A stretch of 64,000 nucleotides of DNA from Bradyrhizobium sp. Ec3.3 (GTDB taxonomy: Bacteria; Pseudomonadota; Alphaproteobacteria; Rhizobiales; Xanthobacteraceae), in NCBI RefSeq assembly GCF_000472925.1, contig NZ_AXAS01000003.1, positions 309,340-373,339 on the forward strand. The letters run 5' to 3'. Both the position numbers and the translations under genes were made by a program. Positions 1-64,000 of the stretch are shown one piece after another. Under the pieces are notes generated by a model. The model had not been told where the DNA came from. It saw only the letters and a list, made by a program, of their open reading frames with translations, and did no database searches. Within the stretch, counting starts at the first letter, position 1. Each line of letters starts with the position of its first letter.

Positions 1-105
1 CGGGGTGAGGGGCTGATTCCACGGGCACGACTCGTGGAGAGTCCCCCTCACCCGCCGCGCTTCGCGTGTCGGCCTCTCCCCGCGTGCGGGGAGAGACGAA
101 GGCAG
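1..105. repeat. GC-rich hairpin repeat (CTCTCCCC family) inside the 3' end of an ABC ATPase frame
   Basis: A near-perfect palindrome lies at 74-95, with ten-base arms CTCTCCCCGC and GCGGGGAGAG around two bases. It is preceded by CCCTCACCCGCCGCGC and GGTGAGGGG-type runs. The same kind of element occurs at 1043, 3204, 15221, 17910 and 48645. Here it lies inside an open reading frame and not in a spacer. The outer boundary beyond base 1 cannot be seen. Confidence 0.7.
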
Positions 106-937
106 CCGACTCGTCTTCAGGCAGCAAGTCTCTCAAGGACACACCGATCCGCGGCGTCGCGCGCATCAGTTTCCGGGTGTAGGGGTGCTGCGGATTGGCG
201 AAGATGTCGGCGGCCTTGGCGGTCTCGACCACCCTGCCCTTCTCCATCACCACGACGCGGTCGCAATAGGCGGCTGCCAATCCCAGGTCGTGCGTGATCA
301 GGATGGTCGACATCGCACGCCGCTTGGTCAGCTCGACGATCAGATCCATCACCGCCTTCTGGGTGGTGACATCGAGACCTGTGGTCGGCTCGTCCGCGAT
401 CAGGAGCTGCGGATTGCAGGCGAGTGCCAGCGCGATGACGACGCGCTGGCACATGCCGCCCGACAGCTCGAACGGATAGGCGTGGTAGCGCTCGCGCGGG
501 CGGGCGATCTTGACCTGCTCCAGCGCCTCGATCGCCTTTTCTCCGTGGTCCGAAACCATAGCCTGCTGCACATGGGTGCGCAGCACGTCCTCGATCTGAT
601 CGCCCACCTTGCGAATGGGATTGAGTGCCGCACGCGGGTTCTGAAAAATCATCGAGACCTCGCGGCCGCGCAGGTCGCGCATCTGGTCTTCGCTCGCCGC
701 CTTGACGTCTATGCCGGAGAACATCACCGAGCCCTCGGCGATCTTGCCGGCGCGGTCGAGGATGCGCATCACGGCATATGAGGTCACCGACTTGCCCGAG
801 CCGGACTCGCCAACGATCGCCAGCGTCTCGCCCTTGGCGACGGAGATGTTGACGTGCTGCACCGCCTTCACGATGCCGCGCCGGGTGGTGAATTCGACCG
901 TGAGGTCCTGGACGTCGAGCAGCGGCTGGGACGTCAT
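1..937 (-). CDS. Dipeptide/oligopeptide ABC transporter ATP-binding protein (DppD/OppD-like), 3' end outside window
   Basis: This is a cytoplasmic ATPase that powers import through the two permeases encoded just upstream. The protein starts MTSQPLLDVQDLTVEF. It has Walker A GESGSGKS, the signature LSGGMCQR, Walker [10 protein letters not shown] and an H-loop ITHDLG, followed by the HPYTRKL motif that opens the oligopeptide-type C-terminal region. The frame stays open to the left edge, so the stop is not seen. After LRDLLPEDESAA, the last roughly 35 codons run through a hairpin repeat (stem 74-95) and encode a low-complexity tail. The usual cysteine motif of DppD/OppD C-termini is not present in what can be seen. 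It is the last visible gene of a minus-strand operon whose binding-protein gene starts at 5000. The family call is firm; the substrate is unknown. Confidence 0.9.
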   Translation of the reverse strand, partial: MTSQPLLDVQDLTVEFTTRRGIVKAVQHVNISVAKGETLAIVGESGSGKSVTSYAVMRILDRAGKIAEGSVMFSGIDVKAASEDQMRDLRGREVSMIFQNPRAALNPIRKVGDQIEDVLRTHVQQAMVSDHGEKAIEALEQVKIARPRERYHAYPFELSGGMCQRVVIALALACNPQLLIADEPTTGLDVTTQKAVMDLIVELTKRRAMSTILITHDLGLAAAYCDRVVVMEKGRVVETAKAADIFANPQHPYTRKLMRATPRIGVSLRDLLPEDESAAFVSPRTRGEADTRSAAGEGDSPRVVPVESAPHP

Positions 938-1042
938 GACTGCCTCCGGCTCAGAAACGTCGAAAACAACCCCATGCACAGTAGAAGGGAGCTGAATTCA
1001 TTGGAGAATTTTGGCCAGAAATTCGCACGTAAGGCGGGCGCA

Positions 1043-1166
1043 ACTCTCTCGCTCCCTCCCCCCTTGTGGGGGAGGGTTGGGGAGGGGGGCAGCCCCGGGT
1101 GAGGTCGGAGTTCGTGGCTACCCCCCTCCCTGCCCCTCCCCCACAAGGGGGGAGGGAATGAGAGGA
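1043..1166. repeat. Long inverted GC-rich intergenic repeat (CTCCCCC family)
   Basis: Two opposed hairpins built on CCCTCCCCCCTTGTGGG and CCCACAAGGGGGGAGGG flank a core containing GAGGTCGGAGTTC and CGTGGCTAC. The same core occurs in the copy at 3204 and, inverted, in the copy at 15221. It fills the spacer between a permease gene and the downstream ATPase gene of one operon, so it is probably transcribed and could fold into a stable structure. No gene is supported in this spacer; the short open frames across it only reflect the repeat. Confidence 0.85.
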
Positions 1167-1227
1167 TGGTGTCCGCCTCACATGTAGGGTCCGCGTTCCT
1201 GTTCCCGCGCTTGAAACCAAACATCGC

Positions 1228-2127
1228 TCACGTCCTCCGCTGCGGGTCGACGATGTCGCGCAGGCCGTCGCCGAGGAGGTTGAAGCAGAACACGGCGACC
1301 ATCAGAGCAAGGCCGGGGAACAGCGCGATCCACCACTCCCCCGACACCATGAAGCCCGCGCCTTCGGCGACCATGATGCCCCATTCCGCCGTCGGCGGGC
1401 GGACGCCGAGGCCGATGAAGGACAGGCCGGCGGCATTGAGGATGGCGTAGCCCATGGTCAGCGACATCTGCACGATCATGATCGGCATGATGTTGGGCAG
1501 GATGTGCACCAGGAGGATGCGGAACTCGCCGTTGCCCGACAGCCGCGCCGCCTGCACGAAGCCGGCGTTGCGGCGGACGTTCGCTTCGGCACGCGCGACG
1601 CGGGCATAGAGCGGGAAGTTCACGATGGCGGTCGCCAGGATGATGTTCTGCACGGTGTTGCCGAGCGCGGCGACGATGCCCATCGCCAGCACGAACAACG
1701 GAAAGGCCATGATGGTGTCGGCGATGCGGCCAACGATGCGGTCGGTCCAGCCGCCGAAATAGCCGGCGGCGATGCCGGCAAGCCCGCCCATCAGGAACAC
1801 CAGCACGACCGAGGCGATCGCGATGAAGAAATCGAGACGCGTTGCGAAAATGACGCGGCTGAAGATGTCGCGGCCGAGCTGATCGGTGCCGAACCAGTGC
1901 GCCGCCGAAGGCGATTTCAGCGCGGCTGCGGTATCCGAGGCGAGCGGATCGTACGGCACGACATAGGGACCGAGGATCGCGGCAACGAGGATCAGGATCA
2001 GGAGCGCGAAGGCGAAGCCCGTGACCTTGTTCTCGCTGAGCACATAGCGTGTCTGTTCGAGGATCGCAGTCAGTCCCGACGTGCGTGCGGGACCGACGGG
2101 TTCAACAACAGGTGCAACGGAGCTCAT
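1228..2127 (-). CDS. Dipeptide/oligopeptide ABC transporter permease (DppC/OppC-like)
   Basis: Inner-membrane permease of 299 residues. A cytoplasmic N-terminus precedes a first membrane segment (about residues 36-56). The DppC/OppC family signature FGTDQLGRDIFSR follows at about residue 98, then further membrane segments and a cytoplasmic EAA-like loop (QAARLSGNGEFRILLVHILP) that docks the ATPase. It ends with the typical LLGDGLRDIVDPQ. The ATG has a strong GGGGGA ribosome site and lies 9 bases after the stop of the partner permease gene, so the two are translated from one message. Length and domain order are normal for the family. Confidence 0.95.
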   Translation of the reverse strand: MSSVAPVVEPVGPARTSGLTAILEQTRYVLSENKVTGFAFALLILILVAAILGPYVVPYDPLASDTAAALKSPSAAHWFGTDQLGRDIFSRVIFATRLDFFIAIASVVLVFLMGGLAGIAAGYFGGWTDRIVGRIADTIMAFPLFVLAMGIVAALGNTVQNIILATAIVNFPLYARVARAEANVRRNAGFVQAARLSGNGEFRILLVHILPNIMPIMIVQMSLTMGYAILNAAGLSFIGLGVRPPTAEWGIMVAEGAGFMVSGEWWIALFPGLALMVAVFCFNLLGDGLRDIVDPQRRT

Positions 2128-2136
2128 TGTGTCCCC

Positions 2137-3150
2137 CTACCCTTCCAGCCGCACACGCGGATCGATCACGCCGTAGAGAATGTCGATCACGAGATTCAAA
2201 AGCACGTACATGACCGCCATGGTCAGCACGAAACCCTGCACGGGCGCGAAGTCCGACGAAATGAGCGCTTCCACCGCATAGGAGCCGATGCCGGGCCAGG
2301 CGAAGACTTTTTCCACCAGCACGTTGGCCCCCAGTAGGAAGGAGAACACCATGCTCAGCGTGGTGATGACCGGCAGCATCGCGTTGCGGAAGGCGTAGGT
2401 GACGATCACGGTCGACGGCGACAATCCGCTGGCGCGCGCGGTGCGGACGAATTCGCTAGCGAGCACCGCGAGCATCGAGGCGCGCGTCATGCGCGCGATC
2501 GGCGCCAGCGAGAAGATCGCAAGCGTGGTCGCGGGCAGGATGAGTTGACTGAGTGCAGAACGAAAAGCCTCGACATCGCGCGCGACCAGCGTGTCGATCA
2601 GATAGAAGCCGGTGATCGTTGGCGGCGCGCTGTAGAACACATCCAACCGGCCGAGCGGCGCCGGCGACCAGCCGAGCTGGAAGTAGAAGACATAGACCAG
2701 CACGAGGCCGGTGAAGAACACCGGCAGCGACACGCCGGCCGTCGTCGTCACCCGACAGAGATGGTCTATCCACGATCCCGGCCGCGTCGCGGCCAGCACG
2801 CCGAGCGGAATCGCGATTGCGATCGAGACGATGAGGCCGAGCAGAGTCAGCTCGGCGGAAGCCGGCAGGCGGTTGCGGATCTCGGTCGCGACCGGCTGGC
2901 CGGTCGTAAGCGAATTGCCGAAATCACCATGCGCGAGATCGCCCGCGTAGCGGAAGAACTGTTCGATCAGCGGCTTGTCGAAGCCGAGCTTTTTGCGGAT
3001 CTGCTCGACGGCTTCTTTCGTTGCGGCGGGGCCGGCGAAATACGCAGCCGGATCACCCGGCAGCGCGCGCGTCAGCAGGAAGGTGACGATGACAACCCCG
3101 ATCAGCGAGGGAATCGCGAACATCAGCCGCTTGCCGATCATGGTCAGCAT
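2137..3150 (-). CDS. Dipeptide/oligopeptide ABC transporter permease (DppB/OppB-like)
   Basis: Inner-membrane permease of 337 residues, a normal DppB length. It opens with a membrane segment (MFAIPSLIGVVIVTFLL), followed by the characteristic LPGDPAAYF region and GDFGNSLTTGQPV. Several more membrane segments follow, with an EAA-like loop (RTARASGLSPSTVIVTYAFR) and the C-terminal VIDILYGVIDPRVRL. The ATG at 3150 has AAGGAGG six bases upstream, which decides the start over a second ATG three codons in. It sits between the binding-protein gene and the DppC-like gene and forms the channel heterodimer with the latter. Confidence 0.95.
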   Translation of the reverse strand: MLTMIGKRLMFAIPSLIGVVIVTFLLTRALPGDPAAYFAGPAATKEAVEQIRKKLGFDKPLIEQFFRYAGDLAHGDFGNSLTTGQPVATEIRNRLPASAELTLLGLIVSIAIAIPLGVLAATRPGSWIDHLCRVTTTAGVSLPVFFTGLVLVYVFYFQLGWSPAPLGRLDVFYSAPPTITGFYLIDTLVARDVEAFRSALSQLILPATTLAIFSLAPIARMTRASMLAVLASEFVRTARASGLSPSTVIVTYAFRNAMLPVITTLSMVFSFLLGANVLVEKVFAWPGIGSYAVEALISSDFAPVQGFVLTMAVMYVLLNLVIDILYGVIDPRVRLEG

Positions 3151-3203
3151 GGCGGCCTCCTTGTGCGCGAAGAGAATGAGGCTCTCGCTGCGCGCTCCTC
3201 TGC

Positions 3204-3318
3204 GCCCCCTCTCCCCTTGTGGGAGAGGGTTGGGGTGAGGGATAGTTCCAGGCGAGGTCGGAGTTCGTGGCTACCCCTCACCCTGCCCCTCTCCCACAAG
3301 GGGAGAGGGAATGAGAGA
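3204..3318. repeat. Long inverted GC-rich intergenic repeat (CTCTCCCC family)
   Basis: Opposed arms GCCCCCTCTCCCCTTGTGGG and CCCACAAGGGGAGAGGG surround the core GAGGTCGGAGTTCGTGGCTA, which is shared with the copy at 1043. It occupies the space between the binding-protein gene and the first permease gene of the same operon. A stable structure at this point could allow more binding protein than permease to be made, as is known for REP elements in other bacteria. That role is inference. Confidence 0.85.
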
Positions 3319-3377
3319 GCAGTGCTCACCCCACTCAAGACAGCCGGCGCCGGGGTCGTATCGCGCACCATGACGCA

Positions 3378-5000
3378 TCACCCCTTCGCCATGGCGCGAT
3401 AGTCAAGCCTGCGGTGGAACCAGTATTGATAGCCGGAGATGTTCTTCTGCATCGCGACGTTGACGAAGGGCTGGTAGAGCGGAATGCGCGGGACCTCGGC
3501 GAAGGCGAGGTCGACGAAACCCTTCACGTCGGCATCGTAGGCCGACTTGTCGCCGATGGCGGCGGCAGTGCGCGCGCCGTCGATGAGCTTGTCCATCTCC
3601 GCCGACTTGTAGCTCATGGTGTTGAAGACGGAATTGTTGCCGTGATAGCACCAGTAGAAGAAGTACTCGGGGTAATCGAGCCAGCCTGAGAACACGTTGG
3701 TGAAGAGCGGCATCTCCTTCTTGTTCAACTCGGTGCGCCAGTTGGCGCCGGGCACCTTGTTGATGGTGGTCTTGATGCCGAGCTGCGCGAGGCTCTCCTG
3801 CACCAGCACGCAGAGCGGCTCGTTGACCCCTGCGAAATTAAGGTCGAACGAGATCGTCGTCTCGAAGCCGTTGGCGTAACCTGCCTCGCTAAGCAGCGCT
3901 TTCGCCTTCTCCATGTCGGTCGCGAATTTGTGCGGCTGCGGCCAGGCGACCTCCGTCGCCTTGTCGGCGCTCGCACCGAACATGGGATTGCCGAGCCCGA
4001 ACAGCACGGCGTCCATGATCTTCTGGTACGGCATCGCATAGGCCATCGCCTGCCGCACCTTGACATTGTCGAAGGGCGGCTTGGTCACGTTCATGCCGAT
4101 GTACTGGATGCCATTGGAGAACGGCAGCGACACCACGTTGAGCTTGCCGTTCGCCTTCATCTCCTGAAAGTCCTTGAACGGCAGCTCGTAGGAGATGTCG
4201 GCGTCACCGCGCTCCAAAAGCGCACGGCGGTTGCCGGCCTGCGGCACCATGCGCCAGATCACGCGCTTGATCTTCGGCAAGGGGCCGCCGACCCACTCCT
4301 CGTTGCGCTCCATCACGACTTCAGTGCCGGCAGTCCACTTCGTCACCTTGTAGGCGCCGGAGCCCGCGGTCTGTTGCTTCGTGTATTCAAGACCCCATGG
4401 GTCCTTCTCGTTCGCGTTCTTCTTCACAAGCTCCGAATTGACGACGCAGGGCACAATGACGGCGAGATCGGGAATCGTCAGGCGATCCTTCTTCAGAAAG
4501 TCGACGCGCACCGTGTAATCGTCGACCACCACGAACTGCTCGGGCTTCGTCAGCGAGCCCGCGCTCATCTGGAAGGTCGGGAAGCCGCCGACGCTGACGG
4601 CGCGGTCGAGCGACCATTTCACGTCCTTCGCGGTGACCTGTGTGCCATCGTGGAATTTGGCGTTCTTCTTCAGCTTGAAGGTGACCGACATGTCGTCGAT
4701 CTTCATGTCGTCGGCGAGCTCGCCCTTGAACTTGTCGCGATCGTAATAGGGCACACCGCCCGGGCCGCTCTTCATCTCGTGGCTGATCAGGCGGTCGTAG
4801 CAATTCCAGGACACCTCGTAGCCGGGCACGTTGGTGCCGACGCCGTGGATGTCGAGATTGTTGGGCCCGCCCTCGGAGACGATCAGCAGCGTCTCGGAGC
4901 GTGCATCGGCCTTAGCGGGCGAGATCACATGAAGGGCCGCCGGGAGCACCGCGCCGGCAGCCAATCCAGAGACGGATTTCAGGAAATCGCGGCGCTTCAT
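3378..5000 (-). CDS. ABC transporter substrate-binding protein, peptide/nickel family (SBP_bac_5)
   Basis: Periplasmic binding protein of 540 residues that delivers ligand to the permeases encoded downstream. It begins MKRRDFLKSVSGLAAG, a twin-arginine type export signal, followed by AALHVISPAKA before the mature part. Family 5 features include LADDMKIDDMSVTFKLKKNAKFHDG, the typical pattern in which the whole predicted ligand-binding fold follows. The open frame extends 20 codons further to a TTG at 5060, but the ATG at 5000 has GGAG at proper spacing and begins the export signal, so it is preferred. First gene of the operon. Whether the ligand is a peptide, an opine or another compound cannot be told. 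Confidence 0.93.
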   Translation of the reverse strand: MKRRDFLKSVSGLAAGAVLPAALHVISPAKADARSETLLIVSEGGPNNLDIHGVGTNVPGYEVSWNCYDRLISHEMKSGPGGVPYYDRDKFKGELADDMKIDDMSVTFKLKKNAKFHDGTQVTAKDVKWSLDRAVSVGGFPTFQMSAGSLTKPEQFVVVDDYTVRVDFLKKDRLTIPDLAVIVPCVVNSELVKKNANEKDPWGLEYTKQQTAGSGAYKVTKWTAGTEVVMERNEEWVGGPLPKIKRVIWRMVPQAGNRRALLERGDADISYELPFKDFQEMKANGKLNVVSLPFSNGIQYIGMNVTKPPFDNVKVRQAMAYAMPYQKIMDAVLFGLGNPMFGASADKATEVAWPQPHKFATDMEKAKALLSEAGYANGFETTISFDLNFAGVNEPLCVLVQESLAQLGIKTTINKVPGANWRTELNKKEMPLFTNVFSGWLDYPEYFFYWCYHGNNSVFNTMSYKSAEMDKLIDGARTAAAIGDKSAYDADVKGFVDLAFAEVPRIPLYQPFVNVAMQKNISGYQYWFHRRLDYRAMAKG

Positions 5001-5105
5001 GGCAATGCTCCAACGCAAAAAGGTTTTTGGTTGGAACAGGATTCGCAAGGTTCGTGCCAAAGCTTAACGAGACGTTACAGGCCTCCTAATCTATTGATTT
5101 ACAAA

Positions 5106-5122
5106 GCGATTGATGCAATCGC
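5106..5122. promoter_or_regulatory. Perfect palindrome upstream of the ABC operon (candidate operator)
   Basis: GCGATTG-ATG-CAATCGC is a perfect inverted repeat with seven-base arms. It sits about 110 bases upstream of the binding-protein start at 5000, in an AT-rich stretch that stands out from the surrounding GC-rich DNA. The interval 5001-5315 holds no gene and carries the promoter of the operon. The palindrome is a plausible regulator site, but no regulator gene is adjacent. Confidence 0.4.
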
Positions 5123-5315
5123 GTCTGTGCGTCACTTCTTAAGCACCCCACAATTGCATACAAAGATGCGATTTTGATTGAAAATTAGGCTGAAAAACTG
5201 AGCGCCCTGGAATTGAGCAAGAGTGTCGCACGCCTTCAGTCAGGCGTCGCGACGGTCCGACCGCTCAGCCCGGCCAAATCAAATCCTTCATCAAGGCGCC
5301 CGGCTCCGCCTGGCC

Positions 5316-5591
5316 CTACTCCAGCACATCCTTGACGCTGTTCCTGATGGTCGAGGGGACCGCATGCTCGGGGACTTCGATCGTCTGGGCACCGCGCGTG
5401 ATTCGGTAGCTGAACGCGTCGGCCTGACCTGGATGCGTCGCAGGGACTTTCTTCGGATCGGCAAACAACGACTCCACCGTCTTCTGGTCGACGAGCGACA
5501 AATCCGACAACGCCACTTCACCGCGGCTCTTGAGATGAGGGCCGCCGAAGCCGGCGAACCCTCCGACGCGCTCGATCTTCAAGCGATCCAC
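5316..5591 (-). CDS. Emfourin-like inhibitor of protealysin-type metallopeptidase
   Basis: A 91-residue cytoplasmic protein without a signal peptide. The pattern IERVGGFAGFGG near the start, then a central DAFSYRIT and a terminal VPEHAVPSTIRNSVKDVL match my recollection of the emfourin family, small protein inhibitors encoded beside protealysin-like M4 peptidases. It starts with GTG, preceded by GGAAGGA at good spacing, only 33 bases after the stop of the peptidase gene, so the two are almost certainly co-transcribed. Emfourin of Serratia proteamaculans is known to bind and inhibit protealysin. An inhibitor role here rests on family resemblance and this neighbourhood. A longer opposite-strand open frame over the same bases has no family features and was discounted. 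Confidence 0.82.
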   Translation of the reverse strand: MDRLKIERVGGFAGFGGPHLKSRGEVALSDLSLVDQKTVESLFADPKKVPATHPGQADAFSYRITRGAQTIEVPEHAVPSTIRNSVKDVLE

Positions 5592-5624
5592 GCTTCCTTC
5601 CTTTCGTAACGCGCTGCAACCGGC

Positions 5625-6656
5625 CTACAGCCCGACCTTTTTCCATCCTGCATCGACGGCAGCGAAGACCGCGGGGTCGGCAGGATACAACGTGTGAGCG
5701 CCCTGCCGGGTCCTCGCTGCAAACGCCTTCATCGTCATGTTCGGCGTCGGCCCGAAACCCGTGAGCGAATGGTACCACACCTGGCCGATCTTGGCCCAAC
5801 TGTATCCGCCAAGCGTCGTGCAGGCCGTATGGAAGGCGAGGTTCGGCGGCCCGCTGGCGTAATGCGGATCCATGCCGGGCGTAATCTGGGAATATTGGGT
5901 CGGCTGCGGCGCCAGGCAGTGCTTGGCTGCGGGATTGGCCATGTCGCGCAGGCAGGTGAGCCCTTGCTTCTTGGCGGCGGGACCCATGATGTCACGCCCG
6001 ATCAGCCAGTCGGCCTTTTGGACGTTCTGCTTGGCTTGCCACTGCCGGAACATCGAACCGAAACAGTCGGAGATGCTCTCGTTCAGGCCGCCTGCATCGC
6101 CGCTATAGGCAAGCTGGAGGCTGTGCTGGGTCACGCCATGGGTCAACTCATGCCCGATGACGTCGTTGCCTCTGGTGAAGTCGACGAAGATGCTGCCGTC
6201 CCCGTCGCCGTAGATCATCTGCGAACCATTCCACATCGCGTTGTTGTATTTGTTGCCGAAGTGAACCGACGACATCATGGTCATGCCGTGATCATCGATC
6301 GAATTCCGGTTGAAGACCTGCTGGTAGAACTTGGCCACCTTGCTCGTCTCGTTGAAGGTGCGCTTGACGGACCCGTCCGAGGACGTCTTCGGCTTCGGCA
6401 CAGGGCTACCCGGCAGCGTCTGCGTGTGCTTGCAGTCGTACACCGTGATGGACGGCGCCGCCGCAAGCGTGACGAGTCCACTGGCACGCGCGGCGGCAAC
6501 GCTGGTCAATCTCGCAGCCTGCTTCCGCAATTCGCGCAGTTCATGACTGATCTGGACTGTGTCGACCAGCTGCTTGCGAAGCGCAGCAGACAGCTTCTTG
6601 TCGTGGGAGAGCTTGGTCAGAACGTCGTTTGGGATGATGAAACATGAGCACGGCAT
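5625..6656 (-). CDS. Protealysin-like M4 (thermolysin family) zinc metallopeptidase
   Basis: A 343-residue zinc endopeptidase. The N-terminus (CFIIPNDVLTKL) resembles the short protealysin-type propeptide and is not a signal peptide, as in protealysins that act in the cytoplasm or leave by an unusual route. The zinc motif is HELTH at residues 169-173, with the third ligand in NESISD (E193). The likely catalytic histidine is H265 in DPHYASGPP. ATG at 6656 follows GGAG. The inhibitor gene lies directly downstream. The family is confident; physiological targets are unknown. In other bacteria protealysins are linked to actin cleavage and host-cell entry, and that link is not demonstrated here. 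Confidence 0.93.
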   Translation of the reverse strand: MPCSCFIIPNDVLTKLSHDKKLSAALRKQLVDTVQISHELRELRKQAARLTSVAAARASGLVTLAAAPSITVYDCKHTQTLPGSPVPKPKTSSDGSVKRTFNETSKVAKFYQQVFNRNSIDDHGMTMMSSVHFGNKYNNAMWNGSQMIYGDGDGSIFVDFTRGNDVIGHELTHGVTQHSLQLAYSGDAGGLNESISDCFGSMFRQWQAKQNVQKADWLIGRDIMGPAAKKQGLTCLRDMANPAAKHCLAPQPTQYSQITPGMDPHYASGPPNLAFHTACTTLGGYSWAKIGQVWYHSLTGFGPTPNMTMKAFAARTRQGAHTLYPADPAVFAAVDAGWKKVGL

Positions 6657-6847
6657 GGATAATCTCCACTACAACTTTCCCGGAAAAATTATGGATGAAA
6701 CAACTTCAAGATTATAGCTGCAGGCGGGCGGCCACAAGCGCCGCCGCGCGCTCAGGCTTCACGGTTCCGAGAGCGTGGACGCGCGGCTCGTTGCGCGTGG
6801 ATTCACGCACTCTTCCGACGTCCAATTGAATTTGCTGACGAGTGAAC

Positions 6848-6866
6848 GTCGCGCCTGATGCGCGAC
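6848..6866 (-). terminator. Hairpin after the UgpB-like gene (weak terminator candidate)
   Basis: GTCGCGC-CTGAT-GCGCGAC is a perfect seven-base-pair stem with a five-base loop just beyond the stop of the UgpB-like gene. It lacks a T run on the minus strand, so intrinsic termination is uncertain. Confidence 0.35.
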
Positions 6867-6889
6867 CGGTGCGGCAATCTGCGCCGTTC

Positions 6890-8230
6890 CTACCGGTCCG
6901 GGCTGGCGCGCTCGAACTGGCGGAGCAGCTTGTTGCCGCGCTCGACCGCGGAATCGAGTGCCGCCTGGGCGCCCTTCTTGCCGGCAAAGGCCTGCTCCAG
7001 CTCGTCCTCGATGACGCCGCGGATCAGCACGAAGGAGCCGAGCCGGATGCCCTTCGAGTTCTCCGTCGGCGGATGCAGCGTGATCTGCTCGAAGGAGATC
7101 GCGGCGCCCGGGTTGCGCTCGTAAAAGCCCTGCGCGCGGGTCAGCTCGAAGGCTGCGCGGGTGATCGGAAGGTAGCCTGTGTTCTGGTGCCAGGCCGCCT
7201 GCACGCCTGGCTGCGACAGGTAAGCGAAGAATCTCGCCACGCCCTTGTACTCGTTGCGTGGACGGTCGCGCAGCACCCACAGCGTGGCGCCTCCGATGAT
7301 CGAGTTCTGTGGCGCGCCCTTCACGTCCGGCCAATACGGCATCATGCCGTAGCCGACCTCGAACTTCGAATTGGCCTTGATGTCGGCGCGCGTGCCGGAC
7401 GAGCCGATGAAGATGCCGCATTCGCCGTTCTGGAAGCGCGGCTCGGCCGACTGGCCGCGGCCGCCATAGTCGAACACCTTGTCCTTCTGCCACTCGGCAA
7501 GCTCAGCGACATGGTGCACGAGAAGCGGATTGTTGATGCGCAATTCCGCATCCAGCCCGGCAAAGCCGTTGGCTCTCGTCGCAAGCGGCAGATCGTGAAA
7601 CGCCGAGAAATTCTCGACAAGAATCCAGGACGGCCAGGACGTGGTGAAGCCGCAGGCCGCGCCGCGCTCGCGCAGGCGTTTTGCGGCAGCCCCGAGCTCC
7701 GGCCAGGTTTTTGGCGGCGTCTCCGGATCAAGGCCGGCGTCACGGAACATGGTCTTGTTGTAGTAGAGGATCGGCGTCGAGGCGTTGAACGGGAATGACA
7801 GCAGATTGCCGGCTGCGTCCGTGTAATAGCCGGACACGGCCGGCAGATAGGCATCGGGCGAGAACGGCTCGTTCTGATCCTGCATCAGGCTGAACACGGG
7901 ATAGATCGCGCCCTTGGCCGCGGTCATGGTGGCGGTCGCCACCTCGTTGACCTGGACGATCGCCGGCTGGCCGCGCGAGCGGAAGGCGAAGATCGCCGCC
8001 GTCACCGTCTCGGTGTAGTTGCCCTTGTAGCTCGGCACGATCCGGTAGTCGGATTGCGAGGCATTGAAGTCGGAGGTGAGCTTCTCCAACTGCCGGCCGA
8101 GCTCGCCGGACATCGCGTGCCAGAGCTGGATGTCGGTCGCGGCACGCGCTGGCGAGACCGGGACAATCTGCATCAAGGCGAAGGCCGCTGCGACGGCGAC
8201 GGTCTGCAAAAGACGCAAGGCTCTAACCAC
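6890..8230 (-). CDS. ugpB: UgpB-like extracellular solute-binding protein (family 1), orphan
   Basis: A 446-residue periplasmic protein with a clear signal peptide (hydrophobic to about residue 28, cleavage near SPARA). The mature part begins ATDIQLWHAMSGELG and contains SYKGNYTETV, STPILYYNK and TGYLPITRAAFE. These are strong signatures of the glycerol-3-phosphate-binding protein UgpB within the family-1 sugar-binding proteins. UgpB binds sn-glycerol 3-phosphate or glycerophosphodiesters for an ABC importer. No ugpA, ugpE or ugpC gene is present nearby: the peptidase pair lies downstream and a divergent TRAP binding-protein gene lies upstream. It must work with a transporter encoded elsewhere or in sensing. 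The ligand is inferred from family. Confidence 0.88.
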   Translation of the reverse strand: MVRALRLLQTVAVAAAFALMQIVPVSPARAATDIQLWHAMSGELGRQLEKLTSDFNASQSDYRIVPSYKGNYTETVTAAIFAFRSRGQPAIVQVNEVATATMTAAKGAIYPVFSLMQDQNEPFSPDAYLPAVSGYYTDAAGNLLSFPFNASTPILYYNKTMFRDAGLDPETPPKTWPELGAAAKRLRERGAACGFTTSWPSWILVENFSAFHDLPLATRANGFAGLDAELRINNPLLVHHVAELAEWQKDKVFDYGGRGQSAEPRFQNGECGIFIGSSGTRADIKANSKFEVGYGMMPYWPDVKGAPQNSIIGGATLWVLRDRPRNEYKGVARFFAYLSQPGVQAAWHQNTGYLPITRAAFELTRAQGFYERNPGAAISFEQITLHPPTENSKGIRLGSFVLIRGVIEDELEQAFAGKKGAQAALDSAVERGNKLLRQFERASPDR

Positions 8231-8448
8231 GATCGTTCATCCCGTCTCGCGCGAACAAAAGGCGACTACTTTTGCCCCGTACCTGCTTAAGGCGCGGCAT
8301 GGCTGGTTTCAATCAGGAATAAGAATCGGCCGCGCTGCACAATCGGCACGCTTCGCCGCTCGCGGCAGGATAGCGTTCCCCCCACCTTCTGCTAGATTGC
8401 ATTGAACCTTTTCTTCCCGCCATGGACTCCATCACTGAGGGGTTGAGT

Positions 8449-9444
8449 GTGCCAGTGTTGAGCCGTGCCGAACTCTCGCGGACCGGGGTGGTTTTCGTCG
8501 TGCTCTTGTTCGCGATGTGCGCGACGGGGACGTTTGCGCGCGAGTTTCGCGCCGCCGATACCCAGGCCGAGGACTACCCGACCGTCCAGGCGCTGCGTTA
8601 CATGGGCGCCCTGATCGCGGAACGCACTGGTGGTCGGCATGAGGTCAAGGTGTTCCACTCCCGCCAGCTCGGCGAGGAGAAGGAGACGATCGAGCAGACA
8701 AGGGTCGGCGCGATCGACCTCAACCGAACCAACGTGGCGCTGATCGGCAACTTCGTCCCGGCGATGAATGTACTCGCCATGCCATTCCTGTTCCGCTCCA
8801 TCGAGCACGTGCAAAAAGTGCTGGACGGGCCGATCGGCCGCGAAATCCTCAACAGCTTCGAGCCTTTCGGCTTCGTCGGCCTTGCCTTCTACGATTCCGG
8901 CGCGCGGTCGATCTACAACCGCATCCGGCCGGTGAAGAGCGTGGCCGACCTCAGGGGCTTACGGATCCGAGTCCAGCAGTCGGAGTTGATGTCGGTGATG
9001 ATACGCTCGCTCGGCGCCGAGCCGGTCGAATTGCCCTATGGGCAGGTGCTCACGGGGCTTGCGACCCATCTGATCGATGGTGCGGAAAACAACTGGCCGT
9101 CCTTCGTGACCACGGACCATTACAAATATGCAGGCTACTATACGCTGACCGAACACACGATGAGCCCGGAGGTGCTGGTGATCTCGCTAAAAGCGTGGCG
9201 AAGCCTGTCGGCGGAGGATCAGCAGATCTTTCGCGAGGCCGCGCTGCGCTCCAGCCACTTCATGCGCGAGAAGTGGCGCGATCTGGAGGAGCAGTCGCAG
9301 CGCAAGGCGCAAGCTGCCGGCGTCACCATTGTCAGGGATATCGACCGCAAGCCGTTCGAGGACGCGATGGCCCCGATCTACGCCAAGGCCGCGCAGGATC
9401 CCGCCGCGGCCGCGCTGATCGAACGTATTCGCAAGGTGGAGTGA
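8449..9444 (+). CDS. dctP: TRAP-type solute-binding protein DctP, without DctQM
   Basis: Periplasmic binding protein of about 331 residues with an N-terminal signal segment (VVFVVLLFAMCATGTFA). The TRAP SBP pattern follows: RQLGEEKETIEQTRVGAIDL, MPFLFRSIEHVQKVLDG, then LRGLRIRVQ, where the second arginine of the RxR-type segment usually grips the ligand carboxylate, and DGAENNWPSF. GTG at 8449 has GAGGGG six bases upstream and is preferred; an in-frame ATG at 8422 without a ribosome site is the alternative. There is no DctQ/DctM membrane component. A sensor kinase gene follows 6 bases after the stop, suggesting that this protein presents an organic acid to the kinase and does not feed a TRAP transporter. 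Confidence 0.9.
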   Translation: MPVLSRAELSRTGVVFVVLLFAMCATGTFAREFRAADTQAEDYPTVQALRYMGALIAERTGGRHEVKVFHSRQLGEEKETIEQTRVGAIDLNRTNVALIGNFVPAMNVLAMPFLFRSIEHVQKVLDGPIGREILNSFEPFGFVGLAFYDSGARSIYNRIRPVKSVADLRGLRIRVQQSELMSVMIRSLGAEPVELPYGQVLTGLATHLIDGAENNWPSFVTTDHYKYAGYYTLTEHTMSPEVLVISLKAWRSLSAEDQQIFREAALRSSHFMREKWRDLEEQSQRKAQAAGVTIVRDIDRKPFEDAMAPIYAKAAQDPAAAALIERIRKVE

Positions 9445-9450
9445 GGCCGC

Positions 9451-11526
9451 TTGGCAGCGCTTGGACACAGCGAGAAGGAAAAACTGCCCGGCCCGGTCGG
9501 ACGCTTGCGCGCCCGGATCGTCGGCCTGCTGCGCGCCGTCCCGATCCGCTGGCGCATCCTGTCGATCGCGGCGCTGAACTCCGCCGTGGTCGTGGTGCTG
9601 GTGGCGATGATCTGGAACGGGGCGCAGGTGCTGGCCTCAGCCTGGGACGACCTCCGCCAGGTGCGCGAGTCCGACAAGATCCTGGCGCTGCTCGAAAGCG
9701 AGACCGGGCGCCTGCAAAACCTCATCCACCGCTACATCAACCAGCCGAGCCCGGACCTGTTCGCCGAGATCCTGCTGCTCCGCGAGGCCGTGCTGGGCAC
9801 GCTGACCAACCGCGCCGCCAAGGACCCGATGCTGGCGGGCTCGGTCGAGGAGCTCGAGCGCACCACCGAGCGCTTCCTCAACGGTTTTGGCGAATTGCGC
9901 AGCGTGCAGGCGACCATCGCCAAGACCTATGAGGACCAGGTGCTGGGGCCCGCCAAGGACATGGCCGGGCTCTATTCCATCATCGAAGGCGCCACCGGCC
10001 ATCGCGACGCGCTGATCTGGCCCTCGCTCGGCAAGTCCCGCGAAGCCTTCACCGCCATGCTGGTCGCGGCCAATTCCTACTATCTCTCGCTCGCGTCGGC
10101 TTCCGCCGAGGACGCCCGCCGCAACACCGAGACGATCGAGAAGACCATCCCTGTCATGAGGGATCTCGCCGACAACGATCTCCAGCGCATGGCGCTGGAG
10201 CGGCTCGCCACCCGCACCACCGCGCTGCGCGAGGGCTTTGCAAACCTCTCCGAGCAGCTCACCAGCCGCACCGATCTCTTGCGCAACACCATCGACGCAA
10301 GCCAGGCCGAGGCGATCGGCGCCATCGACGACCTCTCGACCAAGATGCGCCAGCGCGAGCAGCGGGCGCAGGAGACCTTCGACCGAACGCTGTCGGACAT
10401 TTCGAGAAGAGTCCTGTCGATTGCGGTGATCTTCCTCGGCATCATCCTCACCGTCGGCGTGCTGATCGCGCTGTCGATCCGGCTGCCCCTGCAGCAGATC
10501 ATGACGGCGATGCGCGCGATCACGATCGGCGATCTCGACCGCGAGGTGCAGGGCATCAAGGCGCGCGACGAGGTCGGCGCCATGGCGCGCGCAGTGGAAG
10601 TGTTCCGCGAGAATGCGATCGCCAAGCGCAAGACCGAGGACGAGCTGCGCGCATCGAAGGAGAAGGCCGAGAGCGCGCTGCTGGAGCTCAACACCGCGCA
10701 GCAGAACCTGATTGACGCCGAGCGGCTTGCGGCCCTCGGCGGCCTCGTTGCCGGCGTCGCCCACGAGGTCAACAACCCCATCGGCATCAGCCTCACCGTT
10801 GCTTCCAGTTTTGCCCGGCGCAGCGAGATCTTCGAGGCGCAGTTGAAAGGCGACAGCGGCCTGCGCCGCTCGCAGCTCGAGGAGTTCGTGCATTCCTCGC
10901 GCGACGCCTCGCAGCAGCTCGTCGCCAACCTCCAGCGCGCCGGCGAGCTGATCCAGTCGTTCAAGCAGGTCGCGGTCGACCGCTCCCATGCCGAGCGGCG
11001 GCAGTTCAGCTTGAGCGAGGCCACCGACCAGATCATCGCGAGCCTGCGCCCGGTGCTGAAGCGCTCGCCGATTACGCTCAACGTCGACGTGCCGGAGGGG
11101 CTGCTGCTCGACGGCTATCCCGGCTCCTATGGCCAGATCCTGACCAACCTGTTCCTCAATGCCGCCAACCACGCTTTCGCCGACGGCCGCGCCGGCACCA
11201 TCTCGATCTCGGCACGGCCACGCGGCTCTGATGACATCGAGATCAGCTTTGTCGACGACGGCGCCGGCATGACGCCGGACGTGCAGCGGCAGGCCTTTGA
11301 CCCTTTCTTTACCACCCGGCGCAATGAAGGCGGCACGGGTCTCGGCCTCCATATCGTCTATAACCTGGTCACCCAGCAGCTCGGCGGGCGGATGATGCTG
11401 GAATCCAAGCTGGGACAAGGCACCACTTTTCGCATTATCATGCCCCGGGTCGCCAAGGGCGGCATGCAAAGCACAGAGACTGACGGGACTTCTCAATGGC
11501 CGAACAGGACGATGTCCTCCACCTGA
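9451..11526 (+). CDS. Membrane sensor histidine kinase (periplasmic domain-HAMP-HisKA-HATPase)
   Basis: A 691-residue inner-membrane kinase. A first membrane segment (about residues 36-56) precedes a large helical extracytoplasmic region of roughly 260 residues. A second membrane segment (VIFLGIILTVGVLIALSI, about 323-343) is followed by HAMP and a coiled segment. The dimerisation domain contains LGGLVAGVAHEVNNP with phospho-acceptor H438, and the ATPase domain contains LTNLFLNAANHA and GGTGLGLHIVYNLV. The TTG start lies just after dctP. The 3' end overlaps the next gene by 31 bases, so the operon is tightly coupled. The sensory input is probably the DctP-like protein encoded upstream; this is inference from order. 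Confidence 0.92.
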   Translation: MAALGHSEKEKLPGPVGRLRARIVGLLRAVPIRWRILSIAALNSAVVVVLVAMIWNGAQVLASAWDDLRQVRESDKILALLESETGRLQNLIHRYINQPSPDLFAEILLLREAVLGTLTNRAAKDPMLAGSVEELERTTERFLNGFGELRSVQATIAKTYEDQVLGPAKDMAGLYSIIEGATGHRDALIWPSLGKSREAFTAMLVAANSYYLSLASASAEDARRNTETIEKTIPVMRDLADNDLQRMALERLATRTTALREGFANLSEQLTSRTDLLRNTIDASQAEAIGAIDDLSTKMRQREQRAQETFDRTLSDISRRVLSIAVIFLGIILTVGVLIALSIRLPLQQIMTAMRAITIGDLDREVQGIKARDEVGAMARAVEVFRENAIAKRKTEDELRASKEKAESALLELNTAQQNLIDAERLAALGGLVAGVAHEVNNPIGISLTVASSFARRSEIFEAQLKGDSGLRRSQLEEFVHSSRDASQQLVANLQRAGELIQSFKQVAVDRSHAERRQFSLSEATDQIIASLRPVLKRSPITLNVDVPEGLLLDGYPGSYGQILTNLFLNAANHAFADGRAGTISISARPRGSDDIEISFVDDGAGMTPDVQRQAFDPFFTTRRNEGGTGLGLHIVYNLVTQQLGGRMMLESKLGQGTTFRIIMPRVAKGGMQSTETDGTSQWPNRTMSST

Positions 11527-13244
11527 TCGACGACACCGCCACCGCGGCGGAGGATACGACTGCGCGGAAATGGAAGATCGCCGTCATCGACGACGATCCC
11601 GCCGTGCATGACGGTACGCGCTTTGCGCTCTCGGACTACACCCTGAACGGCCAGGGTCTCGAGATCCTCTCCGCCTATTCGGCGGCCGAGGGCCGCAAGC
11701 TGATGCGCGAGCACAACGACGTCGCCGCCGTGCTGCTCGACGTCATCATGGAGACGGATGTCGCGGGGCTCGAGCTCGTCGAATTCATCCGCAACGAGGT
11801 CCGCAACGAGACCGTCCGCATCATCCTGCGCACGGGACAGCCCGGCCAGGCGCCGGAGCGGCGCGTCATCGTCCAGTACGACATCAACGACTACAAGGCG
11901 AAGACCGAGCTCACCGCCGACAAGCTGTTTACCTCGCTGACCGCGGCGCTGCGCTCCTATCAGCAGCTCGAGCGCATGGTGCAGACGCGGCGCGGGCTCG
12001 AGATCATCATCGACGCTGCCTCCACGCTCTATGACTTCAAGTCGATGCAGCGGCTCGCCGAGGGCGTGCTGACCCAGCTCGCCTCGCTGCTTAACGTCGA
12101 CTGCGCCGGTATACTGGTACTGCGCGACAATGGCGGATCGGCGGGCGCGGAGCTGTCGGTGCTGGCGGGAAGTGGCTGCTACAGCCGCTTCATCGGCACC
12201 ACTACATCGAAAGCGCTCGACCCCGATCTGCGCGCGCTCGTGGAAGCCGCCTTCCAGCGCCGCAAAAACGAATTCGCCGACCATCGCAGCGTGCTCTATT
12301 TGCGCACCGGCAGCGGCCGCGAGGTCGTGGTTTTGCTCCAGGCCGAACGCGATCTCTCGGAAACCGACCGCTCGCTGGTCGAGATTTTCTCCAGCCGGCT
12401 CTCGATCGCCTTCGACAACGTCATTCTCTATCAGCAGCTCCAGGACGCCAATACCCAGCTCGAGGACCGTGTCGCCCAGCGCACCCGTGCCTTGATGCAG
12501 GCCAACCGGCGCCTCTCCGCGCAGTGGCTGCGGCTCCAGCGCGCCAACGGCTTCAAGAACGAGATTCTGGGCACCGTCGCCCATGACCTGAAGAATCCGC
12601 TCGGCGTCATCCTCGGCCGTACCGAGATGCTGAAGGAGCTGATCACGACCGGCGCCTCGAGCGGCGGCGTCATCGCGCAGGTCGATCACATTCGCGACGC
12701 CACCAAACGCCTGACCACGATGGTCGATCACCTGATCTCGGATGCGATGGCAGACGCTTTCGACATCACGATCCGCCGCGAACCTGTTGACGTCGCTTCC
12801 CTGGTGCAGGAGGTCGCCGAGGCCAACCAGCCGCTCGCCGTCAACAAGCAGCAGACGATTGGCGTCACCGCCCCTGCAAACATCGTCACCATGTGCGACA
12901 CCGACCGCATCCGCGAGGCGATCGACAATTTGATCAGCAATGCGATCAAATACAGTCCGATCGGCGGCAGGATCGGCGTGACCGTCACGCATGAGGGCAG
13001 CGACACCGTCATTCGCGTCAATGACGAGGGCGCGGGCCTGTCGCCGGAGGATTTGGGCCGCCTTTTCGGCCGATTCCAGCGGCTTTCCGCAAAACCGACC
13101 GCGGGCGAGAGCTCGACAGGCCTTGGGCTTTCGATCGTCAAGCGTATTATCGACATGCACGGCGGCGAGGTGACCGCCGCGAGCGACGGCCCCGGCAAGG
13201 GCGCGACCTTCACCATCACGCTACCTTCGACCGAATTGCCATAG
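11496..13244 (+). CDS. Hybrid receiver-DUF3369-histidine kinase
   Basis: A soluble 582-residue signalling protein. A receiver domain (WKIAVIDDDPAVHD, with phospho-acceptor D82 in VLLDVIME) is followed by a DUF3369/GAF-like domain (ERMVQTRRGLEIIIDAAS onward to about residue 320). A HisKA domain follows with H363 in TVAHDLKNPLG, then an HATPase domain (EAIDNLISNAIKYS, STGLGLSIVKRI). No membrane segment is seen. The order suggests a phosphorelay: the membrane kinase encoded upstream phosphorylates this receiver, or the protein passes phosphate to the response regulator encoded 24 bases downstream. Domain calls are firm and the direction of phosphate flow is inferred. Confidence 0.92.
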   Translation: MAEQDDVLHLIDDTATAAEDTTARKWKIAVIDDDPAVHDGTRFALSDYTLNGQGLEILSAYSAAEGRKLMREHNDVAAVLLDVIMETDVAGLELVEFIRNEVRNETVRIILRTGQPGQAPERRVIVQYDINDYKAKTELTADKLFTSLTAALRSYQQLERMVQTRRGLEIIIDAASTLYDFKSMQRLAEGVLTQLASLLNVDCAGILVLRDNGGSAGAELSVLAGSGCYSRFIGTTTSKALDPDLRALVEAAFQRRKNEFADHRSVLYLRTGSGREVVVLLQAERDLSETDRSLVEIFSSRLSIAFDNVILYQQLQDANTQLEDRVAQRTRALMQANRRLSAQWLRLQRANGFKNEILGTVAHDLKNPLGVILGRTEMLKELITTGASSGGVIAQVDHIRDATKRLTTMVDHLISDAMADAFDITIRREPVDVASLVQEVAEANQPLAVNKQQTIGVTAPANIVTMCDTDRIREAIDNLISNAIKYSPIGGRIGVTVTHEGSDTVIRVNDEGAGLSPEDLGRLFGRFQRLSAKPTAGESSTGLGLSIVKRIIDMHGGEVTAASDGPGKGATFTITLPSTELP

Positions 13245-13268
13245 TTTGAGTGCCAGGATCTGAATGAC

Positions 13269-14006
13269 ATGACACAGAGCCAGCACATCATGATCGTCGA
13301 CGACGAGGCGCCGGCCCGGGAAATGGTCGGCGATTACCTCAAGATGCACGGCTTCACCGTGACGCTGTGCGACGGCGGCAAGTCCTTACGCACCGCGATC
13401 CAGGGCAGCATGCCCGATCTCGTCGTGCTCGATCTCAACATGCCCGAGGAAGACGGCCTGTCGATCATCCGCGACCTCAAGAGCCGCATCAACGTGCCGG
13501 TGATCATGCTCACGGCGACCGCGAGCCCGATCGACCGCGTCGTGGGGCTCGAGCTCGGTGCCGACGATTACGTGGCCAAACCCTGCGAGCTCAGGGAGTT
13601 GATGGCACGCATCCGCTCGGTGCTGCGGCGGAGCATGCCGGTGAAGGCGGTGGCGGCGGAAACGGCGGCAGCGAAATCCGACAAGGATCAGCTGGTGCGC
13701 TTCGGGACAAAATGGCTCGACCTCGAAGCCCAGGCGCTGCGCGACGACGAAGGCAACGAGCATCCGCTGACCGCATCCGAATTCGGGCTGCTCAAAGTGT
13801 TCGCGGCCAATCCGAAGCGCGTGCTGTCGCGCGAGCGTCTCCTGGAGCTCGCCAATGCGCGCGACGCCGAGGCCTTCGACCGCGCCGTCGATCTGCGCAT
13901 CATGCGCATTCGCCGCAAGATCGAGCCCGACCCGACCAAGCCCGCCGTGATCCGCACGATCAGAGGCGGCGGCTATCTGTTCTCGCCGTCCGGCGAGAAG
14001 GCGTAG
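13269..14006 (+). CDS. OmpR-family response regulator
   Basis: A 245-residue DNA-binding output protein. The receiver domain opens with IMIVDDEAPAREM, the phospho-acceptor is D55 in VVLDLNMPEEDG, and the signature lysine is in DDYVAKP. A winged-helix domain follows (LTASEFGLLKVFAANPKRVLS, then VIRTIRGGGYLF). It is the final gene of the dctP-kinase-hybrid run and the likely transcriptional output. No obvious target transporter lies next to it, except perhaps the divergent ugpB-like gene, so its regulon is open. Confidence 0.94.
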   Translation: MTQSQHIMIVDDEAPAREMVGDYLKMHGFTVTLCDGGKSLRTAIQGSMPDLVVLDLNMPEEDGLSIIRDLKSRINVPVIMLTATASPIDRVVGLELGADDYVAKPCELRELMARIRSVLRRSMPVKAVAAETAAAKSDKDQLVRFGTKWLDLEAQALRDDEGNEHPLTASEFGLLKVFAANPKRVLSRERLLELANARDAEAFDRAVDLRIMRIRRKIEPDPTKPAVIRTIRGGGYLFSPSGEKA

Positions 14007-14025
14007 CCCTTCACTCTCGCGTCGC

Positions 14026-14124
14026 CATTCCGGGGCGCGCGTAAGCGCGAACCCGGAATCTCGAGATTCTCAGGTGCGCAATTGCGCACCATAGTTCGAT
14101 GCTGCGCATCGCCCCGGAATGACG
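14026..14124. repeat. Intergenic palindromic repeat (CATTCCGGGGCG...CGCCCCGGAATGACG family)
   Basis: An imperfect inverted repeat of about 100 bases begins with CATTCCGGGGCGCGCG and ends with CGCCCCGGAATGACG. It contains an inner palindrome GGTGCGCAATTGCGCACC. Related copies lie at 21420 and 33259. It occupies the first part of the 375-base gap between the response regulator and sigma factor genes. The rest of that gap is AT-richer and holds the promoter region of the sigma gene. Confidence 0.8.
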
Positions 14125-14236
14125 GTGTGTGGAGGTCGCGCACGAACGCGGAAACCAAAGATTCGTTCCCGCCCCTGCAAAGTCCGCAGCCCCGTAAATC
14201 CCGTATATTGAAATAATTGGCTTTTTTGCCCCGAAT

Positions 14237-14263
14237 GTTTCGTCGCCGGCCCCACGACGAAAC
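14237..14263. promoter_or_regulatory. Perfect inverted repeat upstream of the ECF sigma factor gene
   Basis: GTTTCGTCG and CGACGAAAC form a perfect nine-base inverted repeat separated by nine bases, about 120 bases before the sigma factor start. The right arm plus AATT (13 bases, 14255-14267) recurs identically at 15062-15074, just after the sigma factor gene. The repeat could be a regulator site or part of an autoregulated promoter; the sequence alone does not decide this. Confidence 0.4.
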
Positions 14264-14381
14264 AATTTGGCAGCGCACGAAACCATTTTCCGCTTGTCGC
14301 GCAGACATCCCGAAACGCTAGCTCTTTAACACTTTGGTCCAAGGAAACGCCGCTCGGTTGCGGCGTTACGGGGAGCCAGTC

Positions 14382-14993
14382 ATGCAGAACGTCGTCGCCA
14401 TCAACGCCCAGGCCAGCCAGGGCATCCTTGCCGCTCAGGCGACATCGGACGAAATGCTTCTGGAGAGCGTCGCCGACGGCAACCGGACGGCCATGCACAT
14501 CCTGTACTGCCGTCACAATGTGCGGGTGTACCGCTTCATCCTGCGCATCGTGCGCGACGCCACCACGGCCGAAGACCTCGTGAGCCAGGTCTTCCTGGAC
14601 GTGTGGCGGACCGCCAGCCAATTCCAGGGCCGCTCGCAGGTTTCGACCTGGCTGCTCTCGATCGCCCGCTTCAAGGCGCTGACCGCGATGCGCCAGCGCC
14701 GCTTCGAGGACATCGACCAGGAAGACGTGCGCCGGATCCCGGACGAGCACGACACGCCGGAAACCGCCCTCGACCGCAACGACACCAGCGCGATCCTGCG
14801 CGCCTGCGTGGCCAAGCTGTCGCCGGCGCACCGCGAGATCATCAACCTCGTCTACTACCACGAGAAATCGGTGGAGGAGGTCGGCCAGATCATCGGCATC
14901 CCCCAGAGCACGGTGAAGACGCGGATGTTCTATGCCCGCAAGCAACTCGCCGATTTGCTTAAGGTTGCCGGCGTCGACCGCTTCGCAGCCTAA
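14382..14993 (+). CDS. ECF-type RNA polymerase sigma factor
   Basis: A 203-residue sigma-70 family protein of the extracytoplasmic-function class, with only regions 2 and 4. Region 2 spans VRVYRFILRIVRDATTAEDLVSQVFLDVW with STWLLSIARFKAL. Region 4 carries LSPAHREIINLVYYHEKSVEEVGQIIGIP and STVKTRMFYARKQL, the helix-turn-helix for the -35 element. The ATG at 14382 has GGGAG at good spacing, so it is chosen over a TTG 16 codons upstream. No anti-sigma gene is adjacent, and it is not flanked by phyR or nepR, so it does not look like EcfG. The signal and regulon are unknown. Confidence 0.93.
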   Translation: MQNVVAINAQASQGILAAQATSDEMLLESVADGNRTAMHILYCRHNVRVYRFILRIVRDATTAEDLVSQVFLDVWRTASQFQGRSQVSTWLLSIARFKALTAMRQRRFEDIDQEDVRRIPDEHDTPETALDRNDTSAILRACVAKLSPAHREIINLVYYHEKSVEEVGQIIGIPQSTVKTRMFYARKQLADLLKVAGVDRFAA

Positions 14994-15099
14994 AGATATG
15001 TAATCTCAAAGGGATAGGACCAGCTAGACGGCCCTGTCCCGGCACACGGAAGCGTTACCGCCGACGAAACAATTGAAACAAACCACAACATCAGGCGGA

Positions 15100-15195
15100 A
15101 AAACTTCCTTCCTATAAAGCTCCATACGGTTTGCTTAAACCTCCCAAGGACCTCCAACGACCCGGACGGTGTGCCCGCCTCCGGGTCGTTTTTTA
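15100..15195 (+). ncRNA. Candidate small RNA with three CCUCC motifs and a strong terminator
   Basis: The interval after the sigma factor gene has no reading frame but ends in a strong intrinsic terminator. It contains CCTCC at 15140-15144, 15151-15155 and 15178-15182, the last inside the terminator hairpin. A TATAAA stands at 15113, which could be part of a -10. CCUCC-bearing small RNAs that pair with ribosome-binding sites are known in Alphaproteobacteria. The region may instead simply be the sigma factor mRNA tail. The 5' end is a guess. Confidence 0.35.
15156..15195 (+). terminator. Strong rho-independent terminator
   Basis: AACGACCCGGA at 15156-15166 pairs perfectly with TCCGGGTCGTT at 15180-15190, giving an eleven-base-pair stem that runs straight into TTTTTT. 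It ends the sigma factor transcript and/or a small RNA. Confidence 0.88.
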
Positions 15196-15220
15196 TTCAT
15201 GGTGCAGTGAGGCGGGCACC

Positions 15221-15340
15221 GCTCTCTCATTCCCTCCCCCCTTGCGGGGGAGGGGCAGGGAGGGGGGTGCGACGAACTCCGACCTCGCCCGGGGCTACCC
15301 CCTCCCCAGCCCTCCCCCACAAGGGGGGAGGGAGCGCACC
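15221..15340. repeat. Long inverted GC-rich intergenic repeat (CTCCCCC family, inverted copy)
   Basis: Arms CCCTCCCCCCTTGCGGGGG and CCCCACAAGGGGGGAGGG flank the core GAACTCCGACCTCGCC, the reverse complement of the core in the copies at 1043 and 3204. It fills most of the space between the terminator at 15156 and the ccdA gene. With the candidate RNA, this accounts for the 446-base gap after the sigma factor gene. Confidence 0.85.
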
Positions 15341-15439
15341 GCCGTCGTGGCCAACACTGCTCCGTCACGAAGGCGTGACGCCGCGTAACGATCGAAGCAT
15401 CCGGCCCGAACAGCCTCGTGTCCACCTACGAGTGCCCCG

Positions 15440-16138
15440 ATGCTCGACCTGATCTTTGCTGTTCTTGCCGGCGTCCTCACCATCGCCGCGCCCTGCACGC
15501 TGCCGGTGTTGCCGATCCTGCTCGGCGCCTCGATCGGCCGCGCCGGGTATTTGCGGCCAGCGATGATTGCGCTGGGTTTCGTCGTCTCGTTCTCCGCAAC
15601 CGCGCTGCTGCTCGGCGCGGTCACGCGCCTGTTCGATTTCGACCCGAACGTGCTGCGTTCGGCTGCCGCCGTTCTCCTGCTCGGCTTCGGCCTACTGATG
15701 CTGTGGCCGGCGCCGTTCGAGTGGCTGTCGATCCGGCTCCACGGCTGGCTCGATCTCGGCGCCTCGCAGAGCGCGCAGCGCGAGGGCGCGCTTGGCGGGC
15801 TGGTGCTCGGCACCACGCTTGGCCTGGTCTGGACGCCTTGCGCGGGTCCCGTGCTCGGCTCGATCCTCACCCTGGTTGCGACCTCCAAGAACCTCGCCTG
15901 GGCCGGCACGCTACTGATCGCCTACGCGATCGGCGCGGCGCTGCCGATGCTCGCCATCGCCTATGGCGGACAGGCCGTGACCACGCGTATAGCCGGCATC
16001 GCGCGCATCTCGCCGCGCTTGCAGCAGGCCTTTGGCGTCGTCGTCATGGCCTTCGCCCTCGCCGCCTACTTCCAATACGACACGCTGATCGTGGCGTGGC
16101 TCACCGGATTCTATCCCACCGGCCAGATCGGCCTGTAA
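15440..16138 (+). CDS. ccdA: CcdA/DsbD-type membrane thiol-disulfide electron carrier
   Basis: A 232-residue inner-membrane protein of about six membrane segments, the size of CcdA. The first segment carries the conserved PCTLPVLPILLGAS and a later segment carries WTPCAGPVLGSI. These two cysteines are the pair that passes reductant from cytoplasmic thioredoxin across the membrane. A periplasmic thioredoxin gene with a good ribosome site follows 30 bases later. The pair resembles a split DipZ/DsbD, with the CcdA part and the thioredoxin part as separate proteins. Likely roles are cytochrome c maturation or oxidative repair; neither can be chosen from sequence. Confidence 0.88.
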   Translation: MLDLIFAVLAGVLTIAAPCTLPVLPILLGASIGRAGYLRPAMIALGFVVSFSATALLLGAVTRLFDFDPNVLRSAAAVLLLGFGLLMLWPAPFEWLSIRLHGWLDLGASQSAQREGALGGLVLGTTLGLVWTPCAGPVLGSILTLVATSKNLAWAGTLLIAYAIGAALPMLAIAYGGQAVTTRIAGIARISPRLQQAFGVVVMAFALAAYFQYDTLIVAWLTGFYPTGQIGL

Positions 16139-16168
16139 TCGCCTGCGTTCCATCGGAGGAAAGCTTCC

Positions 16169-16744
16169 ATGACCCCAAGACCGATGCCAAGACTGCTCGC
16201 CGTGTCCGCCGCGCTGATCGGCTTCGTCCTGACCGGCGCCATCATCCCCGGCATCTGCGGCGAGGCCGCGCGCCCGACGCCGATGGTCACTGCTGCCGCA
16301 AGCCAGGAGATCGCGCCGGACTTCACCGGCATCAGCAACTGGTTCAACTCAAAGCCGCTGAGCCTCGCCGATCTCCGCGGCAAGGTCGTGCTGGTGGATT
16401 TCTGGACCTATGGCTGCGTCAACTGCGTCAACACGCTGCCGCATGTCACCGAGCTCTACGCCAAATACAGGGACAAGGGCCTGGTCGTTGTCGGCGTGCA
16501 CACGCCGGAATTCCCGTTCGAGCGCTCAGCCTCCAACGTCCAGGCCGCGCTGAAGCGCCACGGCATCACCTATCCGGTGGCGCAGGACAATGATTCCAGG
16601 ACCTGGAACGCCTATCGCAACCAGTATTGGCCGGCGCAATACATCATCGACCAGAACGGACGGATCGTGTTCGAGCATGCCGGCGAGGGCCGCTATGACG
16701 AGATCGACCGCACGGTCGCACGCCTGCTCAATGCCAGTAGCTGA
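16169..16744 (+). CDS. Periplasmic thioredoxin-like protein (DipZ/TlpA-like)
   Basis: A 191-residue exported thioredoxin-fold protein. An N-terminal hydrophobic segment (LLAVSAALIGFVLTGAI) acts as signal or anchor. The fold begins LRGKVVLVDFWTYGCVNC, with active-site cysteines C83 and C86, followed by NTLPHV and VVVGVHTPEFPFE. The CVNC active site with NTLP is characteristic of the DipZ C-terminal type and differs from the CPxC sites of ordinary TlpA. GGAGGAAA precedes the ATG. It probably takes electrons from the CcdA-like protein encoded just upstream. Confidence 0.9.
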   Translation: MTPRPMPRLLAVSAALIGFVLTGAIIPGICGEAARPTPMVTAAASQEIAPDFTGISNWFNSKPLSLADLRGKVVLVDFWTYGCVNCVNTLPHVTELYAKYRDKGLVVVGVHTPEFPFERSASNVQAALKRHGITYPVAQDNDSRTWNAYRNQYWPAQYIIDQNGRIVFEHAGEGRYDEIDRTVARLLNASS

Positions 16745-16763
16745 TCCCGCGCGGACGTCACGT

Positions 16764-16789
16764 GGCCGGTTTACTTGGCCGGTTTACTT
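16764..16789 (+). repeat. Tandem duplication of a 13-base unit
   Basis: GGCCGGTTTACTT occurs twice head to tail, followed by a degenerate third start (GGCTGGCTTT). It lies between the thioredoxin gene and a hairpin at 16821. No function is apparent. Confidence 0.6.
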
Positions 16790-16820
16790 GGCTGGCTTTG
16801 GATGCCGCCCTTGTTGCTTG

Positions 16821-16846
16821 ACTCCACGGATGCGTCCGTGGAGTTT
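16821..16846 (+). terminator. Ten-base-pair hairpin, probable terminator of the ccdA-thioredoxin operon
   Basis: ACTCCACGGA and TCCGTGGAGT pair perfectly around TGCG, followed by only a short T run. It lies beyond the thioredoxin gene and just before the next gene starts at 16873, so it could also act on the leader of that gene. Confidence 0.5.
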
Positions 16847-16872
16847 CGTGGCGACGGAATCGGCCGCCCGAA

Positions 16873-17859
16873 ATGGACGACGCGACCACCAATAGCGACA
16901 TCCGCCTTCGTGAAGGCTCCTCAATTGCGCAGCGGCTGGTGATCGCCGGCTTCGCGGCAATCGTTTCGCTTTGCTTCACGCCAGGCCTGTTCGCGCACGA
17001 TGTCCTGGAACTGATCATCTCCGTGCTCGCGCTGCTCCTGGGAGCGGCGTTCATCGGCGCCGTCATGCTTGCACCGGCAGTGGTGTGGATCATCACGCCG
17101 AATGAAATCCTGATCGGGCGCCAGCGTCCGTTCGGACGACTTCGCACCAGGATCGTCGCGAAAGATGAAATCTCGCAACTGCAGGTCCAGGGACAGGTCC
17201 AGGCCCGCAAGGCGTCCACGACGCGCTTCCATCTGGCCTTCACGCTCGTCTCGGGAGAGCGCCTGACGTCCCCGCCCATCTCCGACGTCACGCATGTCCG
17301 CGACACCGTTGCCCGGATCGCCGCGCAGTTCGGCGTTCCCAATGTCGAGGCACCGGTCAATCCGCTCGATGCTGCCAATCCCGAAATGCATCTCGGCGAG
17401 CCCGTCGAGCCGTTCTCCAGCAGGGACATCAGGATCGTCGCATTGATCGCCGTCGGACTGTCCGCCGTTCCCTACGCCTACAAGCTATGGCGTGGCCTTT
17501 CGCCCGGCCCGGTCGACATGCTGCTGCTGCCGATCGGCGCGGTCGCCGCGTTCGCCGTTCACAGATACGCAAATCTCGTGACCGGCGCCTTCTGGATCAT
17601 CCGGCAAGGCGATGTTCGCGTTGAACGCCTCTCGGGCGACGGCAGCTTGCGCGCTGACCATATCGAGGGACACGACGTGGAGGCGATCACGGTCGAGCGC
17701 CGCGGCCGATCCGAGGACGAGCACTGCATCGTCGTGATCAGATTGCGGTCCGGACAAAGGTTTCGCAGTCCCCGCATCGGCTCGCGGCAAGAGGCCCGCG
17801 CCGTGGGCACCGAGATCGTCCGGCGACTTAGAATAGGGCCTGAGAACAACCGGATCTAG
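16873..17859 (+). CDS. Unknown membrane protein with two repeated membrane-plus-beta modules
   Basis: A 328-residue protein I do not recognise. Two hydrophobic segments near the N-terminus (about residues 22-45 and 48-72) are followed by a soluble stretch with alternating hydrophobic residues (NEILIGRQRPFG through LTSPPISDVTHVRDTVARIA). A second hydrophobic pair (about 187-205 and 212-232) leads into a similar soluble stretch (GDVRVERLSG through FRSPRIGSRQEARAVGTEIV). The symmetry suggests an internal duplication of a membrane hairpin plus a PH-like domain, as in bacterial PH-domain membrane proteins; this is inference. ATG at 16873 is taken as start. The neighbours give no clear functional clue. 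Confidence 0.75.
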   Translation: MDDATTNSDIRLREGSSIAQRLVIAGFAAIVSLCFTPGLFAHDVLELIISVLALLLGAAFIGAVMLAPAVVWIITPNEILIGRQRPFGRLRTRIVAKDEISQLQVQGQVQARKASTTRFHLAFTLVSGERLTSPPISDVTHVRDTVARIAAQFGVPNVEAPVNPLDAANPEMHLGEPVEPFSSRDIRIVALIAVGLSAVPYAYKLWRGLSPGPVDMLLLPIGAVAAFAVHRYANLVTGAFWIIRQGDVRVERLSGDGSLRADHIEGHDVEAITVERRGRSEDEHCIVVIRLRSGQRFRSPRIGSRQEARAVGTEIVRRLRIGPENNRI

Positions 17860-17909
17860 TAAACGCGATGCCTGTTGGCTCAGGTGATTTGGCCACGCGC
17901 TTTGCTCAA

Positions 17910-18033
17910 CCTCTCCCGCTTGCGGGAGAGGTCGCGCCGAAGGCGCGGGTGAGGGCTCTCTCCAGGCCGGGAGCTACCCATTGCGGAGACCCTCTCCCCA
18001 ACCCTCTCCCGCAAGCGGGAGAGGGAGCGCACC
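17910..18033. repeat. GC-rich double-hairpin intergenic repeat (CTCTCCCGC family)
   Basis: Two perfect palindromes CCTCTCCCGC-TT-GCGGGAGAGG and CCTCTCCCGC-AA-GCGGGAGAGG flank GTCGCGCCGAAGGCGCGG and a GAGGGCTCTCTCC core. It lies after the unknown membrane protein gene and covers the first half of the 361-base gap. The second half holds an FNR/FixK-like site and the leader of the L,D-transpeptidase gene. Confidence 0.85.
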
Positions 18034-18089
18034 GGCCTCGCGGCTGCATACTTCTATGCTTTTCGCGCCATGCCCCCCTGTTCGTGGCA

Positions 18090-18103
18090 TTGATACATGT
18101 CAA
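18090..18103 (+). promoter_or_regulatory. FNR/FixK-type box upstream of the L,D-transpeptidase gene
   Basis: TTGATACATGTCAA matches the TTGA-N6-TCAA consensus of CRP/FNR-family sites such as FixK boxes. It is centred about 125 bases before the ATG of the transpeptidase gene and lies in the only AT-rich part of the gap. Its position would suit activation of a promoter some 40 bases downstream. One match of this short motif can arise by chance. Confidence 0.45.
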
Positions 18104-18220
18104 AAAACCAAAACATCCTAGTGACATACCAGCCGGACGCGCCATTAACTTGCCATGAAGCTGCCCCTGAGTTTTGATGGTTCCGAATGATTTGCGCTGT
18201 GGCAGCGGGGAGAGCTTGAA

Positions 18221-18814
18221 ATGACGGATTTTCGTCGCCTGACCGGGATGTTCATCGCCACACTCGGCCTGATTTTTTCCACCTCTTACGCTTCCGCCCA
18301 GCAGCCCGACCGCGGCGACGAGCCGGGCCTGATCGCGGACGATTCCTACCAGCTCGATCCGGAATGGCAGAAGCAGGTCGTCTACTACCGCACGACCGAA
18401 GCGCCGGGCACCATCATCATCTCGACCAACGAGCGGCACCTCTATCTGGTGCAGCCCGGCGGGCGCGCGATCCGCTACGGCATCGGCGTCGGCCGCGACG
18501 GCTTCCAGTGGCAGGGGCTAGTGAACATCACCAACAAGAAGGAATGGCCGGACTGGACGCCGCCGCCGGAGATGATCCAGCGCCAGCCCTATCTGCCGCG
18601 CTTCATGGCCGGCGGCCCCGGCAACCCGCTCGGCGCGCGCGCCATGTATCTCGGCACCACCGTCTACCGCATCCACGGCACCAACCGCCCTGATACGATC
18701 GGCACCAAGGTGTCGTCGGGCTGCTTCCGTCTCGTCAACAATGACGTCGCCGATCTCTACGATCGCGTCCCGGTCGGGACCAAGGTGGTCATCCGGCAGA
18801 AGCCCGAACTCTAA
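18221..18814 (+). CDS. L,D-transpeptidase (YkuD family)
   Basis: A 197-residue exported cell-wall enzyme. The signal peptide is FIATLGLIFSTSYASAQ. The YkuD domain covers roughly residues 60-193 and starts GTIIISTNERHLYLVQ. The catalytic motif is HGTNRPDTIGTKVSSGCFR, with H152, C168 and R170. Such enzymes make 3-3 cross-links in peptidoglycan or attach proteins to it, which is common in Rhizobiales. GGGGAG precedes the ATG. The upstream FNR/FixK-like box suggests oxygen-linked control; that is inference. It is likely monocistronic, as an imperfect palindrome repeat follows the stop. Confidence 0.93.
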   Translation: MTDFRRLTGMFIATLGLIFSTSYASAQQPDRGDEPGLIADDSYQLDPEWQKQVVYYRTTEAPGTIIISTNERHLYLVQPGGRAIRYGIGVGRDGFQWQGLVNITNKKEWPDWTPPPEMIQRQPYLPRFMAGGPGNPLGARAMYLGTTVYRIHGTNRPDTIGTKVSSGCFRLVNNDVADLYDRVPVGTKVVIRQKPEL

Positions 18815-18826
18815 GGGTTATCGTTT

Positions 18827-18875
18827 GAGCATGAGCTTTTCGGAAAACCGCTTCGCACTTTTCCGGATCATGCTC
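18827..18875. repeat. GAGCATGA...TCATGCTC palindromic intergenic repeat
   Basis: GAGCATGA and TCATGCTC form the outer arms, with an inner pair of CTTTTCGGAAAA and CACTTTTCCGG around CCGCTTCG. This 49-base imperfect palindrome is an element I recognise as recurrent in rhizobial intergenic DNA. It lies between the transpeptidase and AapJ-like genes. Confidence 0.75.
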
Positions 18876-18925
18876 TCCGCCTTCGTCCAAACTCCTTTTC
18901 CCGATTTTTTCGAGAGAGACAAATC

Positions 18926-19963
18926 ATGCGCACTTTTCGAGGCGGCCTGCTGATTGGGCTCGCAGTCGCGGTCCTGGTCGGCGCTTTGGCCGTTGTCTAT
19001 GAGATGTACGACACCCGCACGCTGAAGCGCACGGTCCGGCGCGGCGAGGTCTTCTGCGGCGTCAACAAGGGGCTGCCGGGCTTCTCGATCCCCGACGACA
19101 AGGGCAACTGGACCGGTTTCGACGTCGATTTCTGCCGCGCGGTGGCGGCCGCCATCTTCAACGATCCGAGCAAGGCCAAGTTCATTCCGCTCGACGCCAG
19201 CGAGCGCTTCAAGGAGTTGCAGAGCCGGAAGGTCGACATCCTCTCGCGCAACTCCACCTGGAGCATGGCGCGTGAGCTCGACTACGATCTCTATTTCCCG
19301 GCAGTCGCCTATTACGACGGCGAAGGTTTCATGCTGCCGCGCTCGCGCAACAAGGAGACTGCGCTGGACCTGAACGGCAGCAAGGTCTGCGTGCAGGCGG
19401 GCACCACGACGCTGCTCAACCTCGCCGACTACTTCCGCGCCAACAACATGAAGTACGAAGAGGTGAAGTTCGACAAGCTCGAGGACGTCGTTAAAGCCTA
19501 TGACAGCGGCAAGTGCGACACGCTGACCGCCGACGCCTCCCAGCTTTACGCGCTGCGGCTCAACCTTTCCAAGCCCGGCGACCACATGATCCTGCCGGAC
19601 ATGATCTCCAAGGAACCGCTCGCACCGGTCGTACGCCAGCGCGACGACGACTGGATGATGATCGTGAAGTGGACGCTTTACGCGATGATCAACGCCGAGG
19701 AGCTCGGCATCACCTCGGAGAATATCGACGAGGCCCTGAAGTCGAAGAAGCCCGAAGTGATGCGCCTCGTCGGCACCGAAGGCAATTACGGCGAGCAGCT
19801 TGGACTGACCAAGGACTGGGCCGTGCGCATCATCCGCCACGTCGGCAATTACGGCGAGATGTACGAGCGCAATATCGGCGAGAAATCCAAGCTGAAGATC
19901 CCGCGCGGCATGAACCAGCTCTGGAACGCGGGTGGTGTGCAGTACGCACCGCCGATGCGGTAG
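18926..19963 (+). CDS. AapJ/BztA-like general L-amino acid ABC substrate-binding protein, orphan
   Basis: A 345-residue exported binding protein of the polar amino acid family (SBP family 3). An N-terminal hydrophobic segment (LLIGLAVAVLVGALAVVYEM) precedes TLKRTVRRGEVFCGVNKGLPGF, SIPDDKGNWTGFDVDFCRAV and VDILSRNSTWSMARE, patterns typical of AapJ/BztA. The C-terminal RGMNQLWNAGGVQYAPPMR is also typical. In AapJQMP operons the permease and ATPase genes follow; here none do, and a repeat cluster comes next. It may supply a permease encoded elsewhere. The first hydrophobic segment looks more like a membrane anchor than a cleaved signal. Confidence 0.9.
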   Translation: MRTFRGGLLIGLAVAVLVGALAVVYEMYDTRTLKRTVRRGEVFCGVNKGLPGFSIPDDKGNWTGFDVDFCRAVAAAIFNDPSKAKFIPLDASERFKELQSRKVDILSRNSTWSMARELDYDLYFPAVAYYDGEGFMLPRSRNKETALDLNGSKVCVQAGTTTLLNLADYFRANNMKYEEVKFDKLEDVVKAYDSGKCDTLTADASQLYALRLNLSKPGDHMILPDMISKEPLAPVVRQRDDDWMMIVKWTLYAMINAEELGITSENIDEALKSKKPEVMRLVGTEGNYGEQLGLTKDWAVRIIRHVGNYGEMYERNIGEKSKLKIPRGMNQLWNAGGVQYAPPMR

Positions 19964-19977
19964 GAGGTCTCTCCTTC

Positions 19978-20055
19978 GTCATTGCGAGCGAAGCGAAGCA
20001 ATCCAGAGTCTTTCCGCGGTGACAGTCTGGATTGCTTCGCTGCGCTCGCAATGAC
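19978..20055. repeat. CGTCATTGCGAGCGAAGCGAAGCAATCC palindromic repeat
   Basis: ATTGCGAGCGAAGCGAAGCA and TGCTTCGCTGCGCTCGCAAT are the arms of a 78-base imperfect palindrome around TTTCCGCGGTGACA. A close relative lies at 63171 with the same centre (TTTCCGCGG). Together with the element at 20091 it fills the space between converging genes. Confidence 0.85.
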
Positions 20056-20090
20056 AAGCTTGGGGCAGACGTTCTACATCCTCTCAACTG

Positions 20091-20190
20091 TCATCGCCCG
20101 CGAAAGCGGGCGATCCAGTATTCCAGAGGCAGTGATGGGGTGCGGAGGGGCCGCGGCGTACTGGATCGCCCGGTCAAGCCGGGCGATGAC
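20091..20190. repeat. TCATCGCCCGC...GCGGGCGATGA palindromic repeat
   Basis: TCATCGCCCGCGAAAGCGGG and GCCCGGTCAAGCCGGGCGAT form opposed hairpins with the extended arms CGATCCAGTA and TACTGGATCG. It directly follows the repeat at 19978, so two different families sit side by side between the convergent AapJ-like and acyl-CoA dehydrogenase genes. Confidence 0.8.
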
Positions 20191-20236
20191 GCCTGAGGAT
20201 GAGGCGGCGTCGCTGCCTCGCCTCACTCAATACGCC

Positions 20237-21376
20237 TCAATACCCCCTCGCCCTCGCCAGTTGCTCGGCGTGGTAATTCGCGTCGCCGAACAATTCCTCG
20301 CAGACCCGGGCGCGCTTCATGAAGAAGCCGATGTCGAACTGGTCGGTCATGCCCATGCCGCCATGCATCTGCACGCCTTCCTGCACCGCGCGCGTCGCGG
20401 TGGTGCCGGCGCGTGCCTTGGCGACCGCGACGGCTGACGCGGCCTTGGCCACGTCGGCATCGAGCGCCTGCATCGCCTTCATGACGGCGGCGCGGGTGAT
20501 CTCGATGTCGACATAGAGCTCCGCGGCACGGTGCTGCAGCGCCTGGAATTCGCCGATCAGCTTGCCGAACTGCTTGCGCTGCTTCAGGTACTCGACAGTA
20601 CGGCCGAACACCTCTTCGCTCAGGCCCACCATTTCGGAGGCGACCGCGCCGCGGCCGATATCGAGCATGCCGTCGAGCAGGCTTGCGCCCTGATCGACCT
20701 CGCCGAGCACGCTGTCGGCATTGACCTCGACATTGTTGAACTCGATGCGCGCAGCATTATGCGCGTCGACCATGATGGTGCGCTCGACGGCAACGCCCTT
20801 GGCCGCAGGGTTGACCAGGAACAGCGTCAACCCCTCGCGCTCGCCGGCGGCGCCGGCCGTGCGCGCTGCAACGATGAACAAATCGGCGACATGGCCGTCG
20901 ACGACCAGCGCCTTGGCGCCGGAGAGCTTGAAGCCGTTGCCGGCGCGGACCGCTTGCAGGTTGGTCTGGAGCGGCCGGTGCTTGGCGCCCTCGTCGACAG
21001 CGAGAGTGGCGAGCAGCGAGCCGTTCGAGATCTTCGGCAGATGTTCCGATTTCTGCGCGGCATTGCCGCCATGCGTGAGCGCGGACGCTGCGACCACGCT
21101 GGTTGCCAGGAACGGCGACGGCATCAGCGTGCGGCCGATCTCCTCCATGACGACGCCAGCCTCGACGCAGCCGAGCCCACTGCCACCGAACTCTTCCGGC
21201 ACCAGGAGGCCGGCAAAGCCCATCTCGGCGAAGGACTGCCAGAGCTCCTTGGAGAAGCCGGTCGGATCCTTGCTGTCGCGCAAGTGCCGCAGATGCGACA
21301 CCGGCGCCTTGTCGCTGATCAGCCCGCGCGCGGAGTCGCGGAGCATCGATTGTTCTTCGGTGAGGACGAGGGCCAT
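20237..21376 (-). CDS. Acyl-CoA dehydrogenase family protein
   Basis: A 379-residue FAD flavoenzyme. It starts MALVLTEEQSMLRDSARGLI, a typical N-terminal helix, with FGGSGLGCVEAGVVMEEIG and the C-terminal QMHGGMGMTDQFDIGFFMKR, the flavin-binding end. It oxidises an acyl-CoA to the 2-enoyl-CoA, or acts on a related CoA thioester. No clear catalytic glutamate can be assigned from sequence alone. It lies 130 bases downstream of a second acyl-CoA dehydrogenase on the same strand. Such pairs often form one heteromeric enzyme for branched, aromatic or steroid side-chain acids; this is inference. Confidence 0.92.
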   Translation of the reverse strand: MALVLTEEQSMLRDSARGLISDKAPVSHLRHLRDSKDPTGFSKELWQSFAEMGFAGLLVPEEFGGSGLGCVEAGVVMEEIGRTLMPSPFLATSVVAASALTHGGNAAQKSEHLPKISNGSLLATLAVDEGAKHRPLQTNLQAVRAGNGFKLSGAKALVVDGHVADLFIVAARTAGAAGEREGLTLFLVNPAAKGVAVERTIMVDAHNAARIEFNNVEVNADSVLGEVDQGASLLDGMLDIGRGAVASEMVGLSEEVFGRTVEYLKQRKQFGKLIGEFQALQHRAAELYVDIEITRAAVMKAMQALDADVAKAASAVAVAKARAGTTATRAVQEGVQMHGGMGMTDQFDIGFFMKRARVCEELFGDANYHAEQLARARGY

Positions 21377-21419
21377 GGCTTTAAGTCTCTAGCGTCTAGC
21401 GAAATGCATATTTGTTGAT

Positions 21420-21501
21420 GTCATTCCGGGGCGCGCGTTCGCGCGAACCCGGAATCTCGAGGTTCCGGGTTCGGTCCTTACGGACCGCCCCGGAACGACG
21501 G
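21420..21501. repeat. CATTCCGGGGCG...CGCCCCGGAACGACG palindromic repeat
   Basis: TCATTCCGGGGCGCGCGTTC at the left and GGACCGCCCCGGAACGACGG at the right surround internal GAACCCGGAATC and GGTTCCGGGTTC. It belongs to the same family as the elements at 14026 and 33259. It lies in the spacer between the two acyl-CoA dehydrogenase genes. Confidence 0.8.
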
Positions 21502-21506
21502 CGCGG

Positions 21507-22721
<1,215 letters not shown>

Positions 22722-22874
22722 GGGTCGCTTCCATCAAGATCACTTGTTGCCGATGACTCTGGGCCATCGCATCGCGGAATTCAACCTATTCCGCACGCTC
22801 CGGCTACTCACCCTGTTCGTCGTCGGGCTATACTTGCCGTCGCGGCGAAGCTTGAAAACACAGGGAAAACGACG

Positions 22875-23420
22875 ATGCGCCTAAAACTACTTTCGCCTGG
22901 CGAAATGAGCGACGACCAGCGGCAGACCTATGACGAGTCGATTGCCGGAAAACGCGGCAAGCCGCCCGCGCCGATGATGGCCTGGCTCAACAGCCCGGAG
23001 ATGGCGCGCCACGCGACGCGGCTCGGCGAGGTCATGCGCTTCAACACCGTCTTTCCCGCAAAGCTCTCGGAGATCGCGATTCTTGTGACGGCGCGGCACT
23101 GGACCTCGCATTACGAATGGTATGCGCACAAGCGCCTGGCGCTTCAGGGCGGGATGAAGGTAGAGATCATCGACGCGATCCGCGACCGCCGCACGCCGGA
23201 GTTCGACGATCCCAAGGGCCAGATGATCTACGACGTCGCAAAATCGCTGCATGAGGCCCACGGGCTGGCGAAGGGCCTCTACGACGAGGCCGTCGAGCTG
23301 CTCGGCGAGCGCGGGCTCGTCGAAGTGATCGGCCTGTGCGGCTATTACACGCTGGTGTCGATGACGCTGAACAGCTTTGAGTTCGAGCTGCCTGAGGGCG
23401 AGGTGTCGGAACTGGGCTAA
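22875..23420 (+). CDS. Carboxymuconolactone decarboxylase-family protein
   Basis: A 181-residue all-helical protein of the CMD/AhpD fold. It starts MRLKLLSPGEMSDDQRQTYD, with PAPMMAWLNSPEMARHATRLG and the core ILVTARHWTSHYEWYAHKRL, where the family has its charge-relay residues (E and H of EWYAH). No CxxC is present, so it is not an AhpD-type peroxidase reductase. Its reaction is unknown; members serve in aromatic ring catabolism or as small hydrolases and decarboxylases. A VOC protein gene follows 90 bases later, and the neighbours suggest aromatic or acyl catabolism. Confidence 0.87.
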   Translation: MRLKLLSPGEMSDDQRQTYDESIAGKRGKPPAPMMAWLNSPEMARHATRLGEVMRFNTVFPAKLSEIAILVTARHWTSHYEWYAHKRLALQGGMKVEIIDAIRDRRTPEFDDPKGQMIYDVAKSLHEAHGLAKGLYDEAVELLGERGLVEVIGLCGYYTLVSMTLNSFEFELPEGEVSELG

Positions 23421-23509
23421 CTGCCGATCCGGAAACGCTGGGTTTCGGGATCGGCCAGTTCCACTGTCGCGCAGCAGTCCCTATGTCGGTGGATAAACGG
23501 AGCAATAGC

Positions 23510-24004
23510 ATGTCACCAAACCCCGCCGTCAATCCCGGAACCCGCATCGGACACGTTCACCTCAAGGTCGCCGATCTCGACCGGGCGCTCGGCTTTTATT
23601 GCGGCGTGCTCGGCTTTGAGCTGATGCAGCGCATGGGCTCGGGCGCCGCCTTCATCTCCGCCGGCGGCTATCATCACCACATCGGGCTCAACACCTGGGA
23701 GAGCAAGGGCGGCTCGCCGCCGCCGCCGGGCACGACCGGGCTCTATCACACCGCGATCCTCTATCCGACGCGGCCGGCGCTGGCCGATGCGCTGCATCGC
23801 GTGCTCTCCGCCGGCATCGCGCTCGACGGCGCGAGCGACCATGGCGTGTCCGAGGCGCTGTATTTACGCGACCCCGACGAGAACGGTGTCGAGCTCTATT
23901 GGGACCGGCCCAAGGAGCAATGGCCGCTCACGCCGGACGGCAAGCTTGCGATGTTTACGAAGCGATTGGACCTGGAGGATTTGCTGAAGCAGCGGGAGGC
24001 GTGA
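23510..24004 (+). CDS. VOC family protein (glyoxalase / extradiol dioxygenase fold)
   Basis: A 164-residue vicinal-oxygen-chelate protein. It starts MSPNPAVNPGTRIGHVHLKV, with ADLDRALGFYCGVLGFELMQ as the first beta-alpha module. The second module includes GLYHTAILYPTRPALADAL and SEALYLRDPDENGVELYWDRP. The metal-site candidates are H in GHVHLK, H in GLYHTA and E in GVELYW. The ATG at 23510 has GGAG at proper spacing and is chosen over one at 23483 with no ribosome site. Whether it is a dioxygenase, a lyase or a binding protein is not clear. It is in line with the CMD gene upstream. Confidence 0.88.
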   Translation: MSPNPAVNPGTRIGHVHLKVADLDRALGFYCGVLGFELMQRMGSGAAFISAGGYHHHIGLNTWESKGGSPPPPGTTGLYHTAILYPTRPALADALHRVLSAGIALDGASDHGVSEALYLRDPDENGVELYWDRPKEQWPLTPDGKLAMFTKRLDLEDLLKQREA

Positions 24005-24007
24005 GCT

Positions 24008-24100
24008 CGTAGGGTGGGCAAAGCGAAGCGTGCCCACCACTTCTGTCGCAATCGTGGAGAGATGGTGGGCACGGCGCTCCGCGCCTTTGCCCACCCTACG
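24008..24100. repeat. CGTAGGGTGGGCAAAGCG...CTTTGCCCACCCTACG palindromic repeat
   Basis: CGTAGGGTGGGCAAAGCG and GCGCCTTTGCCCACCCTACG are nearly perfect outer arms, with inner GTGCCCACC and GGTGGGCAC pairs. It begins four bases after the VOC gene stop and lies between convergent genes. A related element (GGGTTAGCG...ACCCTACG) is at 59464. Confidence 0.85.
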
Positions 24101-24136
24101 ATTCCGAGGCTGCGGGAGAAACTCAGCAGCACTCCG

Positions 24137-25390
24137 TCAAATTGCATCCGGAAACTCGCCCATCGCGGCTTCCAGCTGCGCCTTGCGGCGGCGCGCCCAG
24201 GAGGCGAACGAGAGAACCGCAAGGCCCAAGAGCACCGGCGGGAACACCACCATGTTCACCGCCGACCAGCCGTAGTTGGCGAGCAACTGGCCCGACGAGA
24301 ACGAGCCGATTGCCATCATGCCGAACACCAGGAAATCGTTGAACGCCTGCACCTTGTTGCGCTCGTTCGGGCGGTGCGTCTCCAGCACCAGCGCGGAGGC
24401 GCCGATGAAGGAGAAATTCCAGCCGACGCCGAGCACGATCAGCGTCGCCCAGAAATGCATCGCGGTGATGCCGGAGAGGCCGATCGCTGCGGCGCCTGCC
24501 TCCAGCAAGAGGCCGGTAGCGACGATCCTCGGCGCGCCGAAGCGCGCGATCAGCGCGCCGGTGAAGAAGCTGGGGCCGTACATGGCGACGATGTGCCATT
24601 GAATGCCGAAATTGGAATCGCTGACGCTGAGGCCGCAGAGCTTCATGGCAAGCGGCGCCGAAGTCATCACCAGGTTCATCATGGGATAGGCGATGACGCC
24701 GCACAGCGCGGCCGCGATGAAGCGCGGCTGCCGCACGATGCGCAGCAGTGGCCGTCCGCCGTGAAGATCGGCCGCGGCCGGCTTCGGCATATCGACGCCG
24801 GCAACGATGCCCATCGCGATCAGCGCCACCGCCGCCTGCACCACGAAGCTGAAGGCGAACAGATAGGGCGGCCAGACGTCCATGGTCCATTGCACGAGCT
24901 GCGGACCGAGCACGCCGGCGAACACGCCGCCCGCCATCACCCATGACACCGCCTTGGGCCGGTAGGCCGCGCTGGCGCCGTCGGCGGCGGCAAAGCGATA
25001 GGATTGCGCCACCGCTCCGTAGAGGCCACCGAGGAAGGTCGCGACACAAAACAGCGCGAACGAGCCATTGAGGATCGCGAACGAGCCGACGAGGCCGGTG
25101 AGCGTGCCGCAGGCGGTGCCGATGATGAAGGCCATGCGGCGGCCAAACCGGCGGGAGATCGCACCGGTCGGCAAGGTCCCTGCGGCAAGCCCCAGCACAT
25201 ACATCGACAGCGGCACGGTCGCGAGCGACATGTCGGGCGCGAGCGTCGCGCCGACGATCGAGCCGGTCGCGAAGATCACGGCCGAATTGGCGCCGGTCAG
25301 CGCCTGCGCAGCCGCAAGGCGCACCACATTGGCACGCACGCGGGCGTCGTCGACAATCTCGTCGGCTAAAGTCACGTCTAACATCGGCAT
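24137..25390 (-). CDS. MFS transporter
   Basis: A 417-residue inner-membrane protein with about twelve hydrophobic segments. The N-terminus is cytoplasmic (MPMLDVTLADEIVDDARVR). The MFS loop-2 signature appears as GAISRRFGRRMAFIIGTACG. A second bundle starts near PLLRIVRQPRFIAAALCGV. It ends with a charged tail (RRRKAQLEAAMGEFPDAI). The substrate cannot be told from sequence. The start codon is one of two ATG codons two codons apart. It is divergent from the S9 oligopeptidase gene, so the two share a promoter region. Confidence 0.9.
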   Translation of the reverse strand: MPMLDVTLADEIVDDARVRANVVRLAAAQALTGANSAVIFATGSIVGATLAPDMSLATVPLSMYVLGLAAGTLPTGAISRRFGRRMAFIIGTACGTLTGLVGSFAILNGSFALFCVATFLGGLYGAVAQSYRFAAADGASAAYRPKAVSWVMAGGVFAGVLGPQLVQWTMDVWPPYLFAFSFVVQAAVALIAMGIVAGVDMPKPAAADLHGGRPLLRIVRQPRFIAAALCGVIAYPMMNLVMTSAPLAMKLCGLSVSDSNFGIQWHIVAMYGPSFFTGALIARFGAPRIVATGLLLEAGAAAIGLSGITAMHFWATLIVLGVGWNFSFIGASALVLETHRPNERNKVQAFNDFLVFGMMAIGSFSSGQLLANYGWSAVNMVVFPPVLLGLAVLSFASWARRRKAQLEAAMGEFPDAI

Positions 25391-25586
25391 TTCCGCCCGG
25401 GGAGCGTTCGTTGATTCCCGTCACTATGGAGGGGCGCGGCAGGGCGGGCAACTGGCGCAAACGGGCGCAAGCCATGCCGAGGGCGCAATTGGACAGCACC
25501 TAGCAGGCCGCGCTATCAAAGCCTTGCGCTCGATCAAGTTCACCTTGCAAATTCGCCTTTGCAAGTTCGCTTCCGGAGTTCGGATT

Positions 25587-27659
25587 ATGCCCGTTGACGA
25601 CAGGCCCACGTTGTCCGCTCCCGACGACGATCCGTATCTCTGGCTGGAAGACATCGAAGGCGAGCGGGCGCTCGACTTCGTCGAGCGGCAGAATCGCCTG
25701 ACGCTGGAGCAATTCGGCGGCCCCGCGTTCGAGCGCGACAGCGATCTTCTGGCCGCCATCTACGACCGGCCGGACAATATCCCCTATGTCGGCCGCAGCG
25801 ACGGCCTCCTCTACAATCTCTGGAAGGACGTGAACAATCCGCGCGGCCTGTGGCGGCGGACCACGATGGATGAATTCCGCAAGCCCAATCCATCCTGGGA
25901 GACCCTGCTCGACATCGACGCGCTCGCGGCTGATGAAGGCGAGGACTGGCTGCTGAACTGGTCGAGCTCGCTGCCCGGCGATGCCCCGCAGACGATCCTG
26001 AGCCTGTCGCGCGGCGGCAGCGATGCCGTGACCCTGCGCGAATTCGATCTGAACACGAAGAGCTTTGTCGCCGGCGGCTTCGCGCTACCGGAAGCCAAGG
26101 GCGGCGCCGCGTGGGTCGATGCCGATACGGTGCTGCTATCCAGTGCACTCGGCGAGGGCATGGCGACAAGCTCGGGCTATGCGAGGACGGTACGGCTGTG
26201 GCGGCGCGGCGAGCCCGTGGAGCAGGCGTCCCTGGTGTTCGAGACCACACCCGATCGGATGAGCGCCTATTGCGACGTCGACCGGACCGGCGAGACGCCG
26301 CGCGTCTGGTTCATCGACCGGCTGGACTTCTTCAACTTCGACATCTGGCTCGGCACCGAGCGTGGTGCGACCGTGAAGCTCGATCTTCCCTCCGACATCT
26401 GGCTGCAAATCCACCAGGACTGGTTCGCGATCAAGCTGCGCACGGCCTGGACGGTCGGCGGAGTGACCCATGCTCCGGACGCCGTGCTCGGCATTTCGCT
26501 GTCGGCCTTCCTCGCCGGCGATCGCAATTTCACCGTCGTGTTCGCGCCTGGGCCGCGCCGTGCATTGCAGGGATTTTCCTGGGCCGCCGGCAAGCTCCTC
26601 CTCAGCATCCTCGACGAGCTGCGGCCGGTCTTCGAGATCTGCACGCCGTCGGCCACGGGCTGGAGCCGTGAGACGCTGCGCGGGCTGCCCGACATCGGCG
26701 TGGTCGACGTCTGGCGCTTCGACCATCATGAATCCGAAAGCAATGGCGACCTGCTCGCCAATGTCCAGGATCCGCTCATCCCACCGGCGCTGATGCTGAT
26801 CGAGCGCGGCGTTGCCAGCCCGACCGTGCTCAAGCAGGCGCCGAAGACGTTCACTTCAGACGGTCTCGTGGTGACGCAGCACGAAGCCATCTCCATTGAC
26901 GGCGAGCGCATCCCCTATGTGCAGACCGGGCCCGCTGGTGAGACCGGCGATGCGCCGGTCTATATGAGCGCCTATGGCGGCTTCGCGCTCTCGGTCAAGC
27001 CGTACTACAATCCGGCGCTCGGCAGGCTGTGGCTGGAGCGCGGCGGCACCACGGTGCAGGCGAATCTGCGCGGCGGCGGCGAGTTCGGCACGCGCTGGCA
27101 CGATGCCGGGCGGCTCGCCGGCAAGCGGCTCTCGCATGATGATTTCGCGGCAGTCGCCGCCGACCTCGTGCGCCGCGGCGTGACGCGCGCAAAACGTATC
27201 GCCGCACAGGGCGGATCGAACGGCGGCATTCTCATCACGAACATGCTGACGCGCTATCCCGAGCGGTTCGGCGCGCTGTTCTGCACGATCCCGCTGGTCG
27301 ACATGCGCCGCTACACAAAGCTGCTCGCAGGCGCGAGCTGGATCGCGGAATATGGCGACCCCGACAAACCCGAGGATTGGGAGTGGCTGAAGACCTATTC
27401 GGCCTACCATGCCGCAAAGCCCGGCCAGCCCTATCCACCGATCCTGATCGCCACGACGCGGCGGGACGATCGCGTCCATCCCGGACATGCGCGCAAGATG
27501 GCCGCAAAGCTCCAGGCCATGGGCTATGAGGCTTATTTCTACGAGCCGGCCGCGGGCGGCCATGGCTACGGCAAGGACAACAAGGAACGCGCCGGCTTCC
27601 AGGTGCTCGGCATTGAATTCTTGAAAAGCAGGATCGGCTGGCACGACAACCGAGCGTAG
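25587..27659 (+). CDS. Prolyl oligopeptidase family serine peptidase (S9)
   Basis: A 690-residue protein with an N-terminal beta-propeller part (DDPYLWLEDIEGERALDFV onward) and a C-terminal alpha/beta hydrolase domain. The nucleophile S544 lies in GGSNGG, the aspartate at residues 627-628 in TRRDDRVHPGH, and H659 in AAGGHGYGKD, giving a complete triad. The reading frame continues open for 173 codons upstream, but ATG at 25587 follows GGAG and starts the canonical DPYLWLED segment, so it is chosen. There is no signal peptide. It cleaves short peptides, possibly after proline; the true substrate is unknown. Confidence 0.92.
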   Translation: MPVDDRPTLSAPDDDPYLWLEDIEGERALDFVERQNRLTLEQFGGPAFERDSDLLAAIYDRPDNIPYVGRSDGLLYNLWKDVNNPRGLWRRTTMDEFRKPNPSWETLLDIDALAADEGEDWLLNWSSSLPGDAPQTILSLSRGGSDAVTLREFDLNTKSFVAGGFALPEAKGGAAWVDADTVLLSSALGEGMATSSGYARTVRLWRRGEPVEQASLVFETTPDRMSAYCDVDRTGETPRVWFIDRLDFFNFDIWLGTERGATVKLDLPSDIWLQIHQDWFAIKLRTAWTVGGVTHAPDAVLGISLSAFLAGDRNFTVVFAPGPRRALQGFSWAAGKLLLSILDELRPVFEICTPSATGWSRETLRGLPDIGVVDVWRFDHHESESNGDLLANVQDPLIPPALMLIERGVASPTVLKQAPKTFTSDGLVVTQHEAISIDGERIPYVQTGPAGETGDAPVYMSAYGGFALSVKPYYNPALGRLWLERGGTTVQANLRGGGEFGTRWHDAGRLAGKRLSHDDFAAVAADLVRRGVTRAKRIAAQGGSNGGILITNMLTRYPERFGALFCTIPLVDMRRYTKLLAGASWIAEYGDPDKPEDWEWLKTYSAYHAAKPGQPYPPILIATTRRDDRVHPGHARKMAAKLQAMGYEAYFYEPAAGGHGYGKDNKERAGFQVLGIEFLKSRIGWHDNRA

Positions 27660-27672
27660 CCGCCCTCGCGGC

Positions 27673-28347
27673 TCAGGCCTTCGCAAACACCAGCGTGAGA
27701 TTGTTGGCGGGCATGTCGATCAGATCGATCAAACGCAGGCCCACGTGCTGCGCGAGCTTTTCGACGTCGCCGAGATCGCGCACGCCCCATTCCGCGTTGC
27801 CTTCGCGCAAGGAGGTGTCGAACACCGCGTTGCTGAGCGCGGTATGCTTGCCGTCGCGCTTGAAGGGGCCGTAGAGGAACAGCGTGCCGCCGGGCCGCAA
27901 ATAGCGGCCGGCACCGGCGAACAGCCCCTCGGCCACGTTCCACGGCGCGATGTGGATGACATTGGCGCAGAACACCGCCGCGAGATCCTTCGGCCCCTCG
28001 CCGCTCTTCATCTCCGGGCACCAGTCGGGATCGGACAGATCGACCCGCAGCGGCGGGCGGATGTTTGGCAGGCTGGAATGGACGCGCCAGGCCTCGATGC
28101 TTTTCAGATGCCGCTGGTTGAGGTCGCTCGGCCACCAGACGAGATCAGGCGCATGGCGGGCGAAGTGGACCACATGCTGGCCGGTTCCGCTGCCGACCTC
28201 GACGACGTCGCCGAGGCGGCCGGCAAGATGTTTCTCCAGCGCCGCCCAGATCGGCTCGTGATTGCGATGGAACGCCGGCGCATCGAGGCGCCCATCGGGC
28301 TCGACCCGCCCGCCGTCCTTGCCAAATTCGGCGACATATTCAGCCAA
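27673..28347 (-). CDS. DUF938 SAM-dependent methyltransferase
   Basis: A 224-residue soluble protein with a class I methyltransferase fold. Residues of note are VVEVGSGTGQHVVHFARHAP (motif I), the WPSDLN region binding the adenosine, and FCANVIHIAPWNVAEGLF. The start is TTG, preceded by GGAGG at good spacing, with no in-frame ATG nearby, so TTG is taken with confidence. Substrates of DUF938 members are not established. It is convergent with the peptidase gene and divergent from the sox operon, without a clear functional tie to either. Confidence 0.88.
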   Translation of the reverse strand: MAEYVAEFGKDGGRVEPDGRLDAPAFHRNHEPIWAALEKHLAGRLGDVVEVGSGTGQHVVHFARHAPDLVWWPSDLNQRHLKSIEAWRVHSSLPNIRPPLRVDLSDPDWCPEMKSGEGPKDLAAVFCANVIHIAPWNVAEGLFAGAGRYLRPGGTLFLYGPFKRDGKHTALSNAVFDTSLREGNAEWGVRDLGDVEKLAQHVGLRLIDLIDMPANNLTLVFAKA

Positions 28348-28525
28348 TTGAGGCCTCCGGGAAAAGACAACGAGATAAAAAACGTCACTGGACGCCGAGA
28401 CGCCCCAATATTACTGGCCCGTCAGGGCCGAAACTGCCGAACAAATAGTCCGTTCGGTTGCAATGCGGAAGATCTTAACACCAATTTGCGACCTGCATCG
28501 TCGTGATTGTCAGGCGGTGCCCTTT

Positions 28526-28538
28526 GTGCTTTGAGCAC
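28526..28538. promoter_or_regulatory. Small palindrome in the sox promoter region
   Basis: GTGCT-TTG-AGCAC is a perfect five-base inverted repeat about 50 bases before soxX, next to an AT-rich CTATATTT that could be part of a -10. A six-base inverted repeat CCGAAC/GTTCGG lies about 90 bases further upstream. They are candidates for a regulator of the sox operon, with low certainty. Confidence 0.3.
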
Positions 28539-28585
28539 TATATTTCGCGAATGCAAACATCGACATAACGCCTCGGACCGACGCC

Positions 28586-28942
28586 TTGACCGCCTTTCCC
28601 CGGAAGCCCGCCCTGGTTTTCATTCTGGCCGCCCTCGCCGCGATGGCCGCTGCGCCAGCGCGCGCCCAATCCGCTGCCGCCGAGGGGCAGAAGCTCGCCT
28701 TCGACCGCGGCAAGGGCAATTGTCTGACCTGCCACGTGATCAAGGGCGGCGATCTGCCCGGCACGATCGGGCCTGAGCTGAAGGACATCAAGGCGAAGTA
28801 CCCCGACCGCAACGAGCTGGTCGCGATCCTGTTCGACGAGACCAGGCGCAATCCGCAGACCATGATGCCACCGTTCGGTCGGAACCGGATTTTGACCGAA
28901 CAGGAGATCAACGCGATCGTTGATTTCCTGCAGAGCCTGTGA
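28586..28942 (+). CDS. soxX: SoxX, c-type cytochrome subunit of thiosulfate oxidation
   Basis: A 118-residue periplasmic cytochrome. The signal peptide is LVFILAALAAMAAAPARA. The single haem site is CLTCH (C46, C49, H50), with KGNC before it, and the distal methionine is in QTMMPPFG. It pairs with SoxA to couple thiosulfate to the SoxY cysteine. The TTG start has no clear ribosome site, so the exact start is uncertain, but no better in-frame codon lies close by. It is the first gene of the sox operon. Confidence 0.92.
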   Translation: MTAFPRKPALVFILAALAAMAAAPARAQSAAAEGQKLAFDRGKGNCLTCHVIKGGDLPGTIGPELKDIKAKYPDRNELVAILFDETRRNPQTMMPPFGRNRILTEQEINAIVDFLQSL

Positions 28943-28991
28943 CGGCGCCGATACCTAAGGGATCGCTGAGGCGATCGACCAGGAGACTGAG

Positions 28992-29477
28992 ATGAGTTCA
29001 ACGACCGGCCTTCTCGCGACGCGGCGCCTGATCCTGCAAGGCGCGGCCTCCGTTGCGCTGATCGGCCTCGGCAATCTGCCGTTCGGAGCCGCGCGCGCCG
29101 CGGCCAACGACAAATATCCGGAAGAGGCGTTCAAGCAGAAGAGCGAGGCCGACGCGATCAAGGCGCTCTATGGCAAGACCGCCGAGCCGTCCGACAAGAT
29201 CAAGCTGGATGCGCCCGAGATCGCCGAGAACGGCGGAGTCGTGCCGATCTCGGTGACGACGACGCTCGAGAAGGTGACCTCGATCTCGTTCTTCGTCGCG
29301 GAGAACCCGAACGCGCTGGCAGCAAGCTACAAGATTCCCGACGGCACGGTCCCGAGCGTCGCCAACCGGCTGAAGATGGCGAAGACCACCAACGTGGTCG
29401 CGATCGTGGAGGCCGACGGCAAACTCTTCAGCGCGACCAAAGAGGTCAAGGTCACCGTCGGCGGCTGCGGCGGCTAG
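28992..29477 (+). CDS. soxY: SoxY, sulfur-carrier subunit
   Basis: A 161-residue periplasmic protein with a twin-arginine type signal (ATRRLILQGAASVALIGLG). It ends in VTVGGCGG, the flexible arm whose cysteine carries the sulfur intermediates. GGAG precedes the ATG. SoxY forms a heterodimer with SoxZ, encoded 18 bases downstream. The arm cysteine is intact, so it should be active. Confidence 0.95.
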   Translation: MSSTTGLLATRRLILQGAASVALIGLGNLPFGAARAAANDKYPEEAFKQKSEADAIKALYGKTAEPSDKIKLDAPEIAENGGVVPISVTTTLEKVTSISFFVAENPNALAASYKIPDGTVPSVANRLKMAKTTNVVAIVEADGKLFSATKEVKVTVGGCGG

Positions 29478-29495
29478 CGGCGAAGGAGAACCGAG

Positions 29496-29807
29496 ATGGC
29501 ATCCACCATTCGCGTACGCGCCACCGCCAACGGCGATATCACCGAGGTGCAGGCGCTGATTCAGCACCCCATGGATTCCGGCTTCGTCAAGGACGCCAAG
29601 GGCGAGCTGATCCCGGCGCACTTCATCCAGGAACTGAAGTTCGAATATAACGGCAAGGACGTGTTCGTCGCCGATTGGGGCCCTGCCGTCTCCAAGGATC
29701 CCTACGTCAAGTTCAGCTTCAAGGGGGCGAAGAAGGGCGACGACCTCAAGATAAGCTGGACCGACAACAAGGGTGCGTCGGACACGACCACCGCGAAGAT
29801 CTCGTGA
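29496..29807 (+). CDS. soxZ: SoxZ, partner of SoxY
   Basis: A 103-residue soluble protein of the immunoglobulin-like SoxZ fold. It has no signal peptide and is exported with SoxY by the twin-arginine system. It starts MASTIRVRATANGDITEVQA, with LIQHPMDSGFVKDAKGELIP and KISWTDNKGASDTTTAKI. GAAGGAG is at good spacing before the ATG. The stop overlaps the start of soxA (TGATG), indicating coupled translation. Confidence 0.95.
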   Translation: MASTIRVRATANGDITEVQALIQHPMDSGFVKDAKGELIPAHFIQELKFEYNGKDVFVADWGPAVSKDPYVKFSFKGAKKGDDLKISWTDNKGASDTTTAKIS

Positions 29808-30670
29808 TGGAGGCGCGCTCCGCAATCTGGCTCGGCTCGGCGCTCGCCGCGCTCGCGGCGCTGGCCTTCACCGCGCCGCACGTGATCGCAGCCGACAAGA
29901 TCGATACCGCCACCGAGGCCAAGGCGTTCCAGAACTTCTTCTTCCAGAAATTCCCGAACGTGAAGCACGAGGATTTCGTCAACGGTCCTTATTCCATGAA
30001 CGAGGACATGAAGCGGCAGTGGCAGGAGAAGGAGGAGTTCCCGCCTTACGAGTTCGCGCTCGACGCCGGCAAGGAGATGTTTGCGACGCCGTTCAAGAAC
30101 GGCAAGACCTACGCCGACTGCTTCCCGAACGGTGGCATCGGCATCCGCCAGAACTATCCTTACTTCGACGAAAAGGAAGGCAAGGTCGTCACGCTCGAGC
30201 TCGCGCTCAACCGCTGCCGCGAGGCCAACGGGGAAGCACCCTACTCCTACGTCAAGGACGAAATGGCCTCGCTGACCGCCTACATGGCCTTCACCTCGCG
30301 CGGCAAGCTGATGGACATCAAGATCCCCGACGATCCGCGCGCGCTCGAGGCGTACGAGAACGGCAAGCGCTATTTCTACACGCGGCGCGGGCAGATGAAC
30401 TTCTCCTGCGCGAGCTGCCATGTGCAGAGCCCGGGCGAGCGCATCCGCGCGGAGGTGCTGGCGCCTGCGCTCGGCATCATGAACGCTCTGCCGATCTACC
30501 GCAGCGAATGGAGCGGCATGGGCACGACCACCCGCCGCCTCATGACCTGCAACAGCCAGACCCGCGCGGTTCCGCTGGAACCGCAATCGGACGAGTACCG
30601 CGACGTCGAATATTTCCTGTCCTACGTCGCCAATGGCCTGCCGATTTCCGGCCCGGGAGCGCGGCCATGA
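29807..30670 (+). CDS. soxA: SoxA, c-type cytochrome subunit (monohaem type)
   Basis: A 287-residue periplasmic cytochrome with signal sequence ending around APHVIAA. A single haem motif, CASCH at residues 201-205, is present. The position of the second haem of the dihaem type is replaced by isolated cysteines C105 (YADCFPNGG) and C137 (ALNRCREA), which in monohaem SoxA form a disulfide. C248 in LMTCNSQTR is the haem-ligating cysteine of the active site. With SoxX it makes the enzyme that attaches thiosulfate to SoxY. The start is set by the TGATG overlap with soxZ, and its stop overlaps the next start in ATGA. Confidence 0.94.
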   Translation: MEARSAIWLGSALAALAALAFTAPHVIAADKIDTATEAKAFQNFFFQKFPNVKHEDFVNGPYSMNEDMKRQWQEKEEFPPYEFALDAGKEMFATPFKNGKTYADCFPNGGIGIRQNYPYFDEKEGKVVTLELALNRCREANGEAPYSYVKDEMASLTAYMAFTSRGKLMDIKIPDDPRALEAYENGKRYFYTRRGQMNFSCASCHVQSPGERIRAEVLAPALGIMNALPIYRSEWSGMGTTTRRLMTCNSQTRAVPLEPQSDEYRDVEYFLSYVANGLPISGPGARP

Positions 30671-30987
30671 GCACGACGATGATCGGAATGCGATCACTGG
30701 CACTCGTGTTGCTGCTGGCGGTTGCTGCAGCGCCCGCGCGGGCGGCAACCGAAGCCGACTACAAGGTGGCCTATGCCGCGGCGGAAGCTGCCAGCAAGGA
30801 AGCGGCCGACTTGCGCAACCAGTGGACCACGACCGTCTCGACGCTCGCGGCCGCGAAGAAAGCCGGCGACAGCGGCGATTTCGACCGTGCGGTTGCCGCC
30901 GCCAAGGAGGCCGAAGCGCTGGCGAAGGCCTCGATCTTCCAGGCGACATCGGAAAAAGACGCCTGGAAGGCGATGGAAATCCGCTAG
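30667..30987 (+). CDS. SoxXA-binding protein (SoxK/SAXB-like)
   Basis: A 106-residue exported, alanine-rich helical protein. The signal peptide is LALVLLLAVAAAPARA, then a helical stretch with KVAYAAAEAASKEAADL and the C-terminal ASIFQATSEKDAWKAMEIR. Small proteins of this kind between soxA and soxB bind SoxXA and stimulate it. It overlaps the soxA stop by four bases, so it belongs to the operon. The assignment rests on size, composition and position, and there are no catalytic residues to check. Confidence 0.82.
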   Translation: MSTTMIGMRSLALVLLLAVAAAPARAATEADYKVAYAAAEAASKEAADLRNQWTTTVSTLAAAKKAGDSGDFDRAVAAAKEAEALAKASIFQATSEKDAWKAMEIR

Positions 30988-31044
30988 ACTGGCTCTCGTG
31001 GAACTGTTGGGCGATCTTCTTCTTTAAGGGGCGGAGAATTTGGG

Positions 31045-32793
31045 ATGACCATCCGCCGCCGCGATTTCCTGAGAGCCGCAGGCGCTGCCGCCGTCACGGC
31101 CGGGCTGCCGCGGCTCGCGCGCGGCACCGACACCGCCAGCATCTACGACCTCGAACGCTTCGGCAATGCGCGCATCCTGCACATCACCGATACGCATGCA
31201 CAGCTCAACCCGGTCTATTTCCGCGAGCCCAGCGTCAATATCGGCATCGGCGAGATGGCGGGACGGCCGCCGCACCTGGTCGGCCGCGCCTTCCTCGAAC
31301 GTTTCGGCATCCGGCCCGACAGCGCGGACGCCTATGCCTTTACCTGCTTCGAGTTCGAGAAGTCCGCGGCCCGCTTCGGCAGGCTCGGCGGCTTTGCGCA
31401 TCTGAAGACGCTGATCGACCGCTTACGCAACGACGTCGGCGAGCTGCATTCGCTGCTGCTCGACGGCGGTGACCTCTGGCAGGGCACCGGCCTTGCCAAC
31501 ACCATGCAGGGCCGCGACATGGTCGAGGTGGCGAACCTGCTCGGCATCGAGGCGATGACCGGCCATTGGGAGTTCACCTATGGCGAGCAGGCGCTGCGCG
31601 ACAATCTCGAGCGCTTCAAGGGCGAGTTTCTGGCGCAGAACGTCTTCCTGACCGAGGAGGCCGCGTTCAACGACGCGCGCGCCTTCGACAAGGCGACGGG
31701 GCGCGTGTTCAAGCCCTCGACCATCAGGGAACTCGGCGGCTATCGCGTCGCGATCATCGGCCAGGCCTTCCCCTACGTGCCGATCGCGCATCCCAGACGC
31801 TTCACGCCGGACTGGACCTTTGGCATCCGCGAGGAGGAGTTGCAGAAGCTCGTCGACGGCTTGCGCGGCAAAGACAAGGTCGATGCCGTGATCCTGCTGT
31901 CGCATAACGGCATGGATGTCGATCTCAAGCTCGCGAGCCGCGTCACCGGCATCGACGTCATCCTCGGCGGCCACACCCATGACGCCGTCCCGCAACCGGT
32001 GGCGGTGAAGAATGCAAGCGGCACGACGCTCGTCAGCAATGCCGGCTCGAATGGAAAGTTTCTCGCCGTGCTCGATCTGCAGCTCGCCAAGGGCAAGGTC
32101 AGCGATATCAGATACCATTTGCTGCCGGTCTATTCCGAGTTGTTGAAGCCGGATCCGGCGATGGCCGAGCTGATCGGCAAGGTGCGCGCGCCGCACGTCA
32201 CCGACTGGTCGGAGAAGATCGCGACGCCCGACCGCCTGCTCTATCGCCGCGGCAATTTTTCCGGCCCCATGGATGAGCTCATCTGCGCGGCGCTACGCCA
32301 CGAGCTCGATGCCGAGATCGCGCTGTCGCCGGGTTTTCGCTGGGGCGTCACCGCGCTCGCCGGCCAGCCGTTCACGCTCGAGGATGTGCTGGCGGAGACT
32401 GCGATCTCCTATCCCGAGACCTATGTGCAGGAGATGCCAGGGGCCCAGATCAGGGACGTGCTCGAGGACATCTGCGACAACCTCTTCAACGCCGATCCCT
32501 ATCACCAGCAGGGCGGCGATATGGTACGCACCGGCGGGCTCAATTACACCTGCACGCCGACAGCCGCGATCGGCAGCCGCATCTCTGCCCTGACGCTCGA
32601 TAACGGCAAGCCGATCGAGGCTGACAGGCGCTACAAGGTCGCGGGCTGGGCATCGGTCAATGCGCAGCAAGGCGCGCCTGTCTGGGACGTGGTCGCAAAA
32701 TATCTGCGCTCGGGCCGGATGGCGGAGAACAAGAGCTCCGGCGTCACGCTCAGGGGCGTCGAGGACAATCCGGGAATTGCAGGACAGGGATGA
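31045..32793 (+). CDS. soxB: SoxB, dimanganese thiosulfohydrolase
   Basis: A 582-residue periplasmic enzyme that removes sulfate from the SoxY-bound intermediate. Twin-arginine signal TIRRRDFLRAAGAAAV. Metal-site motifs are HITDTHAQ, LLLDGGDLWQGTG, MTGHWEFTYG, LLSHNGMD and LGGHTHD, all conserved. A C-terminal 5'-nucleotidase-type domain contains GGDMVRTGGL. The ATG has GGAG upstream. The next gene overlaps its stop in ATGA. The length is normal for SoxB. Confidence 0.96.
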   Translation: MTIRRRDFLRAAGAAAVTAGLPRLARGTDTASIYDLERFGNARILHITDTHAQLNPVYFREPSVNIGIGEMAGRPPHLVGRAFLERFGIRPDSADAYAFTCFEFEKSAARFGRLGGFAHLKTLIDRLRNDVGELHSLLLDGGDLWQGTGLANTMQGRDMVEVANLLGIEAMTGHWEFTYGEQALRDNLERFKGEFLAQNVFLTEEAAFNDARAFDKATGRVFKPSTIRELGGYRVAIIGQAFPYVPIAHPRRFTPDWTFGIREEELQKLVDGLRGKDKVDAVILLSHNGMDVDLKLASRVTGIDVILGGHTHDAVPQPVAVKNASGTTLVSNAGSNGKFLAVLDLQLAKGKVSDIRYHLLPVYSELLKPDPAMAELIGKVRAPHVTDWSEKIATPDRLLYRRGNFSGPMDELICAALRHELDAEIALSPGFRWGVTALAGQPFTLEDVLAETAISYPETYVQEMPGAQIRDVLEDICDNLFNADPYHQQGGDMVRTGGLNYTCTPTAAIGSRISALTLDNGKPIEADRRYKVAGWASVNAQQGAPVWDVVAKYLRSGRMAENKSSGVTLRGVEDNPGIAGQG

Positions 32794-33248
32794 CGCGTTC
32801 GCCAAATCTTCGCACGATGCTGTTGGCGCTGGTCGCCTGGGCTTTGGTGCTGCCCGCCTTCGCGCAGCAGGTGCCCTTGCAGGACAAGCCGTTTGCTGAG
32901 CACAGGATTGTGCTCCAGCTCTCCGACGGTGATGCCAGGAAGCAGGCGCTGGTGCTCAGCGTCGCCAACAATCTCCTGAAAGCCTATGACCCCGACAAGG
33001 TCGCGATCGAGGTGGTGGCGTTCGGTCCGGGCATCGACCTGCTGCTCGCCGCCAACGACCACCGCAAGCAGGTCGAGAGCCTGATCGCGCAGGGCGTCCG
33101 CTTCGACATTTGCCTCAACACCGTCGACACGATCGAGCGCGAGACCGGCCGTCGGCCGGACTTCATCTCGTCAGCCACGCCAGTGCAGGTCGGGGTCGGC
33201 CAGATCCTGTTCCTGACCGAGAATGGCTACAATCTGGTGCGGCCGTAA
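32790..33248 (+). CDS. DsrE-like protein of the sox operon
   Basis: A 152-residue protein with a signal peptide (MLLALVAWALVLPAFAQQ), so the DsrE-like domain should be periplasmic. The core is HRIVLQLSDGDARKQALVLS and VAIEVVAFGPGIDLLLA, the typical nucleotide-independent DsrE fold. One cysteine (FDICLNTVDTI) sits where DsrE-type sulfur carriers have their reactive residue. It is translated by overlap with soxB. It likely handles sulfur or persulfide intermediates of the pathway, a role inferred from fold and location. Confidence 0.85.
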   Translation: MTRSPNLRTMLLALVAWALVLPAFAQQVPLQDKPFAEHRIVLQLSDGDARKQALVLSVANNLLKAYDPDKVAIEVVAFGPGIDLLLAANDHRKQVESLIAQGVRFDICLNTVDTIERETGRRPDFISSATPVQVGVGQILFLTENGYNLVRP

Positions 33249-33258
33249 CCGCGCTCTC

Positions 33259-33384
33259 GTCATTCCGGGGCGGTCCGCAATTCCGGGGCGGTCCGCGGGA
33301 CCGAACCTGGAATCCATCCCGCCCCCGGGGTCTGCGGCCAAATGGATTCCGGGCTTGATGCTTTGCATCGCCCCGGAATGACGG
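33259..33384. repeat. CATTCCGGGGCG...CGCCCCGGAATGACG palindromic repeat
   Basis: TCATTCCGGGGCGGTCCGCA begins the element and CATCGCCCCGGAATGACGG ends it. An internal duplication (ATTCCGGGGCGGTCCGC twice) and a GGAATCCATCC/GGATTCC pair are present. It belongs to the family at 14026 and 21420 and lies after the last sox-operon gene, where it could work as a transcript end. Confidence 0.82.
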
Positions 33385-33460
33385 CCCCAGCAGCAGCAAA
33401 ATCTTCCGAATTTACCGGTTCAGGCAGTAAAATACTTCTCTTTTAATCGGCCTTCGTAGT

Positions 33461-33475
33461 ATGATTTTGAATCAT
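33461..33475. promoter_or_regulatory. Perfect palindrome before the persulfide dioxygenase gene (candidate ArsR-type operator)
   Basis: ATGATT-TTG-AATCAT is a perfect inverted repeat in an AT-rich stretch 18 bases before the ATG at 33494. Sulfide- and persulfide-sensing ArsR-type regulators (BigR/SqrR) control such genes through AT-rich palindromes around the promoter. Its place between the putative promoter and start suits a repressor site. No regulator gene is nearby. Confidence 0.45.
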
Positions 33476-33493
33476 CCGACGCGGGGGTCCGCC

Positions 33494-34534
33494 ATGATCT
33501 TTCGCCAACTGTTCGACAGCGTTTCGGGAACCTACAGCTATCTGCTGGCCAGCCGCGCCGGCGGCGAGGCGCTGATCCTCGATCCCGTGCTGGAGAAGGT
33601 CGACCGCTATTGCCAATTGCTGCGCGAGCTCGACCTCAAGCTGGTCAAGGCCGTCGACACCCACCTGCATGCCGACCACGTCACCGGGCTCGGCGAGCTG
33701 CGCGACCGCACCCACTGCATGACCATCATGGGCGACCAGAGCAAGGCCGACGTGGTGGCGATGCGGGTCTCCGACGGCGACAAGGTGACGATCGAGGGCC
33801 TGTCGCTCGACGTGATGTACACGCCCGGCCACACCGATGACTCCTACTCATATCTCATGGGCGATCGCGTCTTCACCGGCGACACGCTGTTGATCCGCGG
33901 CACCGGCCGCACCGACTTCCAGAACGGATCTTCGCGCGCGCAATACGACTCGATCTTCAATCACCTGTTGAAGCTGCCCGACGAGACGCTGGTCTTCCCC
34001 GCGCATGACTACAAGGGCGACACCGTCTCCACCATCGGCGAGGAGAAGCGTTACAATCCCCGTCTCCAGGTGCGCTCGGTCGACGAATATATCGAGCTGA
34101 TGGCCAACCTGAAGCTGCCCAATCCGAAGATGATGGATGTGGCGGTGCCGGCCAACATGCATGTCGGCCTGCATCAGGAGGAATTGGAGAAGGAAGGCCG
34201 CGCGCTCAGCGCCGTCGACGCGATGCGCGCACTCGGCCGGCCCGACATCCTCTTGGTCGATCTGCGCGAGAGCAATGAGCGCGCCAAGCACGGCATGCTC
34301 GAGGGCGCGCTGCATGCGCCCTATCCGTCGATCGAGGAGAGCCTGAAGCCCGGCGGCATGCTGCGCGAGGTGGCGGCCGCCACCGGCCGCCGCGTCCTGT
34401 TCTTCTGCGCCTTCGGTGAGCGCTCGGCGATGGCGGTTGCCGCCGCGAAACAGGCCGGACTCGCCAACACCGCGCATATCGCCGGCGGCATCGACGCCTG
34501 GAAGAAGGCGGGCGGGCCGGTGGTCCGGGTGTGA
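33494..34534 (+). CDS. Persulfide dioxygenase-rhodanese fusion (ETHE1-like MBL plus rhodanese)
   Basis: A 346-residue cytoplasmic fusion. Residues 1 to about 235 are a metallo-beta-lactamase-fold persulfide dioxygenase: HLHADH (H57 to H62), TPGHTDD (H113), FTGDTLL (D130) and FPAHDYKG (H171), the iron ligands and neighbours of ETHE1. Residues about 240-346 are a rhodanese domain with the active cysteine C305 in CAFGERS. It oxidises persulfides (GSSH) to sulfite, and the rhodanese may transfer sulfane sulfur to thiols. It follows the sox operon on the same strand but after a repeat and its own promoter region. ATG 33494 has a purine-rich leader; an upstream ATG at 33461 is part of a palindrome and has no ribosome site. 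Confidence 0.92.
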   Translation: MIFRQLFDSVSGTYSYLLASRAGGEALILDPVLEKVDRYCQLLRELDLKLVKAVDTHLHADHVTGLGELRDRTHCMTIMGDQSKADVVAMRVSDGDKVTIEGLSLDVMYTPGHTDDSYSYLMGDRVFTGDTLLIRGTGRTDFQNGSSRAQYDSIFNHLLKLPDETLVFPAHDYKGDTVSTIGEEKRYNPRLQVRSVDEYIELMANLKLPNPKMMDVAVPANMHVGLHQEELEKEGRALSAVDAMRALGRPDILLVDLRESNERAKHGMLEGALHAPYPSIEESLKPGGMLREVAAATGRRVLFFCAFGERSAMAVAAAKQAGLANTAHIAGGIDAWKKAGGPVVRV

Positions 34535-34549
34535 TGGCGTTTCCCCTGT

Positions 34550-34585
34550 GGTGCTTTCCGAGCACCGCTTGAGAAAGGTCAAGCG
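34550..34585 (+). terminator. Twin hairpin after the persulfide dioxygenase gene
   Basis: GGTGCT-TTCCG-AGCACC (34550-34566) is directly followed by CGCTTGA-GAAAGG-TCAAGCG (34566-34585), two stems back to back with no T run. This may be a terminator or an mRNA-stabilising structure, or a remnant of a repeat. Confidence 0.45.
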
Positions 34586-34639
34586 GATCGGAGCGGGTCC
34601 GGTTAGCATGCGTTGATGCATCACCATCCGGAGAAGGTC

Positions 34640-34795
34640 ATGGCCAAGGCCGGCAACAAGAACCCGCCGCCGAAGAAGGCAGACGACAACAAGAAAAAGC
34701 CGCAGCCGCCGCGCGACACCGACGACGATTACGAAGACGGCGACATCGCCACCCCGAAACGCGATCGTTACGGCACGGATGACGAGCCGCTGTAA
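34640..34795 (+). CDS. Small hydrophilic hypothetical protein
   Basis: A 51-residue protein with no hydrophobic segment, very rich in lysine, proline and aspartate (KNPPPKKADDNKKKPQPPRD, then DDDYEDGDIATP). It is likely disordered. The ATG at 34640 has GGAGAAGG in front and is chosen over ATG/TTG codons up to nine codons upstream. I do not recognise it. It stands alone between a twin hairpin and a long repeat, so it probably has its own promoter. Confidence 0.6.
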   Translation: MAKAGNKNPPPKKADDNKKKPQPPRDTDDDYEDGDIATPKRDRYGTDDEPL

Positions 34796-34815
34796 GGGGG
34801 CGCCCTTGCGAGACC

Positions 34816-34946
34816 CGTCATCCTGAGGTGCGAGCAGCGCAGTGCGCCTGCACTGCGCTGGGAGCCTCGAAGGATGAACGGCCCGGATGCAGCCGGGCCG
34901 TCGCCCTTCGAGGCCTGCGCTTCGCTCCGGCACCTCAGGGTGACGG
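34816..34946. repeat. GTCATCCTGAGGTGC...CACCTCAGGGTGAC palindromic repeat
   Basis: GTCATCCTGAGGTGCGAGC and GCTCCGGCACCTCAGGGTGAC form the outer arms. Inner pairs include GCAGTGCGCCTGCACTGCGC and GAGCCTCGAAGGATGAACGG with GCCCTTCGAGGCC. It covers most of the 331-base gap after the small gene. The remainder (to 35126) is the leader of the MFS gene, with no other feature seen. Confidence 0.82.
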
Positions 34947-35126
34947 TGAGAGATAGTGTCCGCTCTTGCTTCCCGTCATTGCCGCGCAGGACTAACCCGC
35001 CCTAAGGATCGAGCTGAGATACGAGAATCATCCCTCGGCACTACCTGCCATGCGCCGGCATTCATGGACAAATAACCGCTCACGCCGATAGTTAGCGCAC
35101 CGAAAAGGAAGTGAAACGGAACTGCG

Positions 35127-36335
35127 ATGGCCGACGTTCTCGCCGCACCGCAACAGGGGAAGACCGACAGCGCGCTGCGCACGCTGACGGGGATCTCGAT
35201 CGCGCATTGGGTCAGCCATTTCCATCTGCTCGTCCTGCCGATGCTGTTTCCGTTCCTCAAAACCCAGCTGGGCGTCGGCTATATCGAGCTTGGCTTTGCG
35301 CTGACCGTGTCTGCGGTTGTTTCCGGCCTGACTCAGGCGCCGACCGGCTATCTCGTCGACCATTTTGGTGCGCGAAAGATTCTGCTGATGGGCCTCGTGA
35401 TCGGCGGGCTATCTCTGGTGCTGCTCGGCCTGCACCTGAGTTACGCCTCGTTGATTACCTGCGCGGTGCTGCTCGGCCTTGCCAACAGCGTCTATCACCC
35501 GGCCGATTACGCGATCCTCGCCGAGCACATGGACGAGGCGCGGATGGGCCGCGCGTTCTCGGTTCACACCTTTGCCGGCTATCTCGGCGGCGCAGTGGCG
35601 CCGGCGATCGTTGCCGCGCTCGTCACGGTCTCGGGCGGCTTCGGCGCGCTGATCGCATCGGGCGCGATCGGCGTGCTCTGCGCGCTGCTGCTCATCGTGA
35701 TGAACATTCCTGACGCCGGCGCGCACAGGAGGAAACCCGGAAACGAAGCCGCGCCAAAACAGGCGGTCATTACGCCGACGCTGATCATGCTGACCGCGCT
35801 GTTCATGCTGCTCAGCCTGTCGGTTGCAGGCATCAGCAATTTCGGCGTGGTGGCGCTGATGAGCGGCTATGCCGCCTCCTACTCCGCCGCCAATGTCGCG
35901 CTGACGGCATTTTTGGGGGCAAGCGCCGTCGGCGTGCTCGCCGGCGGCTTCCTCGCGGACCGGACCGAGCGCCATGGCCAGCTCGCCGCCGCCTGCTTTG
36001 CCGCGAACGCGGCGATCGTGCTTCTGATTGCGCTCGTCGGACTGCCCGGCTTGCTGCTGACGGCTGCGATGACCGTTGCGGGCTTCCTGTCCGGCGTGAT
36101 CGCACCTTCGCGCGACATGCTGGTGCGCAATGCGGCGCCTGCGGGCGCCGCCGGGCGTGCCTTCGGCATCGTCTCCACCGGCTTCAATATCGGCGGCATC
36201 ATCAGCCCGCTGCTGTTCGGCTGGATCATGGACCAGAACGCGCCGCACTGGGTGTTCGGCGCGTCGGTGGTGTTCATGGTGGCCACGGTGTTCCTGTCGC
36301 TGCTGACGGAGCGGCGGGAGCAGGCTGGACGATAG
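35127..36335 (+). CDS. MFS transporter (Fsr/fosmidomycin-resistance-like)
   Basis: A 402-residue inner-membrane protein with about twelve membrane segments. The N-terminal region (ISIAHWVSHFHLLVLPMLFP) and YHPADYAILAEHMDEAR resemble the Fsr subgroup. It has the MFS motif YLVDHFGARKILLMGLVIGG and, in the second half, GGFLADRTERHG. Efflux of a small hydrophobic or phosphonate-like compound is possible, and the substrate is not known. It is convergent with the MFS gene that starts at 37756. Confidence 0.9.
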   Translation: MADVLAAPQQGKTDSALRTLTGISIAHWVSHFHLLVLPMLFPFLKTQLGVGYIELGFALTVSAVVSGLTQAPTGYLVDHFGARKILLMGLVIGGLSLVLLGLHLSYASLITCAVLLGLANSVYHPADYAILAEHMDEARMGRAFSVHTFAGYLGGAVAPAIVAALVTVSGGFGALIASGAIGVLCALLLIVMNIPDAGAHRRKPGNEAAPKQAVITPTLIMLTALFMLLSLSVAGISNFGVVALMSGYAASYSAANVALTAFLGASAVGVLAGGFLADRTERHGQLAAACFAANAAIVLLIALVGLPGLLLTAAMTVAGFLSGVIAPSRDMLVRNAAPAGAAGRAFGIVSTGFNIGGIISPLLFGWIMDQNAPHWVFGASVVFMVATVFLSLLTERREQAGR

Positions 36336-36364
36336 CTCCGCCAGCAACGCAACTCCACTCGGTG

Positions 36365-36401
36365 TCGTCCCGGGGCGCGCACAGCGCGAGCTTGGGACGA
36401 C
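36365..36401. repeat. Short GTCGTCCCGGGG...GGGACGAC palindrome
   Basis: GTCGTCCCGGGGCGCGCACA and GCGAGCTTGGGACGAC form a 37-base imperfect hairpin between the convergent MFS genes, possibly a bidirectional terminator. A relative is at 42547. Confidence 0.7.
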
Positions 36402-36424
36402 AGCTTGAATTTTGGTCCGACCAA

Positions 36425-37756
36425 CTACGTCGGCGACACCACGCCCTTCAGCGCGCCGGGCTGCGCGGCGGCGCCGCGGGTCAGCCTCGACTTCTCCGTG
36501 TTCGGCCAGAGCAGCAGCAGGCCGAGCACGCCGGAGCCGATCATGACCACCGCGTTGATGGTGTAGCCGGTCAGGTAGCCGTCGACCGTTGAGCCGGCGC
36601 GCTGGATCACGCTGCCCATCACGGCCGGGGCGATGATGCCGGCGAGCGTGTAGAGCGCGCCGTAGATCGCGATGACGGCACCGCGCTGCGAGGCCGGGGT
36701 AAACTCGCCGAGCATTGGCGGGCAGACGACGTAGATCGCCCCGCACAGGCCCGAGCCGACCACGAGCAGCGCGATCTGCAAGCCCGCACCCTGCACGTGC
36801 GGCATCGCCGCGATGATGAGACCGCCGAGCACCAGCGGGACCGAGCCGAGAACGCCGCGCGCAACGCGCGTGGTCGCGCCACGTGCCATCATCATCTGCG
36901 AGATCCACCCCGTGAGGATGACGATCGTGGCGCCAAATACCCAGGGCAAGATCGAAATGAAGCCCGCATCGGTTTGCGAGAAGCCAAACCCCTTGACGAT
37001 GAAGGACGTGAACCAGGTGAGCCCGAGCGACAGCGCCCAATAGGCGCCGAAGGTCGCCGCCACGCAGCCGATGAAGGTGCGCGAGGTGAGAAGCTGGAAA
37101 TAGGGAATCTTCGGCTCGGTGGCCGCCAGGAGCTGCGTGTCCTCCAGCGGTCCCTCCTTGCCGAGCGCGAGCCAGGCCGCGACCCAGATCAGGCCGACGA
37201 TGCCGAGCGCGCCGAAGGCGTAGTGCCAGGAATGATTGACGATCACCCAGTTCAGCGCCGGCACCGCGAGAATGACGCCGAAGGCCGAGCCCTGCGACAG
37301 GATCGCGGTCGGCAGCGTGCGCTTCTCGTCCGGAAACCATTTGTAGATCGCATGTGCGGCGACCGAGAAGCCCGGCCCCTCGCCCGCGCCGAGCACGATA
37401 CGGCAGATCAGGAGCGTGGTGAAGCTGACGGTGCCCACCATCGGAAACTGCGCCAACGACCAGATCACTGCGAGCGTCAGCAGCACCCAGCGCGTCGGCA
37501 CCTTGTTGACGATGAAGCCGACTACGATGGTCGAGATCGAGAACAGGAAGAAGAAGGATGAGCCGAGCAGGCCGAACTGCTCCGGCTCGAGCTTCAGGTC
37601 GGTCATGATCGGCACGCCGGCGAGACCCACGACGATCTTGTCGGCGAAATTCACCACCATGAAGAGAAACAGGAGAAAGGTGACGGTCCAGGCGCCCTTT
37701 GGCGTTGCCTCAGCTGTCGTACTGCCCGCCGTTTTGGGCGTTCCCTGAGCGCTCAT
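36425..37756 (-). CDS. MFS transporter (anion:cation symporter-like)
   Basis: A 443-residue inner-membrane protein with twelve membrane segments in two bundles. Distinctive stretches are VNFADKIVVGLAGVPIMTDL, the loop motif KVPTRWVLLTLAVIWSL, and VLGAGEGPGFSVAAHAIYKWFPDEKRT, a pattern of the ACS family that carries organic anions such as phthalate, tartrate or glucarate. The second half contains GARGATTRVARGVLGS-like loops. The substrate is inferred only at family level. It is divergent from the Att-like ABC operon. Confidence 0.9.
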   Translation of the reverse strand: MSAQGTPKTAGSTTAEATPKGAWTVTFLLFLFMVVNFADKIVVGLAGVPIMTDLKLEPEQFGLLGSSFFFLFSISTIVVGFIVNKVPTRWVLLTLAVIWSLAQFPMVGTVSFTTLLICRIVLGAGEGPGFSVAAHAIYKWFPDEKRTLPTAILSQGSAFGVILAVPALNWVIVNHSWHYAFGALGIVGLIWVAAWLALGKEGPLEDTQLLAATEPKIPYFQLLTSRTFIGCVAATFGAYWALSLGLTWFTSFIVKGFGFSQTDAGFISILPWVFGATIVILTGWISQMMMARGATTRVARGVLGSVPLVLGGLIIAAMPHVQGAGLQIALLVVGSGLCGAIYVVCPPMLGEFTPASQRGAVIAIYGALYTLAGIIAPAVMGSVIQRAGSTVDGYLTGYTINAVVMIGSGVLGLLLLWPNTEKSRLTRGAAAQPGALKGVVSPT

Positions 37757-37915
37757 CTCTCTCCCCGATTTTTCGCTTTCGGCACTCTTGATTTGTGCCG
37801 TCTTGTTTGGCGGTCTTGCGAGCTAACAACGGCTTGAACGGCAACGCAACCCCGGCATTTTCGCATCAACTGTGCTACGCAACATCCCAGTTAATTCCGT
37901 GCGGCGCCATTCATC

Positions 37916-38565
<650 letters not shown>

Positions 38566-38569
<4 letters not shown>

Positions 38570-41028
38570 GGCGCGCGCTCTGGATCCTGGCCGTGCTGCT
38601 GAGCCACTGGCGGCGGCATCCGATGCAGCTCGCGACGCTGCTGATCGGCTTGATCGCGGCGACCGCGCTGTGGAGCGGTGTGCAGGCGATCAACCAGCAG
38701 GCGCGCAACGCCTATGACCGTGCGGCGGCGACGTTCGGCGGCGTGCGCACGGCGATGCTGGTTGCGCCCGATGCCGCGACGTTCTCGCAGGACCTGTTCG
38801 TCGCGCTCAGCCGCGCCGGCTGGCCAGTCTCGCCGGTCGTGGAGGGCCGCGTCCAGATCAACGGACGCTCGTTCCGCCTGCTCGGCATCGAGCCGGTGAC
38901 GCTGCCGGCCGAGGTCGGCAACGCGCCGCGGCTCGGTGCGTCGGACTTGCGCGCTTTCGTCGCCCCACCCGGCCAAACGCTCGTCGCGCCGGAGACGCTC
39001 GCCGATCTCGACGCGGCGGAGGGCGCGGCGCCGCTGATCAGCAGCGGCGCAATACTGCCGCCACTGCATGCGCAGCCGCAGCTCGTGCCCGACGTGCTGG
39101 TGGTCGATATCGGCTTCGCGCAGCGGCTGCTTGGCAAGCAAGGCCAGCTCTCGCGGCTGCTGATCGGCAAGGCCAAGGGCAAACCTGCGCCGCTTGCGAG
39201 CGTGGTCGGTGACCGCTTGCAGCGGGTCGAACCGAACGCGGAGACCGAGCTCGAACGCCTCACCGACAGCTTTCATCTCAATCTCACCGCCTTTGGCCTG
39301 CTCTCGTTCTTCGTCGGGCTCTTCATCGTCAATTCGGCCGTCGGCCTTGCCTTCGAGCAGCGGCTGCCGATGCTGCGCACGTTGCGTGCCTGCGGCGCTT
39401 CCGCACGCATGCTCAACAGCGTGCTGGTGCTCGAGCTAGTGGTGCTGGCGCTCGCCGCGGGACTCGTGGGACTGGTGTGCGGCTATGTCATCGCGGCCGC
39501 GCTGCTGCCGGATGTCGTGGCATCGCTGCGCGGGCTCTATGGCGCGCAGATCCCGGGCCAACTATCGCTGCGCGGCGAATGGTGGCTAGCCGGCATCGGC
39601 ATCAGCATCGCCGGCGCGCTGATCGCGGCGGCAATGAGCCTGATCAAGGCGATGCGTCTGCCTTTGCTTGCGACCGCGCAACCACAGGCCTGGCAACAGG
39701 CGCAGCGGCGCTGGCTGATCCTGCAAAGCGCGGCTGCGCTCGCCGTGTTTGCGGTCGCACTGCTGTTGCTGCGCTATGGCGATTCGTTGATCGCTGGCTT
39801 TGGCGTGCTCGCCGCGCTGATGCTGGGCGCGGCGCTGATCCTCCCAGCGCTGCTGGAGATCATCCTCTCGATCGGCCAGCGCCGCGCGCGCCGTCCGCTT
39901 GCGCTGTGGTTCTGGGCCGACAGCCGGCAGCAACTCTCCGGATTGTCGCTGGCGCTGATGGCGCTGCTGCTCGCGCTCGCCGTCAATGTCGGCGTCTCCA
40001 CCATGGTGGAAACGTTCAGCCGCACCTTCATCAGCTGGCTGAACGGGCGGCTCGCCGCCGACGTCTATATCAGCGCGCCCGATAATGCGAAGGCGGTTGC
40101 GATCCGGAGCTGGCTGCGCGAGCGCAGCGAGGTACAGGCGATTTTGAGCGGCGGGCGGGCGGAGACGCAACTGGAGGGACAACCCGTGGAGCTGCTCGGC
40201 CTGCCCGACCACGCGCTCTATCGCGAGCGCTGGCCGCTGCTTGAAGCCGCGCCGCGCGCCTGGGCGCAGCTCGTGCCGGGTGATGCCGCCTTCGTCAGCG
40301 AGCAATTGAGCCGGCGGTTGAACCTGCGCGTCGGCGACGTCATCGAGATCCCCGCGCCGGGCGGCAGCTGGGTGCTCGACATCGCCGGCATCTATGCCGA
40401 TTACGGCAATCCCAAGGGACAGCTCGCCGTGAATGTCGCAGCGCTGATCCGGCGCTTTCCGCAGACGCCGCAGACGCGGATCGGACTCATCGTTCCCCGA
40501 GACAAGATTCCCGGCCTGATCACGGCGTTGCAGAGGCAGTTTGCCCTCGACGACCGCAGCGTCGCCGACCAGGCAACGGTGAAGGCGGAATCGATCCGTA
40601 TCTTCAACCGCACTTTCGCGGTGACGGGAGCACTGAACGCCTTCACCCTCGGCGTCGCCGGCATCGCGCTGCTGACCAGCCTGCTGACGCTTGCCAATTC
40701 CCGCCTGCCGCAGCTCGCGCCGCTCTGGGCGATCGGCCTCACGCGGTCGCGCCTTGCTGCGATCGAACTGACCAAGACGCTGGCGGTCGCGCTGTTCACG
40801 GCGCTGCTGGCATTACCGCTGGGACTCATCGTGGCCTGGTGCCTGATCGCTATCGTCAACGTGAAAGCGTTCGGCTGGCGCCTGCCGTTCCACGTGTTTC
40901 CGCTGCAACTGGTCGAGCTGGTCGCGGTGGCGCTGCTCGCCTCGCTGCTGGCCGCCTTGCTGCCGGTGGCGCGGCTCGCGCGGATGCAGCCGGCAAATTT
41001 GGTGAAGGTGTTCGCCAATGAGCGCTGA
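38566..41028 (+). CDS. FtsX/LolC-like ABC permease, large two-module type (AttFG-like)
   Basis: An 820-residue inner-membrane protein. An N-terminal membrane segment (MQLATLLIGLIAATALWSGV) precedes a periplasmic domain (about residues 50-240), a three-segment FtsX core (FGLLSFFVGLFIVNSAVGLA onward) and then further membrane segments. A second periplasmic domain (about 490-680) and a second FtsX core follow (LNAFTLGVAGIALLTSLLT to VARLARMQPANLVKVFANE). It therefore contains two MacB-like halves in one chain. Such permeases move lipids or lipoproteins outward. The 3' end overlaps the lipocalin-like gene by 11 bases. Confidence 0.9.
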
Positions 41029-42100
41029 CAGACTATCGCGCCGCGCATTTGCCGGTGGCCTTGCCGCGCTGACGTTTTCGCGCTGCGCGTTCGCACAAGG
41101 CTATGCCGGCCTCGGCGAGACCGCGGACGGCTTTGCACAGGTGACGCCTGGAAAGGCGTTTTCGTTCCCCGCCGACCACGGGCCGCATCCGGATTTCCGT
41201 ATCGAGTGGTGGTACCTCACGGCGAATCTGATCGATGCCAGTGGCGCGGCTTGTGGCCTGCAATGGACGCTGTTTCGCCAGGCCACTGAGGCCGGGCCGC
41301 AGCGCGAGGGGTGGGCCAATCAGCAGCTCTGGATGGGACACGCCGCAGTGACCCGCGCCGACACCCACCGCTTCAACGAGCTGTTCGCCCGCGGCGGCGT
41401 CGGGCAGGCAGGCGTGGACGCAAAGCCGTTCGCGGCCTGGATCAACGACTGGGAGATGAAGGGCGCTGAGGGCACCGATGATCGCGTGCTGTCGCCGCTG
41501 ACGCTGAAGGCGTCAGGCACCGATTTCAGCTATGCGCTGACGCTTCAAGCCGATCGTCCGGTGGTGCTGCAAGGCGATGCCGGCTTCAGCCGCAAATCCG
41601 AGCGCGGCCAGGCGTCGTATTACTACAGCCAGCCGTTTTTCCGGGCGCGCGGCAGTCTCGTCATCGACGACAAGCCGATCGACGTGTCGGGCCAGGCGTG
41701 GATGGACCGCGAATGGAGCAGCCAGCCGCTCGACCCCGACCAGACCGGCTGGGACTGGCTCTCGCTGCATCTCTCATCGGGCGACAAGCTGATGCTTTAC
41801 CGGCTGCGGCAGAAGGACGGCAAGGACGATCCGTTCGGCAACTGGATATCGCCCGACGGCCGCACTCAGCAGATCTTTGCCGCCGACATCCAGATGACAC
41901 CGAAAGGATGGGCGGAGGTCGCGGGGCGCAAACTGCCGGTGGAATGGCAGATCGCGATCCCCTCGCGGTCGTTCACGATTACCTGCAAGCCGCTCAATCC
42001 CACCGCCTGGATGGGCACCGGCTTTTCCTATTGGGAGGGCCCGATCAGCTTCTCCGGCAGCCATGACGGCGTTGGCTATCTCGAGCTAACAGGCTATTGA
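41018..42100 (+). CDS. AttH/CrtC-like lipocalin-fold protein
   Basis: A 360-residue exported protein with a signal that resembles a twin-arginine signal (SRRAFAGGLAALTFSRCAFA). The conserved FPADHGPHPDFRIEWWYLTANL and AWMDREWSSQPLDPDQTGWDW stretches are those of the AttH/carotenoid-hydratase-like family, which has two lipocalin-like barrels. Similar genes lie next to LolD/LolC-like transporter genes as in the attEFGH set of Agrobacterium. It probably binds or modifies a lipid-like molecule at the cell envelope. Whether it is an enzyme or a carrier cannot be judged. Confidence 0.86.
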   Translation: MSADRLSRRAFAGGLAALTFSRCAFAQGYAGLGETADGFAQVTPGKAFSFPADHGPHPDFRIEWWYLTANLIDASGAACGLQWTLFRQATEAGPQREGWANQQLWMGHAAVTRADTHRFNELFARGGVGQAGVDAKPFAAWINDWEMKGAEGTDDRVLSPLTLKASGTDFSYALTLQADRPVVLQGDAGFSRKSERGQASYYYSQPFFRARGSLVIDDKPIDVSGQAWMDREWSSQPLDPDQTGWDWLSLHLSSGDKLMLYRLRQKDGKDDPFGNWISPDGRTQQIFAADIQMTPKGWAEVAGRKLPVEWQIAIPSRSFTITCKPLNPTAWMGTGFSYWEGPISFSGSHDGVGYLELTGY

Positions 42101-42128
42101 GCGCCGGCGACTTCAAGGGGACCTTGTA

Positions 42129-42518
42129 ATGTATCATCTCACCGCGCTCGTCACGCTGCTGGCCGTGGCGTTCTGCTTCTTCACAGGCGTCAATGTCGCG
42201 CGGTCGCGCGCGAAGACCGGCGTCAAGGTGCCGGCGATGTCGGGGCATCCCGACTTCGAGCGCGCCTTCCGCATCCAGATGAACACGCTGGAATGGATGC
42301 CGATCTTTCTGCCGTCGCTCTGGCTGTTCGCGATCTATGTCAGTGACGCCATCGCGGCCGCAATCGGCGCAGTCTGGATCATCGGCCGCATCGTCTACTT
42401 CATCGGCTACTCGAAGGAAGCCGCCAAACGTGGCCCCGGCTTCGCCATCCAGGCCTTCGCCAGCATCGTGCTGTGGGTGGGCGCGCTGGTCGCGGTGGTT
42501 TGGCGGCTGGGGCATTGA
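42129..42518 (+). CDS. MAPEG family membrane protein
   Basis: A 129-residue integral membrane protein with four hydrophobic segments and the family pattern FERAFRIQMNTLEWMPIFLP, followed by VYFIGYSKEAAKRGPGF. This is the class of membrane-bound glutathione transferases. AGGGGA stands before the ATG. It follows the Att-like operon after 28 bases and is possibly co-transcribed. The substrate is unknown. Confidence 0.9.
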   Translation: MYHLTALVTLLAVAFCFFTGVNVARSRAKTGVKVPAMSGHPDFERAFRIQMNTLEWMPIFLPSLWLFAIYVSDAIAAAIGAVWIIGRIVYFIGYSKEAAKRGPGFAIQAFASIVLWVGALVAVVWRLGH

Positions 42519-42546
42519 AGGAGAGCGGCGGCAACGATCACAGCCG

Positions 42547-42592
42547 TCGTCCCGGACAAGCGCAGCGAAGCGGAGCGCCGATCCGGGACGAC
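42547..42592. repeat. GTCGTCCCGGAC...GTCCGGGACGAC-type palindrome
   Basis: CGTCGTCCCGGACAAGCGCA and CGCCGATCCGGGACGAC are the arms, joined by GCGAAGCGGAG. It lies between the convergent MAPEG and binding-protein genes and may terminate both. Confidence 0.7.
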
Positions 42593-42618
42593 ACCAGGAA
42601 TGCGGCGCTGGCGCTGCC

Positions 42619-43818
42619 TCACTTCGTCAGCGGGCAGCCGCTCTCCTTGACGGTGAAGAAGGCCTTGTCGCCGGGGACGGTTGCGAGCAGCTTGTAGTAG
42701 TCAAAGGGCCGCTTCGATTCCGAGGGCTTCTTGACCTCGAACAGGTACATATCGTGGACCATGCGGCCGTTCTCCAAGACCTTGCCTTGCGCGAAGGCAT
42801 CGTCGACCGGAAGCTCCTTCAGCTTCTTGGCGACCGCGTCGGGATCCTTGGTGCCGGCGGCCTTGACCGCCTTCAGATAGCTCAGCGTCGCCGAATAGGT
42901 GCCGGCGTGGATCATGCTCGGCATCCGCCCGGTGCGCTTGAAGAAGCGTTCGCCGAGATCGCGCGTCTTGTCGTTGAGATCCCAGTAATAGCCTTCCGTG
43001 AGCACGAGGCCTTGCGCGGCCTGCAAGCCGAGGCCGTTGACCTCGGCGAGCGTCATCAAGAGGCCGGCGAGCTTCTGGCCGCCGGTGACGATGCCGAACT
43101 CGGCGGCCTGCTTGATCGAGTTGCTTGTGTCGAGGCCCGCATTTGCAAGGCCGACGATCTTGGCCTTGGAGCTCTGCGCCTGGAGCAGGAAGGAGGAGAA
43201 GTCCGACGAGTTGAGGGGCACGCGGACCGAGCCGACCACCTTGCCGCCATTGGCAGTGACGATCTCGCTGGTGTCCTTTTCCAGCGCATAGCCGAAGGCA
43301 TAGTCGGCGGTGAGGAAGAACCAGGTATCGCCGCCGGCCTTGGTCAGCGCGCCGCCGGTGCCGACCGCGAGCGCGCGGGTGTCATAGGCCCAGTGGAAGC
43401 CATAGGGCTGGCAGGCATCGCCGGTGAGGCGCGACGTCGCAGCACCCACGACGATGTCGATCTTCTTCTTTTCCTTGGAGAGCTCATGGATCGCGAGCGC
43501 GACCGAGGAGGTCGTCAGCTCCGTGACCATGTCGACGTTTTCGACGTCGTACCAGCGCCGCGCGATGGAGGTGGCGAGATCCGGCTTGTTCTGGTGATCG
43601 GCGGTAACGAGTTCGATCTTGTGCCCCAGCACCTCGCCGCCAAAATCCTCGATCGCCATTTTTGCGGCTTCGACCGACCATTTGCCGCCGTAATCGGCGT
43701 AAACGCCGGACTGGTCGTTGAGGATGCCGATCTTGACGCCTTGATTGGCGTTTTGCGCGGTCGCCGGCGCCGCCAGCAACACGGACACGGCAGCGGCGGC
43801 CAAAAGTGCTGATTTCAT
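42619..43818 (-). CDS. Branched-chain amino acid-type ABC substrate-binding protein, orphan
   Basis: A 399-residue exported protein of the Leu/Ile/Val-binding (SBP type 1, HAAT) family. The signal is LAAAAVSVLLAAPATAQ. The mature part begins VKIGILNDQSGVYADYGGKW, with VELVTADHQNKPDLA-type beta-alpha units and FLTADYAFGYALEKD. GGGAG precedes the ATG. No livHMGF permease or ATPase genes are adjacent, so it serves a transporter located elsewhere. Many Bradyrhizobium binding proteins of this family take aromatic acids or other acids and not branched-chain amino acids, so the ligand is open. Confidence 0.92.
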   Translation of the reverse strand: MKSALLAAAAVSVLLAAPATAQNANQGVKIGILNDQSGVYADYGGKWSVEAAKMAIEDFGGEVLGHKIELVTADHQNKPDLATSIARRWYDVENVDMVTELTTSSVALAIHELSKEKKKIDIVVGAATSRLTGDACQPYGFHWAYDTRALAVGTGGALTKAGGDTWFFLTADYAFGYALEKDTSEIVTANGGKVVGSVRVPLNSSDFSSFLLQAQSSKAKIVGLANAGLDTSNSIKQAAEFGIVTGGQKLAGLLMTLAEVNGLGLQAAQGLVLTEGYYWDLNDKTRDLGERFFKRTGRMPSMIHAGTYSATLSYLKAVKAAGTKDPDAVAKKLKELPVDDAFAQGKVLENGRMVHDMYLFEVKKPSESKRPFDYYKLLATVPGDKAFFTVKESGCPLTK

Positions 43819-43921
43819 ATTTTAACTCCCAGCAGTTTTCTGTTTTGAAATCGCGCGGATACTAGTGAAGAACCCCGGCCCTGCCCATCCTCTTCGGCCT
43901 CAGCCGTTAGTATGGGCGCGG

Positions 43922-44040
43922 GGTCCATAACCACAGGAAGGAATTTGGCGAAGACCGGCAATCACGATCTCGCGCCACAACTACTCCCTGTGGTTATGGC
44001 CTTCGCCGGGGCGACACCGAGGTTGTGGATGTGGCGGTGG
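43922..44040. repeat. CCATAACCACAGG...CCTGTGGTTATGG intergenic repeat
   Basis: CCATAACCACAGG near 43927 is answered by CCTGTGGTTATGG near 43986. Flanking CTTCGCCGGGGCGACACC and TTGGCGAAGACCGGCAATCA relate it to the repeat at 51558, which carries GGCGAAGGCCGGGACCCATA. It lies between the binding-protein gene and the RND pump gene. Confidence 0.7.
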
Positions 44041-44059
44041 CCACAATGACCAATCATCC

Positions 44060-47000
44060 TCACGCCGCGGCAGCCTGTTTCTTCCCGCGTCCGTCCGCGA
44101 GGTTGCGCACGATCATGTAGAAGATCGGGGTGAAGACGAGACCGAACAGCGTGACGCCGAGCATGCCGAAGAACACGGCGACGCCGACGGCTTGCCGCAT
44201 CTCCGAGCCCGAGCCGGTCGAGACCACGAGCGGCAGCACGCCGAGGATGAAGGCGAAGGACGTCATCAGGATCGGCCGCAGGCGCAGGCGGCAGGCTTCG
44301 ATCACGGCTTCCAGCCGCGGCTTGCCTTCGAGCTCGATGTCGCGGGCGAACTCGACGATCAGGATGGCGTTTTTGGCGGCAAGCCCCACCAGCACCACGA
44401 AGCCGATTTGCGTGAGGATGTTGACGTCCTGCCCCATGATGCGCACGCCGATGGTAGCAGCGAGCAGACACATCGGCACGATCAGGATCACCGCGAACGG
44501 CAACGACCAGCTGCCGTACTGCGCGGCAAGCACGAGATAGACGAACAGCACGCAGATCGGGAACACATAAAGACCGGCATTGCCGCCGGTGACCTGCTGA
44601 TAGGACAGGTCCGTCCATTCGAAGGAGAAGCCGCTCGGCAAGGTCTCGTCCGCGAGCTTCTTGATGGCGTTGAGCGCGGTGGTCGAGCTCGTGCCCGGCG
44701 CCGGCTCGCCCTGCAATTCGGACGCCGCATAGAGATTGTAGCGCGCGACGCGATCGGGTCCGGAGGCGTCGCGGAAATCGACCACGCTGCCGAGCATCAC
44801 CATGTCGCCGGACGCATTGCGCGTGCGCAGCCGCGCGAGATCGCTGGTTTCTTTCCGGAACGGCTGGTCGGCCTGCGCCGTGACATGATAGGTGCGGCCG
44901 AACAGGTTGAAGTCGTTGACATAGGTCGACCCGAAATAGGTCTGGATCGTGTCGTTGATGTTGGCGATGGGAACGCCGAGCTTCTGCGCCTTGGTGCGGT
45001 CGATGTCGACGAAGAGCTGCGGCGTGTTGGCCGTGAACGGCGAGAACACCGAGGTGAGATTGGGGGATTTGCGCGCAGCGGCGACCAGCTCGTCAGTGGC
45101 CGCCGCGAGCATTTCCGGTCCGCGGCCCTGCCGGTCCTGGACGCGGATGGTGAAGCCGCCGCCGGTGCCGATGCCGGGCACGGCCGGCGGCGGAATGACG
45201 ATGATGAAGGCGCCTTCGATCTTCGAGAGGCGCTTGCGCAGCTCGGCGGTGATGACGCCAGCCGTGAGCCCCTTCTTCAGGCGCACCTCCGGCTCGTCGA
45301 ATACCGGAAACAGCGCGGCGGCGTTGCCCTGCTGCGTACGCGTGGCGCCGGAGAAGCCGGCGAAGACGGCGACGCGGATGATGCCCGGCGTATCGAGTGC
45401 GATGCCCTCGATCTCGTGCACGATCTCGGTGGTGCGCGCCAGCGACGCCGCGCCCGGCAATTGCGCCGAGATGATGACGTAGCCGCGATCCTGCGCCGGA
45501 ATGAAGCCCTGCGGCGTGGTAAAGATCAGCCAGCCGGCGCTGCCGATCAGCGCGACGTAGACCAGCAACATCACCACCGAATGCCGGATGACGAAATTGG
45601 CGATACCGGCATAGCCGTGTGACAGACGGTCGAACACACGGTTAAAGACGCCGGTGAAAGCTCCCCAGCCGCGTGCAATGACATTCCAGCGCGCCGGCGG
45701 CCGCTTCTCTTCATGCGGAGTAAGGATCAGCGAGGCCAGAGCCGGCGAGAGTGTCAGCGAGCAGAAGCAGGAGATCGCGGTCGCCACCGCAATGGTAACG
45801 GCGAATTGCTGGAAGAACTGCCCGGAGATGCCTCCCAGGAACGCTGTCGGCACGAACACGGCGCACAGCACCAGCGCGATCGAGACCAGCGCGCCGCCGA
45901 CCTCCTCCATGGTCTTCAGCGCGGCATCACGCCGGCTGAGGCCATGCTCGAGGTGCCGCTCGACATTCTCGACCACCACGATGGCGTCGTCGACCACGAT
46001 GCCGACGGCGAGCACGAGACCGAACAGCGTGAGGTTATTGATGGAGAAGCCGAGCGCCGCCATCACCGCAAAGGTGCCGACCAGCGAGACCGGGATGGCG
46101 ATGATCGGAATGATCGCCGGCCGCCAGCCTTGCAGGAAGACCAGCACCACGATGACCACCAGCAGCATGGCCTCGTAGATGGTCTTGATCAGCTCGTGGA
46201 CAGATTGGGCGATGAACTCGGTCGGGTTGTAGCCGATATTGTAGTCGAGCCCTTTCGGGAAGCTCTGCTTGAGCTTCACCATGGTGTCGGAAATGTTCTT
46301 CGCGGTCGCCAGCGCGTTGGATCCTGGCCGCTGCGTCACCAACATGCCGACGGCCGATTTGCGCAGCAGGAAGCTGTTGGTGGAGTAGGACAGCGCGCCG
46401 AGCTCGATGCGGGCGACGTCGCGCAGGCGCACGGTGCGGCCGTCGGAACCGGCCTTGATCAGGATGTCCTCGAACTGCTTCGGATCCTTCAGGCGCCCGG
46501 TGAAGGTGAGGTTCGGCTGGAAGGCACGGTCCGCGATCGGCGGTTCCGCGATCTGGCCGCCCGCGATCTGCACGTTTTGCGACCGGATCGCCGCAAGCAC
46601 TTCGGTCGAGGTCAGCCCGAGATTGGCGATGCGGTCCGGATCGAGCCACAGCCGCATCGAATAGTCGCGCGCGCCAAAGATCTGGATGTCGCCGACGCCG
46701 TCGAGCCGCAGCAGCTGGTCGCGGACCTGGAGCAGCGCGTAGTTGGAGATGTAGAGCTGGTCGAACGTGTCGTCAGGCGACAGCATGAACACGACCATCA
46801 GGATGTCGGGCGAGTTCTTGCGCGTGGTGACGCCGTTGCGCTGCACTTCCTCAGGCAAACGCGGCTGCGCGATCGCGACGCGGTTCTGCACCAGCACCTG
46901 TGCCTTGTCGAGATCGGTGCCGAGCTTGAAGGTGACGGTGATGGTGAGCTGGCCGTTCGAGGTCGCCTGGCTGTAGAGATACAGCATGTCCTCGACGCCG

Positions 47001-47215
47001 TTGATCTCCTGCTCGATGGGAGCGGCGACCGTGTCGGACACGGTCTGCGCGGAGGCGCCGGGATATTGCGTGGTCACCACCACCGTCGGCGGCACGACTT
47101 GCGGATATTCGGAGACCGGCAGCGTGGTGTAGGCGAGCGCGCCGACGATCAGGAGCACGATCGACAGCACCATCGCCAGGATGGGCTGGTTGATGGAGAG
47201 GCGGCCGAGGTTCAT
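44060..47215 (-). CDS. RND multidrug efflux transporter (HAE1 family, inner-membrane pump)
   Basis: A 1051-residue proton-driven pump with twelve membrane segments and two large periplasmic loops. It starts MNLGRLSINQPILAMVLSIV and has the TM4 acidic pair in LAVGIVVDDAIVVVENVERH, which carries the proton relay. It ends in QAAAA and lacks obvious defects. The start overlaps the stop of the adaptor gene (ATGA), so the two are translated together. No outer-membrane channel gene and no TetR-type repressor lie in the vicinity, so a TolC-like partner must come from elsewhere. Confidence 0.95.
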   Translation of the reverse strand: MNLGRLSINQPILAMVLSIVLLIVGALAYTTLPVSEYPQVVPPTVVVTTQYPGASAQTVSDTVAAPIEQEINGVEDMLYLYSQATSNGQLTITVTFKLGTDLDKAQVLVQNRVAIAQPRLPEEVQRNGVTTRKNSPDILMVVFMLSPDDTFDQLYISNYALLQVRDQLLRLDGVGDIQIFGARDYSMRLWLDPDRIANLGLTSTEVLAAIRSQNVQIAGGQIAEPPIADRAFQPNLTFTGRLKDPKQFEDILIKAGSDGRTVRLRDVARIELGALSYSTNSFLLRKSAVGMLVTQRPGSNALATAKNISDTMVKLKQSFPKGLDYNIGYNPTEFIAQSVHELIKTIYEAMLLVVIVVLVFLQGWRPAIIPIIAIPVSLVGTFAVMAALGFSINNLTLFGLVLAVGIVVDDAIVVVENVERHLEHGLSRRDAALKTMEEVGGALVSIALVLCAVFVPTAFLGGISGQFFQQFAVTIAVATAISCFCSLTLSPALASLILTPHEEKRPPARWNVIARGWGAFTGVFNRVFDRLSHGYAGIANFVIRHSVVMLLVYVALIGSAGWLIFTTPQGFIPAQDRGYVIISAQLPGAASLARTTEIVHEIEGIALDTPGIIRVAVFAGFSGATRTQQGNAAALFPVFDEPEVRLKKGLTAGVITAELRKRLSKIEGAFIIVIPPPAVPGIGTGGGFTIRVQDRQGRGPEMLAAATDELVAAARKSPNLTSVFSPFTANTPQLFVDIDRTKAQKLGVPIANINDTIQTYFGSTYVNDFNLFGRTYHVTAQADQPFRKETSDLARLRTRNASGDMVMLGSVVDFRDASGPDRVARYNLYAASELQGEPAPGTSSTTALNAIKKLADETLPSGFSFEWTDLSYQQVTGGNAGLYVFPICVLFVYLVLAAQYGSWSLPFAVILIVPMCLLAATIGVRIMGQDVNILTQIGFVVLVGLAAKNAILIVEFARDIELEGKPRLEAVIEACRLRLRPILMTSFAFILGVLPLVVSTGSGSEMRQAVGVAVFFGMLGVTLFGLVFTPIFYMIVRNLADGRGKKQAAAA

Positions 47216-48411
47216 GACTTGCTACCCGCCGGCGCTTGCGCTTGATGCGGGTTGACCTTGGCGCCGACGCGGGCGCGCTGGATGCCGTCGACGATCACGC
47301 GGTCATCCGCCTTCAGCCCTTCGCGGATCACGCGCAGCCCTTCATCGAGCGGACCGAGCGTCACGGGACGCGCCTCGACGGTATCATCAGGCTTGACCAC
47401 GAAGACGATCTTGCGGGACTGATCGGTCGCCACCGCGACGTCCGGAATCAGCAGCGCCTCGTAGGGCGCGCTGCCGATCAGCCTCACGCGGCCGAACTGC
47501 CCGGGCAGGATCGAGAGATCGGTGTTCTTGATGACAGCGCGGCTGCGCAGCGTGCCGGTGGAGGCGTCGAGGCGGTTGTCGAGGAAATTGATGGTGCCGT
47601 CATGCGACGGCTTGGTCTCGCCGGCGAGTGTCACCTGCACCGGGTTCGGCGTATCACGCGAGCTCGGGCGCTTTCCTTCGAACCACAGCTTGCTGTATTT
47701 GATGAAGCTCGTCTCATCCATGTCGAAATAGACGTAGATCGGATCCAGCGTCACGATCGAGGTGAGCAGCGTCGAGGAGCCGGCGTCACTGCCTTGCACC
47801 AGATTGCCGGGGCTGACGAGATGGCGGCTGACGCGGCCGGTGATCGGCGCCACCACATGGGTGAATTCGATATTGAGCTTGGCGGCCTTGAGCGAGCCTT
47901 CCGCCTGCGTCTCGGCGGCGTGCGCGGCCTGGAGGGCCTGGCGGCGCTGATCGACGACCTGCTCGGAGACCGCGCTGGTCTGGACCAGATTGAGGCCGCG
48001 GTCGAGCTCGCGCTTGGCCAGCTCGACTTTTGCGCGCGCGTCCGCGAGCTGACCGTCCGCCTGTTCCGCCACCGCCTCGAACGGGCGCGGGTCGATGACG
48101 TAGAGCAGATCGCCCTGGTGCACGATGGCACCGTCCTGGAATTCGACCGAATTGACGTAGCCGCCGACGCGCGGACGCACCTGCACCTCTTCGACCGCAT
48201 CGAAGCGGCCGGTGTATTCATCCCAATCGGTCACGGTGCGTTTGACCGGCTGGGCGACGGTGACGGAAGGCGCCGGCGGGGCTGCCGCCTGCGAGGCCGG
48301 CTTGTCACAGCCGGCGAGGAGGCCGGCAATCGTCAGCGCCAGAACCGCGAGGAAGGGATGCGGCGCGGATTGCCGTCGGACTGGATGCTGCCTCGGGTAC
48401 GGCTCGCTCAT
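47212..48411 (-). CDS. RND efflux periplasmic adaptor (membrane fusion protein, lipoprotein)
   Basis: A 399-residue lipoprotein with lipobox LLAGC at about residue 35, after the hydrophobic segment FLAVLALTIAGL. The mature part has the lipoyl-like start VQVRPRVGGYVNSVEFQDG, an alpha-hairpin (about residues 110-190) and the beta-barrel and membrane-proximal domains (GQFGRVRLIGSAPYEALLIP). It links the RND pump to an outer-membrane channel. It is the first gene of the minus-strand operon. Its 5' region (48412-48769) contains a repeat and the divergent promoter area. Confidence 0.94.
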   Translation of the reverse strand: MSEPYPRQHPVRRQSAPHPFLAVLALTIAGLLAGCDKPASQAAAPPAPSVTVAQPVKRTVTDWDEYTGRFDAVEEVQVRPRVGGYVNSVEFQDGAIVHQGDLLYVIDPRPFEAVAEQADGQLADARAKVELAKRELDRGLNLVQTSAVSEQVVDQRRQALQAAHAAETQAEGSLKAAKLNIEFTHVVAPITGRVSRHLVSPGNLVQGSDAGSSTLLTSIVTLDPIYVYFDMDETSFIKYSKLWFEGKRPSSRDTPNPVQVTLAGETKPSHDGTINFLDNRLDASTGTLRSRAVIKNTDLSILPGQFGRVRLIGSAPYEALLIPDVAVATDQSRKIVFVVKPDDTVEARPVTLGPLDEGLRVIREGLKADDRVIVDGIQRARVGAKVNPHQAQAPAGSKS

Positions 48412-48644
48412 GTCTTGCCCCTTCCTGGTGGCTGCGGCAGCAAACAGGGTAGCTACTTACCCGCAGGCGGCACAAGATGGGTTTCAATAATGAACTCTTC
48501 AAGACGAAGGAGAGGGCAATCCTGGGGGATACCCTAGCCGGATGGCGGGTTGCGCGGAGATAGTCGGTCGCGCAGCCGGCAATTGGGTGGCCGAACGCGA
48601 ATGGACTTATTCACCGGGCTCATGAATGCGAGGCGGTTGCTTCG

Positions 48645-48680
48645 CCTCTCCCCGCCTGCGGGGAGAGGGTAAGAGAGAGA
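48645..48680. repeat. CCTCTCCCCGC hairpin plus GA-rich stretch
   Basis: CCTCTCCCCGC-CT-GCGGGGAGAGG is a perfect eleven-base palindrome, followed by GTAAGAGAGAGAGAGAGAC. It lies in the 358-base divergent gap between the RND adaptor and iron-ADH genes. Nothing else in that gap could be recognised. An open frame that runs through it into the dehydrogenase gene (start 48626) is an artefact of the repeat. Confidence 0.8.
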
Positions 48681-48769
48681 GAGAGACAGCGTCTTCGCGC
48701 ATGACGGGCGCCGGCGGCTCGGCTAGATTAATCGTACAAAAACAAGACGAATTGTCCGGGAGGACAGGC

Positions 48770-49924
48770 GTGCATCAAGGGCGTGTCGTTTTCGGCGCGA
48801 TCGAGGAGGTCGTGTTCGGCCATCCGGCCGCGGGCGCCATTCTGGCGCAAATGGGTCGTTTGGGGTCGAACCGCGCCTTCCTGATGGTCTCGGGTACGCT
48901 CAACCGACAGACCGACGAAATCCAGAAAATCAAGCAGGCGCTGGGTGCGCGCTGCGCGGGGGTGTTCGACGCCATGCCGGCGCACACGCCGCGCGAGGCG
49001 GTGGTCGCAGCCGCAAACGCAGCACGCAATGCCAACGCGGACCTGATCGTCACCGTCGGCGGTGGCTCGATCACCGACGGCGCCAAGGCGGTGCAGCTCT
49101 GCCTCGCCAACGATATCGACAGCACCGATGGCATCGAACGCATCCGCGTCCACAAGGGCGTCGCACCCGAGATGAATGCCCCATTGGTGCGCCAGATCAG
49201 CGTGCCCACCACCATCGCCGGCGGCGAGTTCAGCGCTATCGCGGGGGTCACCGACCGCAGCACCCATGTGAAGCAGATGCTGCGCCATCCGCTGATGGTG
49301 CCGCGCGCAACGATCCTTGATCCTGCGATCACCGTGCACACGCCGGAATGGCTGTTCCTCTCGACCGGCATCCGTGCTGTCGACCATTGCGTCGAGGCGA
49401 TCTGCTCGGGCGAGACACATCCTTATGCCGACGCGCAATCGGTAAAGGGTCTTGCGATGCTCGCCGATGCGCTACCGCGGGTGAAGGCCAACCCTTCAGA
49501 TCTCGACGCACGGATGAATGCGCAGCTCGGCACCTGGCTGTCGATGGGCGCGCTTGCGGCCGGCGTTCCCATGGGCGCGAGCCATGGCATCGGCTATGTG
49601 CTGGGCGCGGCCTTCGACGTGCCGCACGGCTATACCTCCTGCATCATGCTGCCGGCGGTGATGCGCTGGAACGAGCGTGAAAATGCCGACCGCCAGATGA
49701 TCGTCGCGGCCGCGATGGGCTTCCCCGGCAAGGATGCCGCCGACGTGCTCGATGCCTTCATCCGCTCGCTCGGCATGCCGCGCAGTCTCGCTGAGATGCG
49801 CGTCTCGCCAGAGCATTTCGACGCCATCGCCGAGCAGGCGATGCGCACGCCCTGGGTGCCGCGCAACCCGCGCAAGATCGACGGCCCGGCGCAGGTGCGC
49901 GAAATCCTGCTTCTCGCCGCATAA
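48770..49924 (+). CDS. Iron-containing alcohol dehydrogenase family protein (maleylacetate reductase-like)
   Basis: A 384-residue NAD(P)-dependent enzyme. The nucleotide site is VTVGGGSITDGAKAV. It also has VPTTIAGGEFSAIAGVTD, the IRAVDHCVEAICS metal-ligand region, and ASHGIGYVLGAAFDVPHG. GGGAGGA precedes the GTG at 48770, so this start is preferred to the 48-codon longer frame through the repeat. Members reduce maleylacetate or oxidise alcohols; the exact reaction is open. The acyl-CoA synthetase gene follows within 18 bases, so the two form one operon. Confidence 0.88.
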   Translation: MHQGRVVFGAIEEVVFGHPAAGAILAQMGRLGSNRAFLMVSGTLNRQTDEIQKIKQALGARCAGVFDAMPAHTPREAVVAAANAARNANADLIVTVGGGSITDGAKAVQLCLANDIDSTDGIERIRVHKGVAPEMNAPLVRQISVPTTIAGGEFSAIAGVTDRSTHVKQMLRHPLMVPRATILDPAITVHTPEWLFLSTGIRAVDHCVEAICSGETHPYADAQSVKGLAMLADALPRVKANPSDLDARMNAQLGTWLSMGALAAGVPMGASHGIGYVLGAAFDVPHGYTSCIMLPAVMRWNERENADRQMIVAAAMGFPGKDAADVLDAFIRSLGMPRSLAEMRVSPEHFDAIAEQAMRTPWVPRNPRKIDGPAQVREILLLAA

Positions 49925-49941
49925 CGCAACCCGGAGGACCG

Positions 49942-51492
49942 ATGTACACAGGTACGCATGCCCGTCTGCGCCCGCTGCAGCCCGCCTTCATCATGGCCGG
50001 CACGGGCGAGACCGTCACCTATCGCGAGCTCGATGCGCGCAGCAACCGGCTGGCGCATCTGTTTCGCAAGCAGGGCTTGAGGCGGCTCGACCACTATTCG
50101 ATCTTCATGGAGAACAATTCGCGCTATCTCGAAGCCTGCGGCGCGGGCGAGCGGTCCGGGCTCTACTATACCTGCGTCAACTCGTTCCTCACGTCGGCCG
50201 AGCTCGCCTACATCCTGACCAACAGCCAGTCGCGTATCCTGATCACCTCGGTTGCAAAGCTCGACATCGCGCGCGAAGCGCTGAAGGAATGTCCGAAAGT
50301 CGAGCTCTGCGTCGTCGTCGATGGGACCGGTGAGAGCGACCGTATCGTTGGGCTGGAGCAGGCGACGACAGGCCTGCCGAAGACGCCGATCGCCGACGAA
50401 TGGCTGGGCACGGCGATGCTCTATTCGTCAGGCACGACGGGACGGCCGAAGGGCATCTTGCGGCCGCTGTCGGAGCAGCCGCCGCGGCACAACATGCCGC
50501 TGTTCGATTTCCTCACGAAACTTTGGCACTACCGCGAGGGCATGGTCTATCTGTCGCCGGCGCCGCTCTATCACTCGGCTCCGCAGGCCGCGGTCAATCT
50601 GACGATCCGCATGGGCGGCACCGTGATCATCATGGAGAGCTTTGACCCCGAGCGTTACCTCCAGCTCGTGGAGCAATGGGGCATCACCCATACCCAGCTC
50701 GTGCCGACGATGTTCTCGCGCATGCTGAAGCTGCCGGAGGAGGTGCGCGCCCGCCACGACCTGTCCTCGCTCGAGATCGCGATCCATGCCGCCGCGCCCT
50801 GCCCGGCGCTGGTGAAGGACGACATCATCAAATGGTGGGGGCCGATCATCCACGAATATTACGGCGCGACCGAAGGGCTCGGCTTCACCGCCTGCAACAC
50901 CGAGGAATGGCTCGCCCATCGCGGCACCGTCGGCAAGGTGCTTTTCGGCGACCTGCACATTCTCGACGAGAACATGAAGGAGTGCCCGATCGGCACTGCG
51001 GGCACGGTGTGGTTCAAGACCGCCTCGGCGTTCGAATATTTCAATGATCCGGAGAAGACAAAGGAAGCGCGCTCGGCCGATGGCAGCATGAGCACGGTCG
51101 GCGACGTCGGCTATGTCGACGCAGACCGCTTCCTCTATCTCACCGACCGCGCCACCTTCATGATCATCTCGGGCGGCGTGAACATCTATCCGCAGGAATG
51201 CGAGAATCTGCTGATCACGCATCCGAAGGTCGCCGATGCCGCGGTGTTCGGCGTGCCCAATACCGATCTCGGTGAAGAGGTGAAGGCGGTGGTGCAGCCG
51301 ATGGCGGGCGTGGTGCCGGGGCCCGGGCTCGCCGAGGAGCTGATCGCGTTCTGCGGGGCGTCGCTGTCGCGGCAAAAGGTGCCGCGCTCGGTCGATTTCG
51401 AAAAGGAATTGCCGCGCCTGCCGACGGGGAAACTGTACAAGCGCCTGCTGCGGGACCGCTATTGGGGGAACAAGACGTCGCGGATTGTGTGA
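49942..51492 (+). CDS. AMP-binding acyl-CoA synthetase / CoA ligase
   Basis: A 516-residue adenylating enzyme that activates a carboxylic acid with ATP and CoA. The AMP-binding loop is AMLYSSGTTGRPKGILRP. Later come IHEYYGATEGLGFTACNTEE, VGDVGYVDADRFLYLTDRATFMI (linker to C-domain) and the C-terminal LPRLPTGKLYKRLLRDRYW with the catalytic lysine. GGAGG precedes the ATG. It follows the iron-ADH gene closely. The acid is unknown; long- or medium-chain and aromatic acids are all possible. Confidence 0.93.
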   Translation: MYTGTHARLRPLQPAFIMAGTGETVTYRELDARSNRLAHLFRKQGLRRLDHYSIFMENNSRYLEACGAGERSGLYYTCVNSFLTSAELAYILTNSQSRILITSVAKLDIAREALKECPKVELCVVVDGTGESDRIVGLEQATTGLPKTPIADEWLGTAMLYSSGTTGRPKGILRPLSEQPPRHNMPLFDFLTKLWHYREGMVYLSPAPLYHSAPQAAVNLTIRMGGTVIIMESFDPERYLQLVEQWGITHTQLVPTMFSRMLKLPEEVRARHDLSSLEIAIHAAAPCPALVKDDIIKWWGPIIHEYYGATEGLGFTACNTEEWLAHRGTVGKVLFGDLHILDENMKECPIGTAGTVWFKTASAFEYFNDPEKTKEARSADGSMSTVGDVGYVDADRFLYLTDRATFMIISGGVNIYPQECENLLITHPKVADAAVFGVPNTDLGEEVKAVVQPMAGVVPGPGLAEELIAFCGASLSRQKVPRSVDFEKELPRLPTGKLYKRLLRDRYWGNKTSRIV

Positions 51493-51549
51493 CGGCTCTC
51501 GCGCCTACACGAGTAGGTGAGATTGATGCAAGCGCGCGCCAACATCTCG

Positions 51550-51700
51550 GTGTCGTCCCGGCGAAGGCCGGGACCCATACCCCCAGGGAGAAGTTGTAGC
51601 GCGAGTTGGCAACCACGAGTCTTCGCCAGACTTGATCCTGTGGCTATGGGTCCCGGATCTGCGCTCGCTCTGCTCGCTTGTCCGGGACGACGGCGGGGTT
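51550..51700. repeat. GTCCCGGCGAAGGCCGGGACCCAT intergenic repeat
   Basis: GTCCCGGCGAAGGCCGGGAC is itself a hairpin, and GACCCATACCC on the left is answered by GGCTATGGGTCCCGGATC at 51640. Related to the element at 43922. It lies between the convergent synthetase and SDR genes. Right boundary approximate. Confidence 0.7.
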
Positions 51701-51717
51701 TGGGGCGACCGGCAATC

Positions 51718-52494
51718 TCACCCCAACATCTGCGTATCGCCGCAGATCGAGATCGCCTGGCCGGAGACGGTGCGGCCGCGAGGGCTCGCCATGAACAAAA
51801 TCTGGTCGGCGATCTGCTCCGGCGTCACGTAGTCCTTGATCGAGGTGTAGGAGAATGCGATGCGCTCCATCTCGGCGTAGGAGATGCCACGCTGCTGTGC
51901 CTTCGCTTCCAGCACGCGGCGCTGGCGTTCGCCGGCGACGAGACCGGGCAAAATGGCGTTGACGCGGATCTTGTCGGGGCCGAGCTCGATCGCCAGCGAC
52001 TTGGTCAGGCCGATGACGCCCCATTTCGCCGCCGCATAAGGCGTGCGCATGGCGAAGCCAACCTTCCCCGCAGCGGACGAGATGTTGACGATCGAAGCGT
52101 TCTTGCTCTCGCGCAGCAGCGGCACCGCGAGCCGCGTGCAGTTGAACTGGCCGGTGAGGCAGACCTCGACGCAGCGGTCCCAGTCCTCCGGGTTCATCTC
52201 CTCGACCTTCGCGGTCGGGCCAGCGATGCCGGCGTTGTTGACGAGCACGTCCAGCCCGCCGAGCGCGCGGACCGCCTCGTCAAACATCGTCTTCACGGCG
52301 GTGCGATCAGAGACGTCGCATTGCGAGCGCGTGATGGCGGGATCGCTGTTCGCAAGCGCGGCAAGCGCCATCTCGTCGACATCGCAGACATGCACCTTTG
52401 CGCCCTCGGCAATGAAGCGGCGGGCGATTGCAAGCCCTATGCCGCCCGCTCCCGCGGTCACCAATACGCGCAACCCCTTGATGTCGAGATCCAT
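51718..52494 (-). CDS. SDR family oxidoreductase
   Basis: A 258-residue NAD(P)-dependent short-chain dehydrogenase. The cofactor loop is VTAGAGGIGLAIARRF, the NNAG motif is VLVNNAGIAGP, and the catalytic set is S in NISSAAGKVG with YAAAKWG (Y and K). The C-terminal GRTVSGQAISICGDTQML is typical of its class. It acts on a hydroxyl or keto group of an unknown substrate. It is divergent from the BKACE gene with a 68-base gap, so the two may be controlled together. Confidence 0.93.
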   Translation of the reverse strand: MDLDIKGLRVLVTAGAGGIGLAIARRFIAEGAKVHVCDVDEMALAALANSDPAITRSQCDVSDRTAVKTMFDEAVRALGGLDVLVNNAGIAGPTAKVEEMNPEDWDRCVEVCLTGQFNCTRLAVPLLRESKNASIVNISSAAGKVGFAMRTPYAAAKWGVIGLTKSLAIELGPDKIRVNAILPGLVAGERQRRVLEAKAQQRGISYAEMERIAFSYTSIKDYVTPEQIADQILFMASPRGRTVSGQAISICGDTQMLG

Positions 52495-52562
52495 GATGGC
52501 TCCGATCGTGCCTTGATGCTAAGCGTGACGGTAGATCACAGCCGCCTCGGAGTTGCAAACCC

Positions 52563-53501
52563 ATGGTTAGCAAAGTATTGGCCCGCAAAGTCATCATCAC
52601 CTGCGCCGTCACCGGCGCGATCCACACGCCGTCGATGTCCCCTGCCCTGCCGGTGACGCCGCAGGAGATCGCGGACGCGGCGGTGGAGGCCGCCGAAGCG
52701 GGCGCGGCGATCGTGCACCTGCACGCGCGCAACCCCGAAACCGGCCAGCCGGATCAATCGCCGGAGGCCTTTGCGCCGTTCCTCAAGATCATCAAGCAGC
52801 GTTCCAACGCCGTGATCAACCTCACCACGGGCGGCTCGCCGACCATGACGGTGGACGAGCGCGTGCGGCCGGCCGCGGTGTACAAGCCCGAGGTGGCCTC
52901 GCTGAACATGGGCTCGATGAATTTCGGCTTCTTCGGCATGCTCAACCGTTTCAGGACCTTCAAGCATGATTGGGAACGCAAGCATGTCGAGAACAAGGAC
53001 ATCGTGTTCCGCAACACCTTCCAGGACATCGAGTTCGTGCTGAAGACCCTGTCGGAGACCGGAACCCGCTTCGAGTTCGAATGCTACGACACAGCGCACC
53101 TTTATAATCTCCAGTACTTCCTCGATCAGGGCCTGGTGAAGCCGCCGCTGTTCGTGCAGACCGTGTTCGGCCTGCAAGGCGGCATCGGACCGCACCCCGA
53201 GGACGTGCTGCACATGAAACGCACCGCGGAGCGGCTATTCGGCGACAAGTTCATCTGGTCGGTGCTGGGCGCCGGGCGGCATCAGCTTCCGATCGCGGCG
53301 ATGGCCGCCGCAATGGGCGGCAATATCCGCGTCGGCCTGGAAGACTCGCTCTGGGCCGCGCCGGGCCGCATGGCCTCGTCGAACGCCGAGCAGGTGCGTC
53401 TCGCCCGGAAGATCATCGAGGGCCTCGGCCTCGAGGTCGCCAGCTCCGACGAGGCGCGCGAGATGCTGCATCTGAAGGGCGGCGACACGCTGCAGGTGTA
53501 G
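52563..53501 (+). CDS. BKACE / 3-keto-5-aminohexanoate cleavage-family protein (DUF849)
   Basis: A 312-residue zinc-dependent TIM-barrel enzyme of the beta-keto acid cleavage family. It cleaves a beta-keto acid with acetyl-CoA to acetoacetate and a CoA thioester. Metal ligands are in AAIVHLHARNPETG (HxH) and VGLEDSLW (E), all present; NLTTGGSPTMTVDERV and MGSMNFGFFGML are typical. The substrate is not known for most members and cannot be read here. It lies just upstream of an ABC importer operon. A second member is at the right edge of the window. Confidence 0.92.
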   Translation: MVSKVLARKVIITCAVTGAIHTPSMSPALPVTPQEIADAAVEAAEAGAAIVHLHARNPETGQPDQSPEAFAPFLKIIKQRSNAVINLTTGGSPTMTVDERVRPAAVYKPEVASLNMGSMNFGFFGMLNRFRTFKHDWERKHVENKDIVFRNTFQDIEFVLKTLSETGTRFEFECYDTAHLYNLQYFLDQGLVKPPLFVQTVFGLQGGIGPHPEDVLHMKRTAERLFGDKFIWSVLGAGRHQLPIAAMAAAMGGNIRVGLEDSLWAAPGRMASSNAEQVRLARKIIEGLGLEVASSDEAREMLHLKGGDTLQV

Positions 53502-53599
53502 TCCACCGCTCTCCGGATTTTGATTTCGCTAGGATGTCGTCGTCCGTCGTCCCCGCGACCGCGATCCTGTATGCTCAGCAGGCATTGACAGGAGCCCCC

Positions 53600-53788
53600 A
53601 TGCTCGCCGCGTTTCTCTTCGTTGCCGGCCTTCTTGCCATCTTGATCCTCTGCGGGCGCTGCACTGCGAAATTCGCGGCGGAGAAGGGACGTTCGCGGAG
53701 TGTCTGGTTCGTCCTGGGCGCCCTGTTCTTTCCGTTGCCCTCGATCGTCCTGGCGCTGCTGCCACCCCGCGCGCAGGCGCAACGCTAA
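53600..53788 (+). CDS. Small two-segment membrane protein, unknown
   Basis: A 62-residue protein with two hydrophobic helices (AAFLFVAGLLAILILCG and VWFVLGALFFPLPSIVLALL) joined by a charged loop (RCTAKFAAEKGRSRS). CAGGAG at good spacing before the ATG at 53600 supports this start over a frame that begins 22 codons earlier. Small hairpins of this sort with a G-rich loop are found widely in bacteria. I do not recognise a named family. Confidence 0.55.
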   Translation: MLAAFLFVAGLLAILILCGRCTAKFAAEKGRSRSVWFVLGALFFPLPSIVLALLPPRAQAQR

Positions 53789-53825
53789 AGACGATCTGGT
53801 TCCAATCGAAATGATGACATCAGCT

Positions 53826-53844
53826 TCTCTCACATTGTGAGAGA
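53826..53844. terminator. TCTCTCAC hairpin between the small membrane protein and binding-protein genes
   Basis: TCTCTCAC-ATT-GTGAGAGA is a perfect eight-base-pair stem. It is followed by GGGGCG and not by T residues, so it may be a repeat remnant and not a true terminator. Confidence 0.4.
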
Positions 53845-53976
53845 GGGGCGTGCGGCTTTACGTCATCCGAATTGTCAAGGCCGCAACGGGCCTTGGCCGT
53901 TGCCTGGCCTCGCGCGCATGGCTATCGTCGCGATCAAACAGGCCGCACAAGGCCTTGAGGCTCGAGGGAGAGAAGC

Positions 53977-55575
53977 ATGCGGAGCGTGAGGGCGCTCGCC
54001 GCGATGGCGGCGCTATCGGTGCTGACGGTCTCAACCACCACGCTCGCCGATGAGGGCAAGCAAGGCGGCATCTTGCGGATGTACCACCGCGACAGCCCCG
54101 CAAATGCTTCGATTCACGAAGGCGCGACCTATTCGGTCAACATTCCCTTCATGCCCGTCTTCAACAATCTCGTCATCTACAAGCAGGACGAGCCGCAGAA
54201 CAGGATGGACGACATCGTCCCCGAGCTCGCCGAAAGCTGGGCCTGGGTCAATGACAACAAGACGCTGACCTTCAAGCTGCGCCAGGGCGTGAAATGGCAC
54301 GACGGCAAGCCGTTCACCTCGGCCGACGTCAAATGCACCTTCGACATGCTGATGGGCAAGTTGCAGCAAAAGTTCCGGCAGAACCCGCGCAAGGCCTGGT
54401 ACAATGAGGTCAATGACATCTCGACGAATGGCGATTTCGAGGTCTCGTTCAATCTGAAGCGGCCGCAGCCCTCGCTGCTGGCGCTTCTCGCCTCGGGCTA
54501 TACGCCGGTTTATCCCTGCCACGTCTCGCCCGGCGACATGCGCACGCATCCAATCGGCACCGGTCCCTTCAAGTTCGTCGAGTTCAAGGCCAATGAATCG
54601 ATCAAGCTGACCCGCAATCCCGACTACTGGAAGAAGAGCCGGCCCTATCTCGACGGCATCGAGTTCACCATCATTCCGAACCGCTCGACTGCGATCCTCG
54701 CCTTCGTCGCCGGAAAGTTCGACATGACGTTTCCGACCGAGGTGACGATCCCGCTGGTGAAGGACGTCAAGTCGCAGGCACCGAGCGCGATCTGCGAGAT
54801 CGCGCCGACCAACGTCTCGACCAACATCATCGTCAATTCGTCGGCGCCGCCGTTCGACAATGTCGACATCCGCCGCGCCATGGCGCTGGCGCTCGACCGC
54901 AAGGCGTTCATCTCGATCATGTTCGAGGGCCAGGGTGACATCGGCGGCACCATGCTGCCGCCGCCGAACGGCCTGTGGGGGCTGCCCAAGGAGATGCTGG
55001 AGACCATTCCAGGCTACGGCCCGGACGTGAGCGCCAACCGCGAGGAGGCGAAGAAGCTGATGCAGAAGGCGGGCTATGGGCCGGATAAGCATCTCGCCGT
55101 GAAGGTCTCCACGCGCAACATTCCGGTCTATCGCGACCCCGCGGTGATCCTGATCGACCAGCTCAAGAGCATCTATATCGACGGCGAGCTCGATGTGGTG
55201 GAGACCGCGAACTGGTTCCCCAAGGTCGCGCGGAAGGACTACATGATCGGACTCAACCTCACCGGCAATGCGGTGGATGATCCCGACCAGTCCTTCTACG
55301 AGAACTATTCCTGCGGCTCGGAGCGCAACTACACCAACTATTGCAACAAGGAGATCGAAAAGCTGTTCGACGTGCAGTCGCAGGAGACCGACGCTGGCAA
55401 GCGCAAGAAGCTCGTCTGGGAGATCGACAAGAGGCTGCAGGAGGACGTCGCTCGCCCGATCATCTTCCACAGCCGGATGGGCACCTGCTGGCAGCCCTAC
55501 GTCAAGGGCGTGACGATCATGACCAACTCCTCCTATAATGGCTATCGCTACGAGGATCTGTGGCTGGACAAGTAA
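53977..55575 (+). CDS. ABC transporter substrate-binding protein, peptide family (SBP_bac_5)
   Basis: A 532-residue periplasmic binding protein. The signal is LAAMAALSVLTVSTTTLA. The mature part begins EGKQGGILRMYHRDSPA, with family-5 hallmarks WAWVNDNKTLTFKLRQGVKW and HDGKPFTSADVKCTFDMLMG. It ends near SSYNGYRYEDLWLDK. It is the first gene of a complete dpp-type operon (binding protein, two permeases, two ATPases). It shares only the fold with the binding protein at 3378, so they are separate systems. The ligand is unknown; nearby BKACE and carboxylase genes suggest an amino or keto acid or a short peptide. Confidence 0.93.
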   Translation: MRSVRALAAMAALSVLTVSTTTLADEGKQGGILRMYHRDSPANASIHEGATYSVNIPFMPVFNNLVIYKQDEPQNRMDDIVPELAESWAWVNDNKTLTFKLRQGVKWHDGKPFTSADVKCTFDMLMGKLQQKFRQNPRKAWYNEVNDISTNGDFEVSFNLKRPQPSLLALLASGYTPVYPCHVSPGDMRTHPIGTGPFKFVEFKANESIKLTRNPDYWKKSRPYLDGIEFTIIPNRSTAILAFVAGKFDMTFPTEVTIPLVKDVKSQAPSAICEIAPTNVSTNIIVNSSAPPFDNVDIRRAMALALDRKAFISIMFEGQGDIGGTMLPPPNGLWGLPKEMLETIPGYGPDVSANREEAKKLMQKAGYGPDKHLAVKVSTRNIPVYRDPAVILIDQLKSIYIDGELDVVETANWFPKVARKDYMIGLNLTGNAVDDPDQSFYENYSCGSERNYTNYCNKEIEKLFDVQSQETDAGKRKKLVWEIDKRLQEDVARPIIFHSRMGTCWQPYVKGVTIMTNSSYNGYRYEDLWLDK

Positions 55576-55617
55576 TGCGGCGGGCAGGCAGCTGAAGGCT
55601 CGGCAGGAGGCGTTGGG

Positions 55618-56565
55618 ATGTTTGCCTATCTGGTGCGCCGCCTGTTCCTGATGCTCGTGACCCTGTTCGGGATCTCGGTCGTCATCTTCTTCCTGCTGCG
55701 CATCGTGCCCGGCAACATCGTCGACATCCTGTTCGCCGCGGCCGGTTATGTCGACCCCGCCGACAAGGCCAATCTGGAAAAGGAGCTCGGCATCGACCAG
55801 CCGCTGGTGATGCAATATCTGCACTGGATCGGCGGTCTTCTGCGCGGCGATTTTGGTTACTCCTATGTCTCGGAAAAGCCGGCGCTCCAGGAGATATTGC
55901 CGCGGATCCCGATCACGGCGCGGCTTGCCGGGCTGGCGCTGCTGTTCTCCGCCTCGATCGGCATTCCCTTGGGCGTGATAAGCGCGGTGAAGCAGGGAAC
56001 AAAGCTCGACTATGCACTGCGTGTCGTCAGCCTCAGCGGCCTGTCGCTGCCCTCGTTCTGGCTCGGGCTCTTGATCCTGACCGCGTCGGTCGCGATGTTC
56101 GGCCAGATGCCGATCTTCAATCCCAATCCGCAGACTTGGCTGGAAGCGTTTGCGACCTATGCGGTGCCGGCTGCCGCGGTCGGCTTCCGCAGCGCCGCGC
56201 TCACCATGCGCATCACGCGCTCCTCGATGCTGGAGGTGTTGCGGCAGGACTACATCCGCACCGCGCGCGCCAAGGGTGCCTCCGACGCTGCCGTGAATTA
56301 TCAGCATGCGCTGAAGAACGCGATGTTGCCCGTGATCACCGTGATCGGCATCGAGGCCGCGTTCCTGATCGGCGGCCTCATCGTCACCGAAACCGTATTC
56401 AACATCCCCGGCGTCGCGCGCTTCCTGGTCGAGGCGATCCGCTGGCGGGATTATCCGATCGTGCAGAACCTCGTGATGTTCATTGCGGTCGTGGTGGTGT
56501 TCGCGAACTTCACCGTCGACATGCTCTACGCCGTGTTCGACCCGCGCATCCGGTTTACGGACTAG
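55618..56565 (+). CDS. Peptide-type ABC transporter permease (DppB-like)
   Basis: A 315-residue inner-membrane permease. It begins MFAYLVRRLFLMLVTLFGIS, with VIFFLLRIVPGNIVDILF, then GDFGYSYVSEKPAL and the EAA-like loop TARAKGASDAAVNYQHALKN. It ends VDMLYAVFDPRIRFTD. AGGAGG precedes the ATG. The downstream gene starts 9 bases after its stop. With the gene at 56575 it forms the transmembrane pore. Confidence 0.94.
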   Translation: MFAYLVRRLFLMLVTLFGISVVIFFLLRIVPGNIVDILFAAAGYVDPADKANLEKELGIDQPLVMQYLHWIGGLLRGDFGYSYVSEKPALQEILPRIPITARLAGLALLFSASIGIPLGVISAVKQGTKLDYALRVVSLSGLSLPSFWLGLLILTASVAMFGQMPIFNPNPQTWLEAFATYAVPAAAVGFRSAALTMRITRSSMLEVLRQDYIRTARAKGASDAAVNYQHALKNAMLPVITVIGIEAAFLIGGLIVTETVFNIPGVARFLVEAIRWRDYPIVQNLVMFIAVVVVFANFTVDMLYAVFDPRIRFTD

Positions 56566-56574
56566 GAGATTCGC

Positions 56575-57468
56575 TTGGCCGCGATCGACTATGATCTCGA
56601 ACTAAGGCGCGCCGGCGCCGGCGCGACCGGGGGCTGGCGGCGCGTGATGTTCCTGGCGCAGCGGCATGTGCTGGGCGCGGCCGGGTTGATCATCATGACG
56701 CTGTTCGTGTTCACGGCGATCTTCGCCAACGTCCTCGCGCGCTTCGATCCGCTCACGGTCGATGCCGCGCATGCGCTGGCGCGCCCGAGCGCGCTACACT
56801 GGATGGGCACGGACTCCTTCGGCCGCGACGTGTTCAGCCGCATCATCCATGGCGCGCGGATCTCGCTCGCGGTCGGGCTTGGCTCGACCGCGCTCGGCGC
56901 CTCCATTGGCGTCATCGTCGGCCTGACGTCGGGCTATCTCTCCGGCTGGGTTGATCTCGTGTTCCAGCGCGTCTCCGACATCCTCCAGGCGCTGCCGCTT
57001 CTGGTGCTCGCGCTGGTGATGACGGCCGCGCTCGGGCCGTCGCTGCCGAACGTCATCATTGCGATCGCCATTCCGCTGATCCCGACGGTCGCGCGCGTGA
57101 TCCGCGCCAACACGCTGGCGCTGCGCGAGCAGCCGTTCGTCGAAGCCGCCAAATCGATCGGCATGAGCGAGGTGCGGATCGCGCTCCGTCACGTGCTGCC
57201 GAACACGCTGGCGCCGCTGATCGTGCTCGCCACCGCACAGCTCGGCTCGACCATCTTGACCGAGGCCTCGCTCTCCTTCCTCGGCCTCGGCATTCCCGAG
57301 CCCTACCCATCCTGGGGCCGCATGCTGTCGGAATCCGCGGCCGAATATGTCCGCACCGCACCGTGGCTCGTCGTCTTCCCAGGCATTGCGATCAGCCTTG
57401 CTGTGTTCGGCACCAATTTGTTCGGCGACGCGCTTCGCGACATTCTCGATCCGAGGCAGCGCGGCTGA
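56575..57468 (+). CDS. Peptide-type ABC transporter permease (DppC-like)
   Basis: A 297-residue inner-membrane permease. The signature [20 protein letters not shown] is present at about residue 78. The EAA-like loop is [20 protein letters not shown]. It ends [15 protein letters not shown]. It starts with TTG, supported by GGAG seven bases upstream. The stop overlaps the ATG of the ATPase gene. Its role is that of the second half of the pore. Confidence 0.94.
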
Positions 57469-58475
57469 TGAGTGATGCGTCCGATCTCGTGCTCGATGTC
57501 AAGAACCTGAAAACGGTGTTCTTCACCAGTTCGGGTCTCTTCAAGGCGGTCGACGACGTCTCGTTCAGCGTGAGGCGCGGCGAGACGCTGGCGATCGTGG
57601 GCGAATCCGGCTGCGGCAAGAGCGTCACCGCGCTCTCCTTGATGCGGCTGGTGCCGGATCCGCCCGGACGCATGGTCGGCGGTTCCGTCATGCTCGAAGG
57701 CACCGACCTGCTCGCACTCGATGAAGCCAGGATGCGCGCGATCCGGGGCAACCGCATCTCCATGATCTTCCAGGAGCCGATGACCTCGCTCAATCCGGTG
57801 ATGCGGATCGGCGACCAGATCACGGAGGCGGTGCGGCTGCACAGGGACATCTCGACCAGGGAGGCCCACGACATCGCGGTCGAGATGCTGCGGCTGGTGC
57901 GTATTCCAGAACCGGCACGGCGGGCAAAGGAATATCCGCACCAGCTTTCCGGCGGCATGCGCCAGCGTGCAATGATCGCGATGGCGCTGGCCTGCCGGCC
58001 GGCGCTGCTGATCGCGGACGAGCCGACCACCGCGCTCGACGTCACCATCCAGGCGCAGATTTTGGCGCTGATCCTCGATCTCCAGAAGGAGCTTGGCACC
58101 GGGCTCGTGCTGATCACGCATGATCTCGGCGTCGTCGCGCAGACCGCGCAGCGCGTGATCGTGATGTATGCAGGGAAGAAGGTCGAGGAAGCGAGTGTCG
58201 AGGCGCTGTTCGCCGCGCCGAAACATCCCTATACGCGCGGGCTGATGGCCTCGATCCCGGCCGTGCCGGCCTCGGGTGTCGCGTCGCAGGCGCGGCTGAA
58301 CGAAATTCCCGGCACCGTGCCGTCGCTGGTGCGGCTGCCAAAAGGCTGCGCCTTTGCGCCGCGCTGCAAGCTCGCCGTAAAACGCTGCGAGGAATACCCA
58401 CCGCTGATGGACTGGGGCAGCGGTCACCTCGCCGCCTGCTGGCGCGCGGCCGAGGTTGAGGAGGAGGTGGCATGA
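57468..58475 (+). CDS. Peptide-type ABC transporter ATP-binding protein (DppD-like)
   Basis: A 335-residue ATPase. Walker A is GESGCGKS, the signature LSGGMRQR, Walker [14 protein letters not shown] and the H-loop ITHDLG. The oligopeptide C-terminal module is complete: [15 protein letters not shown] and the cysteine motif [19 protein letters not shown]. This differs from the truncated-looking homologue at the left edge of the window. The ATG at 57468 overlaps the upstream stop, and the frame runs open upstream without a better start. It overlaps the next gene by four bases. Confidence 0.95.
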
Positions 58476-59467
58476 GCGAGGCGCTGCTCGAGGTCACCGA
58501 TCTGATGAAGCATTATCCGGTGCGGGCCGGCGTACTGCGGCGGCAGGTCGGGACCGTGCATGCGGTCGATGGTGTCAGCTTCTCGCTTGGCACGGGCGAA
58601 ACGCTGGGCCTCGTCGGCGAATCCGGTTGCGGCAAGTCGACGGTGGCGCGCAGCGTGCTGCGGCTGATCGAGCCGACCTCGGGCCAGATTCGGCTCGACG
58701 GCGAGGACATCACGCATCTCTCCAAGACCGAGCTGCGGCCGCATCGCCGTTCGATGCAGATCGTGTTCCAGGACCCGTTTGCATCGCTCAATCCGCGCAT
58801 GACCGCGGGCGACATCGTCGGCGAGCCGCTCGCGGTACATGGCCTCGCGAGCGGCAAGGCGCTGGAGACGCGCGTCGCACAACTGTTCGAGCAGGTGGGC
58901 CTGCGGCCGGACCAGATGCGCAACTTTCCGCACCAGTTCTCCGGCGGCCAGCGCCAGCGCATCTGCATCGCGCGGGCGCTCGCGCTTCAGCCACGGCTGA
59001 TCGTCTGCGACGAGCCGGTCTCGGCGCTCGACGTCTCGATCCAGGCGCAGGTGATCAACCTCCTGATCGACCTGCAGCGGCAGCACGGCTTCTCCTATCT
59101 CTTCATCGCGCATGATCTGGCGGTGGTCGCCCATATCAGCCACCGCGTCGCGGTGATGTATCTCGGCCGCATCGTCGAGGTCGCGGGCAAGGACGAGCTA
59201 TTCAGGAATCCGCGCCATCCCTACACGCAAGCCCTGCTCGCCTCGGTCCCGATCGCCAACCCGCACGCGAAGCGGCTCGCGCCGCTGGTCGACGGCGATG
59301 TGCCAAGCCCCGTCAATCCGCCATCAGGCTGCGCGTTCCACACCCGCTGCCGCTTTGCGATGGAGCGATGCAAGACGGAACGGCCGGCGCTGATGGAGGC
59401 CGGCGACGGGCATCAGGTGGCGTGCTTGCTGAATGAAGGGACGGGGCGGAGCCCTGTAGACTTGTAG
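58472..59467 (+). CDS. Peptide-type ABC transporter ATP-binding protein (DppF-like)
   Basis: A 331-residue ATPase, partner of the DppD-like protein. Walker A is GESGCGKS, the signature FSGGQRQR, Walker [15 protein letters not shown] and the H-loop FIAHDLAVV. The C-terminal module is [19 protein letters not shown]. It is the last gene of the importer operon. The final codons run into a palindromic repeat, which supplies the TAG stop. The usual DppF ending is not disturbed. Confidence 0.94.
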
Positions 59468-59548
59468 AATGGGTTAGCGAAGCGTAACCCACCGCTTCTC
59501 TGTCAGCGCGGAAGGTAGAGAGGTGGGTTACGCCTTCGGCACCCTACG
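59464..59548. repeat. GTAGAATGGGTTAGCG...ACCCTACG palindromic repeat overlapping a stop codon
   Basis: GGGTTAGCGAAGCGTAACCC is a hairpin and GGTGGGTTACGCC with GCACCCTACG closes a larger one. It is related to the element at 24008. Its first bases contain the TAG that stops the DppF-like gene. It lies between convergent genes, where it could end both transcripts. Confidence 0.8.
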
Positions 59549-59566
59549 ATTGCGGTACTTGCGGCA

Positions 59567-61543
59567 CTATCTCGCCTCGATCTCCACCACGATCTTCCCC
59601 GTCGTCACCTGCTCGCCCTCCGCGACGTCGATCGCCGCGACCACGCCGTCGATGCCGGCCTTGTGGACGTGCTCCATCTTCATCGCTTCCAGTGTCATGA
59701 CCGGCTGGCCGGTGGTGACGCGATCACCGGGCTTGACCAGCACCGCGACGACGCGGCCGTTCATGGCGGCGCGGACCTTGCCGTCGCCGCCATTGGTTGC
59801 GGCGGCCTTCGGCGGGGCGAGGGTGAGATCGGTGACCGCAAACGGGACGCCGCGGTGCTGGAGATAGAGCCGGTCGCCGTCGCGCAGGAATTTTGCGGCG
59901 TCCATGAGACCGTTGTGGCGGAAGCGAATGGCGTCGGGATCGAGCTGATCGATCTCGAACTTGTGGCTTTGGCTATCGAGCACCACCATGTACCCGCCAT
60001 CGCGCTCGCGCGTGATTTCGAGCTCGTGCATGTGACCGTCCAACTCAATCTTCGCAGGGAGCGGAAACGTTGCCGCCAGACTCCGTCCGGCCCGCCATGG
60101 CGGGGCATGGGGGTTGGTGACGTAGAACAACAAGCCCGCCAGCGCCGTGTCGAACGCACCGTTCTTGCGCGGCGCCAGCAATTCGTGGCAATGGGCGCCG
60201 ATGAACGCCGTCGTCGCCTCAGCCCCGGCAAAGCCGGGATGCCGCAGGCACGACATCAGGAACGCCTGGTTGGTGGTGACGCCGAAAGCGGTGAGCTGTT
60301 CCAGGCCGCAGATAAGGCGGCTGCGTGCTTCCTCGCGCCTCGCGCCGTGGCTGATGACCTTGGCGATCATGGAATCGTAGAACGGCGGGATCTCCGTGCC
60401 GGATTGCAACGCGTGCTCGACGCGCACGCCCTCCGGAACCTGCCAGCGCGCGATGCGGCCGGACTGCGGCATGAAATCGTGTGCAGCGTCCTCCGAGCAC
60501 AGCCGCACCTCGATGGCGTGGCCGAAGAACCTGATGTCCTGCTGCTTCACCGGCAGCAGCTCGCCGCGAGCGACGCGCAGTTGCAACTCGACGAGGTCCA
60601 GGCCGGTGATCGCTTCGGTGACGGGATGCTCGACCTGGAGGCGCGTGTTCATCTCCATGAAGTAGAACGCGCCGCTTTCGTCGAGCAGGAACTCCAGCGT
60701 GCCGGCTCCCTCATAACGCAGCGCCTTCACCGCTGCGACGGCGACCTCGCCCATCTTCGCACGCAACTCCGGAGTTACGGCCGGCGATGGTGCCTCCTCG
60801 ATCAGCTTCTGGTGGCGCCGCTGCACCGAGCAATCGCGCTCGCCGAGATGGATGGCGTTGCCATGGGCATCACCGAACACCTGGATCTCGATGTGCCGCG
60901 GGTTTTGGATCGCCCGTTCGAGGATGACGGTGGGATCGCCAAATGCCGCCTTGGCTTCGGACCGCGCGCTGCGCAGCGCATCCGGAAACGACACGGCATT
61001 AGTGACGAGCCGCATGCCGCGGCCGCCGCCACCGGCCACCGCCTTGATCATCACGGGAAAGCCGATCTTGTTGGCCTCCGCGAGCATCACCTCGTCGCTC
61101 TGGTCGACACCCTGATAGCCTGGCACGATAGGTACGCCGGCCTTCTTCATGATCTCCTTGGCGCCGGCCTTGTTGCCCATCGCCTCGATTGCCTGCGGCG
61201 ACGGGCCGATGAAGACGAGACCCGCATCCTTGCAAGCCTGCGCAAACGCCTCATTCTCGGCAAGGAAGCCATAGCCGGGATGCACAGCATCCGCGCCGCT
61301 CGCTTTCGCAGCTGCAATGATGGCTGGTATGTTCAGATAGGATTGCGCCGGCAAGGCTTCGCCGATCCGCACGGCCTGGTCGGCCTGCCGCACATGCAAG
61401 GCGTCGCGATCCGCATCCGAATAGACCGCGACGACGCCGAGGCCGAGCCGCCGCGCGCTCCGCATCACCCGCAGCGCGATCTCGCCGCGATTGGCGACCA
61501 ACACCTTGAAGAACGGCCGGTGCTGCACTGATCCGTTCCTCAT
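59567..61543 (-). CDS. Acyl-CoA carboxylase alpha subunit (biotin carboxylase plus biotin carrier), MccA-like
   Basis: A 658-residue cytoplasmic enzyme subunit. Biotin carboxylase is residues 1 to about 450 (FFKVLVANRGEIALRVMRS, MKAVAGGGGRGMRLV for ATP, and FLEMNTRLQVEHPVTE as FYFMEMNTRLQVEHPVTE). A linker region follows, and the C-terminal biotin carrier has EAMKMEH with the biotinylated K622. The start is set by ATG at 61543, overlapping the beta-subunit stop (ATGA). The open frame continues 126 codons further only as a shadow. The protein has the size of methylcrotonyl-, propionyl- or geranyl-CoA carboxylase alpha subunits, and the acyl group is not certain. Confidence 0.93.
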   Translation of the reverse strand: MRNGSVQHRPFFKVLVANRGEIALRVMRSARRLGLGVVAVYSDADRDALHVRQADQAVRIGEALPAQSYLNIPAIIAAAKASGADAVHPGYGFLAENEAFAQACKDAGLVFIGPSPQAIEAMGNKAGAKEIMKKAGVPIVPGYQGVDQSDEVMLAEANKIGFPVMIKAVAGGGGRGMRLVTNAVSFPDALRSARSEAKAAFGDPTVILERAIQNPRHIEIQVFGDAHGNAIHLGERDCSVQRRHQKLIEEAPSPAVTPELRAKMGEVAVAAVKALRYEGAGTLEFLLDESGAFYFMEMNTRLQVEHPVTEAITGLDLVELQLRVARGELLPVKQQDIRFFGHAIEVRLCSEDAAHDFMPQSGRIARWQVPEGVRVEHALQSGTEIPPFYDSMIAKVISHGARREEARSRLICGLEQLTAFGVTTNQAFLMSCLRHPGFAGAEATTAFIGAHCHELLAPRKNGAFDTALAGLLFYVTNPHAPPWRAGRSLAATFPLPAKIELDGHMHELEITRERDGGYMVVLDSQSHKFEIDQLDPDAIRFRHNGLMDAAKFLRDGDRLYLQHRGVPFAVTDLTLAPPKAAATNGGDGKVRAAMNGRVVAVLVKPGDRVTTGQPVMTLEAMKMEHVHKAGIDGVVAAIDVAEGEQVTTGKIVVEIEAR

Positions 61544-63156
61544 GGGCGGGCCACCGAGAATTGCATGCGCTGGGGAGTCCGTGCGTCGCCCTCGCGGCAG
61601 ATCGCGAGAACCTCGGACAGAATCGCGCGGGTGTCGCGAGGATCGATCACGCCGTCGTCGAGCACGCGGGCGCTGGTCGAGAACACATCCATCTGGCCAT
61701 CGAACACTCCGATGATCTGCGCTTTCATGGCCTCGAGCTTGTCCTGCTCGATCGGCTTGCCGCGTCGCGCAGCGGCAGCCTCCGTCACGATCGCCATGGT
61801 CTCGGCGGCCTGCTCGCCGCCCATCACAGCGGTCTTGGCATTGGGCCAGGAGAAGCAGAAGCGTGGGTGGAAGCCGCGGCCGCACATGCCGTAATTGCCT
61901 GCGCCGAAGGAGGCGCCACAATAGATCGTGATCTGCGGCACGGTCGCCGACGTCACCGCCTGGATCATCTTCGAGCCGTGCTTGATCATGCCGGCTTCCT
62001 CGTAGGCCTTGCCGACCATGTAGCCAGTGGTGTTGTTGAGATACAGCAGCGGCGTGCGGGTCTGGCAGCAGGCCTGGATGAAGTGCGTCGCCTTGTTGGC
62101 GCCGGCCGGATCGAGCGGACCGTTGTTGGTGACAATGCCGATCGCCTGGCCCTCGATACGGGCATGGCCGCAGACCGTGGCGGGGCCATAGTTCGGCGCC
62201 ATCTCGGTGAAATCGGAATCGTCGACGATGCGGGCGATCACCTGCTTCATGTCGACTGGGCGCTTATGGTCCATCGGCATGATGCCGAGCAACTCGTCCT
62301 GGTCGTACCGCGGCGGCTTACATTGCGCGCTCGCCCGGCCCGGCCGTTCCCATTCCAGCGCCGCCATGATCTCACGTGCGATGCGCAGGGCATCGCGATC
62401 ATCCTCGGCGAGATAGTCGCCGAGACCGGAGGTCTGCGTATGCATCTCGGCGCCGCCGAGCTCTTCTTCGGTCGCGATCTCGCCGGTTGCAGCCTTGAGC
62501 AGCGGCGGCCCCGCGAGGAATGCGCGCGTGCGGCCGCGCACCATGACGATGTAATCGGACAGACCCGTCTGATAGGCCCCACCCGCGGTCGATGAGCCAT
62601 GCGTCACGGTGACGACGGGAAGGCCCGCCGCCGAGAGCCGCGCGAGGTTGCGAAAGATGTTGCCGCCGCGAACGAAGTCCTCGACGCGATAGCGCAAGAG
62701 GTTGGCGCCGGCGCTTTCGACCAGCTGCACGTAGGGCAGCTTGTTCTCCAGCGCGAGCTCCTGCACGCGCAGCGTCTTGTCGAGGCCGTAAGGTTGCAGC
62801 GCGCCGGCATCGATGCCGGCGTCGCTGGCGCTGACCATGCATCGAATGCCCGAGACGAAGCCGATGCCTGCGATGACGCCGCCGCCGGGCACGCTCTTGT
62901 TGGCATCGGGAACATCGAACATGTAGCCGGCAAGCGTCGAGAGCTCGATGAAGGGCGCGCCGGGATCGAGCACCAGCGCGACGCGCTCGCGCGGCAAGAG
63001 CTGGCTGCGCTTGTGGAAGCGGTCCTTCGCAGCGGCGGACGCCGCGCGCGTGCGCTCTTCCAGCGCGCGCATCCGTTCGATCAGCGCGAGCATGCCGTCA
63101 CGATTGGCGTGGTAGGTCGCGCTGCCGGGGGAGATGGTGTTTTCGATGATGGACAT
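61540..63156 (-). CDS. Acyl-CoA carboxylase beta subunit (carboxyltransferase), MccB-like
   Basis: A 538-residue carboxyltransferase. It has two crotonase-like halves, with VLDPGAPFIELSTLAGYMFD near residue 70, VTHGSSTAGGAYQTGLSDY, and GASFGAGNYGMCGRGFHP at about 410, the second-half glycine-rich oxyanion region. It ends with RDTRAILSEVLAICREGD. The sequence resembles methylcrotonyl-CoA carboxylase beta subunits in length and motifs, which suggests leucine or isoprenoid breakdown, but propionyl or geranyl forms cannot be excluded. It is transcribed with the alpha subunit gene and upstream of it. Confidence 0.93.
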   Translation of the reverse strand: MSIIENTISPGSATYHANRDGMLALIERMRALEERTRAASAAAKDRFHKRSQLLPRERVALVLDPGAPFIELSTLAGYMFDVPDANKSVPGGGVIAGIGFVSGIRCMVSASDAGIDAGALQPYGLDKTLRVQELALENKLPYVQLVESAGANLLRYRVEDFVRGGNIFRNLARLSAAGLPVVTVTHGSSTAGGAYQTGLSDYIVMVRGRTRAFLAGPPLLKAATGEIATEEELGGAEMHTQTSGLGDYLAEDDRDALRIAREIMAALEWERPGRASAQCKPPRYDQDELLGIMPMDHKRPVDMKQVIARIVDDSDFTEMAPNYGPATVCGHARIEGQAIGIVTNNGPLDPAGANKATHFIQACCQTRTPLLYLNNTTGYMVGKAYEEAGMIKHGSKMIQAVTSATVPQITIYCGASFGAGNYGMCGRGFHPRFCFSWPNAKTAVMGGEQAAETMAIVTEAAAARRGKPIEQDKLEAMKAQIIGVFDGQMDVFSTSARVLDDGVIDPRDTRAILSEVLAICREGDARTPQRMQFSVARP

Positions 63157-63170
63157 AGCTCTTTCCTACC

Positions 63171-63256
63171 CGTCATTGCGAGGAGCGAAGCGACGAAGCA
63201 ATCCAGGCTGTTTCCGCGGATACATTCTGGATTGCTTCGCTTCGCTCGCAATGACG
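63171..63256. repeat. CGTCATTGCGAGGAGCGAAGCGACGAAGC palindromic repeat
   Basis: CGTCATTGCGAGGAGCGAAG at the left and CTTCGCTCGCAATGACGG at the right are near-perfect arms around TTTCCGCGGATACATTC. It is the second copy of the family at 19978. It lies between the second BKACE gene and the carboxylase operon, both on the minus strand, so it lies between operon-like genes in the same direction. Confidence 0.85.
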
Positions 63257-63269
63257 GTGGGGGGAATAC

Positions 63270-64000
63270 CTACCGATTCGTCCCAAAAATCCTCCGCGCC
63301 TCGGCCGGGCTCGCGATCTCACGGCCGGCACGCCGCGCGCAGGCCGCCACCGCTTCGATCAACTGACCGTTCGACGTCACCTTCCTGCCGTCGGCGAGAT
63401 AGAAGGTATCTTCAAGACCAGTGCGGAGATGACCGCCGAGATCGGCGCAGCGCTGGTGCAGCGGCCAGATGTCTTCGCGGCCGATTGCCGTGACCTGCCA
63501 ATGCGCCTCGGGACGCTTCAGCTTGAGCAGGATCGGCAGCAGCTCGGGATCGGCGGGCATGCCGGAGGCAACACCCATGACGAAATTGTATTCGAGCGGT
63601 CCCTTGTACATGCCGACCTGGGTGTACATGCCGACACAGCGGACGATGCCGACGTCGAAACATTCGAACTCGGGGATGGTGCCGACCGCATTCATGACGT
63701 CGAGATAGTCCTTCACCTTCTCGACCGCGTTGTCGAACATCATCGGCGGCCAGGCCCAGCTGTTGTCAGCCTTCACCTTCAGATAGTTCAGCGAGCCGGC
63801 GTTGCAGGCGGCGATCTCCGGCTTGGTCTCGCGGATGCAATCGAGCGCGCCGCTGTAGTTCGGCCCCGACACGCCCGAGGTGTGATTGATGATCACACCG
63901 GGGCAGGCTTCGCGGATCGCCTGCTGGATCTCGCGCGAAACGCTGACCTCCCAGGACGGCAAGTGCCCCTTGTTCGGCGCCTGCTGACGCAGATGAATGT
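63270..64000 (-). CDS. BKACE / DUF849 family enzyme, 5' end outside window
   Basis: The visible 243 codons are the C-terminal three quarters of a second beta-keto acid cleavage enzyme. At the window edge the frame reads IHLR, which fits the HxH metal motif, followed by PSWEVSVSREIQQAIRE, IINHTSGVSGPNYSGAL, FDVGIVRCVGMYTQVGM and TGLEDTFYLADGR, whose glutamate is the third ligand. It ends GREIASPAEARRIFGTNR. A TTG at 63962 could be taken as a start but the family extends further upstream, so the gene is treated as truncated by the edge. It differs clearly from the member at 52563. It probably takes a related acid, with the carboxylase genes downstream on the same strand. Confidence 0.9.
   Translation of the reverse strand, partial: IHLRQQAPNKGHLPSWEVSVSREIQQAIREACPGVIINHTSGVSGPNYSGALDCIRETKPEIAACNAGSLNYLKVKADNSWAWPPMMFDNAVEKVKDYLDVMNAVGTIPEFECFDVGIVRCVGMYTQVGMYKGPLEYNFVMGVASGMPADPELLPILLKLKRPEAHWQVTAIGREDIWPLHQRCADLGGHLRTGLEDTFYLADGRKVTSNGQLIEAVAACARRAGREIASPAEARRIFGTNR

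Follow-up and report, generated by a model that had tools for sequence, protein, structure and literature searches.

The window, a 64,000-nucleotide stretch of contig NZ_AXAS01000003.1 from Bradyrhizobium sp. Ec3.3 (assembly GCF_000472925.1), carries a cluster of four genes encoding a DctP-type binding protein, a membrane histidine kinase, a receiver–DUF3369–kinase protein and an OmpR-type response regulator. The cluster and its surroundings comprise the following features:

6890–8230, minus strand: divergent UgpB-like binding protein (NCBIfam UgpB equivalog, 563 bits)
8402–8448, plus strand: conserved leader (16-locus alignment)
8449–9444, plus strand: family 7 (DctP-type) binding protein, kinase-linked subfamily (PF03480, 273 bits)
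9451–11526, plus strand: membrane histidine kinase with HAMP, HisKA-like and HATPase regions (profile matches)
9622–10404, plus strand: extracytoplasmic sensor domain, kinase residues 58–318 (predicted model, limits set by eye)
11496–13244, plus strand: receiver–DUF3369–HisKA–HATPase protein (profile matches)
13269–14006, plus strand: OmpR-type response regulator (profile matches)
14334–14993, plus strand: ECF sigma factor gene, a conserved neighbour (NCBIfam NF009168)

The four genes lie where the initial annotation had placed them. In the window, 6 bases separate the dctP stop from the TTG start codon of the membrane kinase, the two kinase genes overlap by 31 bases and a 24-base spacer precedes the regulator gene. 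The tight coupling proposed for a three-gene operon is borne out by the 6-base gap and the 31-base overlap, with the correction that the genes number four. Operon membership by itself is no proof that DctP and the kinase interact.

We assign the dctP start to the GTG at 8449, with the support of 16 aligned relatives, because the in-frame ATG at 8422, present in the window and in locus L123, is no start codon in 14 of the 16, whereas a ribosome-binding site followed by a GTG or TTG start is conserved across the alignment. The leader upstream comprises TTGAACCTTTT, a GAC about 13 bases downstream and then the ribosome-binding site, and is probably a promoter. It occurs in 76 of 110 aligned rows with dctP and in 15 of 37 rows without it. 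Its use as a regulon marker was ruled out: the pattern matches once across the whole genome and so yields no list of target genes.

The gene order had initially been described as one that could not be placed in a described system, with a search for conserved synteny among relatives as the proposed check. The succession dctP–kinase–receiver kinase–regulator turns up in three families within the bacterial order (f1, f20 and f28), which rules out an arrangement unique to the window, and it can be placed among binding-protein-assisted two-component systems, of which it is a conserved variant. The dctP–kinase gap measures 5–7 bases in 89 of the 110 aligned rows that have dctP. An overlap of 31 bases is seen in 104 of the 136 rows scored. 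These counts include near relatives; the arrangement exceeds chance. Among rows reaching far enough, the regulator gene is present in 126 of 131 and the ECF sigma gene lies downstream in 101 of 112 family rows. The kinase, receiver kinase and regulator are also found at locus L211, where the sensor is 41% alike, and at L212–L216, where it is just 25–26% alike; no dctP match was found at these six loci. The fetched stretches around the distant kinases L217–L231, which have weak sensor matches, contained no match to dctP, ugpB, the receiver kinase or the regulator.

DctP, which also scores 245 bits against NF037995, is a binding protein of the TRAP transporter type that seems to have parted from its membrane subunits: a profile search of the window places neither DctQ nor DctM next to dctP, as the initial annotation had remarked. 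Its subfamily lies beside the kinase in 23/23 family-sample and 22/22 order-sample genomes that carry it; five genomes are common to both samples, giving 40 of 40 distinct genomes with the genetic linkage of binding-protein and kinase genes that marks binding-protein-assisted two-component systems. An identity gap sets it off from other DctPs (58 versus 52% in the family sample, 61 versus 51% in the order sample). The linked DctP is thus a distinct, dedicated subfamily. Its tree follows the families: f20 and f28 each remain a clade, and L184, an isolated case, groups with the Bradyrhizobium core; a recent arrival of DctP is not favoured by this pattern.

These data bear on whether DctP is instead a transport protein that feeds DctQM subunits encoded elsewhere, the kinase cluster merely controlling its supply. 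The genome carries 17 DctP-family genes and a dctPQM set on contig C78, and the initial annotation had named DctQM genes using this binding protein, together with a kinase responding normally without DctP, as the finding that would speak against its gated phosphorelay. DctQM genes are indeed present, but the C78 set has its own DctP, 50% identical to the linked one. Moreover, the linkage to the kinase is unbroken, and seven positions other than the presumed carboxylate-binding residues are fixed differently in linked DctPs and in eight related, kinase-unlinked DctPs (four of the latter with DctQM alongside). We consider the transport reading unlikely.

Three DctP residues, Arg153, Arg174 and Asn214, are conserved in 109 of 109 linked DctPs and correspond to the two pocket arginines and the asparagine of uronate-binding DctPs. 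They are presumed to be carboxylate/uronate pocket residues by analogy, their roles having been matched to STM3169 of PMC7660916 only by spacing and by a 4mhf alignment. Residues Gln39, Met181 and Gln199 of the linked DctP differ and could shift ligand specificity. The nearest solved chain is 4n8y, a uronate-type chain, and the nearest solved relatives in general are uronate-type TRAP binding proteins; D-glucuronate and D-galacturonate are candidate ligands. The organic-acid ligand first proposed can be refined on this basis, since such relatives make a sugar acid likelier than a simple dicarboxylate.

The membrane kinase matches HAMP and HATPase profiles; its HisKA match is weak (E 0.04, below cut-off), although its His box is plain. 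His438 and the ATP-site residues are invariant in 133 rows, as are Asp82, Lys134 and His363 of the receiver kinase, so that His438, Asp82 and His363 are all kept in 133/133 rows and every phosphotransfer residue examined is preserved. The large extracytoplasmic region noted at the outset is confirmed and is predicted by a structure model to be all-helical over about 260 residues. Its best fold match is McpS (Z 17.3 over 229 residues), followed by TorS (Z 15.1 over 215 residues) and TorS–TorT complexes (Z about 14.6), values to be read against the Z of 15.4 reached by unrelated helical proteins (TTYH). The sensor is predicted to be a double four-helix bundle resembling McpS and TorS; known sensors of this fold either bind organic acids themselves or read binding proteins in their loaded state. 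The Pfam HBM profile found no match on the kinase at E 0.1 or better, a sequence search of its first 400 residues against solved structures matched no stretch, and the kinase scores 94.1 bits against the NCBIfam TMAO_torS equivalog (cut-off 676.5). For the window's regulator, NCBIfam TorR ranks second among the matches, below the TorR cut-off.

Within the family sample, 29 of 52 kinase-bearing genomes are without a dctP of the linked subfamily, and some retain decayed dctP remnants. The sensor is still constrained in dctP-less genomes (dN/dS 0.06–0.19 in eight pairs). Several lineages have thus lost dctP and kept kinases, which remain under purifying selection, and DctP appears not to be essential. 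The initial annotation had proposed a periplasmic-binding-protein-gated phosphorelay: the DctP–kinase tie, the TorS-like predicted fold and the phosphotransfer residues uphold it, whereas "gated", in the sense of DctP being required, is not supported in view of these losses. Sensor branch rates are higher where dctP is gone, and the kinase domain also evolves faster there; the distal-bundle rate divided by the kinase rate stays level in the family (p 0.72). Among eight sister pairs, the dctP-less side has the faster distal bundle in 7 and the faster proximal bundle in 4, the latter with two ties. These branch-rate tests covered nine ratios in two row sets and five in two sets, uncorrected, and a lost-partner effect on the sensor is suggestive only.

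The retention of a constrained kinase in many dctP-less genomes would also fit a kinase whose helical bundles detect an organic acid without an intermediary, in the manner of McpS. DctP would then only be co-transcribed, as a helper, a scavenger or a partner in feedback, and would make no contact with the sensor. McpS, a direct acid binder according to PMC5126104, is the best fold match. Yet the linked DctP subfamily is never found away from the kinase (40/40) and its own fixed residues suggest a specific partner, and we regard direct sensing as possible though doubtful.

The divergent UgpB is above the NCBIfam cut-off of 411 bits, and its neighbours are a peptidase gene and dctP, with no permease or ATPase genes alongside; the genome's other ugpB copy, on C71, is accompanied by both. 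The initial description of an orphan UgpB-like gene sharing the promoter gap stands, for a second copy. It flanks the locus in 111 of 130 family rows and in 0/17 rows outside the family. In Bradyrhizobium's family the kinase might nowadays read UgpB rather than DctP, as an intact divergent ugpB is kept at 18 of the 23 fetched dctP-less family loci with enough upstream DNA and the window's gene is a second copy with no permease genes next to it. It is nevertheless missing from the other 5, none of the 17 loci outside the family has it, and it could just as well be a target gene or simply lie next door; we hold this role for UgpB to be unlikely.

We favour binding-protein-assisted signalling, in which DctP docks on a helical-sensor kinase that relays through a second kinase to the regulator, and give it a probability of about 0.55. 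DctP would have branched off from uronate-type TRAP binding proteins and given up the company of DctQM. In the periplasm it would bind a sugar acid, possibly hexuronate-like, and dock on the membrane kinase at its helical, TorS/McpS-like sensor; the membrane kinase would then phosphorylate Asp82 in the receiver of the soluble receiver–DUF3369–kinase; the His363 kinase of that protein would in turn phosphorylate the OmpR-type regulator. DctP would be an ancestral, dispensable input, because the kinase persists and stays constrained in genomes without dctP, and the kinase would also have to answer another input, either a directly bound ligand or another binding protein. An extension that we advance tentatively, at rather long odds, makes the kinase a two-input integrator: one bundle would read loaded DctP and the other bind an acid itself. 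Lineages could then shed DctP without loss of function, and in Bradyrhizobium's family UgpB, as a second captured binding protein, may have been added to it or taken its place. The many dctP losses seen in nature would in that case serve as existing knock-outs for studying how a helical bimodular sensor merges direct and protein-borne signals.

If assisted signalling is correct, a TRAP-type binding protein is devoted to signalling in an agriculturally important genus, and its likely ligand class, the uronates, is released by plant cell walls. Close relatives with and without dctP offer a direct comparison of assisted and unassisted forms of one kinase, a comparison relevant to the way in which helical sensors integrate ligands bound directly with binding proteins. 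Our literature search, mostly of titles and abstract openings with few subscription journals covered, found no report of a dctP–kinase–receiver kinase–regulator system.

Among known systems, TorT–TorS–TorR, which senses trimethylamine N-oxide, shares a binding protein that reads the ligand and docks on a sensor with double helical bundles, similar to the one predicted here, and an output regulator, TorR, of the OmpR type. TorT is not known to be of the DctP type, and TorS holds its receiver and Hpt within one chain, whereas the Bradyrhizobium receiver precedes a second, separate kinase. In DctB–DctS–DctR, too, a binding protein works with a sensor kinase: DctB belongs to the same binding-protein family as DctP, and a profile search finds a PF03480 match in Bacillus subtilis. 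That system differs in having no known second kinase and in the PAS-type sensor of DctS, which works with a transporter. The title of Graf et al. (cited in PMC4160245) presents the C4-dicarboxylate binding protein DctB and the kinase DctS of B. subtilis as a sensor unit. In the citrate system BctC–BctE–BctD of Bordetella, the tripartite-transporter binding protein BctC is needed for full signalling via the adjacent kinase, as stated in PMC5812351 and PMC9602780; BctC differs in being of the TctC family and still part of a complete transporter. Finally, among HBM receptors, McpS binds acids directly and CtpL reads loaded PstS (PMC5126104). Both are chemoreceptors rather than kinases, and the Pfam HBM profile is unmatched in the Bradyrhizobium kinase, but the fold of McpS is the one predicted for the kinase sensor.

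The genome that holds the window measures 10.03 Mb, and the contig is C67. The window's features of interest are the following:

8449-9444, dctP, first of four genes run together
9451-11526, membrane kinase, second of the four
11496-13244, receiver-DUF3369-kinase, third of the four
13269-14006, OmpR-type regulator, fourth of the four
8230-6890, ugpB-like gene, divergent from dctP
14334-14993, ECF sigma gene, downstream of the regulator

A thermolysin-like M4 metallopeptidase gene (5625-6656, minus strand) adjoins ugpB and is within reach in just part of the relatives' loci. An inverted repeat spotted by eye upstream of the ECF sigma gene (GTTTCGTCG/CGACGAAAC, 14237-14263) could be an operator. 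The closest kinase among the named records listed is that of Bradyrhizobium iriomotense (97%).

The DctP of this operon belongs to a subfamily found beside its kinase. In genome samples where each search scored the best candidates per genome only, the kinase sensor was found in 52 of 149 genomes of the family and the DctP, at 58% identity or more, in 23 (next best DctP, 52%), all 23 with the kinase adjoining. The order sample yielded the DctP at 61% or more in 22 of 297 genomes (next best, 51%), with the kinase adjoining by coordinates in 22/22; as five genomes are common to both samples, 40 distinct genomes have DctP beside the kinase. The sole subfamily member in the class sample (289 genomes) is the window's own, and the six in the phylum sample (349 genomes) all fall within the genus. 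The four-gene order is kept outside the family in 12 genomes of family f20 and three of f28. In three f28 loci (L200-L202) the kinase match is split between HAMP and kinase by ~280-380 extra bases, where a further domain may sit. Four loci of genus g10 (L180, L191, L192, L193) and locus L199 carry the kinase and receiver kinase with no matching OmpR-type regulator downstream within the stretch examined; L199 has a regulator match upstream on the opposite strand. L032 (G147 C101) has a broken kinase next to dctP, the match falling in two parts, one containing TAA. L076 comes from a record under the title Frankia sp. RB7; its operon is 85-98% identical to Bradyrhizobium, and the record is therefore probably mislabelled or mixed.

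A structure model of kinase residues 1-420, built from 30 close sequences (mean pLDDT 74, pTM 0.49), matched four McpS chains best in Foldseek (E 2.7e-5 to 1.7e-4), followed by TorS (E 0.006). VIA-align gave Z 17.3 for McpS (rmsd 2.9, 229 residues) and 15.1 for TorS (rmsd 2.7, 215 residues), both exceeding the chance level of about 13 for helical bundles; human TTYH proteins reached 15.4 over 134 residues. The double-bundle fold is described as binding acids directly in McpS and as reading loaded PstS in CtpL (PMC5126104), and as reading loaded TorT in TorS.

The solved chains nearest to DctP are 4n8y (E 5e-101), 4mhf, 4mij, 4x8r and 4ovr. 4mhf is reported to bind glucuronate and galacturonate (PMC7660916), and R153, R174 and N214, kept in 109/109 linked DctPs, correspond in our reading to the arginines and the asparagine that this paper names. 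Q39, H70, E76, M181, Q199, V220 and A287 are fixed in linked DctPs and missing from eight unlinked ones (46-51% identity, not adjoining a kinase of this type); Pfam places DctQ and DctM after four of these, including that on C78 of the window genome, and no gene could be called clearly in the remaining four stretches. The likeliest ligand would be a sugar acid, perhaps other than galacturonate itself.

Among 80 named loci picked out by their kinase, dctP is near-full in 70 (in one, L060, the match starts at residue 52) and missing in eight; two lack upstream DNA. Clear dctP remnants lie upstream of intact kinases at L087, L109, L125, L159, L160 and L199, the signal-peptide end is retained at L095 and weak remnants occur at L117 and L111; L110 and L124 have no remnant worth naming upstream of the kinase. 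On a receiver-kinase tree of 80 proteins (quick method), the dctP state changes at least 13 times, and well-supported branches force 10 of these changes. A tree of DctP (48 rows, or aligned loci) tracks families, with a Spearman correlation of 0.72 against receiver-kinase distances. These results suggest that dctP was inherited and lost repeatedly rather than gained repeatedly. Sensor dN/dS in eight dctP-less pairs (0.06-0.19) lies within the range of dctP-bearing pairs (0.02-0.28), and the checked phosphotransfer residues do not vary across 133 rows, indicating that the kinases are maintained without DctP; the 24-residue checks hold in all 133 bar one gap and one K/R change.

Branch rates hint at, rather than prove, DctP-sensor contact. 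The median sensor/receiver-kinase rate across all rows is 0.64 on dctP-bearing versus 0.97 on dctP-less branches (p 0.0001), and 0.79 versus 0.94 within the family (p 0.07), branches being non-independent and many ratios having been tried. The effect is strongest in the distal bundle (family, 0.83 versus 1.30; p 0.008) and absent from the proximal bundle (p 0.58). The kinase domain is likewise faster without dctP (family, 0.61 versus 0.89; p 0.0007), and the distal bundle over kinase differs across all rows (p 0.02) but is level within the family (p 0.72). Because the contact evidence fails this kinase control within the family, we hold our best reading, DctP docking on the sensor with a relay to the regulator, at slightly better than even odds (about 0.55).

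Elsewhere, DUF3369 is described in the company of HD-GYP and of receiver domains (PMC9756655). The receiver-DUF3369-kinase carries the genome's sole copy. The first kinase box reads H-E-V-N-N-P and the second H-D-L-K-N-P, a type that commonly partners OmpR-type regulators. Given these box types and the gene order, the first kinase would phosphorylate the receiver of the second, which would in turn pass phosphate to the OmpR-type regulator.

Ahead of dctP come TTGAACCTTTT, a GAC some 13 bases further along, and a ribosome-binding site. This leader, a likely promoter, occurs once in the whole genome (reversed control, 0); a looser form precedes 76/110 rows with dctP and 15/37 without, and none of the rows scored outside the family. 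The ugpB gene is divergent from the operon in 111/130 family rows versus 0/17 outside, and in 18/23 fetched dctP-less family loci with upstream DNA. No permease or ATPase gene lies beside it; the second UgpB over the cut-off in the genome (C71, 527 bits) has an ATPase gene and two for permeases after it, of which Pfam identified the ATPase and one permease, while the second permease was recognised by eye. UgpB may be a target, a second input or a neighbour.

The nearest known systems are TorT-TorS, BctC-BctE and Bacillus DctB-DctS. About ten cases of kinase-stimulating binding proteins are recorded in PMC9602780. What sets this operon apart from the three systems is the combination of four features: a transporter-free DctP subfamily, a predicted double-bundle sensor, a soluble second kinase preceded by its own receiver, and a binding protein that has been widely lost.
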